From Bacteroidota bacterium (lineage in GTDB: Bacteria > Bacteroidota > Rhodothermia > Rhodothermales > UBA10348), in assembly GCA_027622005.1 (NCBI GenBank), contig JAQBZH010000019.1, forward strand, positions 1 to 46,715: a DNA stretch of 46,715 nt, given 5' to 3'. Shown here one piece after another: positions 1 to 46,715 of this stretch. A program made the position numbers and the translations under genes. Below the pieces are notes generated by a model, which was given only the letters and a program-made list of their open reading frames with translations, had not been told where the DNA came from and ran no database searches. Each line of letters starts with the position of its first letter. The first letter of the stretch is position 1.

Positions 1-990
1 GCCGGAGGCGGCCGCGCCACCCCTGAAACAACCCTCCATTCCCCCTCTGCCCGATGCGCCCGAGAACTGGGTCCTGGATGGAAATTGTCTCCATGCATTG
101 CCATCGACGCCGGCGAGACCGCCGTTCTGGGTGATATTGAAGGGCCGGGGTGCATCCGGCATATTTGGATAACGCTGGATCCGAAGTTTTACCGAGACCT
201 CGTTTTCCGAATTCAATGGGACAACGCTCCCTTTCCTTCCGTTGAAGTACCCATCGGGGACTTTTTCTGCTGTGCTTGGGGTGTTAGCACAGACCTTGCC
301 GCGATTCCGATCAACGTCAACCCGAAAGGAGGTCTAAATTGCTACCTCCCAATGCCCTTTCGTTCTAGGGCTTTCTTGACGGTTACCAATACTGGGGCAT
401 CCAAAATCTCGCATTTTTTCTACACGATTAACTATACGCTCGAAGAATTGCCTCCGCGTTCTTTCTATTTGCACACCCAGTTCCGAAGAGCGCTGACCCA
501 ACCGTTCAAAACGGACTATACGATTTTAGACACCCTGAGCGGCCGTGGCCACTATGTCGGCACTTTTATGGCGTGGCAGCAAAAAATTGAAGGATGGTGG
601 GGGGAAGGTGAAATCAAAATTTTTCTGGATGATGATCTCGATTTTCCAACGATATGCGGCACGGGCACCGAAGACTACTTTGGAGGGGCATGGTGCTTCG
701 GTCGAAACTATACCGCCGCCTTTTTGGGGTATCAATTGGTAGCCGGAGAAGATGGGAAAGCTGGCGCTAAACACACCATGTACCGGTTTCATCTCCCCGA
801 CCCGATCCACTTTAAAAACCGCCTTCGAGTCACTATGCAGGCATTAGGCTGGCAGTCAGAAGGTCGATATCTACCGCTCGAAGACGACATAGCCTCGGTT
901 GCGTATTACTATTTGGAAACCCCTACTCCTCTGCCGTCCGTTCTTCCAGACCTCGAAACCAGACAATCGGGTTGTGAACCACCGCTCTAA
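1..990 (+). CDS. DUF2961 (GH172-like) protein, 5'-truncated by the window edge
   Basis: Protein of the DUF2961 family. Characterised members (glycoside hydrolase family GH172) act on fructose- or arabinofuranose-containing glycans; the substrate here is unknown. Visible family blocks are DIEGPGCIRHIWITLD near the start, VEVPIGDFF after it, and GTGTEDYFGGAW in the middle. The frame is open from base 1 with no stop, and the residues before the first possible start (a TTG at 85), such as RCARELGPGWKLSP, still look like the family's N-terminal region, so the gene very probably begins upstream of the window. About 330 residues are present; full members are usually somewhat longer. It ends 17 bp from the convergent metallo-hydrolase gene. 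Family assignment is firm, the reaction is inferred. Confidence 0.85.
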   Translation, partial: AGGGRATPETTLHSPSARCARELGPGWKLSPCIAIDAGETAVLGDIEGPGCIRHIWITLDPKFYRDLVFRIQWDNAPFPSVEVPIGDFFCCAWGVSTDLAAIPINVNPKGGLNCYLPMPFRSRAFLTVTNTGASKISHFFYTINYTLEELPPRSFYLHTQFRRALTQPFKTDYTILDTLSGRGHYVGTFMAWQQKIEGWWGEGEIKIFLDDDLDFPTICGTGTEDYFGGAWCFGRNYTAAFLGYQLVAGEDGKAGAKHTMYRFHLPDPIHFKNRLRVTMQALGWQSEGRYLPLEDDIASVAYYYLETPTPLPSVLPDLETRQSGCEPPL

Positions 991-1007
991 GGTGCTCGCG
1001 ACTGATT

Positions 1008-1808
1008 TCAAACATTGACCGTAAACTGCAGGCCGTCGTAGGCCGGTCCCATCCCGCTTGGCATACGGTTTTCAATTTCGGCGTGCGTGAGATCATGGGC
1101 GATATGCGTGAACCACGTTTGCTTGGCACCAATTTTATGGGCGGTAGCAATGGACTGTTCGATGGTCAAATGCATCGGATGAGGCTTATCTCGAAGCCCA
1201 TCGAGAATCAAAACGTCTAGTCCCTCGAGCAACGACAGGCTAGCAAATGGAATTTTGCTGACATCCGTCAAATAAGCGAAGTTGCCAATTCGATACCCTA
1301 AAATGTCCAGTGATCCGTGGACGATTGGAACCGGAATAACCGTCATTTCGCCCCGTCCAGATCGGCTTTTTACGACGAACGGACCTCGAACTTCGCGCAA
1401 TTCAAGTTGGGGTACTCCTGGGTATTTGCCATCCTTGAAAATGTAGGCAAACATCTCCTCCATCACGGAAACGGTGCTGCTTTGGGCATAACAGGGAATT
1501 GACGGACGATTTCCAAATAAAAAAGGCCGCAAATCATCCAATCCCGCTACGTGGTCGAAATGATGGTGGGTGATAAGAGCGGCGTCCACATCTTTGACGC
1601 CATACTTCATAGCCTGATATCGGAAATCGGGACCTACGTCAATGATTACGTGTATCCCCTCGAATTCAACATAACAAGAACACCGTAGCCGGTTGTCCTT
1701 GGGGTCCATCGACTTACACGTCGCACAATTACACCCGATTACCGGGACGCCTGTCGATGTACCCGTCCCCATGAGCGTTACGTTGATCGGGCCCGACTTA
1801 GTCGTCAT
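1008..1808 (-). CDS. MBL-fold metal-dependent hydrolase, PhnP-like
   Basis: Metallo-beta-lactamase-fold hydrolase of 266 residues. The metal-binding HxHxDH motif is H81-H-H83-F-D85-H86, and the first strand carries GTGTSTGVP. A GCNCATC cluster (C26, C28, C31) resembles the extra zinc site of PhnP, which hydrolyses cyclic phosphodiesters such as 5-phosphoribosyl 1,2-cyclic phosphate. No phn genes lie nearby, so the substrate is open and a general cyclic-phosphate phosphodiesterase is a reasonable guess. I chose the ATG at 1808 (MTTKSG) because the family fold begins directly after it; the frame stays open to 1895, but that part reads as an out-of-frame shadow of the preceding gene. The start overlaps the end of the 96-residue gene by 11 bp, suggesting translational coupling. 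Confidence 0.85.
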   Translation of the reverse strand: MTTKSGPINVTLMGTGTSTGVPVIGCNCATCKSMDPKDNRLRCSCYVEFEGIHVIIDVGPDFRYQAMKYGVKDVDAALITHHHFDHVAGLDDLRPFLFGNRPSIPCYAQSSTVSVMEEMFAYIFKDGKYPGVPQLELREVRGPFVVKSRSGRGEMTVIPVPIVHGSLDILGYRIGNFAYLTDVSKIPFASLSLLEGLDVLILDGLRDKPHPMHLTIEQSIATAHKIGAKQTWFTHIAHDLTHAEIENRMPSGMGPAYDGLQFTVNV

Positions 1809-2088
1809 CTTCCGCCTGAATATCCACCAAGGTATTTCTTGCCCACGCATCTTCCAGGGCTTGCCGCACGACTGGGCGCAGGTATACCGTATCAATCGGC
1901 ATCGTCTTTAAAGCGTCTGCTAAAACGGCCAAATGGACCTCAGGAGGGTGCACACGATTGAGCATCAAGAACTCTTCGTCATTCCGAATGCATGTTCCGC
2001 CCCGAAAATTGCCTTTTTCGCGGCGTACCCGCAGTCCCAATTGCTCAACAGCGGCCTCCAAGTCTTTTATGATCAATCCGATTTTCAT
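1798..2088 (-). CDS. Conserved-looking hypothetical protein, 96 aa
   Basis: Small, probably cytoplasmic protein that I do not recognise. It starts MKIGLIIKDLEAAVEQLGL and ends in an acidic tail (AEDDD). There is no signal peptide, membrane segment or cysteine cluster; one cysteine is present. The composition is that of a folded alpha/beta protein rather than a spurious frame. It sits 9 bp downstream of the secreted barrel-like gene and overlaps the MBL hydrolase start by 11 bp, so it is probably co-transcribed with both. Function is unknown; an accessory role to the hydrolase is only a guess from position. Confidence 0.65.
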   Translation of the reverse strand: MKIGLIIKDLEAAVEQLGLRVRREKGNFRGGTCIRNDEEFLMLNRVHPPEVHLAVLADALKTMPIDTVYLRPVVRQALEDAWARNTLVDIQAEDDD

Positions 2089-2097
2089 ACAGCAAAC

Positions 2098-2856
2098 CTA
2101 AAACGAGATACCTAGTCGCACGGAATGTTGTTTACCCACGAAATCAAAATCGTCGCCCGTCAGATCGCCCATATCGGAATACCATTTTTGCCACCGATAG
2201 CCATACCCGATACTGACTCCAAATCGATCGGTTACGAGTCCTGAAGTCCAATCTACATCCAATCTGAGAATAGCAGAGGTGTCTGTGTCGAATCCGAAGG
2301 AACGTGATGCGATGCCGTAATAGGCCAAACCGCGCGCAGACATGACACCTTTTAACATGGCCGAGGACGCTCCAATTCCAGTGCCGGCTGCCAAAACCGT
2401 GTATTCGAATGCGTCAATTTCCACCCCTTGCTTGGTTCTTTTGATTCGGCGGTAATTGCTTTCCAATCCAACGGGAAAGAAAACATCCACGTTGCTATCC
2501 TTTGCGGTTCCCAAGAATCGAAAAGGCATCCAACCGGAAAGCGAAAAATCAGTCAACTCCAACTTGTCATCGTCAGCGATCGTTTGCGATCCCCGAACAT
2601 AAGCCAAAATCAAGGATTGGCGGCTGTAAAACAGCCCATAGGCCATTTCATCGAAAGCAAATACGACCTCAGAAGGCGCTGAACCATCGAAACGAAAGTC
2701 AATGCCGACAGCCGTCAGACCCGCCGAACTGTTGGTACTACCTTTACCCTTAGAAGAGACTTGCGCCGCACAAGGAATGACTAGCACAGTCAATAAAACT
2801 CCCAAGACCAACTTACGCATCCACATACCCATTTTCTTTTTATGAAATGGAGACAT
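2098..2856 (-). CDS. Secreted or outer-membrane beta-barrel-like protein
   Basis: Exported protein of about 250 residues. A basic stretch followed by a hydrophobic run (LVLGVLLTVLVIPCAAQ) is a signal peptide, probably cleaved after the alanine before Q. The mature part alternates hydrophobic and polar residues with many G, Y, S and F, and ends in VRLGISF, a terminal aromatic residue typical of outer-membrane barrels; this suggests a small barrel, not proven. ATGs at 2856, 2832 and 2820 are all possible: the last puts MRK directly before the hydrophobic core and the first gives a longer basic leader. It lies 41 bp downstream of the RNase E/G gene and is probably in the same transcription unit. 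No specific family recognised. Confidence 0.6.
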   Translation of the reverse strand: MSPFHKKKMGMWMRKLVLGVLLTVLVIPCAAQVSSKGKGSTNSSAGLTAVGIDFRFDGSAPSEVVFAFDEMAYGLFYSRQSLILAYVRGSQTIADDDKLELTDFSLSGWMPFRFLGTAKDSNVDVFFPVGLESNYRRIKRTKQGVEIDAFEYTVLAAGTGIGASSAMLKGVMSARGLAYYGIASRSFGFDTDTSAILRLDVDWTSGLVTDRFGVSIGYGYRWQKWYSDMGDLTGDDFDFVGKQHSVRLGISF

Positions 2857-2897
2857 TATCGAACCCAATCAGATTTTACAAGGCCATAAGATTCGCC

Positions 2898-5705
2898 TCA
2901 AGCGGATTTCTCATCCTCACTTGGGGCAACATTTGCGTCTTTTGGAGCTGATACGTTTTCTTGCGGTGGTTTGGCTTTGGAAAGCGCACTTTGCGAAAAA
3001 TCGTACTTTTCAAGTCTGTGACGGCTTGGCGGAGAAGTCGATTTGTCTAGGGCTTTCGGATCAGGTTTGGCAGGCTTCGAAGCAACAGGTGAAACCGTTT
3101 CTGAAATCTCCGTTTCGTCAACTGCTTTAGCCTTTTTCGCTGTTTTGGTGGCAGGAGCCTTCCGAGCTTTGGGTTTGGTGGCCTTGATCGGTGCTTTTGT
3201 TGTTTCGTCTGATACCGTTTCAACCGAAGTTGTTGGTGACGCGTCACTGTTCACGTTGGATTCCGAGGTCATCTCTACCGGCTTTGCGGCTTCACGTTTC
3301 TCTTGTGAAACAATGTTGACCGGGCCGTTATCGGCGACCTTTTTTAGCGCGTCTTCATTTTCTCTGGGGCTGCGGCCCTTCGATTCGCTTTTGGTACCGT
3401 CGCGACCTTTTTCCTCCCGGTTTCGGTCATCACGGCCTCTTTCATCCCGGTTGCTGTCATTGCGACCTCTTTCATCCCGACCACGGCGTTCTGAACCGCC
3501 GCCATCCTGTTCCGTCGAACCGCGATTATCCCGACCGTCTTGTCCTCGGCCTCCACGGCCCCGACTATCACGGCCTTGACCCTCACGGCTTTTGCCCCCT
3601 CCAAAGGGTTGCATTCGATCTTCGCGCTCGGCGGCATCTCTTGCCTCGGATTCCGAATCGCGTGCCCCGCGCCCACGTGATCCAGAAGATCGAGAACCCG
3701 AGTCTTCCTTGGAGTCTCTGAAATTGGGTTTAGCATCACGAGAGTCACTCCTTCTATCATCCCTTCTATCACTCCTTCTATCATCCCTTCTGTCTGAGTG
3801 ATCCGATTTGGAGCGGGAATCCCCCTGGAAACTGCCCGTTTTATTCCCGTCCGCTTTTGGGCCTGAAGGACCTTTTGTGGCCGCCGGTTTGACTTCCGAT
3901 TTCGGGATTTCCTTTAGCTTTGGAAGGCTCGTAATGTCCTGGTTGCTCTTTGATTCGAGGAAGCGGAAAGCCATCGGGTCCATGGCGGCCTCTTCTACAA
4001 CTTCGACGCGAACGCCATAGGATAAATACCACCCTACCTTCTTAAAAAAGCCGCTGTTTATGTATGAGGCTGTAAATGGGTGTAGGACGAGCGCCACTTT
4101 GCCGGACCTACCCGAGGCTTTAAACTTCGAAAACCAAGATTCAAGTTCCTTTCGAAACTCTTTAGGGGAGCGTCTTGGAATAGACCCCCGGGAAAACTGA
4201 GAACTGGAAGAATGGTCAATCCCAGGGCGCGACGCCCCCTCGGTACCTTCTTCGAATGAAAACGTCTTAGTAATGCTCGGGCGAAGTCGTTGCCGAGTGA
4301 TCTGGATGAGCCCAAAATCGCTCATGGTCAGCACTTTGGTTACAGCCCTATCCTTCCGGAATTCCGTTTTAAGCGTTTCGTAAACTTTCCGTCGATTTCT
4401 TTCATTGCGCATGTCGATAAAGTCGACCACAATGATGCCCCCTAAATCTCGCAGACGAACCTGCTTGGCTAAGATCTTAGCTGCCTCAGTGTTGATTCGA
4501 ACCGAGTTTTCTTCCTGAGACAGACCCCGGCCGGCGCGACCTGAGTTGACGTCAATGACGTGCATCGCTTCGGTCGTCTCGATAAATAAATAGCCCCCGG
4601 AAGGCATATTGACCCGACTGTCAAAAGCTTCTTCCACCGCCTGGGCGATGCCAGCTTTCTCAAATATGGGTTCCGTGCCCTGATGAAATTTGACATCAGC
4701 CACCATGTCCGGGGCAATGGCCTGTACATACCCTTTAATATTGCGGTACAACCGTTGATCGTCTAACACAATCCGGTCGTAATCGTCAGTGAACAAGTCC
4801 CGCATAATAGATGAGACCATGTTCACATCTTCGTGAACCACGATAGGGGCCTTCGGCCCCGGAAGAAGCTTTTCTTCGAGCTTTTTCCACTTCTCGATCA
4901 GGAGATTTAAATCAGTATCCAGCACTTTCGCACTTCTTCCGTCGGCTACCGTCCGGACAATCACACCAAATCCTTCAGGCAGCAGGCTCCGAGCCAAGGC
5001 GCGTAGGCGGCGGCGTTCCTTGAAAGACAATATTTTCTTGGAAACCGCCACATAGTTGGCCATGGGAACCAAGACCAAAAATCTTCCCGCCAAGGAAATG
5101 TCCGTAGTAATCCGGCTTCCCTTGTTGGCAATCGGTTCTTTGCTGATCTTAACGAGGATCAGCTGATCCTTCTTCAGGATGGTCGTTGGGTCTACATAGG
5201 GCGCATCATCGTGATCGTCCCGAGAGTCACGTCCGCCTTCATGTCGGCTGTGCTGACGTTGTTGTGCGGATTTGCGTTGGTCGCGTTTTCCGGCGTCAGC
5301 AATATGATGATGTTCAGAGTTGTCACCATCTCCGTCGTCATCATCTCCCCTATTTGCATGATGATCCACCGATGCATTGGGATGACGTCGTTTCTTTCTG
5401 ATGGGCCGCGTACTGTAACTGGCTTTGAACTTACCAATGACAGGGCTGTCAGACTTAGCGTAAGAAAGCCAGTCTTCGACATTTTCGATCAAATCAGTAA
5501 AGTGCAAAAAAGCGTCTTGCTTTTGCCCAATATCTACGAATGCCGCTTGAATGCTCGGCATGATGCGCCGAATTCGACCCAGGAAAATATTCCCGATGGT
5601 GCGTTCGTGTTCTTGATTCTCGATGAAAAGCTCCGCCAGTTCACCATTTTCGACAATGGCGATTCGGGTCTGCTTTCCTTTGTTGACAATAATTTCTTTC
5701 GACAT
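2898..5705 (-). CDS. rng: Ribonuclease E/G family endoribonuclease with disordered tail
   Basis: Endoribonuclease of the RNase E/G family, acting in rRNA maturation and mRNA decay. An S1-like RNA-binding domain starts near residue 36 (IGNIFLGRIRRIMPSIQAAF). It is interrupted at about 95-170 by a D/H/R-rich insertion and resumes at DQLILVKISKEP. Catalytic-core metal ligands are visible as D385 (VIDVNSG) and D428 (IVVDFIDM), matching the two key aspartates of E. coli RNase E. The CPxC zinc-link expected after RQRLRPS is absent, as I recall for Bacteroidota homologues. From about residue 600 to 935 the protein is low-complexity: an R/D/G-rich stretch with RRDDRRSD repeats, then a K/A/P-rich one. 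These are probably disordered and RNA- or partner-binding. At 935 residues it is far longer than RNase G. No HU gene precedes it. Confidence 0.93.
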   Translation of the reverse strand: MSKEIIVNKGKQTRIAIVENGELAELFIENQEHERTIGNIFLGRIRRIMPSIQAAFVDIGQKQDAFLHFTDLIENVEDWLSYAKSDSPVIGKFKASYSTRPIRKKRRHPNASVDHHANRGDDDDGDGDNSEHHHIADAGKRDQRKSAQQRQHSRHEGGRDSRDDHDDAPYVDPTTILKKDQLILVKISKEPIANKGSRITTDISLAGRFLVLVPMANYVAVSKKILSFKERRRLRALARSLLPEGFGVIVRTVADGRSAKVLDTDLNLLIEKWKKLEEKLLPGPKAPIVVHEDVNMVSSIMRDLFTDDYDRIVLDDQRLYRNIKGYVQAIAPDMVADVKFHQGTEPIFEKAGIAQAVEEAFDSRVNMPSGGYLFIETTEAMHVIDVNSGRAGRGLSQEENSVRINTEAAKILAKQVRLRDLGGIIVVDFIDMRNERNRRKVYETLKTEFRKDRAVTKVLTMSDFGLIQITRQRLRPSITKTFSFEEGTEGASRPGIDHSSSSQFSRGSIPRRSPKEFRKELESWFSKFKASGRSGKVALVLHPFTASYINSGFFKKVGWYLSYGVRVEVVEEAAMDPMAFRFLESKSNQDITSLPKLKEIPKSEVKPAATKGPSGPKADGNKTGSFQGDSRSKSDHSDRRDDRRSDRRDDRRSDSRDAKPNFRDSKEDSGSRSSGSRGRGARDSESEARDAAEREDRMQPFGGGKSREGQGRDSRGRGGRGQDGRDNRGSTEQDGGGSERRGRDERGRNDSNRDERGRDDRNREEKGRDGTKSESKGRSPRENEDALKKVADNGPVNIVSQEKREAAKPVEMTSESNVNSDASPTTSVETVSDETTKAPIKATKPKARKAPATKTAKKAKAVDETEISETVSPVASKPAKPDPKALDKSTSPPSRHRLEKYDFSQSALSKAKPPQENVSAPKDANVAPSEDEKSA

Positions 5706-6289
5706 ATACGATTGTCGGGAAAGAACGTCCTCGCATCTCGGTGCTCTGTACGGAGGGGGAAATAATCACTTGGCGGACCGATCCCAAGATGGTGGCCTAA
5801 GTTTAATTGATGGTTATGCGCGATCATGCGGCCATAACTCAATGGTAGACTATTCCAAGAAAGCGCCTGACTAACCAAAATCAACGCTCTTGAATCCCAT
5901 TCCGGCGGCGCACTTCTATAGAAGGCCGTCCTAAAATACTTGATAGACTGTGAAAAGATGGAATTCACGTGCTGCAATCCGAATCCGGAAGGCGCAATGT
6001 GATTCCTGGTCTCCGTCCGACCCAAATAAATGCCCACGCGCAGCCACAATAGAATCAACATAACGAGTTCATACGCTTTGTTGGGAGGCTGTAAACGTGG
6101 AGTACTGTACTTCAATGGGTGATCAGCTACTTGCCGAACGGGGGTTTGTACTAGCTCAGTAATTCTGAAACCAGATTTTAATATCTCAAGGGTTATTCTC
6201 CGGCGGGTTCGAAATGATCCCTAACGACATATATTACAATGCTAAGAGTCTGCCTAATTTTAGATGATTTGATAATTTAGTTTGTACCC
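5706..6289. other. 584-bp divergent spacer, no convincing gene
   Basis: This spacer separates the divergent RNase E/G and citrate synthase genes and must hold both promoters. A minus-strand frame (6115 to 5534) runs through it but overlaps the RNase E/G start in another frame, has an unnatural composition and shows no domain. Directly before the citrate synthase ATG the sequence is AT-rich (around 6225-6289) and contains GATAATTTAGTTTG, a weak match to the TAnnTTTG element. A tRNA-Gly-like half is listed separately. Nothing else is recognised. Confidence 0.5.
5828..5849 (+). other. tRNA-Gly-like 5' half, possible tRNA relic
   Basis: These 22 bases read like the acceptor strand and D-arm of a bacterial tRNA-Gly, including TAACTCAATGGTAGA where a tRNA would have TAGCTCAATGGTAGA. 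The match to a typical tRNA-Gly 5' half as I remember it is 20 of 22. Downstream there is no anticodon stem, no T-arm and no 3' acceptor strand complementary to GCGGCCA, and the D-stem itself is broken (ACTC opposite GACT). It is therefore not a working tRNA: either a decayed fragment or a coincidence. Confidence 0.25.
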
Positions 6290-7426
6290 ATGAGTCAAGA
6301 AAAAGCTACCGCCGCCGCGTCGGCAAAAGGACTGGAAGGCGTTATTGCACTGGAGTCATCTATTTGCGATATCGACGGCGCAAAAGGCGAACTCATTTAC
6401 CGTGGTTACGATATCCGCGACTTGGCTCTAAACTGTACGTTCGAAGAAGTTTGTTATTTGCTCTGGAATGGTCAGTTGCCAGATCGCGTTCAGTTAGAGC
6501 ACTTGAATCGTTCGTTAACGGCCGAGCGAATTTTGCCCCCAATGATTAAGGACGTATTGGCTATGACGCCCGAGGACGCTAATCCGATGGCGGCGCTTCG
6601 CACCGCCGTCTCCGCCCTCGCCCTCTTCGATGGGGAGGCCGAAGACATGTCGGCTGAAGCCAACTATCGCAAATCGGTCCGGTTAACGGCCCAAATTCCA
6701 ACCATTCTCGCCCATTTCGACCGCGTCCGAAACGGATTGGCACCCGTTGTACCCCTTCGCGATGGCTCCATATCATCCAATTTTTTATACATGCTGCACG
6801 GGGAAGAACCTGGCGAAGCAGCAGAGAAAACATTTGATATGTGCCTGGTCCTACACGCCGAACACGGCCTCAATGCTTCCACTTTTGCTGGACGAGTAAT
6901 CGGGGCAACGCTTTCAGACATTTACTCGTCGATTACCGGGGCTATTGGCGGCCTTAAAGGCCCCCTGCACGGTGGCGCCAACATCGAAGTCATGGAAATG
7001 CTTCAGGAAATCGATCGTACGGGAGCTGATCCCAAAGCCTGGGTATTGGACAAACTCCAGAAAAAAGAGCGCATCATGGGGCATGGCCATCGGGTTTACA
7101 AAACACTCGACCCCAGAGCCGCCATCCTTAGGGACATGCTAGCCAAGCTGTCCAAGGAGAGTGGCAACTCCAAATGGTTTGATATGAGCATGATCATATC
7201 GGAGACGGTCCTTAAAGAAAAGGGACTCCATGCCAACGTGGACTTCTTTTCTGCATCTGTTTACGGCACGTTGAACATCCCATCGGATTTATTTACGCCC
7301 ATATTCGGCATGTCCCGGATTTCGGGATGGACAGCGCACTTAATGGAACAATGGAATGATAATCGATTGATCCGCCCCACCGCTGCCTACACGGGACCTC
7401 GCCATCTTAAAACGGGACGGAAGTAA
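6290..7426 (+). CDS. gltA: Citrate synthase
   Basis: Condenses acetyl-CoA and oxaloacetate to citrate, the entry step of the TCA cycle, in the cytoplasm. The 378-residue length is that of the short type also found in Gram-positive bacteria and archaea. The N-terminal signature reads GLEGVIALESSICDIDG and IYRGYDI. The catalytic triad is visible as H227 in GPLHGGAN, H267 in MGHGHRVYK and D318 in NVDFFSASVYG. The C-terminus (YTGPRHLK) is typical. It stands 195 bp upstream of the succinate dehydrogenase genes in the same direction, forming a small TCA cluster, though the spacer suggests a separate promoter. A 2-methylcitrate synthase role cannot be excluded by sequence alone, but no prp genes are near. 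Confidence 0.95.
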   Translation: MSQEKATAAASAKGLEGVIALESSICDIDGAKGELIYRGYDIRDLALNCTFEEVCYLLWNGQLPDRVQLEHLNRSLTAERILPPMIKDVLAMTPEDANPMAALRTAVSALALFDGEAEDMSAEANYRKSVRLTAQIPTILAHFDRVRNGLAPVVPLRDGSISSNFLYMLHGEEPGEAAEKTFDMCLVLHAEHGLNASTFAGRVIGATLSDIYSSITGAIGGLKGPLHGGANIEVMEMLQEIDRTGADPKAWVLDKLQKKERIMGHGHRVYKTLDPRAAILRDMLAKLSKESGNSKWFDMSMIISETVLKEKGLHANVDFFSASVYGTLNIPSDLFTPIFGMSRISGWTAHLMEQWNDNRLIRPTAAYTGPRHLKTGRK

Positions 7427-7621
7427 CGTGTTCAAAAGCGCAACCAGACCAATTGAGTCTTTCAACACAAATTTGATTAAAATTGCTCCTAAGTAAGGGC
7501 CTATTGGAAGCGCCACAATTCGTTCAGCAGTACATTGGTTTTTAACGGAACAGCTGTAAAAGTCTCTTTTAGGTCTCGTTCCAGGTCGGACTTTTGCAAA
7601 TCATCGGTTTATACCGCTTTT

Positions 7622-8320
7622 ATGAGTTTAAAAAATTCCCTTAGCTCCCCCGTCGGCAAAAAATTGATTACCGGCATTACGGGACTCGGCTTGGTCGTTT
7701 TTGTACTGTTGCACATGATTGGCAATCTCTCCATGTTCTCGGGTGACGATGCGTACAACGAATATGCCCAATTACTAGCCAGCTTTGGCCCCCTCCTTTA
7801 TTTAATGGAGGCTGGACTTGTAGTCTTCTTTCTTTTTCACATCGTGAACGGCATTCAAATATGGGTCGGCTCCAAAAAAGCCCGCCGAATGGGTTACGAC
7901 ACGTATCGATCTGCCGGAAAGCCCAGTCAGCAAACGACGTCATCTCGAAGCATGATCGTTACGGGATTGGTTTTGGGTGTTTTTCTCGTGATTCATCTGG
8001 CTTCGTTTAAGTTTGGCCCTGGCGGCCCCGGAAACGCAGACCCTTCGTATGTGACTTCGGTAGCAGGGGAGGAAATGCGAGATCTGGCAAAGCTCGTACA
8101 CCACAAATTTGCTTCGCCGATCTACGCATTTGGATACACGTTTGTCATGCTTCTGTTGGTATTGCACCTTCGCCACGGCGTTTGGAGCGCGTTTCAATCG
8201 CTGGGAGCAATGCGCCCTTCTCTTACCCCGATCGTTTACGGGCTGGGCGCCCTTCTTGGGTTAGCCATCGGACTCGGGTTTATCGCCTTACCGCTGGCCA
8301 TTTATTTTAATGTTATTTGA
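7622..8320 (+). CDS. sdhC: Succinate dehydrogenase cytochrome b subunit (type B)
   Basis: Membrane anchor of succinate:quinone oxidoreductase. Five hydrophobic helices can be followed across 232 residues. Histidines lie in LLHMIGNL, LFHIVNG, VIHLASF and LVLHLRHG, the pattern expected for the di-haem single-anchor type-B enzymes. I set the start at the ATG at 7622 (MSLKNSLSSPVGKK), which gives the family's usual N-terminus; the frame extends to 7535, but that part is arginine/serine-rich and not conserved-looking. It begins the C-A-B gene order typical of the Bacteroidota group and is 49 bp from the flavoprotein gene. A single anchor subunit, with no sdhD, is as expected for this type. Confidence 0.93.
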   Translation: MSLKNSLSSPVGKKLITGITGLGLVVFVLLHMIGNLSMFSGDDAYNEYAQLLASFGPLLYLMEAGLVVFFLFHIVNGIQIWVGSKKARRMGYDTYRSAGKPSQQTTSSRSMIVTGLVLGVFLVIHLASFKFGPGGPGNADPSYVTSVAGEEMRDLAKLVHHKFASPIYAFGYTFVMLLLVLHLRHGVWSAFQSLGAMRPSLTPIVYGLGALLGLAIGLGFIALPLAIYFNVI

Positions 8321-8369
8321 GTTTGCGCAGACCAAAGCAACTCGGTATCAATCCTAAGATATTCTCAAC

Positions 8370-10283
8370 ATGAAATCTGTTCTCGATTCAAAAATCCCTA
8401 GCGGACCGCTGAAAGAAAAGTGGGACAACTATAAGAACGGGATCAAGTTGGTCAACCCGGCCAACAAACGGAAGCATACCGTATTGGTGGTTGGAACGGG
8501 ATTGGCAGGCGGATCCGCAGCCGCAACGCTAGCCGAACTCGGATATAAAGTCAAGAGTTTCTGCATTCAAGACTCGCCCCGCCGCGCCCACTCGATTGCA
8601 GCCCAGGGCGGAATTAACGCCGCTAAAAACTATCCGAACGATGGCGACACCGTTTGGAGACTGTTCTATGACACCGTCAAAGGCGGCGATTACCGCTCCC
8701 GCGAGGCCAACGTCCATCGGCTCGCACAGATCTCAAACAATATTATCGACCAATGCGTCGCTCAAGGGGTACCTTTTGCGCGCGAGTATGGTGGACTATT
8801 GGACAATCGCTCATTCGGCGGCGCACAGGTCTCGCGAACGTTTTATGCGAGGGGGCAAACCGGACAGCAATTGCTCTTGGGCGCTTACCAGTCCATGAGT
8901 CGACAGATTGGATTGGGAAATATCGAAATGTTCGCCCGGCAGGAAATGTTGGACTTGGTGCTCGTCGATGGCAAAGCCCGCGGCATCATCACCCGAAATT
9001 TGGTTACGGGTGAAATCGAACGCCACTCCGGAGACGCCGTCCTGCTGTGTACCGGTGGGTACGGCAACGTGTATTACTTGAGCACTAACGCTAAAAACTC
9101 CAACGTTACTGCCGCTTGGCGCTGTCACAAACGGGGCGCGGCCTTTGCCAATCCCTGTTTCACCCAGATTCACCCGACGTGTATTCCGGTTTCTGGTGAT
9201 TATCAATCAAAACTCACCCTCATGTCGGAAAGCCTCCGAAATGACGGCCGGGTGTGGGTCCCAAAAAAGCAGGGCGATACCCGCAAACCCAGAGACATCC
9301 CAGAAGCAGAACGGGACTACTACCTCGAACGGCGCTATCCCAGCTTCGGAAATCTCGTTCCCCGGGATGTGGCCTCTCGGAACGCCAAAAATGCGTGTGA
9401 TGAAGGCAAAGGCGTCGGAGAAACTAAATTGGCCGTTTATCTGGACTTTGCGGAAGCCATAACCCGGTTAGGAAAAGACGCCATTGCGGCCCGATATGGC
9501 AATCTGTTCGAAATGTATGAGCGGATTACGGGTGAAAATCCCTACGAAACACCGATGCGCATGTACCCGGCTGTACACTACACCATGGGCGGGCTTTGGG
9601 TCGATTATGAACTTCAAAGCAACGTCGAGGGTCTATTCGTGCTCGGAGAAGCTAATTTCTCCGACCATGGAGCCAATCGTTTGGGCGCCTCTGCCCTGAT
9701 GCAGGGTCTGGCGGACGGATATTTCGTGATCCCCTACACCCTTGGTAGTTATTTGGCCAGCAATGAGTTACAAAAAGTAGACGGCTCTCACGCTGCTTTT
9801 TCCGCCGCTGAATCGGATGCCAAGGCTCGTGTTGAAAAACTGCTTTCGATTCAAGGCACCAAAACGGTTACCGAGTACCATCGGGAACTCGGACGCATCA
9901 TGTGGGACTACGTGGGCATGTCTCGAACGGAAGAGGGCCTCAAAAAGGCGATCGCGGAAATCACGGCGCTCCGAGAGGACTTCTGGAAGAATGTATTAGT
10001 CCCGGGCGAAAAGACGACCATGAATAAAAATCTCGAATTCGCGGGTAGGTTGGCCGATTTTCTTGAGCTCGGCGAACTAATGGCCCGAGATGCCCTTGAG
10101 CGCCAAGAGTCGTGTGGCGGTCACTTTCGGGAAGAATACCAGTCGGAAGACGGCGAAGCGATGCGCAATGACGATCTCTTTACCTACGTAGCGGCATGGG
10201 CCTATTCGGAGAATGGTCACACGCTCATCAAAGAGCCCCTGGAATACGAAAGCATAAAACTGACAACCCGAAGCTACAAATAG
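8370..10283 (+). CDS. sdhA: Succinate dehydrogenase flavoprotein subunit
   Basis: Catalytic subunit that oxidises succinate to fumarate with covalently bound FAD, on the cytoplasmic face of the membrane. The FAD-binding Rossmann motif is [35 protein letters not shown] holds the histidine that normally attaches FAD. Substrate-site blocks [26 protein letters not shown] and PRDVASRNA are intact, as is [12 protein letters not shown]. At 637 residues it matches type-B enzymes, which are longer than E. coli SdhA. The gene lies between sdhC and sdhB with gaps of 49 and 40 bp, so the three form one operon. Type-B enzymes can run as fumarate reductases; next to citrate synthase the oxidative TCA role is likelier. 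Confidence 0.96.
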
Positions 10284-10323
10284 GCCCCGATTCTTGAATG
10301 AAGAATGGCCTCCTGATTGAAGT

Positions 10324-11076
10324 ATGGCAGAAAGCATGAATATCAAATTGAAAGTATGGCGTCAGGCCGGTCCTAAAGCACAGGGTCGATTCGAAACGTA
10401 CACCGTTCCAGATGCGAATCCACATATGTCGTTTTTGGAATTGTTAGATGTGCTGAACGAGCAATTGATCAAATCGGGCAAAGACCCAATTGAATTTGAT
10501 CACGATTGTCGCGAAGGGATATGTGGCTCATGCGGCGTCGTGGTCGACGGAGTGGCCCACGGACCACAGCGCCGAACCGCTTGTTGCCAGCTGCACATGC
10601 GGCACTACAAAGATGGCGATACCATTGTGGTGGAACCGTGGCGGGCGGAAGCGTTTCCCATCATCAAAGATTTGGTTGTGGATCGGAGCGCATTTGACCG
10701 CATAATCGCAGCCGGTGGTTTTGTGAGCGTAAATGCAGGTTCGGCTCAAGACGCCAATTGCTTACCCATCGCCAAAACGGCCGCCGATTTAGCTATGGAT
10801 TTTGCCGCGTGTATTGGTTGCGGGGCGTGTGTGGCTGCGTGTCCTAACGCCTCTGCGTCGCTTTTTACCGCTGCCAAGATTTCGCACCTCGCAATGCTAC
10901 CCCAAGGCGCTCCTGAACGAAAATCCAGGGTCACCGCCATGGTCAATCAAATGGCAGAGGAAGGTTTTGGAGATTGTTCAAATCATGCCGAGTGCGAAGC
11001 GGTTTGCCCTAAAGGAATTTCCATCTCGACCATTGCTACGATGCGCCGAGAGTACTTCAAGGCAATGTTGGGCTAG
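10324..11076 (+). CDS. sdhB: Succinate dehydrogenase iron-sulfur subunit
   Basis: Carries electrons from the flavoprotein to the haem/quinone site through three iron-sulfur clusters. The 2Fe-2S ligands are C62, C67 and C70 (CREGICGSC) plus a cysteine of the pair at 87-88. The 4Fe-4S motif is CIGCGACVAAC (C163, C166, C169, C173). The last ligands lie in CSNHAECEAVCPKG (C218, C224, C228). The 250-residue length and the HDCREGICGSC form are those of type-B SdhB. The first ATG at 10324 gives MAESMNIKLKVWRQ; a second ATG at 10339 is also possible. It ends the operon and converges on purQ with 49 bp between. Confidence 0.96.
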   Translation: MAESMNIKLKVWRQAGPKAQGRFETYTVPDANPHMSFLELLDVLNEQLIKSGKDPIEFDHDCREGICGSCGVVVDGVAHGPQRRTACCQLHMRHYKDGDTIVVEPWRAEAFPIIKDLVVDRSAFDRIIAAGGFVSVNAGSAQDANCLPIAKTAADLAMDFAACIGCGACVAACPNASASLFTAAKISHLAMLPQGAPERKSRVTAMVNQMAEEGFGDCSNHAECEAVCPKGISISTIATMRREYFKAMLG

Positions 11077-11125
11077 TAGGCAACGGGCCAATAGTTGGCA
11101 CCCGTTTACTATGCTCGGCCGTCGA

Positions 11126-11827
11126 CTAAGCTTCAACCAACGATTTGACTATCGAGCTAAAGATCTTAGCGCCGTCCGTCCGACCCAGAATTGCTTCGGA
11201 AGCTCGTTCCGGATGAGGCATCATCCCAAGCACGTTTCCGCCCTCATTTAATATCCCCGCTATTCCCCGGGAGGCCCCGTTGGGATTAGACGCGGCCGTA
11301 ATAGCACCCGCTGCATCGCAGTATTTGAATGCGACCTGGCCCTCTCCTTCGAGACGGTCCAGAACGGGCTCACTGGCAAAGAAATTGCCTTCCCCGTGTG
11401 CAATAGGAACCCGGATAATTTCGCCCAGAGCGAGGTCATTCGTAAAAAGGCTGCTTGAATTCTCGGTCCGTAGCAACACATCCTTGCACGTGAATCGGAG
11501 AGATTCATTGCGCATCAGCGCGCCTGGCAGCAATCCAGACTCACACAATATCTGAAACCCATTACAAATTCCGAGAACCGCCCCACCGGCATTGGCAAAC
11601 CGCACCACGTCTTTCATTATGGGCGAAAAACGGGCTATAGCACCGCTTCTGAGGTAATCTCCATACGAAAAACCGCCTGGAATGATTACAAAATCGACAT
11701 CACCCAGATCCGATTCTTTATGCCATATGAACCGTGCATCTTGCCCGAACACGTGTTTGGTAACATGGTATGCATCATGGTCACAATTGGACCCTGGAAA
11801 CACGATGACTCCGAAGCGTATCGACAT
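11126..11827 (-). CDS. purQ: Phosphoribosylformylglycinamidine synthase subunit PurQ
   Basis: Glutamine amidotransferase subunit of FGAM synthase in purine biosynthesis; it makes ammonia for PurL. A class-I amidotransferase domain of 233 residues is visible, with [16 protein letters not shown] at the start, [13 protein letters not shown] as the oxyanion region, the nucleophile C88 in GICNGFQ and the His-Glu pair in MMPHPERA. The start is the ATG at 11827; the frame runs open to 11926, but the extra residues are not part of the family. A separate PurQ implies the small split PurL plus PurS system, in contrast to the fused large PurL usual in Bacteroidia. Neither purL nor purS is in the window. 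It stands alone, divergent from the DUF58/Bat operon. Confidence 0.95.
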
Positions 11828-12061
11828 AAAAAAATCGAACAGATAGTAGAAAGATGAGTACCCCTCAATATACGTATCGTCAGGGGTAATCGCTTCTTCA
11901 GGTAATCTATCCGGTCGTGGCAACAAGATGATTCACTAAGAGTTTGCGGGCAGTATCATTTTACCGTCTCTCGACACAACATCGAGGCCGGTAGAAACGT
12001 TAACCACTTCCGGACTCAACGATCTTCCCGAACCCATATCCTTTTTTTCGCTGCCAGTAGC

Positions 12062-12937
12062 ATGATCCCGAAGGAGTTATTTCGCAAAATTCGCCAGATA
12101 GAAATTCGCACTAAGGGCTTGGTGCGCAATATTTTTGGGGGCGAGTACCATTCGGCGTTTAAAGGAACGGGAATGGAGTTTGCCGAAGTCAGACCTTACC
12201 AATTTGGGGATGATATTCGAAGTATTGATTGGAACGTTTCGGCCCGCTACGACGAGACCTTTATTAAGGTATTTGAAGAAGAACGAGAGCAAACGGTAAT
12301 TTTGGCAGTGGACATCTCGGGTTCGGAGGATTTTGCCTCGGTCGGTCAGTATAAAAGAGAAATGGCGGCTGAAATTTGCGCTGTGGTGGCTTTTAGCGCG
12401 ATTCAAAACAATGACAAAGTCGGACTTCTCTTGTTTTCGGACCAAGTCGAATTGTTCGTTCCACCCAAGAAAGGGAAGAAACATGTTCTTCGGTTGATAA
12501 GAGACCTTTTTGCGCACGAGAAAAAGTCTACCGGCACGAATATCAAAGTGGCCCTCGACCATCTGGTCCGCGTATTGCATCGACGCTCGATCGTTTTGAT
12601 GCTTAGCGATTTTATGGATGCTGACTATGAATCTGCGCTTAGAGCCGTCGCCAGAAGGCACGATACGATTGCAGTGCATATGGTCGACCCGGTTGAAATG
12701 GAATTGCCAGACGTTGGGTTGCTCGAAGTAACCGATGCCGAAACCGGCCAGCAGGTGCTGGTTGATACTTCAAATGATGAAGTTCGACAATTGTACGCTG
12801 AGCAAGCAACCGCCCGAGAACAACAAGTCGAATTGATGTTTCGGCGTTTGCGGGTAGATCGGGTTCCCATCCACACGGACCAAGGTTACGTTGATCCTTT
12901 GATCCATTTTTTCCGAAAACGCAATAAAATGGGTTGA
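12062..12937 (+). CDS. DUF58 domain protein, first gene of the Bat operon
   Basis: DUF58 protein of 291 residues with a von Willebrand A-like fold. Family hallmarks are GTGMEFAEVRPYQFGDDIRSIDW, then AVDISGS as the metal-site-like motif, and a later VDPVE. DUF58 proteins nearly always accompany a MoxR AAA+ ATPase and are thought to work with it and the Bat proteins in folding or maturing envelope complexes; the detailed function is not settled. No MoxR gene precedes it; the upstream neighbour is the divergent purQ. Its stop codon overlaps the next start (TTGA), implying translational coupling. The ATG at 12062 is the only good start. Confidence 0.88.
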   Translation: MIPKELFRKIRQIEIRTKGLVRNIFGGEYHSAFKGTGMEFAEVRPYQFGDDIRSIDWNVSARYDETFIKVFEEEREQTVILAVDISGSEDFASVGQYKREMAAEICAVVAFSAIQNNDKVGLLLFSDQVELFVPPKKGKKHVLRLIRDLFAHEKKSTGTNIKVALDHLVRVLHRRSIVLMLSDFMDADYESALRAVARRHDTIAVHMVDPVEMELPDVGLLEVTDAETGQQVLVDTSNDEVRQLYAEQATAREQQVELMFRRLRVDRVPIHTDQGYVDPLIHFFRKRNKMG

Positions 12938-13983
12938 AAACGTTTTTTGGACATATCGTTTTTATTGCGCTCGTGATGGTGGCGCCCAGCCACGGACAAC
13001 GGATCGAAGCCTTTTTTTCGGCGGATTCAGTTACCGTTGGGGACCGGTTTCAACTCACCATGATCGTTGGACATGATGGCACGCGAAGTGCACTTTTCCC
13101 CCACTCCTTACTTCCCGACTCTTTGAAGCTGGCTAATGCTCCGTTTACGCTCGGCGACTTTGAGATTTTGTCGGTTCTTGGACAAGGGGGCCGACCCTAT
13201 GACAACGGAGGCAGGATTGACTCCGTAATTTATGAAGTGACCACTTTTGCACTGGATTCCGCTCGGGTGGGGGGGATTCCGTTTGGATTATCAACCGAAA
13301 CCGACACTTTGTTTGGCATGTCGGCTGCTTTGACCCTTCAGATTGGCTCCCTCGTTCCCGAGGACGCTACTGAAATAAAAGATTTAATGCCTCTGGCCGA
13401 GTTTAAGAAGTCGTGGTGGCCCTGGATTCTCGGTGGATTGGCTCTGTTAGCCATAGCCGGGTTTCTGTGGTGGTGGCGCAAGCGTCAGAACCAAGTGCCC
13501 GACGATGCCCCTGCAGTTTCGGAGGCTACGCCGCCTTACGACGAAGCCTTATCGCGACTAATGCAATTGGAGCAGTTCGACCTCAACGACCCCGCTGCAG
13601 TCAAGCCTTTTTACGTCGAACTCACCGATATTCTTAGAACGTATGTTGGTCGCCGGATTCACGTCCCAGCTCTCGAATCAACGACCAGGGAATTGCTGGA
13701 TCGTTTAAAAGCTTCTTCGGAGGGGAGACATGTCCCTTCAGAGGTCATTGCTGAAATTGACGACGTTCTCTCACACGCTGATCTTGTAAAATTTGCTGAT
13801 CTCAGGCCCATTCTAGAGCAAACAAAAGCCATGGTAACCGAGACGCGGGAAGCCATCGATGGCACGGAATCGGCTTTTAGAAAGAGAGAGGAAATCCGGC
13901 GCTTTGAAGAAGCGGAGCGGACGAGGGCTGCGCAGTATGCGCCCCGAGAGGCCGTGCCACAAGAAGAGGAGGATCGATCATGA
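12934..13983 (+). CDS. Single-pass membrane protein of the Bat operon
   Basis: Membrane protein of 349 residues, probably the unnamed gene that sits between DUF58 and BatA in Bacteroidota operons. It has an N-terminal signal-like hydrophobic run ending near SHGQ, an extracytoplasmic beta-rich part and one membrane helix (ILGGLALLAIAGFLWWW near 165). An R/K-rich stop-transfer stretch and a charged helical cytoplasmic domain follow. The layout resembles a short BatD. The start is a TTG at 12934, overlapping the DUF58 stop by 4 bp (TTGA); the end overlaps the batA start (ATGA). This double coupling argues for an obligate complex with its neighbours. Function is inferred only from position. Confidence 0.75.
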   Translation: MKTFFGHIVFIALVMVAPSHGQRIEAFFSADSVTVGDRFQLTMIVGHDGTRSALFPHSLLPDSLKLANAPFTLGDFEILSVLGQGGRPYDNGGRIDSVIYEVTTFALDSARVGGIPFGLSTETDTLFGMSAALTLQIGSLVPEDATEIKDLMPLAEFKKSWWPWILGGLALLAIAGFLWWWRKRQNQVPDDAPAVSEATPPYDEALSRLMQLEQFDLNDPAAVKPFYVELTDILRTYVGRRIHVPALESTTRELLDRLKASSEGRHVPSEVIAEIDDVLSHADLVKFADLRPILEQTKAMVTETREAIDGTESAFRKREEIRRFEEAERTRAAQYAPREAVPQEEEDRS

Positions 13984-14963
13984 CCTTTGCGCAACCGTAT
14001 TGGCTGATTCTCTTGATTTTTATTCCGCTGGTGGGCTGGAGTTCGTGGCGAACGGCTTCCTCTCGCGCAGGCATGCGTTTCAGCTTTACGAAAGCGATAG
14101 GGGACACACGCTCAACGTGGAAAACGAAACTGCGTTGGTTGCCTTCGCTTCTGCGTGTCTCCGGACTAACATTAGCCATTTTGGCGATGGCCCGCCCCCA
14201 AAACCTCAATGTCATTCAGGAGCGATTTGCCGAAGGCGTCGACATCATGATGGTGTTGGACACGTCGACGTCGATGCGAGCAGAGGATTTTCGACCCAAC
14301 CGATTTGAAGCCGCTAAGGCAGTAGGCGCTGAATTTATACAAGGCCGAACTTCCGATCGGGTTGGACTCATAGTGTTTGCCGCCAACGCGTACACACAGG
14401 CCCCCTTGACCCTTGATTATGCCTTTTTGACGCAAATGTTGGCTGAAGTCGAAGTAGGGGTGATAGAAGATGGCACCGCGATCGGGACTGCTTTGGCCAT
14501 GGCCGTGAATCGCCTCAAGGATACCGAAGCCAAAAGCAAAGTTGTAATTTTACTAACCGACGGCCAAAACAATCGGGGTGAATTGAGCCCTGAAACCGCC
14601 GCCGAAGTGGCCAAAACCCTGGGAGTTCGCGTTTATTCCATCGGTGTCGGTCAATACGGAGAAGCGCCCTTCGTCGTAGATCATCCATTTGCAGGACGCC
14701 AGCGCCGAATGGTCCCGGTAGAGATTGACGAGGAAATGTTGCAAGCCGTTGCTGATATGACCGGCGGTAAATATTTCAGAGCAACCAATAATCGAGCCCT
14801 CCAAGATATTTACGTACAGATAGGGGAGCTAGAAAAAACGAAAATCGAAGAGCGCGTTTATACCGATTTTGAAGAACAGTTTCCGATGTTTTTATTTCCG
14901 GGTTTAGGCCTCCTTTTCCTTGAAGTGCTGCTTGCTTCCACCCTTTTTAGGCGGTTTCCATAA
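13980..14963 (+). CDS. batA: BatA, von Willebrand A membrane protein
   Basis: Aerotolerance-operon protein of 327 residues. Two N-terminal membrane helices (about 7-20 and 58-72) precede a periplasmic or cytoplasmic vWA domain with a complete MIDAS motif, D94-T-S-T-S98. A final helix lies near the C-terminus (FPMFLFPGLGLLFLEVLLAS). The Bat proteins, first described in Bacteroides fragilis, support growth or survival under oxygen and are thought to form an envelope complex; the biochemical role is unknown. ATGA overlap with the upstream gene and a TAATG junction to batB (stop at 14961-14963, start at 14963) indicate coupled translation. Confidence 0.9.
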   Translation: MTFAQPYWLILLIFIPLVGWSSWRTASSRAGMRFSFTKAIGDTRSTWKTKLRWLPSLLRVSGLTLAILAMARPQNLNVIQERFAEGVDIMMVLDTSTSMRAEDFRPNRFEAAKAVGAEFIQGRTSDRVGLIVFAANAYTQAPLTLDYAFLTQMLAEVEVGVIEDGTAIGTALAMAVNRLKDTEAKSKVVILLTDGQNNRGELSPETAAEVAKTLGVRVYSIGVGQYGEAPFVVDHPFAGRQRRMVPVEIDEEMLQAVADMTGGKYFRATNNRALQDIYVQIGELEKTKIEERVYTDFEEQFPMFLFPGLGLLFLEVLLASTLFRRFP

Positions 14964-16003
14964 TGGCGTGGCTTAATCCAATATATTTCTGGACACTGGT
15001 ATTCGTTCCGGTTGCGATCGGCCTCTTTTTCCTAGCCGCCTGGCGCCGCACGATTCTGGCTAACCGGTTTGGGGACAAGGAGTTAGTGGCGAGACTGACG
15101 GCTTCTATCAGTAAAAGGCGTCGTCGCTGGAAGGCGGCCTTTCGGGTGAGTGGCCTATTAATGTTAGCGCTCGCGCTCATTGGTCCCCGATTTGGGACTC
15201 AACTTCGAGAAGTGAAACGGGAAGGCATCGACCTGGTCATAGCCCTTGACGTTTCCGCTTCCATGATGGCAGAAGATATTGCTCCAAACCGTCTGTCCCG
15301 GGCTAAAAACGAAATAAAAAACCTGGTAGGGGAGCTTAAAGGCGATCGAATAAGTCTCGTCACTTTTGCCGGAGATGCTTTTATTCAGTGTCCTTTGACA
15401 ACAGATTACGGAGCACTACGACTTTTTCTAGATGTGGCCGATCCCTCTTTGATTCCGACGCCAGGAACTGACTTTGGAGCCGCATTAAAAATGGCCATTC
15501 AGGCATTTGAAGCACCTTCTGGAGATCCAAACACCGAGGAGAGAACCAAGGCCGTCCTTTTTGTTTCTGATGGCGAAAACCATGTGGCTGATCTTGAAGC
15601 CATAGTCGAAGAAGCGAGGCAGGCCAATATCGTTCTGTATTCGGCCGGTGTAGGAGAATTGGAAGGAGCTCCCATTCCCGAATATCGCAATGGCCGAATA
15701 GAGGACTATAAAAAGGATCGGGCGGGCGCGGTGGTTACAACCAAACTGGAAGAATCGGTCCTGCAAGATCTAGCACGAAACGGATCTTACTTTAGAATTG
15801 CCAAGACTTCGAGCTCCCTTCCACGAATCACTTCGGCCTTGTCACAGCTCGATAAAACATCCTACGGTGCTGAAGAGTTTGAAGAGTATGAAGAACGTTA
15901 TCAATGGCCTTTACTGCTGGGACTGATATTATTATTCGTTGAATGGTCAATTCCCATTCGATTACGTACCAAATCGGAGCCATCGCACGTTACTCAAGTA
16001 TAA
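14963..16003 (+). CDS. batB: BatB, von Willebrand A membrane protein
   Basis: Paralogue of BatA, 346 residues, with the same plan: two N-terminal helices, a vWA domain with intact MIDAS D96-V-S-A-S100, then a C-terminal helix (WPLLLGLILLFVEWSI). The segment PGTDFGAALKMAIQAF supplies the conserved threonine/aspartate of the metal site. Pairs of vWA proteins with different MIDAS loops are standard in this operon and may dimerise. The ATG at 14963 shares its first base with the batA stop codon. A 57-bp gap to batC is the only real spacer inside the operon. Confidence 0.9.
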   Translation: MAWLNPIYFWTLVFVPVAIGLFFLAAWRRTILANRFGDKELVARLTASISKRRRRWKAAFRVSGLLMLALALIGPRFGTQLREVKREGIDLVIALDVSASMMAEDIAPNRLSRAKNEIKNLVGELKGDRISLVTFAGDAFIQCPLTTDYGALRLFLDVADPSLIPTPGTDFGAALKMAIQAFEAPSGDPNTEERTKAVLFVSDGENHVADLEAIVEEARQANIVLYSAGVGELEGAPIPEYRNGRIEDYKKDRAGAVVTTKLEESVLQDLARNGSYFRIAKTSSSLPRITSALSQLDKTSYGAEEFEEYEERYQWPLLLGLILLFVEWSIPIRLRTKSEPSHVTQV

Positions 16004-16060
16004 TAGAAACCTATTTCCCGCTATCAACGGTAAAAAGAAGATTCCCATTTTGGATTTGTT

Positions 16061-16810
16061 ATGATTCGCTCAATCTGTTATATGCTTTTTGCTACGCTCC
16101 TTTTCGGTCCCGGCGACGGAAAGAAAAAGGGTAGAAAAGGCAATGCGCTGTATGCCCAAGAGCAATATGCCGAGGCCGCTGCGGAATTTAGACTCGGAGT
16201 ATCGGCCGTATCCGAAGAGGGGCCTGGACCCGTGTATTCGGGCTTGCTCAATAATCTGGGGGCCTCATTGTATCGAACCGGGGATACCGAACAAGCGGGG
16301 ATAGCCTTTTCTGGCGCCGCCCAAATGGCAAACACCCCTGCAGACCTGGTTCGGGCTAGTTACAACGCTGGAAACGCCGCTGCGACCGGAAAACAACTAG
16401 AACAAGCGCTGGCCCATTACAGAAGAGCCTTGCTGTCTGATCCTTCCAATGCCGATGCCAAATTCAACTATGAGTTTGTAAAGCGTCAGTTGGACGAACA
16501 GCAAAAGCAGGATCAGGAGCAAGACAAACAAAATCAGGACGAGAATAAAGAGAACGAAGAACAACAAGACGGCGATCAAAAGCAGGAGAATGATCAAGAG
16601 AATCAAGATCAAAAGCAGGATCAGAAGGATTCCGGGGAACAGAATCAAGAACAACAAGAGCAGCAACAGCAAGATCAACAGGACCCAACTAAAATGAGTC
16701 AACAGGAGGCTGAAAGGATATTAGACGCCCTCCAAAATGAAGAAGAACAATTGTTGCGTCAAGTCCAGAAGTTAAAGTCACGCCCGCGACGGGTAGAAAA
16801 AGATTGGTAA
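16061..16810 (+). CDS. batC: BatC, TPR protein with Q/D/E-rich linker
   Basis: TPR-repeat protein of 249 residues. A short N-terminal hydrophobic stretch (ICYMLFATLLF) is a weak signal or anchor. Two to three TPR-like helical pairs follow (GNALYAQEQYAEAAAEFR, then AHYRRALLSDPSNADAKFNYE). From about 145 to 215 nearly every residue is Q, D, E, N or K. A short helical end follows (EAERILDALQNEEEQLL) and a final KDW, a typical BatC terminus. It is probably a scaffold for the vWA proteins. The stop codon shares its last base with the batD ATG (TAATG). The CAG/CAA-rich DNA of the linker is prone to length variation. Confidence 0.85.
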   Translation: MIRSICYMLFATLLFGPGDGKKKGRKGNALYAQEQYAEAAAEFRLGVSAVSEEGPGPVYSGLLNNLGASLYRTGDTEQAGIAFSGAAQMANTPADLVRASYNAGNAAATGKQLEQALAHYRRALLSDPSNADAKFNYEFVKRQLDEQQKQDQEQDKQNQDENKENEEQQDGDQKQENDQENQDQKQDQKDSGEQNQEQQEQQQQDQQDPTKMSQQEAERILDALQNEEEQLLRQVQKLKSRPRRVEKDW

Positions 16811-18675
16811 TGAGGGAGCGATTTTTTCGGATAATAGGGGCTCTATGGTTGAGTACCCTCGTGAGTGCTTCGTTGTCAACGGCCCAAACCGTCAACGTCG
16901 ACGCATCTGTAAATGCTAAGTCCATTGGCACCGAGGAAACGGTTGCGTATACGATAAACGTAAGTGGCTCCGACGGAACCGACCTATTGGTACCTCCTGC
17001 GCCCAATGCGGAAGGTTTAACGCTTATTCAGTCGCTACCCAGTACACAAAGGAGTGTGTCGATTGTTAACGGCCAGATGTCTCAGAGCTTTGGATTCACG
17101 TGGATTTTCCGGCCTACTCGAGAAGGGAATGCCACTATTGCAGCAACCACGGTAAAAGTTGGCAATAGGGAGTTCCATACGGGTCCTATTTCGGTAACTG
17201 TCGTTCCCCAAGCGCAACGGCCCCCTCCCCGTCGTCAAGTCGATCCTTTCAGTTCGCTTTTTGGAAATCAGGTCGATCAAGCACCAGAAGCACCTGCTGC
17301 TCCTAGCAACACCGATTTGTTTATTCGCGCCATACCAACCGCGCGGTCGGCCTACCAGGGCGAACAAGTCATCATTGAGTACCAGCTTTATTTTAGAGAA
17401 GGCATTCAGCTCAGGCAAAGCCGCCTCACGGATAGCTGGGACGCTGAGGGATTTTGGCGGGAAGAGTTGGACGTCGAGACCAGGCCAGTTCCAAGGATCG
17501 TTGTTGAAAATGGCCTCCGATATAATACCATTGTTTTAAAAAGAGCCGCTGTATTTCCAACCCGGGCTGGCGCAATGAGCGTTGACCCATTAAAAATCGA
17601 AAGCGAGGCCATGTTACCGTTTGGTAATCGGGATCCATTCCAGTCCATGTTTTCGCTTCGCAATCGATTTTCTCAAGTGCAACTGGCGTCTTCGAAGGTA
17701 ACGATTGAGGCTCAGGCGTTACCTGGAAATGCGCCCGTTAGCTTTGACGGCGCCGTTGGTCGGTATGCGATGACCGTCACGACCGACCGAACCAATCTCA
17801 AAGTGGGCGAATCGATCCAGTTGACCATCTCGATTGCCGGAAAGGGAAACCTAGCCACGTTGAGCTCTCCAAAATTTGAGGTCCCCAATTCATTTGACCT
17901 CTACGATCCAGAGATCTCGTCACTTCTTGACCGATCCGGAAGAGAACTGACTGGAAGTAAGACTTTTCGGTATGTGCTGATCCCTCGATCAAACGGTTCG
18001 TTTGAAATCCCGCCAATAGAATTCAGCTATTTCGATACCAACTCCAAATCGTATAAAACCTCTAAGACAGACGCTACCCCGATTACTGTTTCCGGCACCG
18101 CAACGACTCCAGATGTGGTTGTAGCAACGACAAATGGTATGCCCGTCGATGATTTTGCACCGTTGTTTACTTCCTCTTCAGTCTGGAAACAGGCGAACCC
18201 TGCGTCTTTACACGATCGGGCATGGGTATATTTCTTACTCATTTTCCCTTCAATGGTGTTACTTGCCACCGTTGTCATTAAAAAACGGCGTGACAAGTTT
18301 AGCCACAATGTCTCTTGGGCACGTAGTCAACGGGCCCATCCATTGAGCAAGAAACATTTAAAGCAGGCCACCGCCCTTTTGGCTTCGGGTGATATCTCAG
18401 GATACTATGAGGAATTGGAACGTGCGGTTTTAGGTTTTGTCGGCAACAGACTAAACATTGCCGAACGAGGATTAACCAGAGAAAGATTGGACGGCATGTT
18501 AGCCAACGAAGGTGTCGACGTGGAACTTCGCAATCGTCTTCGGAATCTGTTGGATTCGTGCGATATGGGCCGTTTTGCTCCATCTTCCGTGACGCCGGAA
18601 AACATGGAACTGGCGCTAGACGAAGCATCGTCCATCATCCCGGATATAGATGAACAAACGGCCATGGAGAGCTAA
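16810..18675 (+). CDS. batD: BatD, large envelope protein
   Basis: BatD-family protein of 621 residues. A signal peptide (RIIGALWLSTLVSASLSTAQ) precedes a long beta-rich extracytoplasmic region of immunoglobulin-like repeats (TVNVDASVNAKSIGTEETVA near the start; PVSFDGAVGRYAMTV and KVGESIQLTISIAGKGNL in the middle). A single membrane helix (WVYFLLIFPSMVLLATVVI) and a helical cytoplasmic tail complete it. I chose the ATG at 16810 because it forms the TAATG junction seen elsewhere in the operon; a TTG at 16804 in the same frame would add two residues. The stop again overlaps the batE start by one base. It is thought to present or stabilise envelope substrates for the Bat complex; this is inferred. 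Confidence 0.88.
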   Translation: MRERFFRIIGALWLSTLVSASLSTAQTVNVDASVNAKSIGTEETVAYTINVSGSDGTDLLVPPAPNAEGLTLIQSLPSTQRSVSIVNGQMSQSFGFTWIFRPTREGNATIAATTVKVGNREFHTGPISVTVVPQAQRPPPRRQVDPFSSLFGNQVDQAPEAPAAPSNTDLFIRAIPTARSAYQGEQVIIEYQLYFREGIQLRQSRLTDSWDAEGFWREELDVETRPVPRIVVENGLRYNTIVLKRAAVFPTRAGAMSVDPLKIESEAMLPFGNRDPFQSMFSLRNRFSQVQLASSKVTIEAQALPGNAPVSFDGAVGRYAMTVTTDRTNLKVGESIQLTISIAGKGNLATLSSPKFEVPNSFDLYDPEISSLLDRSGRELTGSKTFRYVLIPRSNGSFEIPPIEFSYFDTNSKSYKTSKTDATPITVSGTATTPDVVVATTNGMPVDDFAPLFTSSSVWKQANPASLHDRAWVYFLLIFPSMVLLATVVIKKRRDKFSHNVSWARSQRAHPLSKKHLKQATALLASGDISGYYEELERAVLGFVGNRLNIAERGLTRERLDGMLANEGVDVELRNRLRNLLDSCDMGRFAPSSVTPENMELALDEASSIIPDIDEQTAMES

Positions 18676-19463
18676 TGGCTAAATTCGGTGTCCTTTTTCT
18701 ACTATTCTGGGCTTTGCTAGCCCCAGCCGGTTCCGTTAGTTTTCAACAGGAGGGCAGCACAATGTTGCTTGAAGCAGCCGTTCAGTCGTTTGACGAGGGC
18801 AATGTGCAGCTCCTTAATGGCCAGTTTTCGGCCGCCCTCGAGTTATATACTCAGGCAGATCAGGGCGGGTGGGCATCCGCGGAGCTCTACTACAATATGA
18901 GTTTAGCGTATCACCGCCTGAATAAAGCCGGACTTGCGGTCCTTTATTTGGAAAAAGCCAAGAGGCTCTCTCCGTCCGATGTAAAAGTATTGCATGCCCT
19001 CAGTGTAGCCAACCATCGTCAAGCGGATCGTTTTTCTCAGCTACCAGATCCTTTCTGGCAAAAAATCCGCCTTTGGTTGGTCAATCGAATCTCTGTTTTT
19101 GTTGCTTTTGGAATCGGGCTGAGCATGTGGATTGGATTGATTGGGCTAATTATTGGAAAGATGTTATTCGGCCTTCGCGGCGATTGGTGGAGACGGGCCC
19201 GAATCCTGACGGGCTCTTTTGCTTTTTGCTTGATTTTCTATGCATTGACCACTTCAGCTTGGCCTCCGATAGAGGAAAAAGCCGTCATCCTTTCACCCGA
19301 AGCCGGGCTTCACGAACTGGCCGACAATACGTCCAAAGAAATCTTGCGTATCCACGAAGGATTGGTCATTACGGTAAAGAATCGGTCGGGAGACTGGGCC
19401 TTCGTCGAAGTCTCCAATGGCTCAAAAGGATGGGTTTCGACCTCGTTGTTTGAAACGATCTAA
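18675..19463 (+). CDS. batE: BatE, TPR and SH3-like membrane protein
   Basis: Last gene of the Bat operon, 262 residues. The N-terminal signal peptide (GVLFLLFWALLAPAGS) is followed by TPR-like repeats (FSAALELYTQADQGG, then ELYYNMSLAYHRLNKAGLAVLYLEKAKRL). Two membrane helices lie at about 135-160 and 175-192. The C-terminal bacterial SH3-like domain includes VITVKNRSGDWAFVEVSNGS and GWVSTSLFE. This TPR-helices-SH3 layout is that of BatE. The start shares one base with the batD stop. SH3-like domains of this kind often bind peptidoglycan or peptide; the partner here is unknown. A 204-bp spacer with a promoter-like element separates it from thymidine kinase. Confidence 0.87.
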   Translation: MAKFGVLFLLFWALLAPAGSVSFQQEGSTMLLEAAVQSFDEGNVQLLNGQFSAALELYTQADQGGWASAELYYNMSLAYHRLNKAGLAVLYLEKAKRLSPSDVKVLHALSVANHRQADRFSQLPDPFWQKIRLWLVNRISVFVAFGIGLSMWIGLIGLIIGKMLFGLRGDWWRRARILTGSFAFCLIFYALTTSAWPPIEEKAVILSPEAGLHELADNTSKEILRIHEGLVITVKNRSGDWAFVEVSNGSKGWVSTSLFETI

Positions 19464-19559
19464 GCTTTTATTTAAGAAAAACGGAGCTGTTCAACCACGA
19501 AACCAGTAACATTTTAAGCCTCTTTTCCCACACACATAGTCCGCTGAGTTTCCATTCGT

Positions 19560-19567
19560 TATCTTTG
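19560..19567 (+). promoter_or_regulatory. Candidate -7 element (TAnnTTTG) upstream of tdk
   Basis: TATCTTTG matches the Bacteroidota -7 consensus TAnnTTTG exactly. It lies about 100 bp upstream of the thymidine kinase start, with only a weak T-rich -33 region. Transcription from here would place the tandem 8-mers of 19592-19615 in the leader. Confidence 0.4.
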
Positions 19568-19591
19568 AAACCCGGATTTTCTTACGCAAAC

Positions 19592-19615
19592 GCACCTAGG
19601 CACCTAGGTACCTAG
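19592..19615. repeat. Three tandem 8-mers G(C/T)ACCTAG
   Basis: Three back-to-back copies of an 8-bp unit, the first two identical and the third with C changed to T. They contain the palindromes CCTAGG and ACCTAGGT. They lie 53 bp before the tdk start, inside the probable leader. The array could be a protein-binding site or a simple slippage product. Confidence 0.8.
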
Positions 19616-19667
19616 CGTCAATCTCCAATTTGATGCTGGAATCCCTTTCAAACCCGAACGACCCACT

Positions 19668-20252
19668 TTGGAACCTCACGTACTCAATAGATCGCGCAAG
19701 ACCGGCTGGATAGAAGTCGTTTGTGGATCGATGTTTAGTGGGAAAACCGAAGAACTCATTCGGCGCATGAAGCGTGCCCGAATAGCGCGTCAACGAATCG
19801 AGATTTTCAAACCGGCACTGGATACGCGCTTTAGTGGAGTTGAAGTGGTTTCGCACGACGAGTCCGCATTGCAATCAACTCCCGTTGCTGCCGCGTCTCA
19901 GATTCTGCTGTTGGCCATGGATGCCCAGGTTGTAGGTATTGACGAGGCTCAATTTTTCGATTCAGATCTGATCCACGTGTGTCAGGAATTGGCCAAGATG
20001 GGCAAGCGAGTCATCGTCTGTGGCCTCGACCAAGATTACCTCTGTCAACCGTTTGAACCGGTACCAAGCATTATGGCTATTGCCGAGTTTGTGACCAAAC
20101 TTCACGCCATTTGCGTGGTTTGTGGCGCCCCGGCCAACCATTCCCAGCGATTGGTCAAAGGACAGGGACGCGTATTGCTCGGCGCCACGGAGTCTTATGA
20201 ACCACGTTGTCGCGAGTGTTTTGATCTGAAATTATCTTCGCAAGAAGCTTAA
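19668..20252 (+). CDS. tdk: Thymidine kinase
   Basis: Type-II (TK1-like) thymidine kinase of the pyrimidine salvage pathway, 194 residues. The P-loop is GSMFSGKTEE (20-29). The Walker-B/catalytic segment is VGIDEAQFFD with E93, the usual general base. The thymidine lasso region is DYLCQPFEPVPSIMAIAE. The structural zinc site is C149-x2-C152 (CVVCGAP) and C181-x2-C184 (CREC). The start is a TTG at 19668, since there is no in-frame ATG before the P-loop region and a stop lies upstream at 19605. The gene stands alone and converges on the DUF445 gene, 62 bp away. Confidence 0.95.
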   Translation: MEPHVLNRSRKTGWIEVVCGSMFSGKTEELIRRMKRARIARQRIEIFKPALDTRFSGVEVVSHDESALQSTPVAAASQILLLAMDAQVVGIDEAQFFDSDLIHVCQELAKMGKRVIVCGLDQDYLCQPFEPVPSIMAIAEFVTKLHAICVVCGAPANHSQRLVKGQGRVLLGATESYEPRCRECFDLKLSSQEA

Positions 20253-20314
20253 GGCCCTTCGGTTTAAATCCGTAGCCAATGACTGCGACGGCGGTCTGCC
20301 CATCAACCGGGAAA

Positions 20315-21556
20315 TTACTCCTTCGACTTAGCACGCATGCGGAAAAGGCTTTCGTCAATCACAAAAAGAATCGCACCCAATGCCGTAAAAGCCAACACGG
20401 CGGGGATGGGTTGCCAGATGACGAGACCCCCGAGTCCACCCAATGCCCCGCCCAAGTACTTTATATAGTTGAGCTGTTCGTTACTGGAGTTCTTGATGAG
20501 ATCCTCCAGTTTACCCTCGTCGTAGGCCATCATATTGCTCATGACCATTTCATACACGTCGAGATTTTCAACAAAGCCCAAGACCACCGCAGTCGCCATA
20601 TTTTCGATGTCTTCGGATCTGGCTTCAATTTTTTCCGGGATTTTGTCGAGCAAGACATCGATTTGGTCCAGAATGACATCCAATTGGGTTGGAATTTGGT
20701 GAATGGCCTTGTCGATCCGGGCTTTAAAATCGTCCTCATTCAAATAGCGGTACGCCTTGAGGGCCATTCCTCCGAGCCCGGCCCCCACATATGCTTCTAT
20801 CTTACCCACTACGAACTCGACTATCCGTGAGCGTACTTCTTCCGAAGTGAGGACCGTCTGTACATAGTCAGCTGTTAAAACCTTTAATTCGGCCCGAAAA
20901 GATTCGTCCTCCAGCACCCCTCGCGTAACCGACATGGCTAGCTCCCGGTACTTTGGAATGATTTCGTTCTCTTCGATCTTTTGTTTGATGATCTTTTCGT
21001 TGATGAGCTCTTCGCTTACGGCGGTAGCCAGTCGATAAATGACCCGTTCGCGCTGCGCCGGAATCAAGCCCTGGCCAAACAACGGACGTTGTTTTCGGGG
21101 GTTGAAAAGCATGGTAATAGCCACCCAATTCGTCAGAAATCCGATCAATCCACTAACCGAAAGGATCCTCAACAAGCCGTCCAAAGCGAAAGCATTTCCT
21201 AATACCGAGACCGACATTCCTTCGAAATCCCACAAAAACGACCCCACGAATAAGAGCAATAGAAACCAAGGGATTGCCCGGAGGAAGGGTAGTAGAGATG
21301 CGTGCCCACCTTCCATTCGAATGGGTTCTCTATTGTCTTTATCTTTTGGACTGGACTCCGGAAGATGGGCTTTGATGTATTTCGTGATGAGGAGCCGAAA
21401 GTCCTCCGCTCGCGCCCGCGTCATTCGCTTGGCCTGGGCCACGCTTACTTCCTGATTGGGAGCGTCTGCATCCGAAGATGATTTGTCCGAAAATGTAGAT
21501 TCGTTTGAATCGTCTAAATCGATTTCGGTACCCGGAACGGTGGTTTCTTTCGCCAT
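20315..21556 (-). CDS. DUF445 family membrane protein
   Basis: DUF445 (YheB-like) protein of 413 residues, function unknown. The N-terminal 75 residues are acidic and serine-rich, likely disordered. Membrane segments follow at WFLLLLFVGSFLW and the glycine-rich GLIGFLTNWVAITMLFNP, the latter being the family hallmark. A long amphipathic helical middle and a C-terminal hydrophobic hairpin complete it (GGALGGLGGLVIWQPIPAVL, then LAFTALGAILFVI). RPLFGQGLIPAQRERV is also characteristic. The ATG at 21556 was chosen over a TTG one codon upstream. It is the last gene of a minus-strand set starting with mlaE, 32 bp after the HD gene; a role in envelope integrity fits that context but is inference. 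Confidence 0.85.
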   Translation of the reverse strand: MAKETTVPGTEIDLDDSNESTFSDKSSSDADAPNQEVSVAQAKRMTRARAEDFRLLITKYIKAHLPESSPKDKDNREPIRMEGGHASLLPFLRAIPWFLLLLFVGSFLWDFEGMSVSVLGNAFALDGLLRILSVSGLIGFLTNWVAITMLFNPRKQRPLFGQGLIPAQRERVIYRLATAVSEELINEKIIKQKIEENEIIPKYRELAMSVTRGVLEDESFRAELKVLTADYVQTVLTSEEVRSRIVEFVVGKIEAYVGAGLGGMALKAYRYLNEDDFKARIDKAIHQIPTQLDVILDQIDVLLDKIPEKIEARSEDIENMATAVVLGFVENLDVYEMVMSNMMAYDEGKLEDLIKNSSNEQLNYIKYLGGALGGLGGLVIWQPIPAVLAFTALGAILFVIDESLFRMRAKSKE

Positions 21557-21588
21557 CAAACAATTGAAATTAAAAGATCAGTACAATC

Positions 21589-22152
21589 CTATTCCGACGA
21601 AGAAAAGCCAAGTCGGGTTGCATTCGCTTGCATCCCAGTAATAACGTTGGCAATGTGCTGGTTAAGATCCAACCCTAAATTTTCGGCGCCATTTCGAATA
21701 TCTTCTCGGCTGACAGCGGCGGCAAATGCTTTGTCTTTCAATTTTTTGGTCACCGAGTTCGCCATCATACCCTCTAGGCGTGTAGGGCGGACATAAGCGA
21801 CCGCCATAATAAATCCAGCCAACTCATCAACCGCAAAAAGCGTTTTGGCTAGTTTTGACACTCTTGGCGTGTTGGTATGGTTGCCATGACCCATGATGGC
21901 CTCCAGAACGTCTTCGCCATATCCTTTCTCCCGAAGCATTTGAACGCCCACGTAGGGGTGCTCATCTAGAGATTGATGCCGTTCATAATCAATATCATGA
22001 AGTAAACCAGCTGTCCGCCAGGTTTCTTCGTTTTCCCCGAACGATTTGGCATAAAAAGCCATGGCTGCTTCTACCGCATAACCATGCTTTCGCAGACTAT
22101 CCGTTTGCGTCCATTCATGAAATAATTCGAGCGACTCCTTGTAAGACGGCAT
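21589..22152 (-). CDS. HD domain protein, probable phosphohydrolase
   Basis: Protein of 187 residues with an HD metal-binding domain: H23, the HD pair H52-D53 in GLLHDIDYE, then HP and HGNH at about 65 and 89-92. The compact layout fits the YedJ/HDIG-like group, usually phosphohydrolases acting on nucleotides or related phosphates. The substrate cannot be read from sequence. It is 15 bp downstream of mlaD and 32 bp upstream of the DUF445 gene, so co-transcription with the lipid transport genes is likely. I see no membrane segment or second domain. Confidence 0.85.
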   Translation of the reverse strand: MPSYKESLELFHEWTQTDSLRKHGYAVEAAMAFYAKSFGENEETWRTAGLLHDIDYERHQSLDEHPYVGVQMLREKGYGEDVLEAIMGHGNHTNTPRVSKLAKTLFAVDELAGFIMAVAYVRPTRLEGMMANSVTKKLKDKAFAAAVSREDIRNGAENLGLDLNQHIANVITGMQANATRLGFSSSE

Positions 22153-22167
22153 AGACCTCCTAAATAG

Positions 22168-23100
22168 CTAAAACAGATCGACTAACTTCATCTCTCCCAA
22201 GTACTTCCCGGGATTAGCTTTAAAGTCGGCTAGCAGCGCATTGATGCCCGTTAAGGTCGAATCCATTTTGTGATACATCGAGGGATCGTTTACCAATTTC
22301 CCAAGCGTCCCCTGACCTTCATTAATTTTATTAAGTAGTTCGGTTAGTCCTCGACTTGCATCCCCCAAACTAATCAGTTCTTTGTCCAACGTGGCCATCG
22401 TGACAGACAAATCTGAAATCAATTTGGTCACTGAGGGCCCATTTTCAGCAGAAAGCGTTTTGATAGATCCGGTGGCATCCTCAACGTTTCGAAGAATCGA
22501 ACTTATTCTGGTACGCTCTTCGGTCAAAAGGCGCTCAAGTTGAGCCACGCTGCCCCTTACGGAAGCCAAAGAGGAGCGCAAATCGGAATTTGGCTCTGAC
22601 AGCATCGTTCCGGTCTCGGACAAAACCTGATCCAATCCACTCAGAACATCGTCAAATTTTTGAACCATGGCCGGGGCGCGAGCGGTCAAATCGCCAAATA
22701 GATCGTTTCCTTCACCTGCGCCAACGAGGCCACCTTCCGGGATCGGAGCAGCATCACGTGGGCCTAAAAATAGGTCCATACGAACGGCGCCCAAAGCGTC
22801 AATTCCGGAGACCACGGCATAGGACCCTTCCGTCACAATAATTTTTCGGTCTACGTGGAATTGGACTTCCACCTTGCCGGTTTCGTCTGAAATGCCGACC
22901 GCATTCACACTACCCACGCTGACGCCATGGACGCGAACCAGATTGCCCGCGATGAGTCCAGCGGCGTTGTCAAACTCGGCCGTTAGGCTATAAGTGGTTT
23001 GGAACAGGGGTAAATCTTCGAAATACCGTACGCCGAAAATGAAAATTGTAATCGCTACAACGATCGTAATTCCGACTTTTAGTTCGTTTGATATTTTCAC
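22168..23100 (-). CDS. mlaD: MlaD-like MCE protein, lipid transport
   Basis: Substrate-binding MCE-domain protein of an Mla-type ABC system, 310 residues. One N-terminal helix (VGITIVVAITIFIFGVRYF) anchors it in the inner membrane. The MCE domain spans about 36-115 with LTAEFDNAAGLIAGNLVRVH and VGSVNAVGIS. The rest is helical with heptad-like spacing, a probable coiled coil or tunnel extension, and ends in GKYLGEMKLVDLF. It is 25 bp downstream of mlaF. Such systems move phospholipids between the two membranes and help keep outer-membrane asymmetry; direction and lipid are not determined by sequence. Confidence 0.9.
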   Translation of the reverse strand: MKISNELKVGITIVVAITIFIFGVRYFEDLPLFQTTYSLTAEFDNAAGLIAGNLVRVHGVSVGSVNAVGISDETGKVEVQFHVDRKIIVTEGSYAVVSGIDALGAVRMDLFLGPRDAAPIPEGGLVGAGEGNDLFGDLTARAPAMVQKFDDVLSGLDQVLSETGTMLSEPNSDLRSSLASVRGSVAQLERLLTEERTRISSILRNVEDATGSIKTLSAENGPSVTKLISDLSVTMATLDKELISLGDASRGLTELLNKINEGQGTLGKLVNDPSMYHKMDSTLTGINALLADFKANPGKYLGEMKLVDLF

Positions 23101-23125
23101 GCCAATAGTTGAGTTATTATGAGCT

Positions 23126-23866
23126 TCATTTTCCGATCAAATATTCGTTGGCTTTAACAAAACTGCGAAGTATTTGATCGTCGCTTCGATGTAATTCATC
23201 AATGGTGCCGGCCCAATGAATGCGACCTTCGTGCACCAAAGCGGCTTTGTCTGCAATATTTAGCACTGAATGCATATCGTGCGTGACCACAATGCTTGTC
23301 ACATTTAGTTGGTCCGCAAGATTTTGAATCAGTTCGTCTATCGTATTCGATGTTTCAGGATCCAAACCACTTGTTGGTTCATCATATAAGATGTACCGCG
23401 GTTTGAGGGCCACAGCTCGTGCCAGCGCAACCCTTTTTTGCATGCCTCCGGACAGCTCCGCCGGCATTTTGGTGCCTACCCCAGGAAGTTCGACCATGTT
23501 AAGGCACCCTAACACCACGTTTTCAATCTCTTTTTCAGACATCGTAGTGAATGTTCTAAGCGGAAATGCCACGTTGTCGAACGAGCTCATCGAGTCAAAA
23601 AGTGCCCCGCCCTGAAACAAGACCCCAAAATTCTGACGAATCCTTCGCAGATCCGCGTAAGAAACGGAATTGATATCCGTCCCATCAACGGTAATTTTGC
23701 CGGAGTCCGGTTGTAAGAGCCCAATGATATGCTTCATCAGTACGCTCTTTCCAGAACCAGATCGTCCAATAATGGCCAACGTTTCGCCTTCCATGATCTC
23801 CAAGTCGATCCCGTTCAGGACGGATTTGCCGCCGAAACTCTTATACAAATTTTGGACGCTAATCAT
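23126..23866 (-). CDS. mlaF: MlaF-like ABC transporter ATPase
   Basis: ATPase of the Mla lipid transporter, 246 residues, cytoplasmic. It carries Walker A GRSGSGKS (34-41), the Q-loop in NFGVLFQGGALFDS, the ABC signature LSGGMQKRVALARA, Walker B YILYDEPTSGLDP and the switch histidine in VVTHDMHS. The GGALFDSMSSFDNVAFPL segment is characteristic of the MCE-associated ATPases. It starts 1 bp after the mlaE stop codon and precedes mlaD, giving the conserved E-F-D order. All active-site motifs look intact. Confidence 0.94.
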   Translation of the reverse strand: MISVQNLYKSFGGKSVLNGIDLEIMEGETLAIIGRSGSGKSVLMKHIIGLLQPDSGKITVDGTDINSVSYADLRRIRQNFGVLFQGGALFDSMSSFDNVAFPLRTFTTMSEKEIENVVLGCLNMVELPGVGTKMPAELSGGMQKRVALARAVALKPRYILYDEPTSGLDPETSNTIDELIQNLADQLNVTSIVVTHDMHSVLNIADKAALVHEGRIHWAGTIDELHRSDDQILRSFVKANEYLIGK

Positions 23867-23867
23867 G

Positions 23868-24632
23868 TTATAAAAGGGTCGCGGCTAAAATTAAATCGGC
23901 AAAGAGGAGTAAGACACAGCTAGCAACAGCAGCTTCCGTCGTAGCTTTTCCTACTCCTTCGGCTCCTCCACGTGTGTAATAACCTTTGAAACACGAAACA
24001 GAGGTGATAATAAAGCCGAAAACCAAGCACTTGATCAACCCAAAAATGGGATCAAATGGTTGAAAAAACTCTCTGGCACCGTCTACAAATACCCCCATGG
24101 GAACGAATCCACCAAAGTGACCAACCAACATCCCACCCCCGATTCCCACGAAACAGGCAGCCACATACAAGACTGGAAACATCACGATGCCGGCCAAAAC
24201 CCTTGGGACTATCAAGTATCCAATTGAATTAAGGCCCATGGCTTCAAGCGCGTCAATTTGCTCCGTAACCCGCATCGTACCCAGTTCAGCTGCGATGCGC
24301 GCACCCACTCGTCCAGCCAAAATAAAGCCCGTAACCACCGCCCCAAGTTCTAAAACCATGGAGGGTACTACGATAGATCCAATAATGCTTTTGGGAATAA
24401 GGGGACTCACCAATTGGTAGGACGTTTGGACCGTGGTAACTGCGCCCGAAAAAGCCGCTGCTAACATCACAATGGGCATGGAATCGATCCCGACGTGGAT
24501 CATCTGCTCCCACAGGTTCTTCCGGTAGGTGTTAAATTCTGGAACAGCGCCAAACGCTTTGAACAGCAACTGGCTGTAACGGCCCAACGCCTGAATAGGG
24601 TCGAACAGTAAATTTTTAGCGTATTGAAGCAA
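23868..24632 (-). CDS. mlaE: MlaE-like ABC transporter permease
   Basis: Integral-membrane permease of the Mla lipid transport complex, 254 residues with five to six hydrophobic helices. The N-terminal amphipathic segment (PIQALGRYSQLLFKAFG) and the block LVLELGAVVTGFILAGRVGARIAAELGTM (28 residues, about 90-120) with MRVTEQIDALEAMG are diagnostic. KGYYTRGGAEGVGKATTEA is the conserved C-terminal loop. The start is a TTG at 24632; no ATG is available upstream in frame and the N-terminus fits the family from there. It leads an operon mlaE-mlaF-mlaD-HD-DUF445 and is divergent from radA across 171 bp. Confidence 0.93.
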   Translation of the reverse strand: MLQYAKNLLFDPIQALGRYSQLLFKAFGAVPEFNTYRKNLWEQMIHVGIDSMPIVMLAAAFSGAVTTVQTSYQLVSPLIPKSIIGSIVVPSMVLELGAVVTGFILAGRVGARIAAELGTMRVTEQIDALEAMGLNSIGYLIVPRVLAGIVMFPVLYVAACFVGIGGGMLVGHFGGFVPMGVFVDGAREFFQPFDPIFGLIKCLVFGFIITSVSCFKGYYTRGGAEGVGKATTEAAVASCVLLLFADLILAATLL

Positions 24633-24710
24633 AATGGCCGATCTGGAGGAAATTCCTGAATTTGAATTCTCACAAAGTACGATAGTCTACGTTATTGGTG
24701 CTGCTTCTTC

Positions 24711-24747
24711 CAAAAAAGGTACCGTGTTCATGTAACATCCTTTTTTG
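24711..24747. promoter_or_regulatory. Inverted repeat in the mlaE/radA divergent spacer
   Basis: Perfect 9-bp arms CAAAAAAGG (24711-24719) and CCTTTTTTG (24739-24747) enclose a second, smaller inverted repeat TGTT/AACA. It sits mid-way between two divergent genes, a place where operators are common. It could also act as a weak bidirectional terminator; the sequence does not decide. Confidence 0.45.
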
Positions 24748-24774
24748 AAGGCTGCGTTAGGGCGTGTCACACCC

Positions 24775-24798
24775 TTGTCACCATCCGCCTCTATATTG
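24775..24798 (+). promoter_or_regulatory. Candidate radA promoter
   Basis: A TTG (24775-24777) and TATATTG (24792-24798, near TAnnTTTG) resemble the Bacteroidota -33/-7 pair, although the 14-bp gap between them is shorter than usual. The -7 element is only 5 bp from the radA ATG at 24804, so the transcript would start at or next to the start codon. Confidence 0.35.
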
Positions 24799-24803
24799 TA
24801 AAT

Positions 24804-26162
24804 ATGTCAAAAGTGAAATCCATATTTGTCTGCCAGGAGTGCGGCCACGACTCTCCCCGGTGGATGGGCCAATGTCCAGCCTGTAACTCGTGGAATTCGC
24901 TAGTGGAAGAGCGCCAGCACTCCGTAAAGCATTCAGCCAGGCCAGTCGCATCAGCTACCCATTCGGGTCCCAAAGCGTTGACTATGGACGAGGTTCAGTC
25001 GGGTGCTGAAACCCGATTTGTTACTGGAAATGCAGAGTTGGACCGCGTTTTAGGCGGAGGAATCGTCCAAGGATCCGTTGTTTTGGTAGCCGGGGACCCG
25101 GGTATTGGGAAAAGCACGCTGATGACGGAATTGGGTGCGTTGGTGCCTGATTCAAAGGTCCTGTATGTAACGGGGGAAGAATCGCCGGGGCAAGTCAAAA
25201 TGCGCGCCGAGCGAATGGGCGTGCGCTCCAGCAATTTTATGATGTTGGCGGAAACGGAGGTTGAATCCATTATTCGGTGTGTGTTGGATGAAAAGCCCAC
25301 CTTAATGATTGTCGACTCGATTCAGACCATTTTCAGATCTGACCTTCAAAGCGCTCCTGGATCTGTGGCCCAGGTCCGCGAAAGCGCGGCCGCTCTCATT
25401 CAGCTGTCAAAATCGACCGGCACATCGACTTTTATAGTCGGGCACGTAACAAAAACGGGTTCTATTGCTGGCCCGCGGGTTTTAGAACACATGGTTGATA
25501 CCGTGCTTTATCTTGAAGGAGATCGGCACCACACGTTTCGCATCCTTCGTGCTGTAAAAAACCGATTTGGATCCACCAACGAAATCGGGGTTTTCGAGAT
25601 GCTATCAGGAGGGTTGACGCCTGTTGAAAATCCAAGTGAGTTGTTTATTTCGGATCGCAACGTTTTAACGTCCGGCTCAGTGGTTGTTTGCTCCATGGAA
25701 GGCACACGACCCATGCTCGCAGAAATCCAGGCGCTCGTAACCCCTACTTCCTATGCCAATCCACAAAGAACGGCCACCGGGTTTGATGCCAAACGTCTTC
25801 AGATGCTCTTGGCGGTTCTCGAAAAGCGTGTTGGATTGGGTCTTTCCAGCTGCGATGTGTTCGTAAATGTTACGGGGGGCCTTAGGCTTACTGAACCCGC
25901 CGCTGATCTTGCAATCGCAGCTGCCGTGACTTCTTCTTTCCGAGACATCCCCGTCCCCAGCCAGGCCATGATTTGCGGTGAAGTCGGTCTCGGTGGCGAA
26001 ATTCGAGCCGTATCACAATTGGATTCTCGTTTGGCAGAAACATCGCGTTTGGGCTTTAATCAGGCTTTTATTCCCAAACGAGGTCATCGAGATACTTCGC
26101 CAAAAAATCTGACGTGTGTAATCCTTTCCGATCTTTCGGACATGATGGACAAGTTGTTTTAG
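24804..26162 (+). CDS. radA: DNA repair protein RadA
   Basis: RecA-like ATPase that drives branch migration in homologous recombination, 452 residues. The N-terminal C4 zinc finger uses C10, C13, C24 and C27 (CQECGH, CPACNSW). Walker A is GDPGIGKST (97-105), Walker B lies in TLMIVDSIQT, and the RadA-specific KNRFG motif is at 252-256 followed by STNEIGVFEM. The C-terminal third is the Lon-protease-like domain (LAIAAAVTSSFRDIP, then GEVGLGGEIRAV); as usual in RadA the serine-lysine dyad is not expected to be proteolytic. All domains are intact and the length is normal. It converges on rpiA, 72 bp away. Confidence 0.96.
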   Translation: MSKVKSIFVCQECGHDSPRWMGQCPACNSWNSLVEERQHSVKHSARPVASATHSGPKALTMDEVQSGAETRFVTGNAELDRVLGGGIVQGSVVLVAGDPGIGKSTLMTELGALVPDSKVLYVTGEESPGQVKMRAERMGVRSSNFMMLAETEVESIIRCVLDEKPTLMIVDSIQTIFRSDLQSAPGSVAQVRESAAALIQLSKSTGTSTFIVGHVTKTGSIAGPRVLEHMVDTVLYLEGDRHHTFRILRAVKNRFGSTNEIGVFEMLSGGLTPVENPSELFISDRNVLTSGSVVVCSMEGTRPMLAEIQALVTPTSYANPQRTATGFDAKRLQMLLAVLEKRVGLGLSSCDVFVNVTGGLRLTEPAADLAIAAAVTSSFRDIPVPSQAMICGEVGLGGEIRAVSQLDSRLAETSRLGFNQAFIPKRGHRDTSPKNLTCVILSDLSDMMDKLF

Positions 26163-26234
26163 GCTGAAGCTAATCCCCACGCGACCTGTTTTCCCAAAAT
26201 GACTCTCTCGGCGCAAAACAAGTCTTTGACCCGC

Positions 26235-26933
26235 CTATCGTTTTGTCAGCGCTCTAACCGATCCATCAGATAGACCCACCAATACATCTGTCACCATATC
26301 GATGAATAGCCCGTGGTCGACCACACCAGGCGTGTGTAGTAACACCCGATTCACGTGCTCAGGATCGGTTATCTCGTCAAACATGGCATCCAAAATCCAC
26401 AATCCTTGATCGCTCACAACCGGGCCATCTTTTTTCATCCCCATTCTGATTTCAGGACGAGCTCCGAGGGCCGCCAGTACGTTCATCACAGGCGTAGCCG
26501 CCATCGGAACGATTTCGACTGGAAGAGGCATGCGAGTGCCCAGTTTTTCTACCATTTTCCCTTCATCAACCAAGATGACAAATCGTTTGGCTTGGGCAGC
26601 CACGATTTTTTCCCGGGTCTGTGCGGCCCCTCTGCCTTTGATAACGATAAAATCCGCGTTGACCTCGTCGGCGCCGTCGAAGGCTAGGTCCAAAATGGGG
26701 TTTTGATCCAGCGACGTGAGCGGAATACCGCATTCTCTAGCCAATCGCTCGGAAGCAAAAGAGGTGGGTACACCACAGACCTGGAGGCCTTCCTGTCGAA
26801 TACGTCGACCAAGGGCCTCAATGGCCATCGCAGCAGTAGAGCCCGTTCCAAGCCCCAATTTCATACCGGAGGTAATCATCGAAGCGACTTGTTCGCCTGC
26901 GGCCCGCTTGGCATCTTTTTGCAAATCCGGCAT
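26235..26933 (-). CDS. rpiA: Ribose-5-phosphate isomerase A
   Basis: Interconverts ribose 5-phosphate and ribulose 5-phosphate in the non-oxidative pentose phosphate pathway, 232 residues, cytoplasmic. Motifs: GLGTGSTA (27-34) for phosphate binding, FDGADEVN (85-92), and KGRGAAQTREKI (99-110), with E108 the probable catalytic base. The usual KGGGGA here reads KGRGAA. The ATG at 26933 (MPDLQKDAKRAAG) is the family-like start; a TTG at 26972 would add 13 unlikely residues. It lies between radA (convergent) and the permease genes (same strand, 100 bp upstream) and is probably transcribed alone or by read-through. Confidence 0.94.
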   Translation of the reverse strand: MPDLQKDAKRAAGEQVASMITSGMKLGLGTGSTAAMAIEALGRRIRQEGLQVCGVPTSFASERLARECGIPLTSLDQNPILDLAFDGADEVNADFIVIKGRGAAQTREKIVAAQAKRFVILVDEGKMVEKLGTRMPLPVEIVPMAATPVMNVLAALGARPEIRMGMKKDGPVVSDQGLWILDAMFDEITDPEHVNRVLLHTPGVVDHGLFIDMVTDVLVGLSDGSVRALTKR

Positions 26934-27033
26934 GGGAAGAAATGGAAATCGTTTTTTAGGGATTTCCCACAAACTACGTTAGAAACCCCAAAGATTTCGA
27001 CTCCAATCCTAAGCCTTTGCCCCCTAAAACGAG

Positions 27034-28272
27034 CTATTCGTGCCTCAAAGAATCAATTGGAGCGAGTCGAGCCGCTTTCAACGCCGGATATCCACCAAAG
27101 ATGAGCGCAATCATGGTAACGAGAATCACTGAAGCAATTGCCCATCCGGTTGGAAACACCGCCGTGATATCAAAATAGAAGGCCACACCATTTCCAACGG
27201 CTGCTCCAAGAAGAATACCTACGATTCCGCCCAACTGACAAAGGAAAAAGGCTTCAAAAAGAAATTGCCTCATGATATCCTTCTTGCGCGCTCCAACGGA
27301 CTTTCTCACCCCGATTTCTCGCGTGCGCTCCGTTACGGACACCAACATGATATTCATGATTCCAATTCCGGCTGCTAGCAGCGAAATCAAGCCAATCCCT
27401 GCCCCCCCGGCCGTCAATGTGCCTGTAAAGGCTTCAAAAATGGCCTGCATGGAGTCATTTGTAGAGATTTCAAAGTTGTTTTCTTCTCCGGGTTCGACTC
27501 CTCGGATTACCCGCATCCGCCCCGTCAATTCGTCAATCACCGCATTGATCATGACAGGATCGGTTACTCGTACACTGAGAGTGCCAATATTTCGATTGAG
27601 TCCACCATAATCCGCCAATCCACGCGTGATAGGGATATAGGCCCGGTTGTCCAACGGAATCCCCAAAAAGTTGCCTTTTTCTTTTAGGACCCCGATTACT
27701 TCACAACGCTTACCGACGGCTTTTATGACCTTACGGATTGGGTTTTCATTCGGGAATAAGACTTTAACAATGTCCGCTCCGAGAACGCACACCGGACGTG
27801 CGTACTGAACATCATCCCGGGTGAAAAATCGACCATATTCGACTTCGTAGGAGAAATTCCCCAACATATCCTCATCGCTGCCCATAACCATGACGCCTGG
27901 CTCGGTTTCGCGATCCTGATACGACATTTTGCCGATTGCAAAATCATCCATTGGGCTGATCGTCACTGCCAATTGCATGGCGTCTTCGAGGCGCTCAACT
28001 TGCTCAAAGGTGATATTGGGGCGATTTCTGGCACTTCTGTCGCGATCTCCAATTTGAAATTGCGGGTATCGTGTAATGGAAACCGTGGAAGAGCCCAAAA
28101 ACTGGAGCTTTTCTTTGAAATAAACGTCGATAACCTCTACGGCTGTCACAGATACAATGATCGCAAATACGCCGATCACCATTCCTAGCAGTGTCAGAGA
28201 AGATCTGGTTTTATGACCCTGAATCGCGCTCCACGCCATTCGAATCGCTTCAAAAATGCCCATGCTATTCAT
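27034..28272 (-). CDS. MacB-type ABC transporter permease (second of a pair)
   Basis: ABC permease of the MacB/FtsX mechanotransmission type, 412 residues. An N-terminal helix (SLTLLGMVIGVFAIIVSVTA) is followed by a roughly 230-residue periplasmic MacB_PCD domain and three C-terminal helices of the FtsX domain. The latter begin at GIGLISLLAAGIGIMNIMLV and include the family loop ERTREIGVRKSVGARKKDI. The end LAPIDSLRHE is typical. The start ATG at 28272 overlaps the end of the upstream paralogue by 8 bp; MGIFEAIR at 28263 is an alternative. Such proteins pass mechanical force to export peptides, lipoproteins or drugs, or to act in two-component sensing. No ATPase or membrane-fusion gene is adjacent. 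Substrate unknown. Confidence 0.88.
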   Translation of the reverse strand: MNSMGIFEAIRMAWSAIQGHKTRSSLTLLGMVIGVFAIIVSVTAVEVIDVYFKEKLQFLGSSTVSITRYPQFQIGDRDRSARNRPNITFEQVERLEDAMQLAVTISPMDDFAIGKMSYQDRETEPGVMVMGSDEDMLGNFSYEVEYGRFFTRDDVQYARPVCVLGADIVKVLFPNENPIRKVIKAVGKRCEVIGVLKEKGNFLGIPLDNRAYIPITRGLADYGGLNRNIGTLSVRVTDPVMINAVIDELTGRMRVIRGVEPGEENNFEISTNDSMQAIFEAFTGTLTAGGAGIGLISLLAAGIGIMNIMLVSVTERTREIGVRKSVGARKKDIMRQFLFEAFFLCQLGGIVGILLGAAVGNGVAFYFDITAVFPTGWAIASVILVTMIALIFGGYPALKAARLAPIDSLRHE

Positions 28273-29503
28273 ACCTCAATGCTTCAATTGGAGGTGCCTT
28301 TGCAGCGGACCAAGCTGGAGCGAGACCAAAAATGATTCCTATGGCAACGCAGATTCCGAAGGCCATAAATACGGTAAACATGTCCAACGAAGCCGGAAGA
28401 ACGGCGCCGATAATCAAGGAAAGCGGAAACGCTAACCCAACGCCTACCAAGCCGCCCACCATACAAATAACGACGGCTTCGACCAGAAACTGAACCATAA
28501 TGGTGCCTCGTCTTGCCCCGACGGCCTTTCGAACCCCGATCTCTCGAGTCCGCTCCTTGACCGTTACGAACATAATATTCATTACGCCGATGCCACCAAC
28601 CAACAAGGAAAGGGCTGTTAAACCGATTCCAATCGAGAAAATGGCGGTTTTAATTGGTTCAATGGCCGCTCGAAGCGTTTCTTGCTCATTGATTTCGAAA
28701 TTGTCCGCTTCTTTGGCGTCCAGTCTTCGCACCAACCGAAGCACACCCCGCATTTGATCTTTGGCATCCGCTAAGGCAAATCCATCCCCAATTTTTGACT
28801 GAATGGAAACATCCCGCCACCGTGTACCGAACTGTTGTTTAAACGTATTGAAAGGAATCTGAACCGTGTAGTCCGTACTAGCGGGTCCTTCAGTAGCGGC
28901 CCCTTGTTTTTTCAGGATTCCAATGATGGTGTAGCGCGCGCCGTCAATATTTAATTCCTTTCCGAAAGCGGAGCCAAACGGGTACAATTCCTCCGCAATG
29001 CCGGCCCCCACAACAGCGACATTTCGAGCGCTTTGATCATCAAACTCATTGAAAAAGTATCCTTCCGAAAGATCAACCTGGTGGACTTCAGGATAATTGG
29101 CTTGGGCTCCGGTTATACGGGCAGATGATATCGTTTCCGTGTTTGATTTCAGCGTCTGGGAGGTCGAAACGACCGCTGTTGAAGTTTCAACCATGCTTGC
29201 TTGGTTATTCAAGGCTTCTGCCATGCTTTCCGTCATGTTGGGTCGATTCATCATCTCCCACCATTTTGTTTTAGGACCACGAACCCAAGGCCACTTTTCA
29301 ACATAAATCACGTTCGTTCCTAGGGAAGCAATGTCCTGTTCAAATCCTTTTTCAATCCCATTCATCACCGTCGCCATCCCGGTCACGGATACAATGCCGA
29401 TGATAATTCCAAGAGTAGTAAGGACCGCCCGCAACTTGTTCGACCATACCGAGATCAATGCGATACGAGTCGATTCCCCAAATTCAAATAAGAATCGAAG
29501 CAC
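28265..29503 (-). CDS. MacB-type ABC transporter permease (first of a pair)
   Basis: Paralogue of the next gene, the same 412-residue length and plan: N-terminal helix (VLTTLGIIIGIVSVTGMATV), MacB_PCD domain, then FtsX helices (IGIGLTALSLLVGGIGVMNI) with KERTREIGVRKAVGARRGTI and the end APPIEALRYE. It starts with GTG at 29503, preceded by a purine-rich GGGGAAGGAA, one of the better ribosome-binding sites in the window. The two genes overlap by 8 bp and likely encode a heteromeric permease. The required ATPase must be encoded elsewhere. Upstream is a 208-bp spacer with a strong hairpin (29575-29618). Confidence 0.88.
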   Translation of the reverse strand: MLRFLFEFGESTRIALISVWSNKLRAVLTTLGIIIGIVSVTGMATVMNGIEKGFEQDIASLGTNVIYVEKWPWVRGPKTKWWEMMNRPNMTESMAEALNNQASMVETSTAVVSTSQTLKSNTETISSARITGAQANYPEVHQVDLSEGYFFNEFDDQSARNVAVVGAGIAEELYPFGSAFGKELNIDGARYTIIGILKKQGAATEGPASTDYTVQIPFNTFKQQFGTRWRDVSIQSKIGDGFALADAKDQMRGVLRLVRRLDAKEADNFEINEQETLRAAIEPIKTAIFSIGIGLTALSLLVGGIGVMNIMFVTVKERTREIGVRKAVGARRGTIMVQFLVEAVVICMVGGLVGVGLAFPLSLIIGAVLPASLDMFTVFMAFGICVAIGIIFGLAPAWSAAKAPPIEALRYE

Positions 29504-29574
29504 TTCCTTCCCCTTTAATTAGATAAAATTTTCCAACTCTGAAGGCATCAATTAGCCCAATAAACATCTCCTAG

Positions 29575-29618
29575 CGCAGCCGTGACCCTCGGTACGAGGG
29601 GCTGAAGTCATGGTTGCG
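29575..29618 (+). other. Strong hairpin with an alternative pairing, possible RNA switch
   Basis: On the plus strand 11 bases (29575-29585, CGCAGCCGTGA) pair fully with 29608-29618 (TCATGGTTGCG), counting two G-U pairs. CCCTCG (29586-29591) pairs with CGAGGG (29595-29600) across a 3-base loop, leaving a 7-base bulge. CAGCC (29577-29581) can instead pair with GGCTG (29600-29604), which would break the outer stem. On the minus strand the two wobble pairs become A-C mismatches, so the fold favours plus-strand RNA, although all neighbouring genes are on minus. There is no U-tract, so it is not a textbook terminator. Confidence 0.6.
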
Positions 29619-29711
29619 AACCACCCGGCTCTTCGACAAGATTCCGTATTACTCTTACTTGACGCATCGAATGGGTTTTAATTCCGATATTCGTAACGAC
29701 CAATTTTAGAA

Positions 29712-30191
29712 TCAAAAGCGCCGTTCAAAACGCAATCGGAACTCCTTATAAACCGAATTATAGTCGGCTTTAACCAAATGAAAACCTTGTTGCATGGCCA
29801 AAATGGTCATTCCAGGGTGCAAATTGGGAAAGGTATCGAAAGCAAACACTTTGAATCCATTCTCCTCAACACGCCGCATCATATCTGCCAGGAGTGCCAA
29901 AGCAATGCCGTGTCTTCGGTGGGCCTCCAACACACCGCCTTTCGCACTGTAAAAAACGTTTTTACTTTCTTTGTAACCGACTTTAAATCCAACGGGCTCG
30001 TCATCCAAGCGAGCCTCAAGTATCATCAAATCTTCCTTTTCGAACGAATTGATTACTCGCTCTTCGTTAAAAATAACGCGGTTCATGCGTCGAATATCAT
30101 CCAATTCAGATAGACCAATTGAGCGAATTGACAATCCCGGAATGTCCGGGACTGTGATTGAAAGAGCGGGAGTGTAACCGAATCGCTCCAT
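29712..30191 (-). CDS. GNAT family N-acetyltransferase
   Basis: Single-domain GNAT protein of 159 residues. The acetyl-CoA-binding motif A is seen as GGVLEAHRRHGIALALLADM, with the RxxGxA loop, preceded by the strand DEPVGFKVGYK and followed by FAFDTFPNLHPGMTILAMQQ (motif B). The acceptor substrate is unknown. It begins 7 bp after the helicase stop codon and is almost certainly co-transcribed with it. It could modify a protein or small molecule; nothing in the context decides. Length and fold look complete. Confidence 0.82.
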   Translation of the reverse strand: MERFGYTPALSITVPDIPGLSIRSIGLSELDDIRRMNRVIFNEERVINSFEKEDLMILEARLDDEPVGFKVGYKESKNVFYSAKGGVLEAHRRHGIALALLADMMRRVEENGFKVFAFDTFPNLHPGMTILAMQQGFHLVKADYNSVYKEFRLRFERRF

Positions 30192-30198
30192 TTTTCAA

Positions 30199-32244
30199 TT
30201 ATTGGTTTGGCGTACCAGAAGACGTCAATTGGTTGGGTGCAGGATGCGACGGCAATTCGACCGGATCCTGTTCAACCAGCGAACAGAGTTCGAGAATATC
30301 TTCGGGAACGGACTCTAAAAATCTGCTGGGTTGTGTAAAATATTGCCCATCGTACCTACGATATTGTAGGCTGGGATAGGATATATACAAATGATCCGCT
30401 GCTCTCGTTACGGCAACATACAGCAACCGCAGCTCCTCCTCAATAGATTCGTCGTCCCCAACGGAATAGGACGATGGAATAATACCATCCATGGCATGGA
30501 TAATAAAGACTACTTTGAATTCCAATCCCTTGGCCGAATGAATGGTTGACAAAGTGAGCGGTGGTTCGTCGTCTTTTACCGCTTCAACATCAATCACCGT
30601 CAATTCGATGGGGTCGAGCACTAGTGAATCCAATAATTCTGATCGTTTTCCAAAGCTGACCGTCAAACCAATCAGGTGCTCGAGGTCCTGTTCCCGTTTT
30701 TGAAAGTCCTCGTAATAAACGCGCTTCAGAACCGGCAGGTAATAAGCCAAAACGGCTTCGACTTGACTCGTTGGCGTCGATTCGGATGTTTTGACAGAAC
30801 GCAACATCACAAAAAGAGCCCGAAGCGATTCTATATAGGCCGTTGAAAAGGGCCTCTCTTTCAGTTCAAACGAGTCATCTTGGTCCGCCTCAATCCATTC
30901 GATGATCTGTCCCGCCGTCTTCGGACCAACGCCTTCTAATAGCTGAAGAATCCGATTCCAGGCAACGGTATCGCGCGGATTTTCAATCACTTTTAAATAG
31001 GCTAAAACGTCCTTAATGTGAGCCGCCTCGGCCAATTTCAATCCGCCGTATTTAACAAATGGAATATTTTTTCGGCCCAATTCAATTTCGAGGTCGAACG
31101 AATTGTGTCCATTCCTGAACAACACGGCCATCTCTCTCAGGGCGATACCCTGTTCTCTAAGCTGCAATATGAGTTGGGAGACGAATCGGCTCTCAAACCG
31201 ATCGTCGGGAGCTGGCACCAAGCCGGGCAAATCTCCGCCTTCTTTCAACGTGAATAGTTGTTTGTCAAACTTCCTTTTGGCCTGACTCAGCAAATGATTC
31301 GCAAGGTCTAGTATCGATTGGGTGGACCGGTAATTGTGTTCCAACTTGAGGACAGTGGAACCCGCATATTCGGTTGGAAAACCAATAATATTCTTAAAAT
31401 CTGCCCCCCTGAAGCGATAAATGCTCTGGGCGTCGTCCCCAACGACCATGACATTTCCGTGGACCGATGCCAATGCCTTTACAATTAGCGATTGTGTTCG
31501 GTTGGTGTCTTGATATTCATCTACTAAAACGTGCCGACAGGATGAGGCAATCTCGAAAAGAACGGCCGGGTCTTTCGAAAAAAGTTTAAGCGTCATGATG
31601 AGCAAGTCATCATAATCCATCAATCCATGTTTTTGTTTATACCGGGAATACTCCTCGAACAACAGCTCTATTTCCTGGGTAAACGCCCCAAACTGTGGAT
31701 ATCCGGCTTCGAGTACTTGACCAACGGCCACACCCTTATTTCGTACGGATGAAAAAATGCTTTGGAGCGTCCCTTTTCGAGGAAACCGTTTTCCTTTCGT
31801 GTTGATGGATGATGTCGAGCGAACCACATCGATAACATCAGCGGCATCCGACGCATCCAAGATGGTAAAATTGTTAGGGTAGTCGAGTTTTGAGGCATAT
31901 TGCTTAAGGATCGTTAGGCAAAAAGCATGGAAAGTTCCTCCTCGTACCCTCTTACACCTTCCATCCAGGAGACCGGCGGCGCGGTTTAACATCTCATTGG
32001 AGGAGCGCCTGGTAAAGGTTAACAAAACGATGTGCTCCGGCGCGACACCGGTTTCAACCAAATAGGCAACCCGGTAAATAAGCGTCCGCGTTTTCCCCGT
32101 TCCCGCTCCAGCGACCACCAATACGGGACCGTTCCCTATGGTGGCGACTTGAAATTGTTGTTCATTCAGTTCATCTCGATACGCAATGGTCAACCGATTT
32201 TCGGGCAGCGTTTCTTCTTTGGTAAGAATGAACTTTCGTGACAT
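30199..32244 (-). CDS. UvrD/Rep/PcrA-family ATP-dependent DNA helicase
   Basis: Superfamily-1 3'-5' DNA helicase of 681 residues. Motifs in order: Q-motif LNEQQFQVA, motif I AGAGTGKTRT (45-54), Ia VLLTFTRRSSNEM, motif II VDEYQDTNR, motif III VVGDDAQSIYRFRGAD, motif IV LEHNYRST, then LSTIHSAKGLEFKVVFI (V) and LRLLYVAVTRA (VI). It is slightly shorter than UvrD and lacks the long C-terminal tail, so a Rep/PcrA-like role in repair or clearing stalled forks is plausible. The ATG at 32244 (MSRKF) was chosen; an ATG at 32280 and a TTG at 32289 also exist. It is divergent from parA across a 216-bp spacer with DnaA boxes. Confidence 0.92.
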   Translation of the reverse strand: MSRKFILTKEETLPENRLTIAYRDELNEQQFQVATIGNGPVLVVAGAGTGKTRTLIYRVAYLVETGVAPEHIVLLTFTRRSSNEMLNRAAGLLDGRCKRVRGGTFHAFCLTILKQYASKLDYPNNFTILDASDAADVIDVVRSTSSINTKGKRFPRKGTLQSIFSSVRNKGVAVGQVLEAGYPQFGAFTQEIELLFEEYSRYKQKHGLMDYDDLLIMTLKLFSKDPAVLFEIASSCRHVLVDEYQDTNRTQSLIVKALASVHGNVMVVGDDAQSIYRFRGADFKNIIGFPTEYAGSTVLKLEHNYRSTQSILDLANHLLSQAKRKFDKQLFTLKEGGDLPGLVPAPDDRFESRFVSQLILQLREQGIALREMAVLFRNGHNSFDLEIELGRKNIPFVKYGGLKLAEAAHIKDVLAYLKVIENPRDTVAWNRILQLLEGVGPKTAGQIIEWIEADQDDSFELKERPFSTAYIESLRALFVMLRSVKTSESTPTSQVEAVLAYYLPVLKRVYYEDFQKREQDLEHLIGLTVSFGKRSELLDSLVLDPIELTVIDVEAVKDDEPPLTLSTIHSAKGLEFKVVFIIHAMDGIIPSSYSVGDDESIEEELRLLYVAVTRAADHLYISYPSLQYRRYDGQYFTQPSRFLESVPEDILELCSLVEQDPVELPSHPAPNQLTSSGTPNQ

Positions 32245-32296
32245 GGAGAAAAGTTTTTTAATCAATCCTAAACGCCACATTGGGCCCAAAGGGTTC

Positions 32297-32343
32297 TTAT
32301 CCAGAAGTGGGATCCAAACAGGAACTTCAAATGTTGTGGATAA
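32297..32343. promoter_or_regulatory. Two inverted DnaA-box-like sites upstream of parAB
   Basis: TGTGGATAA at 32335-32343 is the exact reverse complement of the DnaA box TTATCCACA. TTATCCAGA at 32297-32305 matches it in 8 of 9 positions on the other strand. They are in opposite orientation, 29 bp apart, between the uvrD-like and parA genes. Two sites are few for an origin; DnaA-dependent regulation or a nearby origin are both possible. Confidence 0.5.
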
Positions 32344-32355
32344 GACGCGTCCTAC

Positions 32356-32442
32356 TTAGGTAGTAAGAAGCGACCATTCTTCATAGATTTCGGAGGGCAA
32401 GTATGCGAAGTCGTCGCTTTTCGCCCACAATTCCGGATCCAT
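32356..32442 (-). CDS. Possible small protein, 28 aa
   Basis: A short frame that reads like real protein: acidic and aromatic-rich, [20 protein letters not shown] followed by EEWSLLTT. It lies in the uvrD/parA divergent spacer, starting 18 bases from the parA start codon on the opposite strand. A GGAAGAA is placed 10-16 bases before the ATG. The frame stays open to 32556, so a longer form overlapping parA antisense is possible. No family recognised; it may be a chance frame. Confidence 0.3.
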
Positions 32443-32460
32443 ATCAAAAAGTTCTTCCGA

Positions 32461-33267
32461 ATGGGAAAAATCATAGCCGTTGCCAACCAAAAAGGAGGCG
32501 TGGGAAAGACGACTACGGCGATAAACCTGGCTGCTTCTCTCGCGGCTATGGAGCATCCGACCCTTCTAATTGATTTTGATCCTCAGGCCAACGGTACGTC
32601 TGGAGTCGGCATCGATCCGAAAACCGTAAAAGCATCCACTTATGAGATACTGATTGGTACGATTCCAACTGAAGATGCCATTTTAGTCACCGATTCGCCA
32701 TTCCTTTCCGTCATTCCAAGTCATATTAATTTGGTGGGGGCGGAAATTGAAATGGTTGAAATCCCGGATCGGGAACGCATGTTGCGAAGGGCATTGCGCG
32801 ATGTTCGCGATCGGTATGACTTTATTATTTTGGACTGTCCACCGTCTTTGGGCCTTTTAACGATCAACTCGCTGACGGCCGCAGACTCGGTGTTAATACC
32901 TGTTCAGGCGGAATACTTTGCGCTGGAGGGTTTAGGACAGTTGCTCAATACAATCAAGTTGGTTCGGCAACACCTAAATCCCGACCTGGAAATTGAGGGC
33001 GTCGTTTTAACCATGTTTGATGCCCGATTGCGCCTTGCTAACCAGGTCGCTTCCGAGGTTCGCCGATATTTTGGTGAAAAGGTTTTTCACACCATCATCC
33101 AAAGAAACGTAAAGCTTTCCGAGGCACCCAGTTTTGGAAGGCCCGTTCTACTATACGACGCTACTAGTACGGGCTCTCGTAATTATATCGGATTAGCTCG
33201 GGAAGTGCTTCATGCCAATCAAGCGTACTTAACTCAAATAGCAGCGTCGCAAGCGGAATCTTTATAA
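32461..33267 (+). CDS. parA: ParA/Soj chromosome-partitioning ATPase
   Basis: Deviant-Walker ATPase that positions ParB-bound origins during chromosome segregation, 268 residues. The motif [10 protein letters not shown] (11-20) follows [10 protein letters not shown]. The Walker A' region is [17 protein letters not shown] and Walker B is [18 protein letters not shown]. The absence of an N-terminal DNA-binding extension marks it as the chromosomal (Soj) type rather than a P1-like plasmid ParA. It lies 12 bp upstream of parB. The start at 32461 is fixed by the conserved N-terminus. In this phylum parAB is usually followed by DUF5683, as here. Confidence 0.95.
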
Positions 33268-33279
33268 TTCAATACTGGC

Positions 33280-34212
33280 ATGTCAAAACAAAAATCAGCA
33301 CTGGGTCGCGGACTTAGCGCGTTGCTACCAGATAGAGACGAACTGGATGCCACGCAGCTTTCCGGAATTGGGACGACCAAATTATATAACTTCGATGAGC
33401 GCATCCGAACGGCCGGCACCATATCGGAGGTTGATATTCATTCCGTCCTACCCAATCCTTACCAGCCCCGGGAGCATTTTGATGAAACCGCACTAGCCGA
33501 GTTAAGTGCGTCTATTCGTGAACTGGGCATAATCCAACCGATAACCGTTCGTACAGCTGGACCAAACAGGTTTGAATTGATCTCAGGGGAGCGACGTTTG
33601 AAAGCGGCTCGCATGGCAGGTATCACCCGAATTCCGGCTTACATCCGTGAGGCTGATAGGGAGGCGATGTTGGAAATGGCGTTGGTCGAGAACGTCCAGA
33701 GAGAACAGTTAAATCCAATTGAGATCGCATTGGGTTATCGTCGATTGATCGATGAGTGTAGCCTTACCCAAGAAGATGTCGCCTCGAAAATTGGTAAAAA
33801 CCGCTCTACTGTTGCCAACTTTTTACGCCTGTTGAAGCTCCCCCCACTGATTCAGGCAGGACTTCGTGACGGCATATTGTCTACCGGACATGCCCGGGCC
33901 TTACTTTCCCTGGAAAATGAAGATCTGCAGCGTCAGATTTTGGACGAAATTGTAAAAAACGACTTATCCGTCCGGGACGTTGAAAAGCGCGTTCGGGAAG
34001 CACTTCGCCCGGTTAAAAAAAAGGCTGATCCTTTAAAAGAGCTTTCCGGAGCCCATTCGGTCGAACTGTCTCGCATTTCCGAACGGATTCGTCGAATGTT
34101 GGGTACTAAAGTGACGGTCAAGCCAGGATCCAACGGAAAAGGTGGCAAAATTGAAGTCGAATACTATTCCAATGAGGATCTGGAACGAATCGTAGAGTTT
34201 TTCGATCGCTAG
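33280..34212 (+). CDS. parB: ParB/Spo0J partitioning protein
   Basis: CTP-dependent DNA clamp that loads at parS sites and works with ParA, 310 residues. The N-terminal ParA-interaction box is KSALGRGLSALLPD. The ParB/sulfiredoxin-like nucleotide domain shows PNPYQPREHFDETALAELSA, then GERRLKAARMAG (arginine-rich CTP site) and ENVQREQLNPIE. The helix-turn-helix is LTQEDVASKIGKNRSTVANF. A basic C-terminal dimerisation domain follows. I found no clear parS site (a TGTTNCACGTGAAACA-like palindrome) in the window, so the nearest one is presumably outside. It forms an operon with parA and probably the DUF5683 gene 57 bp downstream. Confidence 0.95.
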   Translation: MSKQKSALGRGLSALLPDRDELDATQLSGIGTTKLYNFDERIRTAGTISEVDIHSVLPNPYQPREHFDETALAELSASIRELGIIQPITVRTAGPNRFELISGERRLKAARMAGITRIPAYIREADREAMLEMALVENVQREQLNPIEIALGYRRLIDECSLTQEDVASKIGKNRSTVANFLRLLKLPPLIQAGLRDGILSTGHARALLSLENEDLQRQILDEIVKNDLSVRDVEKRVREALRPVKKKADPLKELSGAHSVELSRISERIRRMLGTKVTVKPGSNGKGGKIEVEYYSNEDLERIVEFFDR

Positions 34213-34269
34213 TCGCTTTCGATTTGACTGCGAAGCGTTGTTTTTCAATCAATCAACAATCTATTTTTT

Positions 34270-34920
34270 ATGCGGATGCCCCTGGTAGCAAGATTGTTCA
34301 TTGTTGGACTTTGGGTAATGTTTGGCTCGCACAGTGCCTTCGGGCAAACCATTGAGGATGAGACTCAGCCGGTTTCAGCTCAAAATCAAATGGTTGTTAA
34401 AACCCCCTCTTCTCCACAGGGGGCCCTTTGGAGATCAGCCGTTGCGCCAGGATGGGGCCAGATTTACAACAAGCAGTACATCAAGCTACCATTTGTGTAC
34501 GCGGCATTGGGCGGATTGATTTACAACGCAGTTACTTCCCATCAGGATTACGTCCTATATCGTGAGGCTTTTCAATACAAGGCCTTTCAGGAACAGGTGG
34601 ATGCAGGCACCATTACCGTCAATCCTCGATCCAGTTTTTCGGATTCCTATCAACAAGTGGCGTCCGAGTTTGGTGCAGTATCCTCGAGGCCTCTCGAAGC
34701 CCAACGAAATATTTTTCGTCGTTCGCGTGACCTTTCGTTCGTTGGCGTCGGCTTAGTGTATGGTCTAGCTATGCTAGACGCTTACGTAAGTGCGCACTTG
34801 TTGGATTTCGATGTAGGAGAAAACTTGAGTATTCAAGTTGAACCTCGACCAGGCGGAATAAGCCTGAAAGCCCTCGTTCCCTTGGAACGCAGGGCATATC
34901 GCGGTTTAAGCTACCGATAG
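34270..34920 (+). CDS. DUF5683 domain protein, secreted or membrane
   Basis: Protein of 216 residues with an N-terminal signal-like segment (LVARLFIVGLWVMFGSHSAFG). The DUF5683 domain includes ALWRSAVAPGWGQIYNKQYI and LPFVYAALGGLIYNAVTSHQ. Two short hydrophobic helices (around 75-88 and 152-170) suggest membrane association. Function is unknown, but the gene is a constant neighbour of parAB in Bacteroidota-group genomes, where it is often followed by dapB and lepB; those are absent here and replaced by the sphingolipid genes. Start ATG at 34270. Confidence 0.85.
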   Translation: MRMPLVARLFIVGLWVMFGSHSAFGQTIEDETQPVSAQNQMVVKTPSSPQGALWRSAVAPGWGQIYNKQYIKLPFVYAALGGLIYNAVTSHQDYVLYREAFQYKAFQEQVDAGTITVNPRSSFSDSYQQVASEFGAVSSRPLEAQRNIFRRSRDLSFVGVGLVYGLAMLDAYVSAHLLDFDVGENLSIQVEPRPGGISLKALVPLERRAYRGLSYR

Positions 34921-35062
34921 ATACTCAAAACCGGGTCTTTAAGGCTGCATTTAGGAGCGTTTGGATCGCTTAACCGCACGAATAAGTGTGGCGTAAAGTA
35001 CAGCTGCACGGCGTTAGTCTTCTGAAGTGAATTTTTTTCACACCCGTAGATTAACAAAACGT

Positions 35063-35070
35063 TATATTTG
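35063..35070 (+). promoter_or_regulatory. Candidate -7 element (TATATTTG) upstream of spt
   Basis: TATATTTG is an exact TAnnTTTG match, about 95 bp upstream of the serine palmitoyltransferase start. A T-run (35032-35038) sits where the -33 element would be but is not a clear match. The 245-bp spacer around it holds no gene. Confidence 0.45.
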
Positions 35071-35165
35071 AACCGCCCGGGCTTGACGCGCACTCGTGTT
35101 TTCTATCACGGAAGCAAATCTGGCACCTTTACCAGGGTAGTTGCCGATAAAAAGGGCTCCGTAAT

Positions 35166-36461
35166 ATGTCTGACAGGTACAGTAAAATGGGCGTTTCCGC
35201 GTCAGGGTCGATTCCCACTACTTCGACCCCCGAGCAGCCGGGTTTGTTTACCAAATGTGATCGCTTCTTTGATGCTGATGGTGTATTTGCGCAAATTAAA
35301 GCTGCGGATCTGTACCCCTATTTCCGTCCTGTCGAGAAAAATGATGGCACGAGAGCCATTATCCAGGGCCGAGAAATCATTATGGCTGGCTCCAACAACT
35401 ACTTGGGGCTATTGTCCGACCCGAGAGTAAAAAAAGCAGCCGAAGACGCAATTGAGCATTATGGCACCGGTTGTACCGGCTCCCGTTTTTTGAACGGCAC
35501 ACTCGACCTTCATATCCAATTGGAAGAGCAGCTTGCTCGTTTCATGGGTACGGAAGCCTGTGTATTGTTTTCAACTGGTTATATGACAAACCAGGGAGTG
35601 ATTCAATCTTTAGCCGGCAAGGGAGATATCATTTTCTCCGATAAAGACAATCACGCTTGTATCGTGGCGGGGACAACCGTTTCGGTAGCGCAGACCGTTC
35701 GCTTTCGCCACGATGATATGAATCATCTGCGCAAACTATTGGAAAAATCAGCCATCGAGTCTCCGGATGCTGGGAAATTTATTGTTTCGGACGGAGTGTT
35801 TTCGATGAGTGGAGCTGTGGCACAAGTCCCACAGCTAGTTGAATTAGCTGAAGAGTTTAATGCAGCTCTTATGCTCGACGATGCGCACGCCGTTGGCGTG
35901 ATTGGTCCTGGCGGTCGCGGAAGCGCGGCTCATTTCGGATTGGGTTCGAGAGTTCATCTAACCACGGGCACGTTCTCAAAGAGCTTCGCTTCTTTGGGCG
36001 GATTTGTGGTTGGTAGCCGAAACGTGATTGAGTTCATTCGCCATACGGCATCCGCACACATTTTTAGTGCTTCCATGCCTCCTTCAGCGGTCGCAACCGT
36101 ATTGAAATGTTTGGAAATACTCGAGAGCGAACCGGAAAGGTTGGATCGTTTGTGGGAAATTTCCGACTATATGCGAAACGGCTTTAAGGCGATGGGCTTC
36201 AATGTATTAGCAAGCCAAACCCCGGTAATCCCTGTGGTGGCGAATACTATGATGACCTGCCTGCAAATGTGGCATGACTTACTCGAAGAAGGTGTTTTCG
36301 TAAATGCCGTAGTTCCGCCTGCTGTGCCCCAAGGGCAATCGTTGTTACGAACTTCCTATATGGCAACCCACACCAACGAAGATTTGGATTACATCCTACA
36401 GGCCTTCAAAAAAGTGGGGAAAAAGCACGGCGTAATTGGTTCAAATGGTGCTACCGGTTAA
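35166..36461 (+). CDS. spt: Serine palmitoyltransferase-like alpha-oxoamine synthase
   Basis: PLP enzyme of the alpha-oxoamine synthase family, 431 residues. It probably condenses serine with a fatty acyl-CoA or acyl-ACP to 3-ketodihydrosphingosine, the first step of sphingolipid synthesis. The PLP lysine is K272 in TGTFSKSFAS. Cofactor contacts are the stacking histidine H163 (DNHACIV), D238/D239 and H241 in LMLDDAHAVG. GTGCTGSRFLNGTLDLH is the glycine-rich block. Related KBL, BioF and HemA enzymes share these motifs; the 35-residue N-terminal extension (LFTKCDRFFDADGVFAQI) and the adjacent acyltransferase favour SPT. No threonine dehydrogenase or biotin gene is nearby, arguing against KBL or BioF. 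Confidence 0.8.
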   Translation: MSDRYSKMGVSASGSIPTTSTPEQPGLFTKCDRFFDADGVFAQIKAADLYPYFRPVEKNDGTRAIIQGREIIMAGSNNYLGLLSDPRVKKAAEDAIEHYGTGCTGSRFLNGTLDLHIQLEEQLARFMGTEACVLFSTGYMTNQGVIQSLAGKGDIIFSDKDNHACIVAGTTVSVAQTVRFRHDDMNHLRKLLEKSAIESPDAGKFIVSDGVFSMSGAVAQVPQLVELAEEFNAALMLDDAHAVGVIGPGGRGSAAHFGLGSRVHLTTGTFSKSFASLGGFVVGSRNVIEFIRHTASAHIFSASMPPSAVATVLKCLEILESEPERLDRLWEISDYMRNGFKAMGFNVLASQTPVIPVVANTMMTCLQMWHDLLEEGVFVNAVVPPAVPQGQSLLRTSYMATHTNEDLDYILQAFKKVGKKHGVIGSNGATG

Positions 36462-36494
36462 GTATCCATCGTTTACGTAGACGCTCTCAAAGCT

Positions 36495-37640
36495 ATGGCA
36501 TCAACACCGATTCAAGTTCAGGTTCGCCCTGTTAAAGGATGGTGGGGCCGCCGGGCTTTTATTCAGTTTCCCTATCAATTGTATAAGGACGAACTGTATT
36601 GGATAGCTCCGCTGCGAATGGATACAGCGAAGATGACGAACCCCAAGAAAAACGCCTTTTTCGCTCATGGCGAGATGCAGCTTTTTCTTGCGAGGGATCA
36701 AAACAGGAAGGTCGTTGGCCGCATTGCAGCCATTAAAAACGGCATGCACCTCCAAAAATACCGGGACAACGTGGGGTTTTTCGGCTTTTTTGAGTGCATC
36801 AACGATAAAACCGTATCCAATGCCCTATTAGATGCTGCTGCGAATTGGCTGAGGGGGCAAGGGCTGGTGTCTATGCGGGGGCCGGTAAACCCTACAATGA
36901 ATGATGTGGCAGGATTGCTGGTTGACGGTTTTGACAGACAACCGTCGATCATGATGCCTTACAACCTTCATTATTATGAGTCGTTGCTTGCCAGCTATGG
37001 CTTTACCCGCGCCATGACCATGTGGGCCTATTATGCCCACACCAAACTGGTTAAGACAGAAAAGATGAGTCGCGGCTCTGAACTGATTTTAAGAAAGTGG
37101 CCGGCCCTTTCCATTCGTCAATTGGATATGTCCAGGTTCGAAGACGAAACACGCCTCATAATGGAAATATTCAATGAGGCCTGGTCAGACAACTGGGGCC
37201 ACGTTGCAATGACGGAGGCTGAGTTTAAACAGTTGGCCAAGGAAATGCAGCAAATTATTGATCCGAGGCTCGCTTTGATTGTTGAAGATGCTGGGGTAGC
37301 GGTTGGTTTTGCGGTTTCTCTTCCTGATTTGAACTATGCGTTCAAAACCATTCCGTCGGGACGACTTTTACCCACTGGTATTTTCAAGTTGCTTTATTTG
37401 GCCACGTCTGGTGTCATTCGGGAGATTCGAATGCCACTGATGGGGGTTCGTAAATCTCACCATGGGAAAGGGTTGGACGCGATGCTTGTATGGGAGACTC
37501 AAAAGGCCGCTGTCAAGATGGGTGTGTTGGGTTGCGAAATGAGTTGGGTGTTAGACACCAATTTGAGACTTCGAAACTCTTTAGAGTCGATGGGCGGCGT
37601 GATTGACAAAGAATACGCGATGTTGGAATGTGCGATATGA
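36495..37640 (+). CDS. GNAT-type acyltransferase, candidate bacterial ceramide synthase
   Basis: Protein of 381 residues with a GNAT-like fold. The N-terminal part reads FIQFPYQLYKDELYWIAPLR and AHGEMQLFLARDQNRKVVGR, followed by FFGFFECINDK and MRGPVNPTMNDVAGLLVDGF. The C-terminal part carries the acyl-CoA loop-like MGVRKSHHGKGLDAMLVWE. As I recall, the Caulobacter ceramide synthase (bCerS) is a GNAT-domain protein encoded with serine palmitoyltransferase, and this gene fits that pattern by position, size and fold. It would N-acylate the sphingoid base. It lies 33 bp after spt and overlaps the HAD gene by 4 bp. Family membership is seen; the reaction is inferred. Confidence 0.65.
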   Translation: MASTPIQVQVRPVKGWWGRRAFIQFPYQLYKDELYWIAPLRMDTAKMTNPKKNAFFAHGEMQLFLARDQNRKVVGRIAAIKNGMHLQKYRDNVGFFGFFECINDKTVSNALLDAAANWLRGQGLVSMRGPVNPTMNDVAGLLVDGFDRQPSIMMPYNLHYYESLLASYGFTRAMTMWAYYAHTKLVKTEKMSRGSELILRKWPALSIRQLDMSRFEDETRLIMEIFNEAWSDNWGHVAMTEAEFKQLAKEMQQIIDPRLALIVEDAGVAVGFAVSLPDLNYAFKTIPSGRLLPTGIFKLLYLATSGVIREIRMPLMGVRKSHHGKGLDAMLVWETQKAAVKMGVLGCEMSWVLDTNLRLRNSLESMGGVIDKEYAMLECAI

Positions 37641-38341
37641 CGAACATTCAATTCGTCTATTTTGATCTTGATGACACTCTTTTAGACCATACCTATGCCG
37701 AAGGTGTTGCCCTTCGGCAAATGATTGGAGACCAACCGGAAGTGTTTGGACACCAATCCTATGAAGTGGTAATGAGCCACTATCGAGCTATAAATCCAGT
37801 TGTCTGGAATAAGTACGCGCTCGGCGAATACACTAAGGAACAGGCTAAGGTTGGCCGGTTCGAATTACTTCTATCTGCTTGCAATCCTTCGGGATTATCG
37901 CATGCTAAGGATATGGCCCAGTTGTATCTGGACACGTATGCCAATCACTGGAAAGCAGTTGATGGCGCCATCGAGGCCTACTTAGAAACGGCGAGCTTAC
38001 TTCCGGTCGGCATCTTGACCAACGGTTTTTCGGAAGTGCAAAGAGCCAAACTGCGTCAGTTCTCTAAACTGGAAGACGCGGCCCAATCTATCGTGATAAG
38101 CGAAGACGTTGGGCATCTAAAGCCCAGTCCCGTCTTGTTTGAACATGCTGCAATGAAGGCAGGCGTAAACCCTTCTAGCATTCTTTACGTTGGAGACTCG
38201 TACAGTTCAGACGTGGAAGGCGGCATTTCTGCTGGATGGAAAGTGGCCTGGTACTCCGAAAAACAATCCGACCATCCCGATGTCTGGAGCTTTACCGATT
38301 GGAAAGACTTTAGCCTCCGTTTATTGCGAAAGTCTATTTGA
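37637..38341 (+). CDS. HAD family hydrolase, YjjG-like
   Basis: Haloacid dehalogenase-type phosphatase of 234 residues. Motif I is YFDLDDTLLDH with the nucleophile and acid aspartates, motif II is GILTNGFSEVQ, motif III is the lysine in GHLKPSP and motif IV is YVGDSYSSDVEGG. The helical cap is C1-type. Relatives such as YjjG are nucleotidases, but an activity on a sphingoid-pathway phosphate is conceivable from its place behind spt and the acyltransferase. I chose the ATG at 37637, whose ATGA overlaps the preceding stop codon; an ATG at 37628 in the same frame is possible. The stretch of over 1.2 kb downstream has no protein gene. Confidence 0.88.
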   Translation: MTNIQFVYFDLDDTLLDHTYAEGVALRQMIGDQPEVFGHQSYEVVMSHYRAINPVVWNKYALGEYTKEQAKVGRFELLLSACNPSGLSHAKDMAQLYLDTYANHWKAVDGAIEAYLETASLLPVGILTNGFSEVQRAKLRQFSKLEDAAQSIVISEDVGHLKPSPVLFEHAAMKAGVNPSSILYVGDSYSSDVEGGISAGWKVAWYSEKQSDHPDVWSFTDWKDFSLRLLRKSI

Positions 38342-38386
38342 TTAGTTGGTGTTCTCTCATCCAATCTAACCATGTCAAAAGGGCAT

Positions 38387-38413
38387 AAAAAAAGCCATCC
38401 CAAAAGGATAGCT
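38387..38413 (-). terminator. Intrinsic terminator of the structured RNA
   Basis: Read on the minus strand, AGCTATCC (from 38413) pairs with GGATGGCT with one U-G pair across a short T-rich loop, and is followed by a run of seven U. An A-tract precedes it. On the plus strand the wobble becomes a C-A mismatch and the U-run is shorter (five), so the minus direction fits better. It may still also stop the convergent HAD transcript. Confidence 0.85.
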
Positions 38414-39146
38414 CTTTTTAACGCTCCCTGACACGTGAACCTCCCCTGATCCTTTTCAATTGCCGAAGCAATCGCTTCGAACCAGTTAGTGGGAAGTTCG
38501 AATCTTAGTGTACTCCTTACCCACCGGCGAACCGGCGGATGAATCGCACACAAGTCGTTTCCAACTTGTCTTATGCCTCTACCGTATGGGCACACGATAA
38601 AGACGGCATCTCCGCAGGATATTTAGTGTTTCCAGCTTACCGCGCTCTTGCGAACGTTTCTGCTCGTCCCACCTACCATCTTGAATTCTATCGTCCTATC
38701 CGAAGATCGGACTCCATCATCGCGTGGCGAAAGTTTGCCTGTCCGTTGTTTCATGGCGTCGGCCGAAGCCAACTTCATTCCACTCCTTCTTAGCAAACAA
38801 AACGAAAGCCTCCAAAGCGCAACGCCGGGACGTGTTTGCTTTTTCTTCCTCCGCTTTCCTAACCATTCCGTTTTTTCCAAAGCCGAAGCTTCTTCTTGCC
38901 TGGTTTAGCGGCTCTCTTTGAATCCGGGATCACTTGCTGTCCAGCTCCGCTCTTTCGAGTTTCGCTTTTGAACATCCCCCCGATTCTCCGTTCGCCCAGT
39001 TACTACTCCAGCAACACACTCTCGAGAAGTGTACAGCCTTCATCATAGCGCCGCAGGAAACCTGTTTCATCCCTTTCGGGATTGTTGAGTCTACCTCATG
39101 CAGCCTAGAGATTCAGTCGCGTCAAAGAACTGTGCCGTGAAGCACT
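38387..39146 (-). ncRNA. Probable large structured non-coding RNA, about 760 nt, unknown class
   Basis: A near-consensus sigma-70 promoter upstream and an intrinsic terminator downstream define a minus-strand transcript with no plausible protein. Small hairpins capped by stable tetraloops recur. GAAA loops: 39069-39082, 38950-38959, 38551-38568 (7-bp stem). UUCG loops: 38880-38891, 38759-38772, 38694-38711, 38524-38535. GCAA loop: 38644-38655. A 7-bp stem joins 38496-38502 to 38476-38482, and its loop (CCCAC) is complementary to GUGGG just upstream, a possible pseudoknot. The ends are joined: UUUGACGC (39126-39119) pairs with GCGUUAAA (38424-38417), and after a purine-rich internal loop CUGA pairs with UCAG. 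I looked for RNase P, tmRNA, SRP, rRNA and group II intron domain V hallmarks and saw none. The 5' end is estimated from the promoter. Confidence 0.75.
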
Positions 39147-39152
39147 GATCCC

Positions 39153-39181
39153 ATTATATCGCGAAGTTTGAGGCGAGTCAA
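39153..39181 (-). promoter_or_regulatory. Near-perfect sigma-70 promoter for the structured RNA
   Basis: On the minus strand TTGACT (39181-39176) and TATAAT (39158-39153) are separated by exactly 17 bp and followed by GGGATCA. Only one base departs from the TTGACA/TATAAT consensus. It is the best promoter in the window and the reason to take the downstream RNA seriously. Transcription should start near 39146. Confidence 0.85.
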
Positions 39182-39236
39182 CCTTTGGGTACCCACTTTC
39201 CATCAACAAGAAACTCACAGGAGGTTAACAACGACT

Positions 39237-39264
39237 GTGCATAACACACTAACTCGTTATGCAC
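39237..39264. repeat. Inverted repeat with 9-bp arms, operator-like
   Basis: GTGCATAAC (39237-39245) and GTTATGCAC (39256-39264) are perfect inverted copies with a 10-bp spacer, one turn of the helix. The pair lies about 55 bp upstream of the -35 box of the structured RNA, a fitting place for a dimeric regulator; a small hairpin is the alternative. Confidence 0.6.
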
Positions 39265-39361
39265 GATTGCATTACGACTAGGACCGACTTCTAGGGAGAT
39301 GGCCTGGGCCCCGAATTCTACGCAGGCGTCCCGGAAAGTGGTCTACAAAAGGGCTTAACGG

Positions 39362-39396
39362 ACAAGAGGCCCGGTCCGAAGGACCGGGCCTCTTGT
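39362..39396. terminator. Very stable hairpin, probable terminator of the rhomboid gene
   Basis: ACAAGAGGCCCGGTCC (39362-39377) and its exact reverse complement (39381-39396) form a 16-bp perfect stem with a 3-base loop. No long U-run follows on either strand. It lies about 190 bp downstream of the rhomboid stop codon, and a terminator or transcript-end stabiliser is likeliest. Confidence 0.6.
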
Positions 39397-39496
39397 TGCC
39401 CAAATTCACTGCGCGACTGATTGCTTTCTGAAGAAAGCGCACTTCCAAGCGGCATGATTCAATGAAAATACGACACCAGTTGCCATTTTGCAACCA

Positions 39497-39582
39497 GCAA
39501 TAACGGCTACCTGCTGCCCTGATGCTCCTTTTGCACCATAAAATGCACTTTTAATTGTTCACATCGTCTTGCAATAACGGCT
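39497..39582. repeat. 12-bp direct repeat flanking a 62-bp segment
   Basis: GCAATAACGGCT occurs at 39497-39508 and again at 39571-39582, directly after the rhomboid gene. Twelve identical bases this close are unlikely by chance. It could be a duplication scar or a pair of binding sites. No transposon ends are visible between them. Confidence 0.6.
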
Positions 39583-39588
39583 TTTGTC

Positions 39589-40206
39589 CTACCGCGTGAT
39601 CTGCGATATAAAAACGGATATCGCACTCCAATCAAGCAACATGGTCAGCACAATCCCTCCGAGAGCTCCCCCCAAGTGAGCTTCATGTGCAATCCCGCCC
39701 ATTTGATGATTTCCTTTTCGAGTCATGGCATAGGCGGAGAAAAAGATAAAGGCGAGGGCAAAAATCCAAGCAGGGATGCCCACAGGAATTAAAAACAAAT
39801 AGATCAGCTTAAAGGGATAAAAAATGCTGAAGGATATAACGATTCCTGAAATGGCCCCGGAAGCGCCCACAGCGGCATAATTAGGTGATTTCCTATGGAG
39901 CCACAAGGTAAAACCGTGAGCCGCGAGCTCGGCCCCGAAGAATAGAATTAAGAATCCGGCCGAGCCCAATCGAGCTTCAAGTGCCGGTCCGAAATAAAAC
40001 AGCGTAATCATATTGAACAGGAGGTGCCCGATACCTCCGTGCACGAATCCACCGGTTATCATCCGGTAATATTCTTTGTCCTGCAAAACTTTTCGAGGCC
40101 GAAAAGACAAATGATCGATCAGATTACTGTCAAAGAAGATCGCGTATCCGCTAACCATCACGTTGATGAGAAGCAAGAATAGGGAGAAGGGTGAGTCGTA
40201 AAACAA
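39589..40206 (-). CDS. Rhomboid family intramembrane serine protease
   Basis: Integral-membrane protein of 205 residues with six hydrophobic helices. The catalytic serine is S116 in VGASGAISG and its partner is H177 in HEAHLGGALGG, in the last helix. The HGGIGHLLFNMITLFYFG block holds the oxyanion/structural residues of the second helix. Rhomboids cleave membrane helices; the substrates here are unknown. Both active-site residues are present, so it should be active. It is 94 bp downstream of the sigma-factor gene on the same strand, possibly one transcript. Confidence 0.92.
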   Translation of the reverse strand: MFYDSPFSLFLLLINVMVSGYAIFFDSNLIDHLSFRPRKVLQDKEYYRMITGGFVHGGIGHLLFNMITLFYFGPALEARLGSAGFLILFFGAELAAHGFTLWLHRKSPNYAAVGASGAISGIVISFSIFYPFKLIYLFLIPVGIPAWIFALAFIFFSAYAMTRKGNHQMGGIAHEAHLGGALGGIVLTMLLDWSAISVFISQITR

Positions 40207-40300
40207 AAGTGGTATCCTAAGGAAGTGAATGGGTACAGCCAGGTGTACGAATCATCTTAGAGTCGGATTCCATCCGCTGTTTGCCGGAATCAAGTGCCGC

Positions 40301-40954
40301 TCAACTTGCTTTGGAAGCAAGTGCATCTATCCGAAGGCGACGCTCATTTCTCTTACATTCATCCCGCACCGATCTACAGAAACGCGCAATGCGCATCCGA
40401 AGAGCGGCATCCTCCATTCCTAGAATCGCTCCGATTTCGCGGTATGGCAACGGCTCGTCTGCCAATCTAAAGGACCATATTTTTCGAAGGGTATTATCAG
40501 CAGCTTCGAGTTTGCGCAGGGATGTGGTCAAACGCCTGTGGTCAAAGTCGTTTAGTTCGGATGTCTCGACCGGTTGTTCGCCGACATATTCTGCAAACTC
40601 GTCAGCGATAGAGAGGTCGCCGCCTAAAAATTCTCGCGTACGCCTGGCTCGCTTCCGGGATAGATGGCGAATAAGATTGTTTCTCAACATGCGCCTAACG
40701 TAGCGCGGCAACGTTTGGATGCGCGGAATGGCCCGCTGAAACTCCAACAAACTCTCTCCGGCAAGGTCCTGCGCGTCAAATAAGCTAAACAGCGGCTCTC
40801 GACTGACCTGAGAAGTAAAGTAGCGAAGGGCTTCGCTATAGACCCATGTCGAAAGATCGGAACGTGCGCTTTCACATCCAGTTTTTGCCTCCAAGAGTCG
40901 CTCAGGTAATGGGGATCTGGTGTCTAGTTGAGTAGAAATTGAAGTGGTTGACAT
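40301..40954 (-). CDS. ECF-type RNA polymerase sigma factor
   Basis: Sigma-70-family protein of 217 residues. Region 2 is seen as LFDAQDLAGESLLEFQRAIP and LPRYVRRMLRNNLIRHLSRK, with the DNA-melting and -10-binding helices. Region 4 is the C-terminal helix-turn-helix LPYREIGAILGMEDAALRMR. The linker is longer than in the smallest ECF factors (about residues 105-135, acidic). No anti-sigma gene is adjacent; the downstream neighbour is rhomboid. Control by a membrane anti-sigma factor encoded elsewhere, or by the linker itself, is possible. It is divergent from uspA, 148 bp away, hinting at a stress connection. Confidence 0.82.
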   Translation of the reverse strand: MSTTSISTQLDTRSPLPERLLEAKTGCESARSDLSTWVYSEALRYFTSQVSREPLFSLFDAQDLAGESLLEFQRAIPRIQTLPRYVRRMLRNNLIRHLSRKRARRTREFLGGDLSIADEFAEYVGEQPVETSELNDFDHRRLTTSLRKLEAADNTLRKIWSFRLADEPLPYREIGAILGMEDAALRMRIARFCRSVRDECKRNERRLRIDALASKAS

Positions 40955-41047
40955 GATATCCGGAAAGGTTTTAAGTCAATGACCCATTTTCCATCCAGAC
41001 GTAACCCCAAAACGAAATTTTTCCTGGCTCAAGTAGGGTTTTCCCGA

Positions 41048-41078
41048 TTGCGAGAAACGCGAGGTTCAGTTATGTTGG
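41048..41078 (+). promoter_or_regulatory. Candidate uspA promoter
   Basis: TTG at 41048-41050 and TATGTTGG at 41071-41078 (7 of 8 to TAnnTTTG) are 20 bp apart, within the normal range for Bacteroidota promoters. The implied leader is about 20 bases. Confidence 0.4.
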
Positions 41079-41102
41079 ACCCTAACACGAAACAGGTGAA
41101 TA

Positions 41103-41555
41103 ATGAAACTCCTTTTTGCAACTGACTTATCTGAACCCAAGAGCGTAACCGACCAAGTTCAGGCACTCTGCGAATCTCTAAGTGCCGAGTTGCACGTGGT
41201 ACATGTCCATGTTCCAACGTCCACGACGCCTTTAGGAGTGGATCCACTGAGCGGATTTGGAGAGATTGCGTACGCCCTTTACGATCCTTCTATCGAAAAC
41301 GCCGTTATTGAAGAAGAAAGGCACGAATTCGACCGATTTATTCGGGAGCGTTTTACTATCAAAGTGCGACCGGCTCTTCACCAAGGAGATCCGGCCCGCG
41401 TCATATTAGATGACGCCGAGCAAATGAAAGTAGATATGATCATCCTCGCTAAAAGACGTCACTCAGCTATTGAAAGGATGCTACTGGGAAGCGTTTCAGA
41501 TACGATTGCGCGGGAAGCATCGCAGCCCGTTGTCCTCATGCCAATCGTGAAATAA
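41103..41555 (+). CDS. uspA: Universal stress protein (UspA family)
   Basis: Single-domain Usp protein of 150 residues. It starts KLLFATDLSEPKSVTDQVQA and ends QPVVLMPIVK, both typical. The ATP-binding motif usually reads GxxGxxxxxxxxxGS/T; here the first part is AKRRHSAIERMLLGSVSD, so the leading glycines are replaced by A and R while GS remains. It may therefore belong to the non-ATP-binding group, an inference from this change. It is divergent from the ECF sigma-factor gene and converges on dsbD (13 bp between). Role in stress survival is by family only. Confidence 0.88.
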   Translation: MKLLFATDLSEPKSVTDQVQALCESLSAELHVVHVHVPTSTTPLGVDPLSGFGEIAYALYDPSIENAVIEEERHEFDRFIRERFTIKVRPALHQGDPARVILDDAEQMKVDMIILAKRRHSAIERMLLGSVSDTIAREASQPVVLMPIVK

Positions 41556-41568
41556 AATCAAGCGGGAC

Positions 41569-43569
41569 TTACGGCGTTAGTCGTCGAAAAGAAGCGACTC
41601 CTTCGTCCAGAAATGCAGCAAATTCGCCTTCATCCATCATGGCGCTGCGCCTGGTTAATAATTGGCGATCTGCAGGAGACACGATGGCAAACGTAGGAAG
41701 TGCCGGCGTTCCGGTCAGTTCCATTTGAAACTGGTGGAAGGCGTCACCCTTTTTCAAGTCGTCAGTGTACAATCGGAGTAGAACAAAATCGTTTGAAAAC
41801 CGGGACGCGATCCCTGGTAGAGGAAACACGTTGGCCTCCATTTGCCGGCAATTGGTGCACGTCCAACCGGAAAAATCAACGAAAAGGGGCCGCTGTTGGG
41901 CTTCCGCTTCTGCAAACGCACCTTCAATATCATCAATAAACCAATCTTCTTCGCTGGAACCAGCGTTCTTTTCTGAAGCACCAATCGTTGAATAAATGGA
42001 CACGTCTGACCCGCGGGCGGGGGGCAGGTAAGCGTCAAGGGCCTTGAGAGGGGCACCCAAAAGACCAGGGATCATATATAGAGCTAAAACAAAAAAGAAA
42101 ATCGCCGCGAAAAGCCGTCCTACTCCAACCGTTTCAACAGGAGGATCGTGAGGAAATCGCAGCTTCCCAAGGAGATATAGACCCGCTAAAAAGAAGACGA
42201 CTAGGACAAAAGCGATTCCCAATGTCCTCGAAATCAATCCAAAACCCCAAACGAGATCCGCATTTGATAAAAACTTGACGGCAGCCGCGATCTCAATGAA
42301 TCCCAAAATGACCTTTACGGAATTCATCCAGGATCCGGAAGAAGGAAGTTTTTGAAGCGCCCGTGGAAACAAGGATAGCAGTACAAAAGGTAGGGCAAAA
42401 GTAGTGCTGTAGGCCAACATCCCGAACAATGGAAAAGCCCATGTACCGCCGGAAGCGGCAGCCAAAAGTCCCCCAACAAACGGGGCGGTGCATGAAAATG
42501 ATACGAGCGTCAAGGTCAATCCCATGAAGAGAACTCCCGTCCAACTAGTGTCCGATTGCCCCTTCGATCCGGCCCAATTGAGGACAAAAGATGGAAGACG
42601 GAGTTCAAAAACGCCCAGCAGAGAGAGCGCAAAGCCAATTAGAACAGTAGCGATTAAAAGGTTTACCCACGGACTTGAAGCGATGGACTGAGCTCCGGCC
42701 GCGCCCACCACCAACGCCATAATCACGCCAATTCCTGTAAACGTTATAACAATTGAAGCCCCATAAACCAATGACATTCGGACCGCTTTGGCTCGGTCTT
42801 TCCCTTGATTCGTGAAATACGAAACGGTTAGGGGAATCATAGGAAAAACGCACGGCGTCAAAAGCGAAGCTAACCCTGCCCCGATCGCCAAGAATATGAA
42901 GGGCCAAAATCCGTTCCGACGATAATTATCATAATCAGAATCGGAACTCATCACGCCCGCCTCACTCGGTCCGGACCCCGATTCGAGCAATTCAAGTGCT
43001 TCTGGGGTCGCTGTACAACCAATACAAGAAGCATCGAAAGCCAATTCTACTTGAATGGGAACGGTAGTGGGACGTAAACACAAGCCGAGCGAATCAGAAC
43101 AGATTTGATACCGGACTTTGGCATCCAGCGAGTAAGTCCCCGTAGCCACCGAATCGGATGCCGCTACTCCAAAGTAAAAAGTAGCTTTTTTGTGAAAATA
43201 CTTGAGCTCTAGATTAAAATTGGTGTCGAAACCAGACTCTGGCGCTTCTTGGCTTATGGAAGCCAGTGGTTTAAAGCCCTCAGGTAGTCCCGTCCATTCG
43301 AGTACTACTCCATATGGCCTACTCAGTACGTCCTGTTGAACCGGAAGCGATGCGTCAAGGGCGTACATCTTCCAATCCCCTTCTATGGTAGCTTGAACGC
43401 GTGCGACCATCTTTCCCCCAGGTCCGATCGAAGACGGAATGGGCGTCGTCTTCCAGGTCACGTATTCTTCCGGAAGCTTAACGTCCGGGGCACCGAACTG
43501 AGCATGGACCGGGCGTGAAACTCCGGAAAGGATCAATAAAGCAAATAAACTAAAGACTAGTTGTCTCAT
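41569..43569 (-). CDS. dsbD: Thiol:disulfide interchange protein DsbD
   Basis: Inner-membrane reductant conductor that passes electrons from cytoplasmic thioredoxin to periplasmic partners, 666 residues. Signal peptide: LVFSLFALLILSGVSRPVHA. The N-terminal alpha domain holds C157 and C164 (CSDSLGLC), and a further CIGC at 182-185 lies in the linker. The eight-helix beta domain has its redox cysteines in LTPCVFPMIPLTVSYF and FSCTAPFVGG. The C-terminal thioredoxin-like gamma domain has the CxxC in GWTCTNCRQME. All three redox centres are present. The extra CxxC near 182 is not in the classic E. coli layout as I recall. It lies 85 bp downstream of rplI with a hairpin between. Confidence 0.93.
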   Translation of the reverse strand: MRQLVFSLFALLILSGVSRPVHAQFGAPDVKLPEEYVTWKTTPIPSSIGPGGKMVARVQATIEGDWKMYALDASLPVQQDVLSRPYGVVLEWTGLPEGFKPLASISQEAPESGFDTNFNLELKYFHKKATFYFGVAASDSVATGTYSLDAKVRYQICSDSLGLCLRPTTVPIQVELAFDASCIGCTATPEALELLESGSGPSEAGVMSSDSDYDNYRRNGFWPFIFLAIGAGLASLLTPCVFPMIPLTVSYFTNQGKDRAKAVRMSLVYGASIVITFTGIGVIMALVVGAAGAQSIASSPWVNLLIATVLIGFALSLLGVFELRLPSFVLNWAGSKGQSDTSWTGVLFMGLTLTLVSFSCTAPFVGGLLAAASGGTWAFPLFGMLAYSTTFALPFVLLSLFPRALQKLPSSGSWMNSVKVILGFIEIAAAVKFLSNADLVWGFGLISRTLGIAFVLVVFFLAGLYLLGKLRFPHDPPVETVGVGRLFAAIFFFVLALYMIPGLLGAPLKALDAYLPPARGSDVSIYSTIGASEKNAGSSEEDWFIDDIEGAFAEAEAQQRPLFVDFSGWTCTNCRQMEANVFPLPGIASRFSNDFVLLRLYTDDLKKGDAFHQFQMELTGTPALPTFAIVSPADRQLLTRRSAMMDEGEFAAFLDEGVASFRRLTP

Positions 43570-43585
43570 CGGTTGCCAGAAATAG

Positions 43586-43627
43586 AGAAGGGTATCCGTC
43601 AGCGCTATCGCAAACGAATACCCTTCT
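43586..43627. terminator. 10-bp stem hairpin between rplI and dsbD
   Basis: AGAAGGGTAT (43586-43595) and ATACCCTTCT (43618-43627) are perfect inverted copies around a 22-base loop. It begins 28 bp after the rplI stop and ends 17 bp before the dsbD start on the minus strand. The lack of a U-run makes full termination doubtful; attenuation or transcript protection of the ribosomal operon is possible. Confidence 0.5.
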
Positions 43628-43654
43628 TCAATGTTGCCTGATCCGAAGATGCGC

Positions 43655-44113
43655 TTACTCAGCCGCTACTTCTTCCGGCTCAACGCGGACTTTTACATCA
43701 GCTGTAACTTCAGTATGAATCTTAACCTTCGCGGTGTAAACGCCGAGCATACGAATATCTTCTTCGAGCTCTACTTTACGGCGATCGACCGAAAATCCCT
43801 GAGCAGCTAAAGCATCAGCTACGTGCTGAGCGGTTACCGAGCCAAAAATGCGGTTTTCCTCGCCGACCTTGGCGCGAACAACGATTTCAAGGCTGGACAT
43901 TTGCTTGGCCACTGCCATAGCATCTTCTTTCTTCTTGTTCAGCTTGCGAGAAGCTTGACGGCGGTCCTCCAACTGTGCTTTGATGGCGTTTTTTGTTGCC
44001 AATCGTGCAGCACCGTTAGGAATCAGAAAGTTTTGCCCGTAACCGTCTTTTACGTTTACGACCGCACCTTCTTCGCCTAATTTATCGACATTTTTAAGGA
44101 GAATGACTTTCAT
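43655..44113 (-). CDS. rplI: Large-subunit ribosomal protein L9
   Basis: Ribosomal protein bL9, 152 residues. The N-terminal domain reads MKVILLKNVDKLGEEGAVVN, VKDGYGQNFLIPNGAARLAT. It is followed by the long connecting helix and the C-terminal 23S-binding domain (SVTAQHVADALAAQGFSVDR). Length and features are normal. It is the third gene of rpsF-rpsR-rplI on the minus strand, 53 bp after rpsR. A few extra acidic residues end it (PEEVAAE). Confidence 0.97.
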   Translation of the reverse strand: MKVILLKNVDKLGEEGAVVNVKDGYGQNFLIPNGAARLATKNAIKAQLEDRRQASRKLNKKKEDAMAVAKQMSSLEIVVRAKVGEENRIFGSVTAQHVADALAAQGFSVDRRKVELEEDIRMLGVYTAKVKIHTEVTADVKVRVEPEEVAAE

Positions 44114-44166
44114 ATTAGGGTCACTTTAAGCACCGGTAGACTAATCTGCCGACGCCGGATTCGAAA

Positions 44167-44373
44167 TTACATAATCGAGTCTGATACGAACGGTATCAAA
44201 GCCAAATGACGCGCCCGTTTAACTGCAGTCGTCAACTGACGCTGAAATTTTGCGGACACGTTGGTGATACGGCGGGGAAGAATCTTTCCCTGTTCGTTCA
44301 ATGAACGCTTGATAAGCTCAACGTCTTTGTAGTCAACGTAAGCTGGCTCTCTAAAAGTGGTATTAGTAGACAT
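44167..44373 (-). CDS. rpsR: Small-subunit ribosomal protein S18
   Basis: Ribosomal protein bS18, 68 residues. The family core [20 protein letters not shown] is followed by [20 protein letters not shown] and [11 protein letters not shown]. The ATG at 44373 ([10 protein letters not shown]) starts 1 bp after the rpsF stop; the frame extends to 44403, but that part repeats the reverse reading of the rpsF acidic tail. It contains no cysteines, so it is the zinc-free form. There is no ssb gene between rpsF and rpsR, unlike in many Proteobacteria and Firmicutes. Confidence 0.96.
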
Positions 44374-44374
44374 A

Positions 44375-44770
44375 CTAGTCGTCGTCCTCGTCGTCGTTTT
44401 CATGATGAACAGGCATTCCTGCGTAAGAAATTGCTTGCCTTGTTTTCGATTCTTCGTAATGACGGATCATTTTCGAATCCATGCGAAGCGTCAAATATCT
44501 CAGCACGTTGTCGTCGATTTCCAGCGAACGTTCCAAACGTGGAATCATTACTCCCGACGAACGGAAGTACATATTCACGTAATAACCGTTACGTTTTTTC
44601 TGAATTGGAAATGACAAACGGCGCTGACCCCATTCGGCAACTTCGATGATTTCGCCACCGGCTTCAGAAACATAGGCCGTAACTCGTGCAACGAGATCCT
44701 TAACCTGTTCGTCTGAAATAACCGAATTGACGATGTACGTTAATTCGTACGTGTTTTGTATTGTAGCCAT
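44375..44770 (-). CDS. rpsF: Small-subunit ribosomal protein S6
   Basis: Ribosomal protein bS6, 131 residues, binding S18 on the 30S platform. It begins [20 protein letters not shown], followed by [20 protein letters not shown] and [20 protein letters not shown], all typical. The C-terminal tail is acidic (HENDDEDDD). The 157-bp leader towards prfA contains a small hairpin just before the ribosome-binding region (GGGCATAGCCC on the minus strand, about 44791-44801). It could be an S6-S18 autoregulatory site, but the match is not clear. Confidence 0.96.
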
Positions 44771-44927
44771 TGATCCCCTTGGAAAATTGATGGGCTATGC
44801 CCCACGCTAGTCGTTCTATTTGAATGAATCCGTGGAGCAGGGATTGTACAGAACAGCAAAATACGAATTCGGTGGTGCAAAACCACTCCCTTACATGACA
44901 TTCGCCGAATCTGCATAGGAAACGAGC

Positions 44928-46004
44928 CTACATATTGGCCAGGCGGTCGGCATTATCTGCAGTTCGGAGGGCATTTACGATCTCATCCAAATCGCCGTTC
45001 ATCACCTTTTCTAGCGCGTGGTTCTTCTCATCACCCTCCAGGCGATGGTCAGTCACTCTCCCTTGAGGCCAGTTATAGGTCCGAATTTTGGCACTCCGGT
45101 CCCCAGTCGAGACCTGCGACTTCCTTGCCTCGCTTCGCTCTGATTCGATTTTGGCGAGCTCCAAGTCATAGAGCCTCGAACGCAATACCCTCATGGCTTT
45201 GTCTTTATTCTTTAACTGGCTCTTTTCATCCTGACAGGTAACCACCAACCCCGTCGGAATATGCGTAATTCGTACGGCCGAATCCGTCGTATTGACGCTC
45301 TGACCGCCCGGACCGCTGCTTCGGTAGACGTCAATTTTTAGGTCGTTTGCCAGAATGGTTATGTCGACTTCCTCTGCTTCAGGAAGTACGGCCACGGTAG
45401 CGGCTGAGGTATGAATACGGCCGGAAGACTCCGTTGCAGGAACGCGTTGGACCCGGTGGACACCACTCTCATATTTCATGGTGCCAAACGCTTCCGGGCC
45501 GCTAATACTGAATACAATTTCCTTGAAACCTCCTTTTGTCCCCAACGAGATACTAAGGAGGTCGACTTTCCACTCTTTTATCTCAGCCACTTTCAAATAT
45601 AACCGATACAAATCTCCGGCAAACAGCGCAGCTTCGTCCCCCCCGGTTCCGGCTCGGATTTCCACAATAGCATCTTTAGTATCCTCGGGGTCCTTGGGGA
45701 TAAGCTTCAGCCGGAGTTGGTCCTCTTGCTTTGGAAACGAGGACTCCAACTCAATTAGCTCCATTTGAGCCATTTCTAACAGATCTGGATCGCGTTCACT
45801 ACGAATCATCTCCTTCAGATCGACCATTTCGGCGACCTTGTTCCGGTATTCGGTGATCAGTGAAACGATGGCGCGTAGCGATGTGTGTTCCCGGCCTAAA
45901 CTGGCCATCTTTCGGGGGTCTGTAGCAATTGCCGGGTCAAACATCTCTTGGGTGATGTCATTAAATCGCCGTTCAATTCCGTCCAGGATTTCTGGATTGA
46001 TCAT
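44928..46004 (-). CDS. prfA: Peptide chain release factor 1
   Basis: Class-I release factor that recognises UAA and UAG, 358 residues. The codon-reading PxT motif is P189-A-T191 in VPATESSGRIHTS, which separates RF1 from RF2. The peptidyl-transferase motif GGQ is at 233-235 in SSGPGGQSVNTTDSAVR. The GTGGDEAALFAGDLYRLY block is normal. The ATG at 46004 (MINPEILDG) was chosen; the frame runs to 46043 but without family-like residues. It is upstream of rpsF on the same strand and divergent from the small membrane protein gene. Many genes in the window end in TAA or TAG, consistent with an active RF1. Confidence 0.96.
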   Translation of the reverse strand: MINPEILDGIERRFNDITQEMFDPAIATDPRKMASLGREHTSLRAIVSLITEYRNKVAEMVDLKEMIRSERDPDLLEMAQMELIELESSFPKQEDQLRLKLIPKDPEDTKDAIVEIRAGTGGDEAALFAGDLYRLYLKVAEIKEWKVDLLSISLGTKGGFKEIVFSISGPEAFGTMKYESGVHRVQRVPATESSGRIHTSAATVAVLPEAEEVDITILANDLKIDVYRSSGPGGQSVNTTDSAVRITHIPTGLVVTCQDEKSQLKNKDKAMRVLRSRLYDLELAKIESERSEARKSQVSTGDRSAKIRTYNWPQGRVTDHRLEGDEKNHALEKVMNGDLDEIVNALRTADNADRLANM

Positions 46005-46258
46005 AGTAGAGTGGTTGTGGGAGAGTGGCCCGATAAACGCCACCTGCCTCGTTTGGTTCGAGGCGTCGAATCAGTCCATTCCTGAGACAAACAATCTCAG
46101 TCTGAGTCTTACTTCTGTAAAAAAAGAGCAACGGCCGAGCGCAAATCGGTTGTTTCTACCCGTATTCAACTCTGTGCCCAGTAATGGCACGCTTTGTGCA
46201 AATACTCGATTGACTCTGATTATTACGCGTAACCTGCCACCGCACTTTTTTACAACAC

Positions 46259-46645
46259 ATGCTCGCGTCTCCGTATCACAAGCTAACATCATCCAATTCC
46301 GTTCGCGGAGTTTTGCTTTGGGTGATTACCTGTCTTACCGTTTTTTATGTACTAGATGGATTGGCTACAAGGCCGTTGGCTGTCGAGATAGAAGAGTTTA
46401 GGAAGGCCGGGATGTCGGATGAGCAAGTTTTGTCGATGGCGCTTCAAAAGGCCAACGAAATCCAGCCAAATCGATGGTGGATTCACGACCGCGAAGCTTA
46501 CTTAGTGTTCGACTCAACTCATCTATACAACATTAGCCCTGCAACGTACGCCGCATTCAATCTAGAAGTAGGTCAAGACGCTGCAGACGTCCCGAAGCCC
46601 ATCGCAACGATTAAGCAAAAAGTGGCGAGGATGCAGGCACCTTGA
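46259..46645 (+). CDS. Hypothetical protein with one N-terminal membrane helix
   Basis: Protein of 128 residues that I do not recognise. One hydrophobic helix (GVLLWVITCLTVFYVLDGL, about 17-35) is followed by a soluble part containing AGMSDEQVLSMALQKA and PNRWWIHDREAYLVFDSTHL. The N-terminus is weakly basic, so the soluble part is probably outside the cytoplasm. Composition and codon use look genuine. It is divergent from prfA across a 254-bp spacer in which I see no clear promoter. A signal-anchor or lipid-facing role is only a guess. Confidence 0.6.
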   Translation: MLASPYHKLTSSNSVRGVLLWVITCLTVFYVLDGLATRPLAVEIEEFRKAGMSDEQVLSMALQKANEIQPNRWWIHDREAYLVFDSTHLYNISPATYAAFNLEVGQDAADVPKPIATIKQKVARMQAP

Positions 46646-46715
46646 TTCTCAATTAAGCGAAGTCGATTACGAGACCAAATCTGGTAGACGACGAAAAGGG
46701 GGCTGCGCGAATGCG

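Follow-up and report, generated by a model that had tools for sequence, protein, structure and literature searches.

A large structured RNA of Rhodothermales and its probable small RNA partner

The window, the whole stretch of 46,715 nucleotides of Rhodothermales DNA analyzed here, carries on its minus strand a rhomboid gene followed by two putative non-coding transcription units. The protein encoded at 40301-40954 (minus strand), which adjoins the rhomboid gene, has a weak match to sigma-70 region 2 that lies below the Pfam cut-off. The larger of the two units was described in an earlier note as a structured RNA with a sigma-70 promoter, a terminator, and no credible protein. Its features are as follows, with H1, H2, and K denoting the three sites at which it is predicted to pair with the smaller RNA.

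38387-39147, minus: large structured RNA of about 760 nt, with homologues, a fold z of -6.9, and no Rfam match
38387-38413, minus: intrinsic terminator of the large RNA, a AGCTATCC-TTTT-GGGATGGCT stem-loop followed by T7
38426-38436, minus: 3' strand of helix P1, ACGUGUCAGGG, closing the ends of the large RNA with CUUUGACGCGA
38437-38499, minus: 3' domain hairpin, GAACYUCCC ... GGGAGGUUC, identified by eye
38577-38602, minus: K hairpin, with stem covariation; its loop GUGCCCAUA (38585-38593) is predicted to pair with the small-RNA linker
39094-39106, minus: site H2 (AGGCUGCAUGAGG), predicted to pair with the small-RNA 5' end; 87.3% of cells paired, four pairs changed on both sides
39112-39121, minus: site H1 (CGCGACUGAA/G); 93.5% of cells paired, two pairs changed on both sides
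39117-39127, minus: 5' strand of P1, CUUUGACGCGA, whose GCGA is also part of site H1
39132-39147, minus: 5' hairpin, GUGCY-UNAC-GGCAC, kept in the R1 alignment
39153-39181, minus: promoter TTGACT-17-TATAAT, kept in homologues

The promoter and terminator of the earlier description are borne out, the former matching the consensus at 11 of 12 positions and recurring as TTGAC-N17-TATAAT-like elements in relatives, where the large RNA measures about 500-1,070 nt. The absence of a credible protein also holds, as open reading frames (ORFs) differ between relatives with no shared reading frame found at the large RNA, and no Pfam match was found for the two largest minus-strand ORFs of the region. Close homologues are separated by gaps of 1, 2, 8, and 37 nt. 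Some 700 densely folded nucleotides come after the 5' hairpin and before the terminator. The minimum free energy of the large RNA is -277.6 kcal/mol (z = -6.9), and none of 20 shuffles folded equally well. At least eight tetraloop-capped stems had been claimed; the count of GNRA- or UNCG-capped stems of at least 4 bp is seven, so the number was too high, but the enrichment stands (1.3 +/- 1.2 in shuffles, maximum 6, n = 500).

The helix said to join the two ends fared in a similar manner. The exact pairing of UUUGACGC with GCGUUAAA is confined to the genus and is ruled out as a conserved end closure, while another end helix, P1, is conserved. In other relatives P1 consists of CCUUGACGCGA paired with UCGCGUCRAGG, and in one family of GAAGCGA with UCGCU, a C-G to A-U change seen by eye. 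The compensatory changes for which the earlier note had suggested looking are best tested within the large RNA in the K stem, where all nine of nine pairs covary (both sides changed somewhere in the order), giving a score of 0.636 against at most 0.228 in slid registers. By eye, the strands of the 3' domain hairpin also change in step (GAACCUCCC/GGGAGGUUC, GGGCCUCCC/GGGAGGCC, GAACCUUCC/GGAAGGUUC, and others). The middle part evolves fast. Tandem short UUCG-capped hairpins enlarge the large RNA at places that differ by lineage, as in the large RNA of locus L023 and the 5' parts of L088 and L193, and in L002 the expansion is a 37-nt duplication. Taken together, these comparisons indicate that the large RNA is a structured, non-coding RNA.

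No known class was matched when Rfam covariance models were searched. Rfam 15 gave no match at gathering thresholds in the window, none creditable to the large RNA at E values up to 10, and none at gathering thresholds over 14 divergent homologous loci. Ordinary RNase P and tmRNA were found elsewhere in the source genome (G000), and 6S RNA (RF00013) had no match in that genome. ROOL and GOLLD often lie by tRNA islands; no tRNA was found in the window. An association with Ro60 is ruled out by the lack of co-occurrence with TROVE (Ro60), which was matched in four of 114 genomes of the order, just one of them (G037) carrying the large RNA. The view that the locus codes for protein, or that it belongs in divergent form to an RNA class already described, is suggested by its size and look only; it is set against the Rfam result, the RNase P and tmRNA found elsewhere, and the lack of a conserved reading frame, and is scarcely probable. 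With homologues in about 11 families of Rhodothermales and compensatory base changes, the earlier suggestion of a possible new class gains support, and none of the outcomes named beforehand as refuting it was encountered.

The distribution of the large RNA was determined through a first DNA search of 60 related genomes, with homologues in 43, and through R1, a covariance model of the large-RNA 5' domain. R1 places the large RNA in 56 of 114 Rhodothermales genomes, in exactly one copy each, thus providing the homologues in related genomes that had been called for. Public contigs matching the large RNA are labelled Rhodothermales, and they include the complete genome of Roseithermus sacchariphilus (CP030158). 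R1 found no copy outside the order when run on 245 genomes from the class and 296 genomes from the phylum; the sole weak match (22.7 bits), in G197, lies within a coding gene and is rejected. Pattern matches in public contigs outside Rhodothermales were judged from their titles to be chance. No match to the large RNA was found in phage and plasmid collections, a single viral-contig pattern match being attributed to chance in what reads as coding DNA. Since roughly one in two of the sampled genomes of the order is without the locus, the system to which the large RNA belongs is dispensable at the scale of the order. It was not found in the sampled Rhodothermus- and Salinibacter-like genomes, which may explain why it was overlooked, and in the literature searched no paper joins Rhodothermales with "noncoding RNA", and none joins Rhodothermia with "ncRNA". 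Many of the sampled genomes are incomplete metagenome bins, and covariance-model E-values are rough.

The reading of the locus as a single RNA was correct in pointing to a new structured class but incomplete, as the large RNA is probably half of a two-RNA system. The earlier note overlooked a small RNA whose unit, with a promoter-like element and a terminator of its own, lies about 210 bases upstream of the large RNA on the same strand. This unit is placed between the rhomboid stop codon and an array of DnaA-box-like sites, as follows.

39361-39460, minus: small partner RNA of about 100 nt, scoring 85.7 bits (E 5.6e-22) with R2, the covariance model of the small RNA
39363-39395, minus: terminator of the small RNA
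39396-39404, minus: small-RNA linker with the letters UUUGGGCAA, or UAUGGGCAC in many relatives, and complementarity to the K loop
39412-39421, minus: small-RNA strand of H1, AUCAGUCGCG, complementary to large-RNA H1
39422-39439, minus: variable central hairpin of the small RNA
39445-39457, minus: small-RNA strand of H2, UCAUGCCGCUUGG, complementary to large-RNA H2
39465-39493, minus: promoter-like element TTGCAA-17-TATTTT, a consensus match only, its position kept in relatives

The R2 score at this locus is that of a sequence among those used to build the model. R2 places the small RNA in all 56 of the 56 large-RNA carriers. In 55 of these it adjoins the large RNA, and in the remaining one, a fragmented assembly, it is on a different contig; no case of the small RNA without the large RNA was found among the 114 genomes. 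The weak R2 matches elsewhere that were inspected align well over the terminator only and are rejected as solo small RNAs. In the non-carriers whose sequence was read, other sequence comes directly after the rhomboid gene, and neither RNA is present; in Salinibacter-like genomes and G056, an HAD hydrolase gene is next after the rhomboid gene. In the genomes sampled, the model searches indicate that the two RNAs are present together or absent together.

The three segments in which the large RNA is best conserved can base-pair with the conserved letters of the small RNA. This pairing was assessed in an intermolecular alignment, A2, of 37 distinct rows, with both strands of each pair taken from the same genome. 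In A2, 88.6% of cells are paired, and 11 pairs across H1, H2, and K have changed on both sides, five of them in the loop-linker contact of K. Cells changed on both sides number 32 against 10.0 in shuffles, and intermolecular covariation is 0.125 against 0.021-0.066 in slid registers. The A2 columns were partly chosen by hand and were checked with slid registers and by leaving out doubtful rows; without two rows whose K register had been set by complementarity, 10 pairs and 22 cells are left.

The K contact is the clearest of the three. Its loop/linker letters change from GCCCAU/AUGGGC to GCUCAU/AUGAGC in L028 and L082, to UGUCCAUG/CAUGGACA in L074, and to UCCACG/CGUGGA in L070 and L073, and K is absent in some lineages (L087, L088, and L089). 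Further examples of intermolecular pairing are AUGCCCAU with AUGGGCAU (L016) and CGCGAUGGAG with CUCCGUCGCG (L025). Duplex energies of the small-RNA 5' part with the large-RNA 5' domain give z values from -2.4 to -6.8. The conservation of H1 and H2 is partly invariance, which protein-binding sequences would predict equally. Overall, the covariation indicates that three intermolecular helices are under selection.

In two genomes, a two-gene insert of about 1.9 kb lies between the two RNAs. The insert is a pair of AAA ATPase and DUF4276-like genes that matches the PADLOC candidate defence system HEC-01 A/B (about 3009-4900 in L187 and about 3196-5070 in L188). Because the pairing sites are intact despite this insert, the RNAs are taken to act as separate transcripts. 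It is very likely, judging from sequence, that cells transcribe both RNAs and that the two assemble into a complex there, and probable that they constitute a bipartite RNA system of Rhodothermales with three binding sites. Both RNAs would be made from separate adjacent units and then bind each other. At H2, the small-RNA 5' segment CCUCAUGCCGCC would pair with CUAGGCUGCAUGAGG of the large RNA, and at H1, CUCAGUCGC with GCGACUGAG. At K, the linker AUGGGCAC would meet the internal-hairpin loop GUGCCCAU in a loop-linear kiss.

Pairing at H1 may have a structural consequence for the large RNA. Because the GCGA needed by H1 also closes P1, it has been proposed that binding of the small RNA loosens the ends of the large RNA and switches its form, for which the chances are put slightly below even. 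Co-folding opened P1 in 16 of 16 cases, but this is discounted as mostly a product of the nesting that the program requires; P1 and H1 cross and cannot be formed together by it, so the total disappearance of P1 is in part artefactual. The real competition between P1 and H1 concerns these four shared nucleotides only.

The same evidence has been weighed for two other relationships between the RNAs. Under antisense control of the ColE1 RNAI/RNAII kind, the small RNA would act negatively, binding the large RNA during its synthesis and refolding it or marking it for decay, and the large RNA would be the sole effector. The pairing of an RNA of about 100 nt with one of 500-1,000 nt, the loop contact, the sites near the large-RNA 5' end, the competition with P1, and two separately controlled promoters are all consistent with such control. 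However, the small RNA is encoded apart and is imperfectly complementary instead of lying opposite its target strand, and a shared complex fits at least as well with sites that surpass the rest of the large RNA in conservation and with joint presence and absence. Antisense control is considered unlikely. Less probable still is a sponge, in which the small RNA acts on mRNAs through a seed (CCUCAUGCC or CUCAGUCGC) and is titrated by the large RNA. Separate transcripts with three strong mutual sites would suit a sponge, as would a regulator site serving the small RNA specifically, but the ornate fold of 500-1,000 nt exceeds what a sponge needs, and the 114 genomes include no small-RNA carrier that lacks the large RNA.

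How the bipartite system might be controlled is suggested by two sets of elements upstream of the promoters.

39195-39275, strand not assigned: DnaA-box-like sites upstream of the large-RNA promoter, limits approximate, e.g., TTATGCACA at 39236-39244
39498-39506, minus: proximal CCGTTATTG site
39572-39580, minus: distal CCGTTATTG site, 74 bp from the proximal site and just past the rhomboid stop codon

Over 50 loci, DnaA-box-like matches with at most one mismatch number 104 against 11.4 in dinucleotide shuffles, and exact matches 25 against 0.74. These motifs are candidate DnaA sites, a motif match being short of proof of binding. The two CCGTTATTG sites are direct repeats upstream of the small-RNA promoter, and a pair 60-90 bp apart occurs once in the source genome. 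The spacings of such pairs cluster at 52-55, 62-65, 72-76, and 84-85 bp, which are whole helical turns of about 10.5 bp (Rayleigh p about 4e-9 over 27 groups, a generous value as the groups are related). Selection for such whole-turn spacing would be expected from a protein that joins the two sites through a DNA loop. Literature matches to CCGTTATTG look incidental from their titles. The chances are evenly balanced that transcription of the large RNA answers DnaA, and through it the replication state, while a looping regulator bridging the CCGTTATTG sites sets the small RNA. If the DnaA boxes are real, the large RNA would be tied to the replication cycle.

A DnaA-box-like array with direct CCGTTATTG repeats also recalls an element of a replication origin, or a primer of replication, equipped with DnaA boxes and repeats resembling iterons. 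Against this, the GC-skew turning points are distant from the locus in three complete genomes, by about 0.4-0.5 Mb in G036 and, in rougher estimates, by about 1 Mb in G032 and roughly at least 0.35 Mb in G058, and the locus is missing from about half of the order. By GC skew the origin lies elsewhere in these three genomes, which largely rules out the locus as oriC, and an origin element or primer of any kind is very improbable. For the two-RNA complex, it is conceivable that it scaffolds or regulates some process linked to replication or growth, a replication-linked role being unlikely on balance. A fuller proposal, itself doubtful, is a new kind of bacterial two-part machine in which the working form of the large RNA requires the small RNA, DnaA controls the large RNA and a DNA-looping regulator the small one, and assembly reports the replication cycle.

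Bacterial large RNAs of unknown function are few, and three of them, OLE, ROOL, and GOLLD, have been solved as homo-oligomers. The large RNA resembles these in its hundreds of nucleotides, many hairpins, lack of a protein, and little-known function (PMC12286853). OLE, ROOL, and GOLLD form homo-oligomers with kissing-loop contacts between chains, and phages and prophages carry the genes for ROOL and GOLLD (PMC12286853). In contrast, the conserved intermolecular contacts predicted for the large RNA are with a different, dedicated small RNA; the large RNA is chromosomal, with no copy in the viral, phage, or plasmid collections searched, and has no sequence or Rfam match to the three. As these contacts with a second, co-inherited RNA are readable from covariation, the interaction is directly testable by compensatory mutants.

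In ColE1, RNAI of about 100 nt pairs through loop contacts with the folded RNAII of about 550 nt, to which it is fully complementary, being encoded on the opposite strand. The present pair shares the small and large sizes and, by sequence comparison only, a contacted loop at K, whereas its small RNA is encoded upstream as a unit of its own, on the strand that also carries the large RNA but beyond its limits, and is matched to it at three short sites. Bacterial sponge RNAs are alike in that one non-coding RNA pairs with another, but the large RNA greatly exceeds them in length and shows covariation within its own fold. The likeness to Ro60-associated Y RNA is that of a structured, non-coding bacterial RNA. 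Since the large RNA has no match to OLE, ROOL, or GOLLD, makes its outside contacts with another RNA, and has a small partner that is not cis-antisense, the comparison places it under no known family. Both the sequence family and the arrangement of two RNAs are new, and less so if the function should prove to be plain antisense control.
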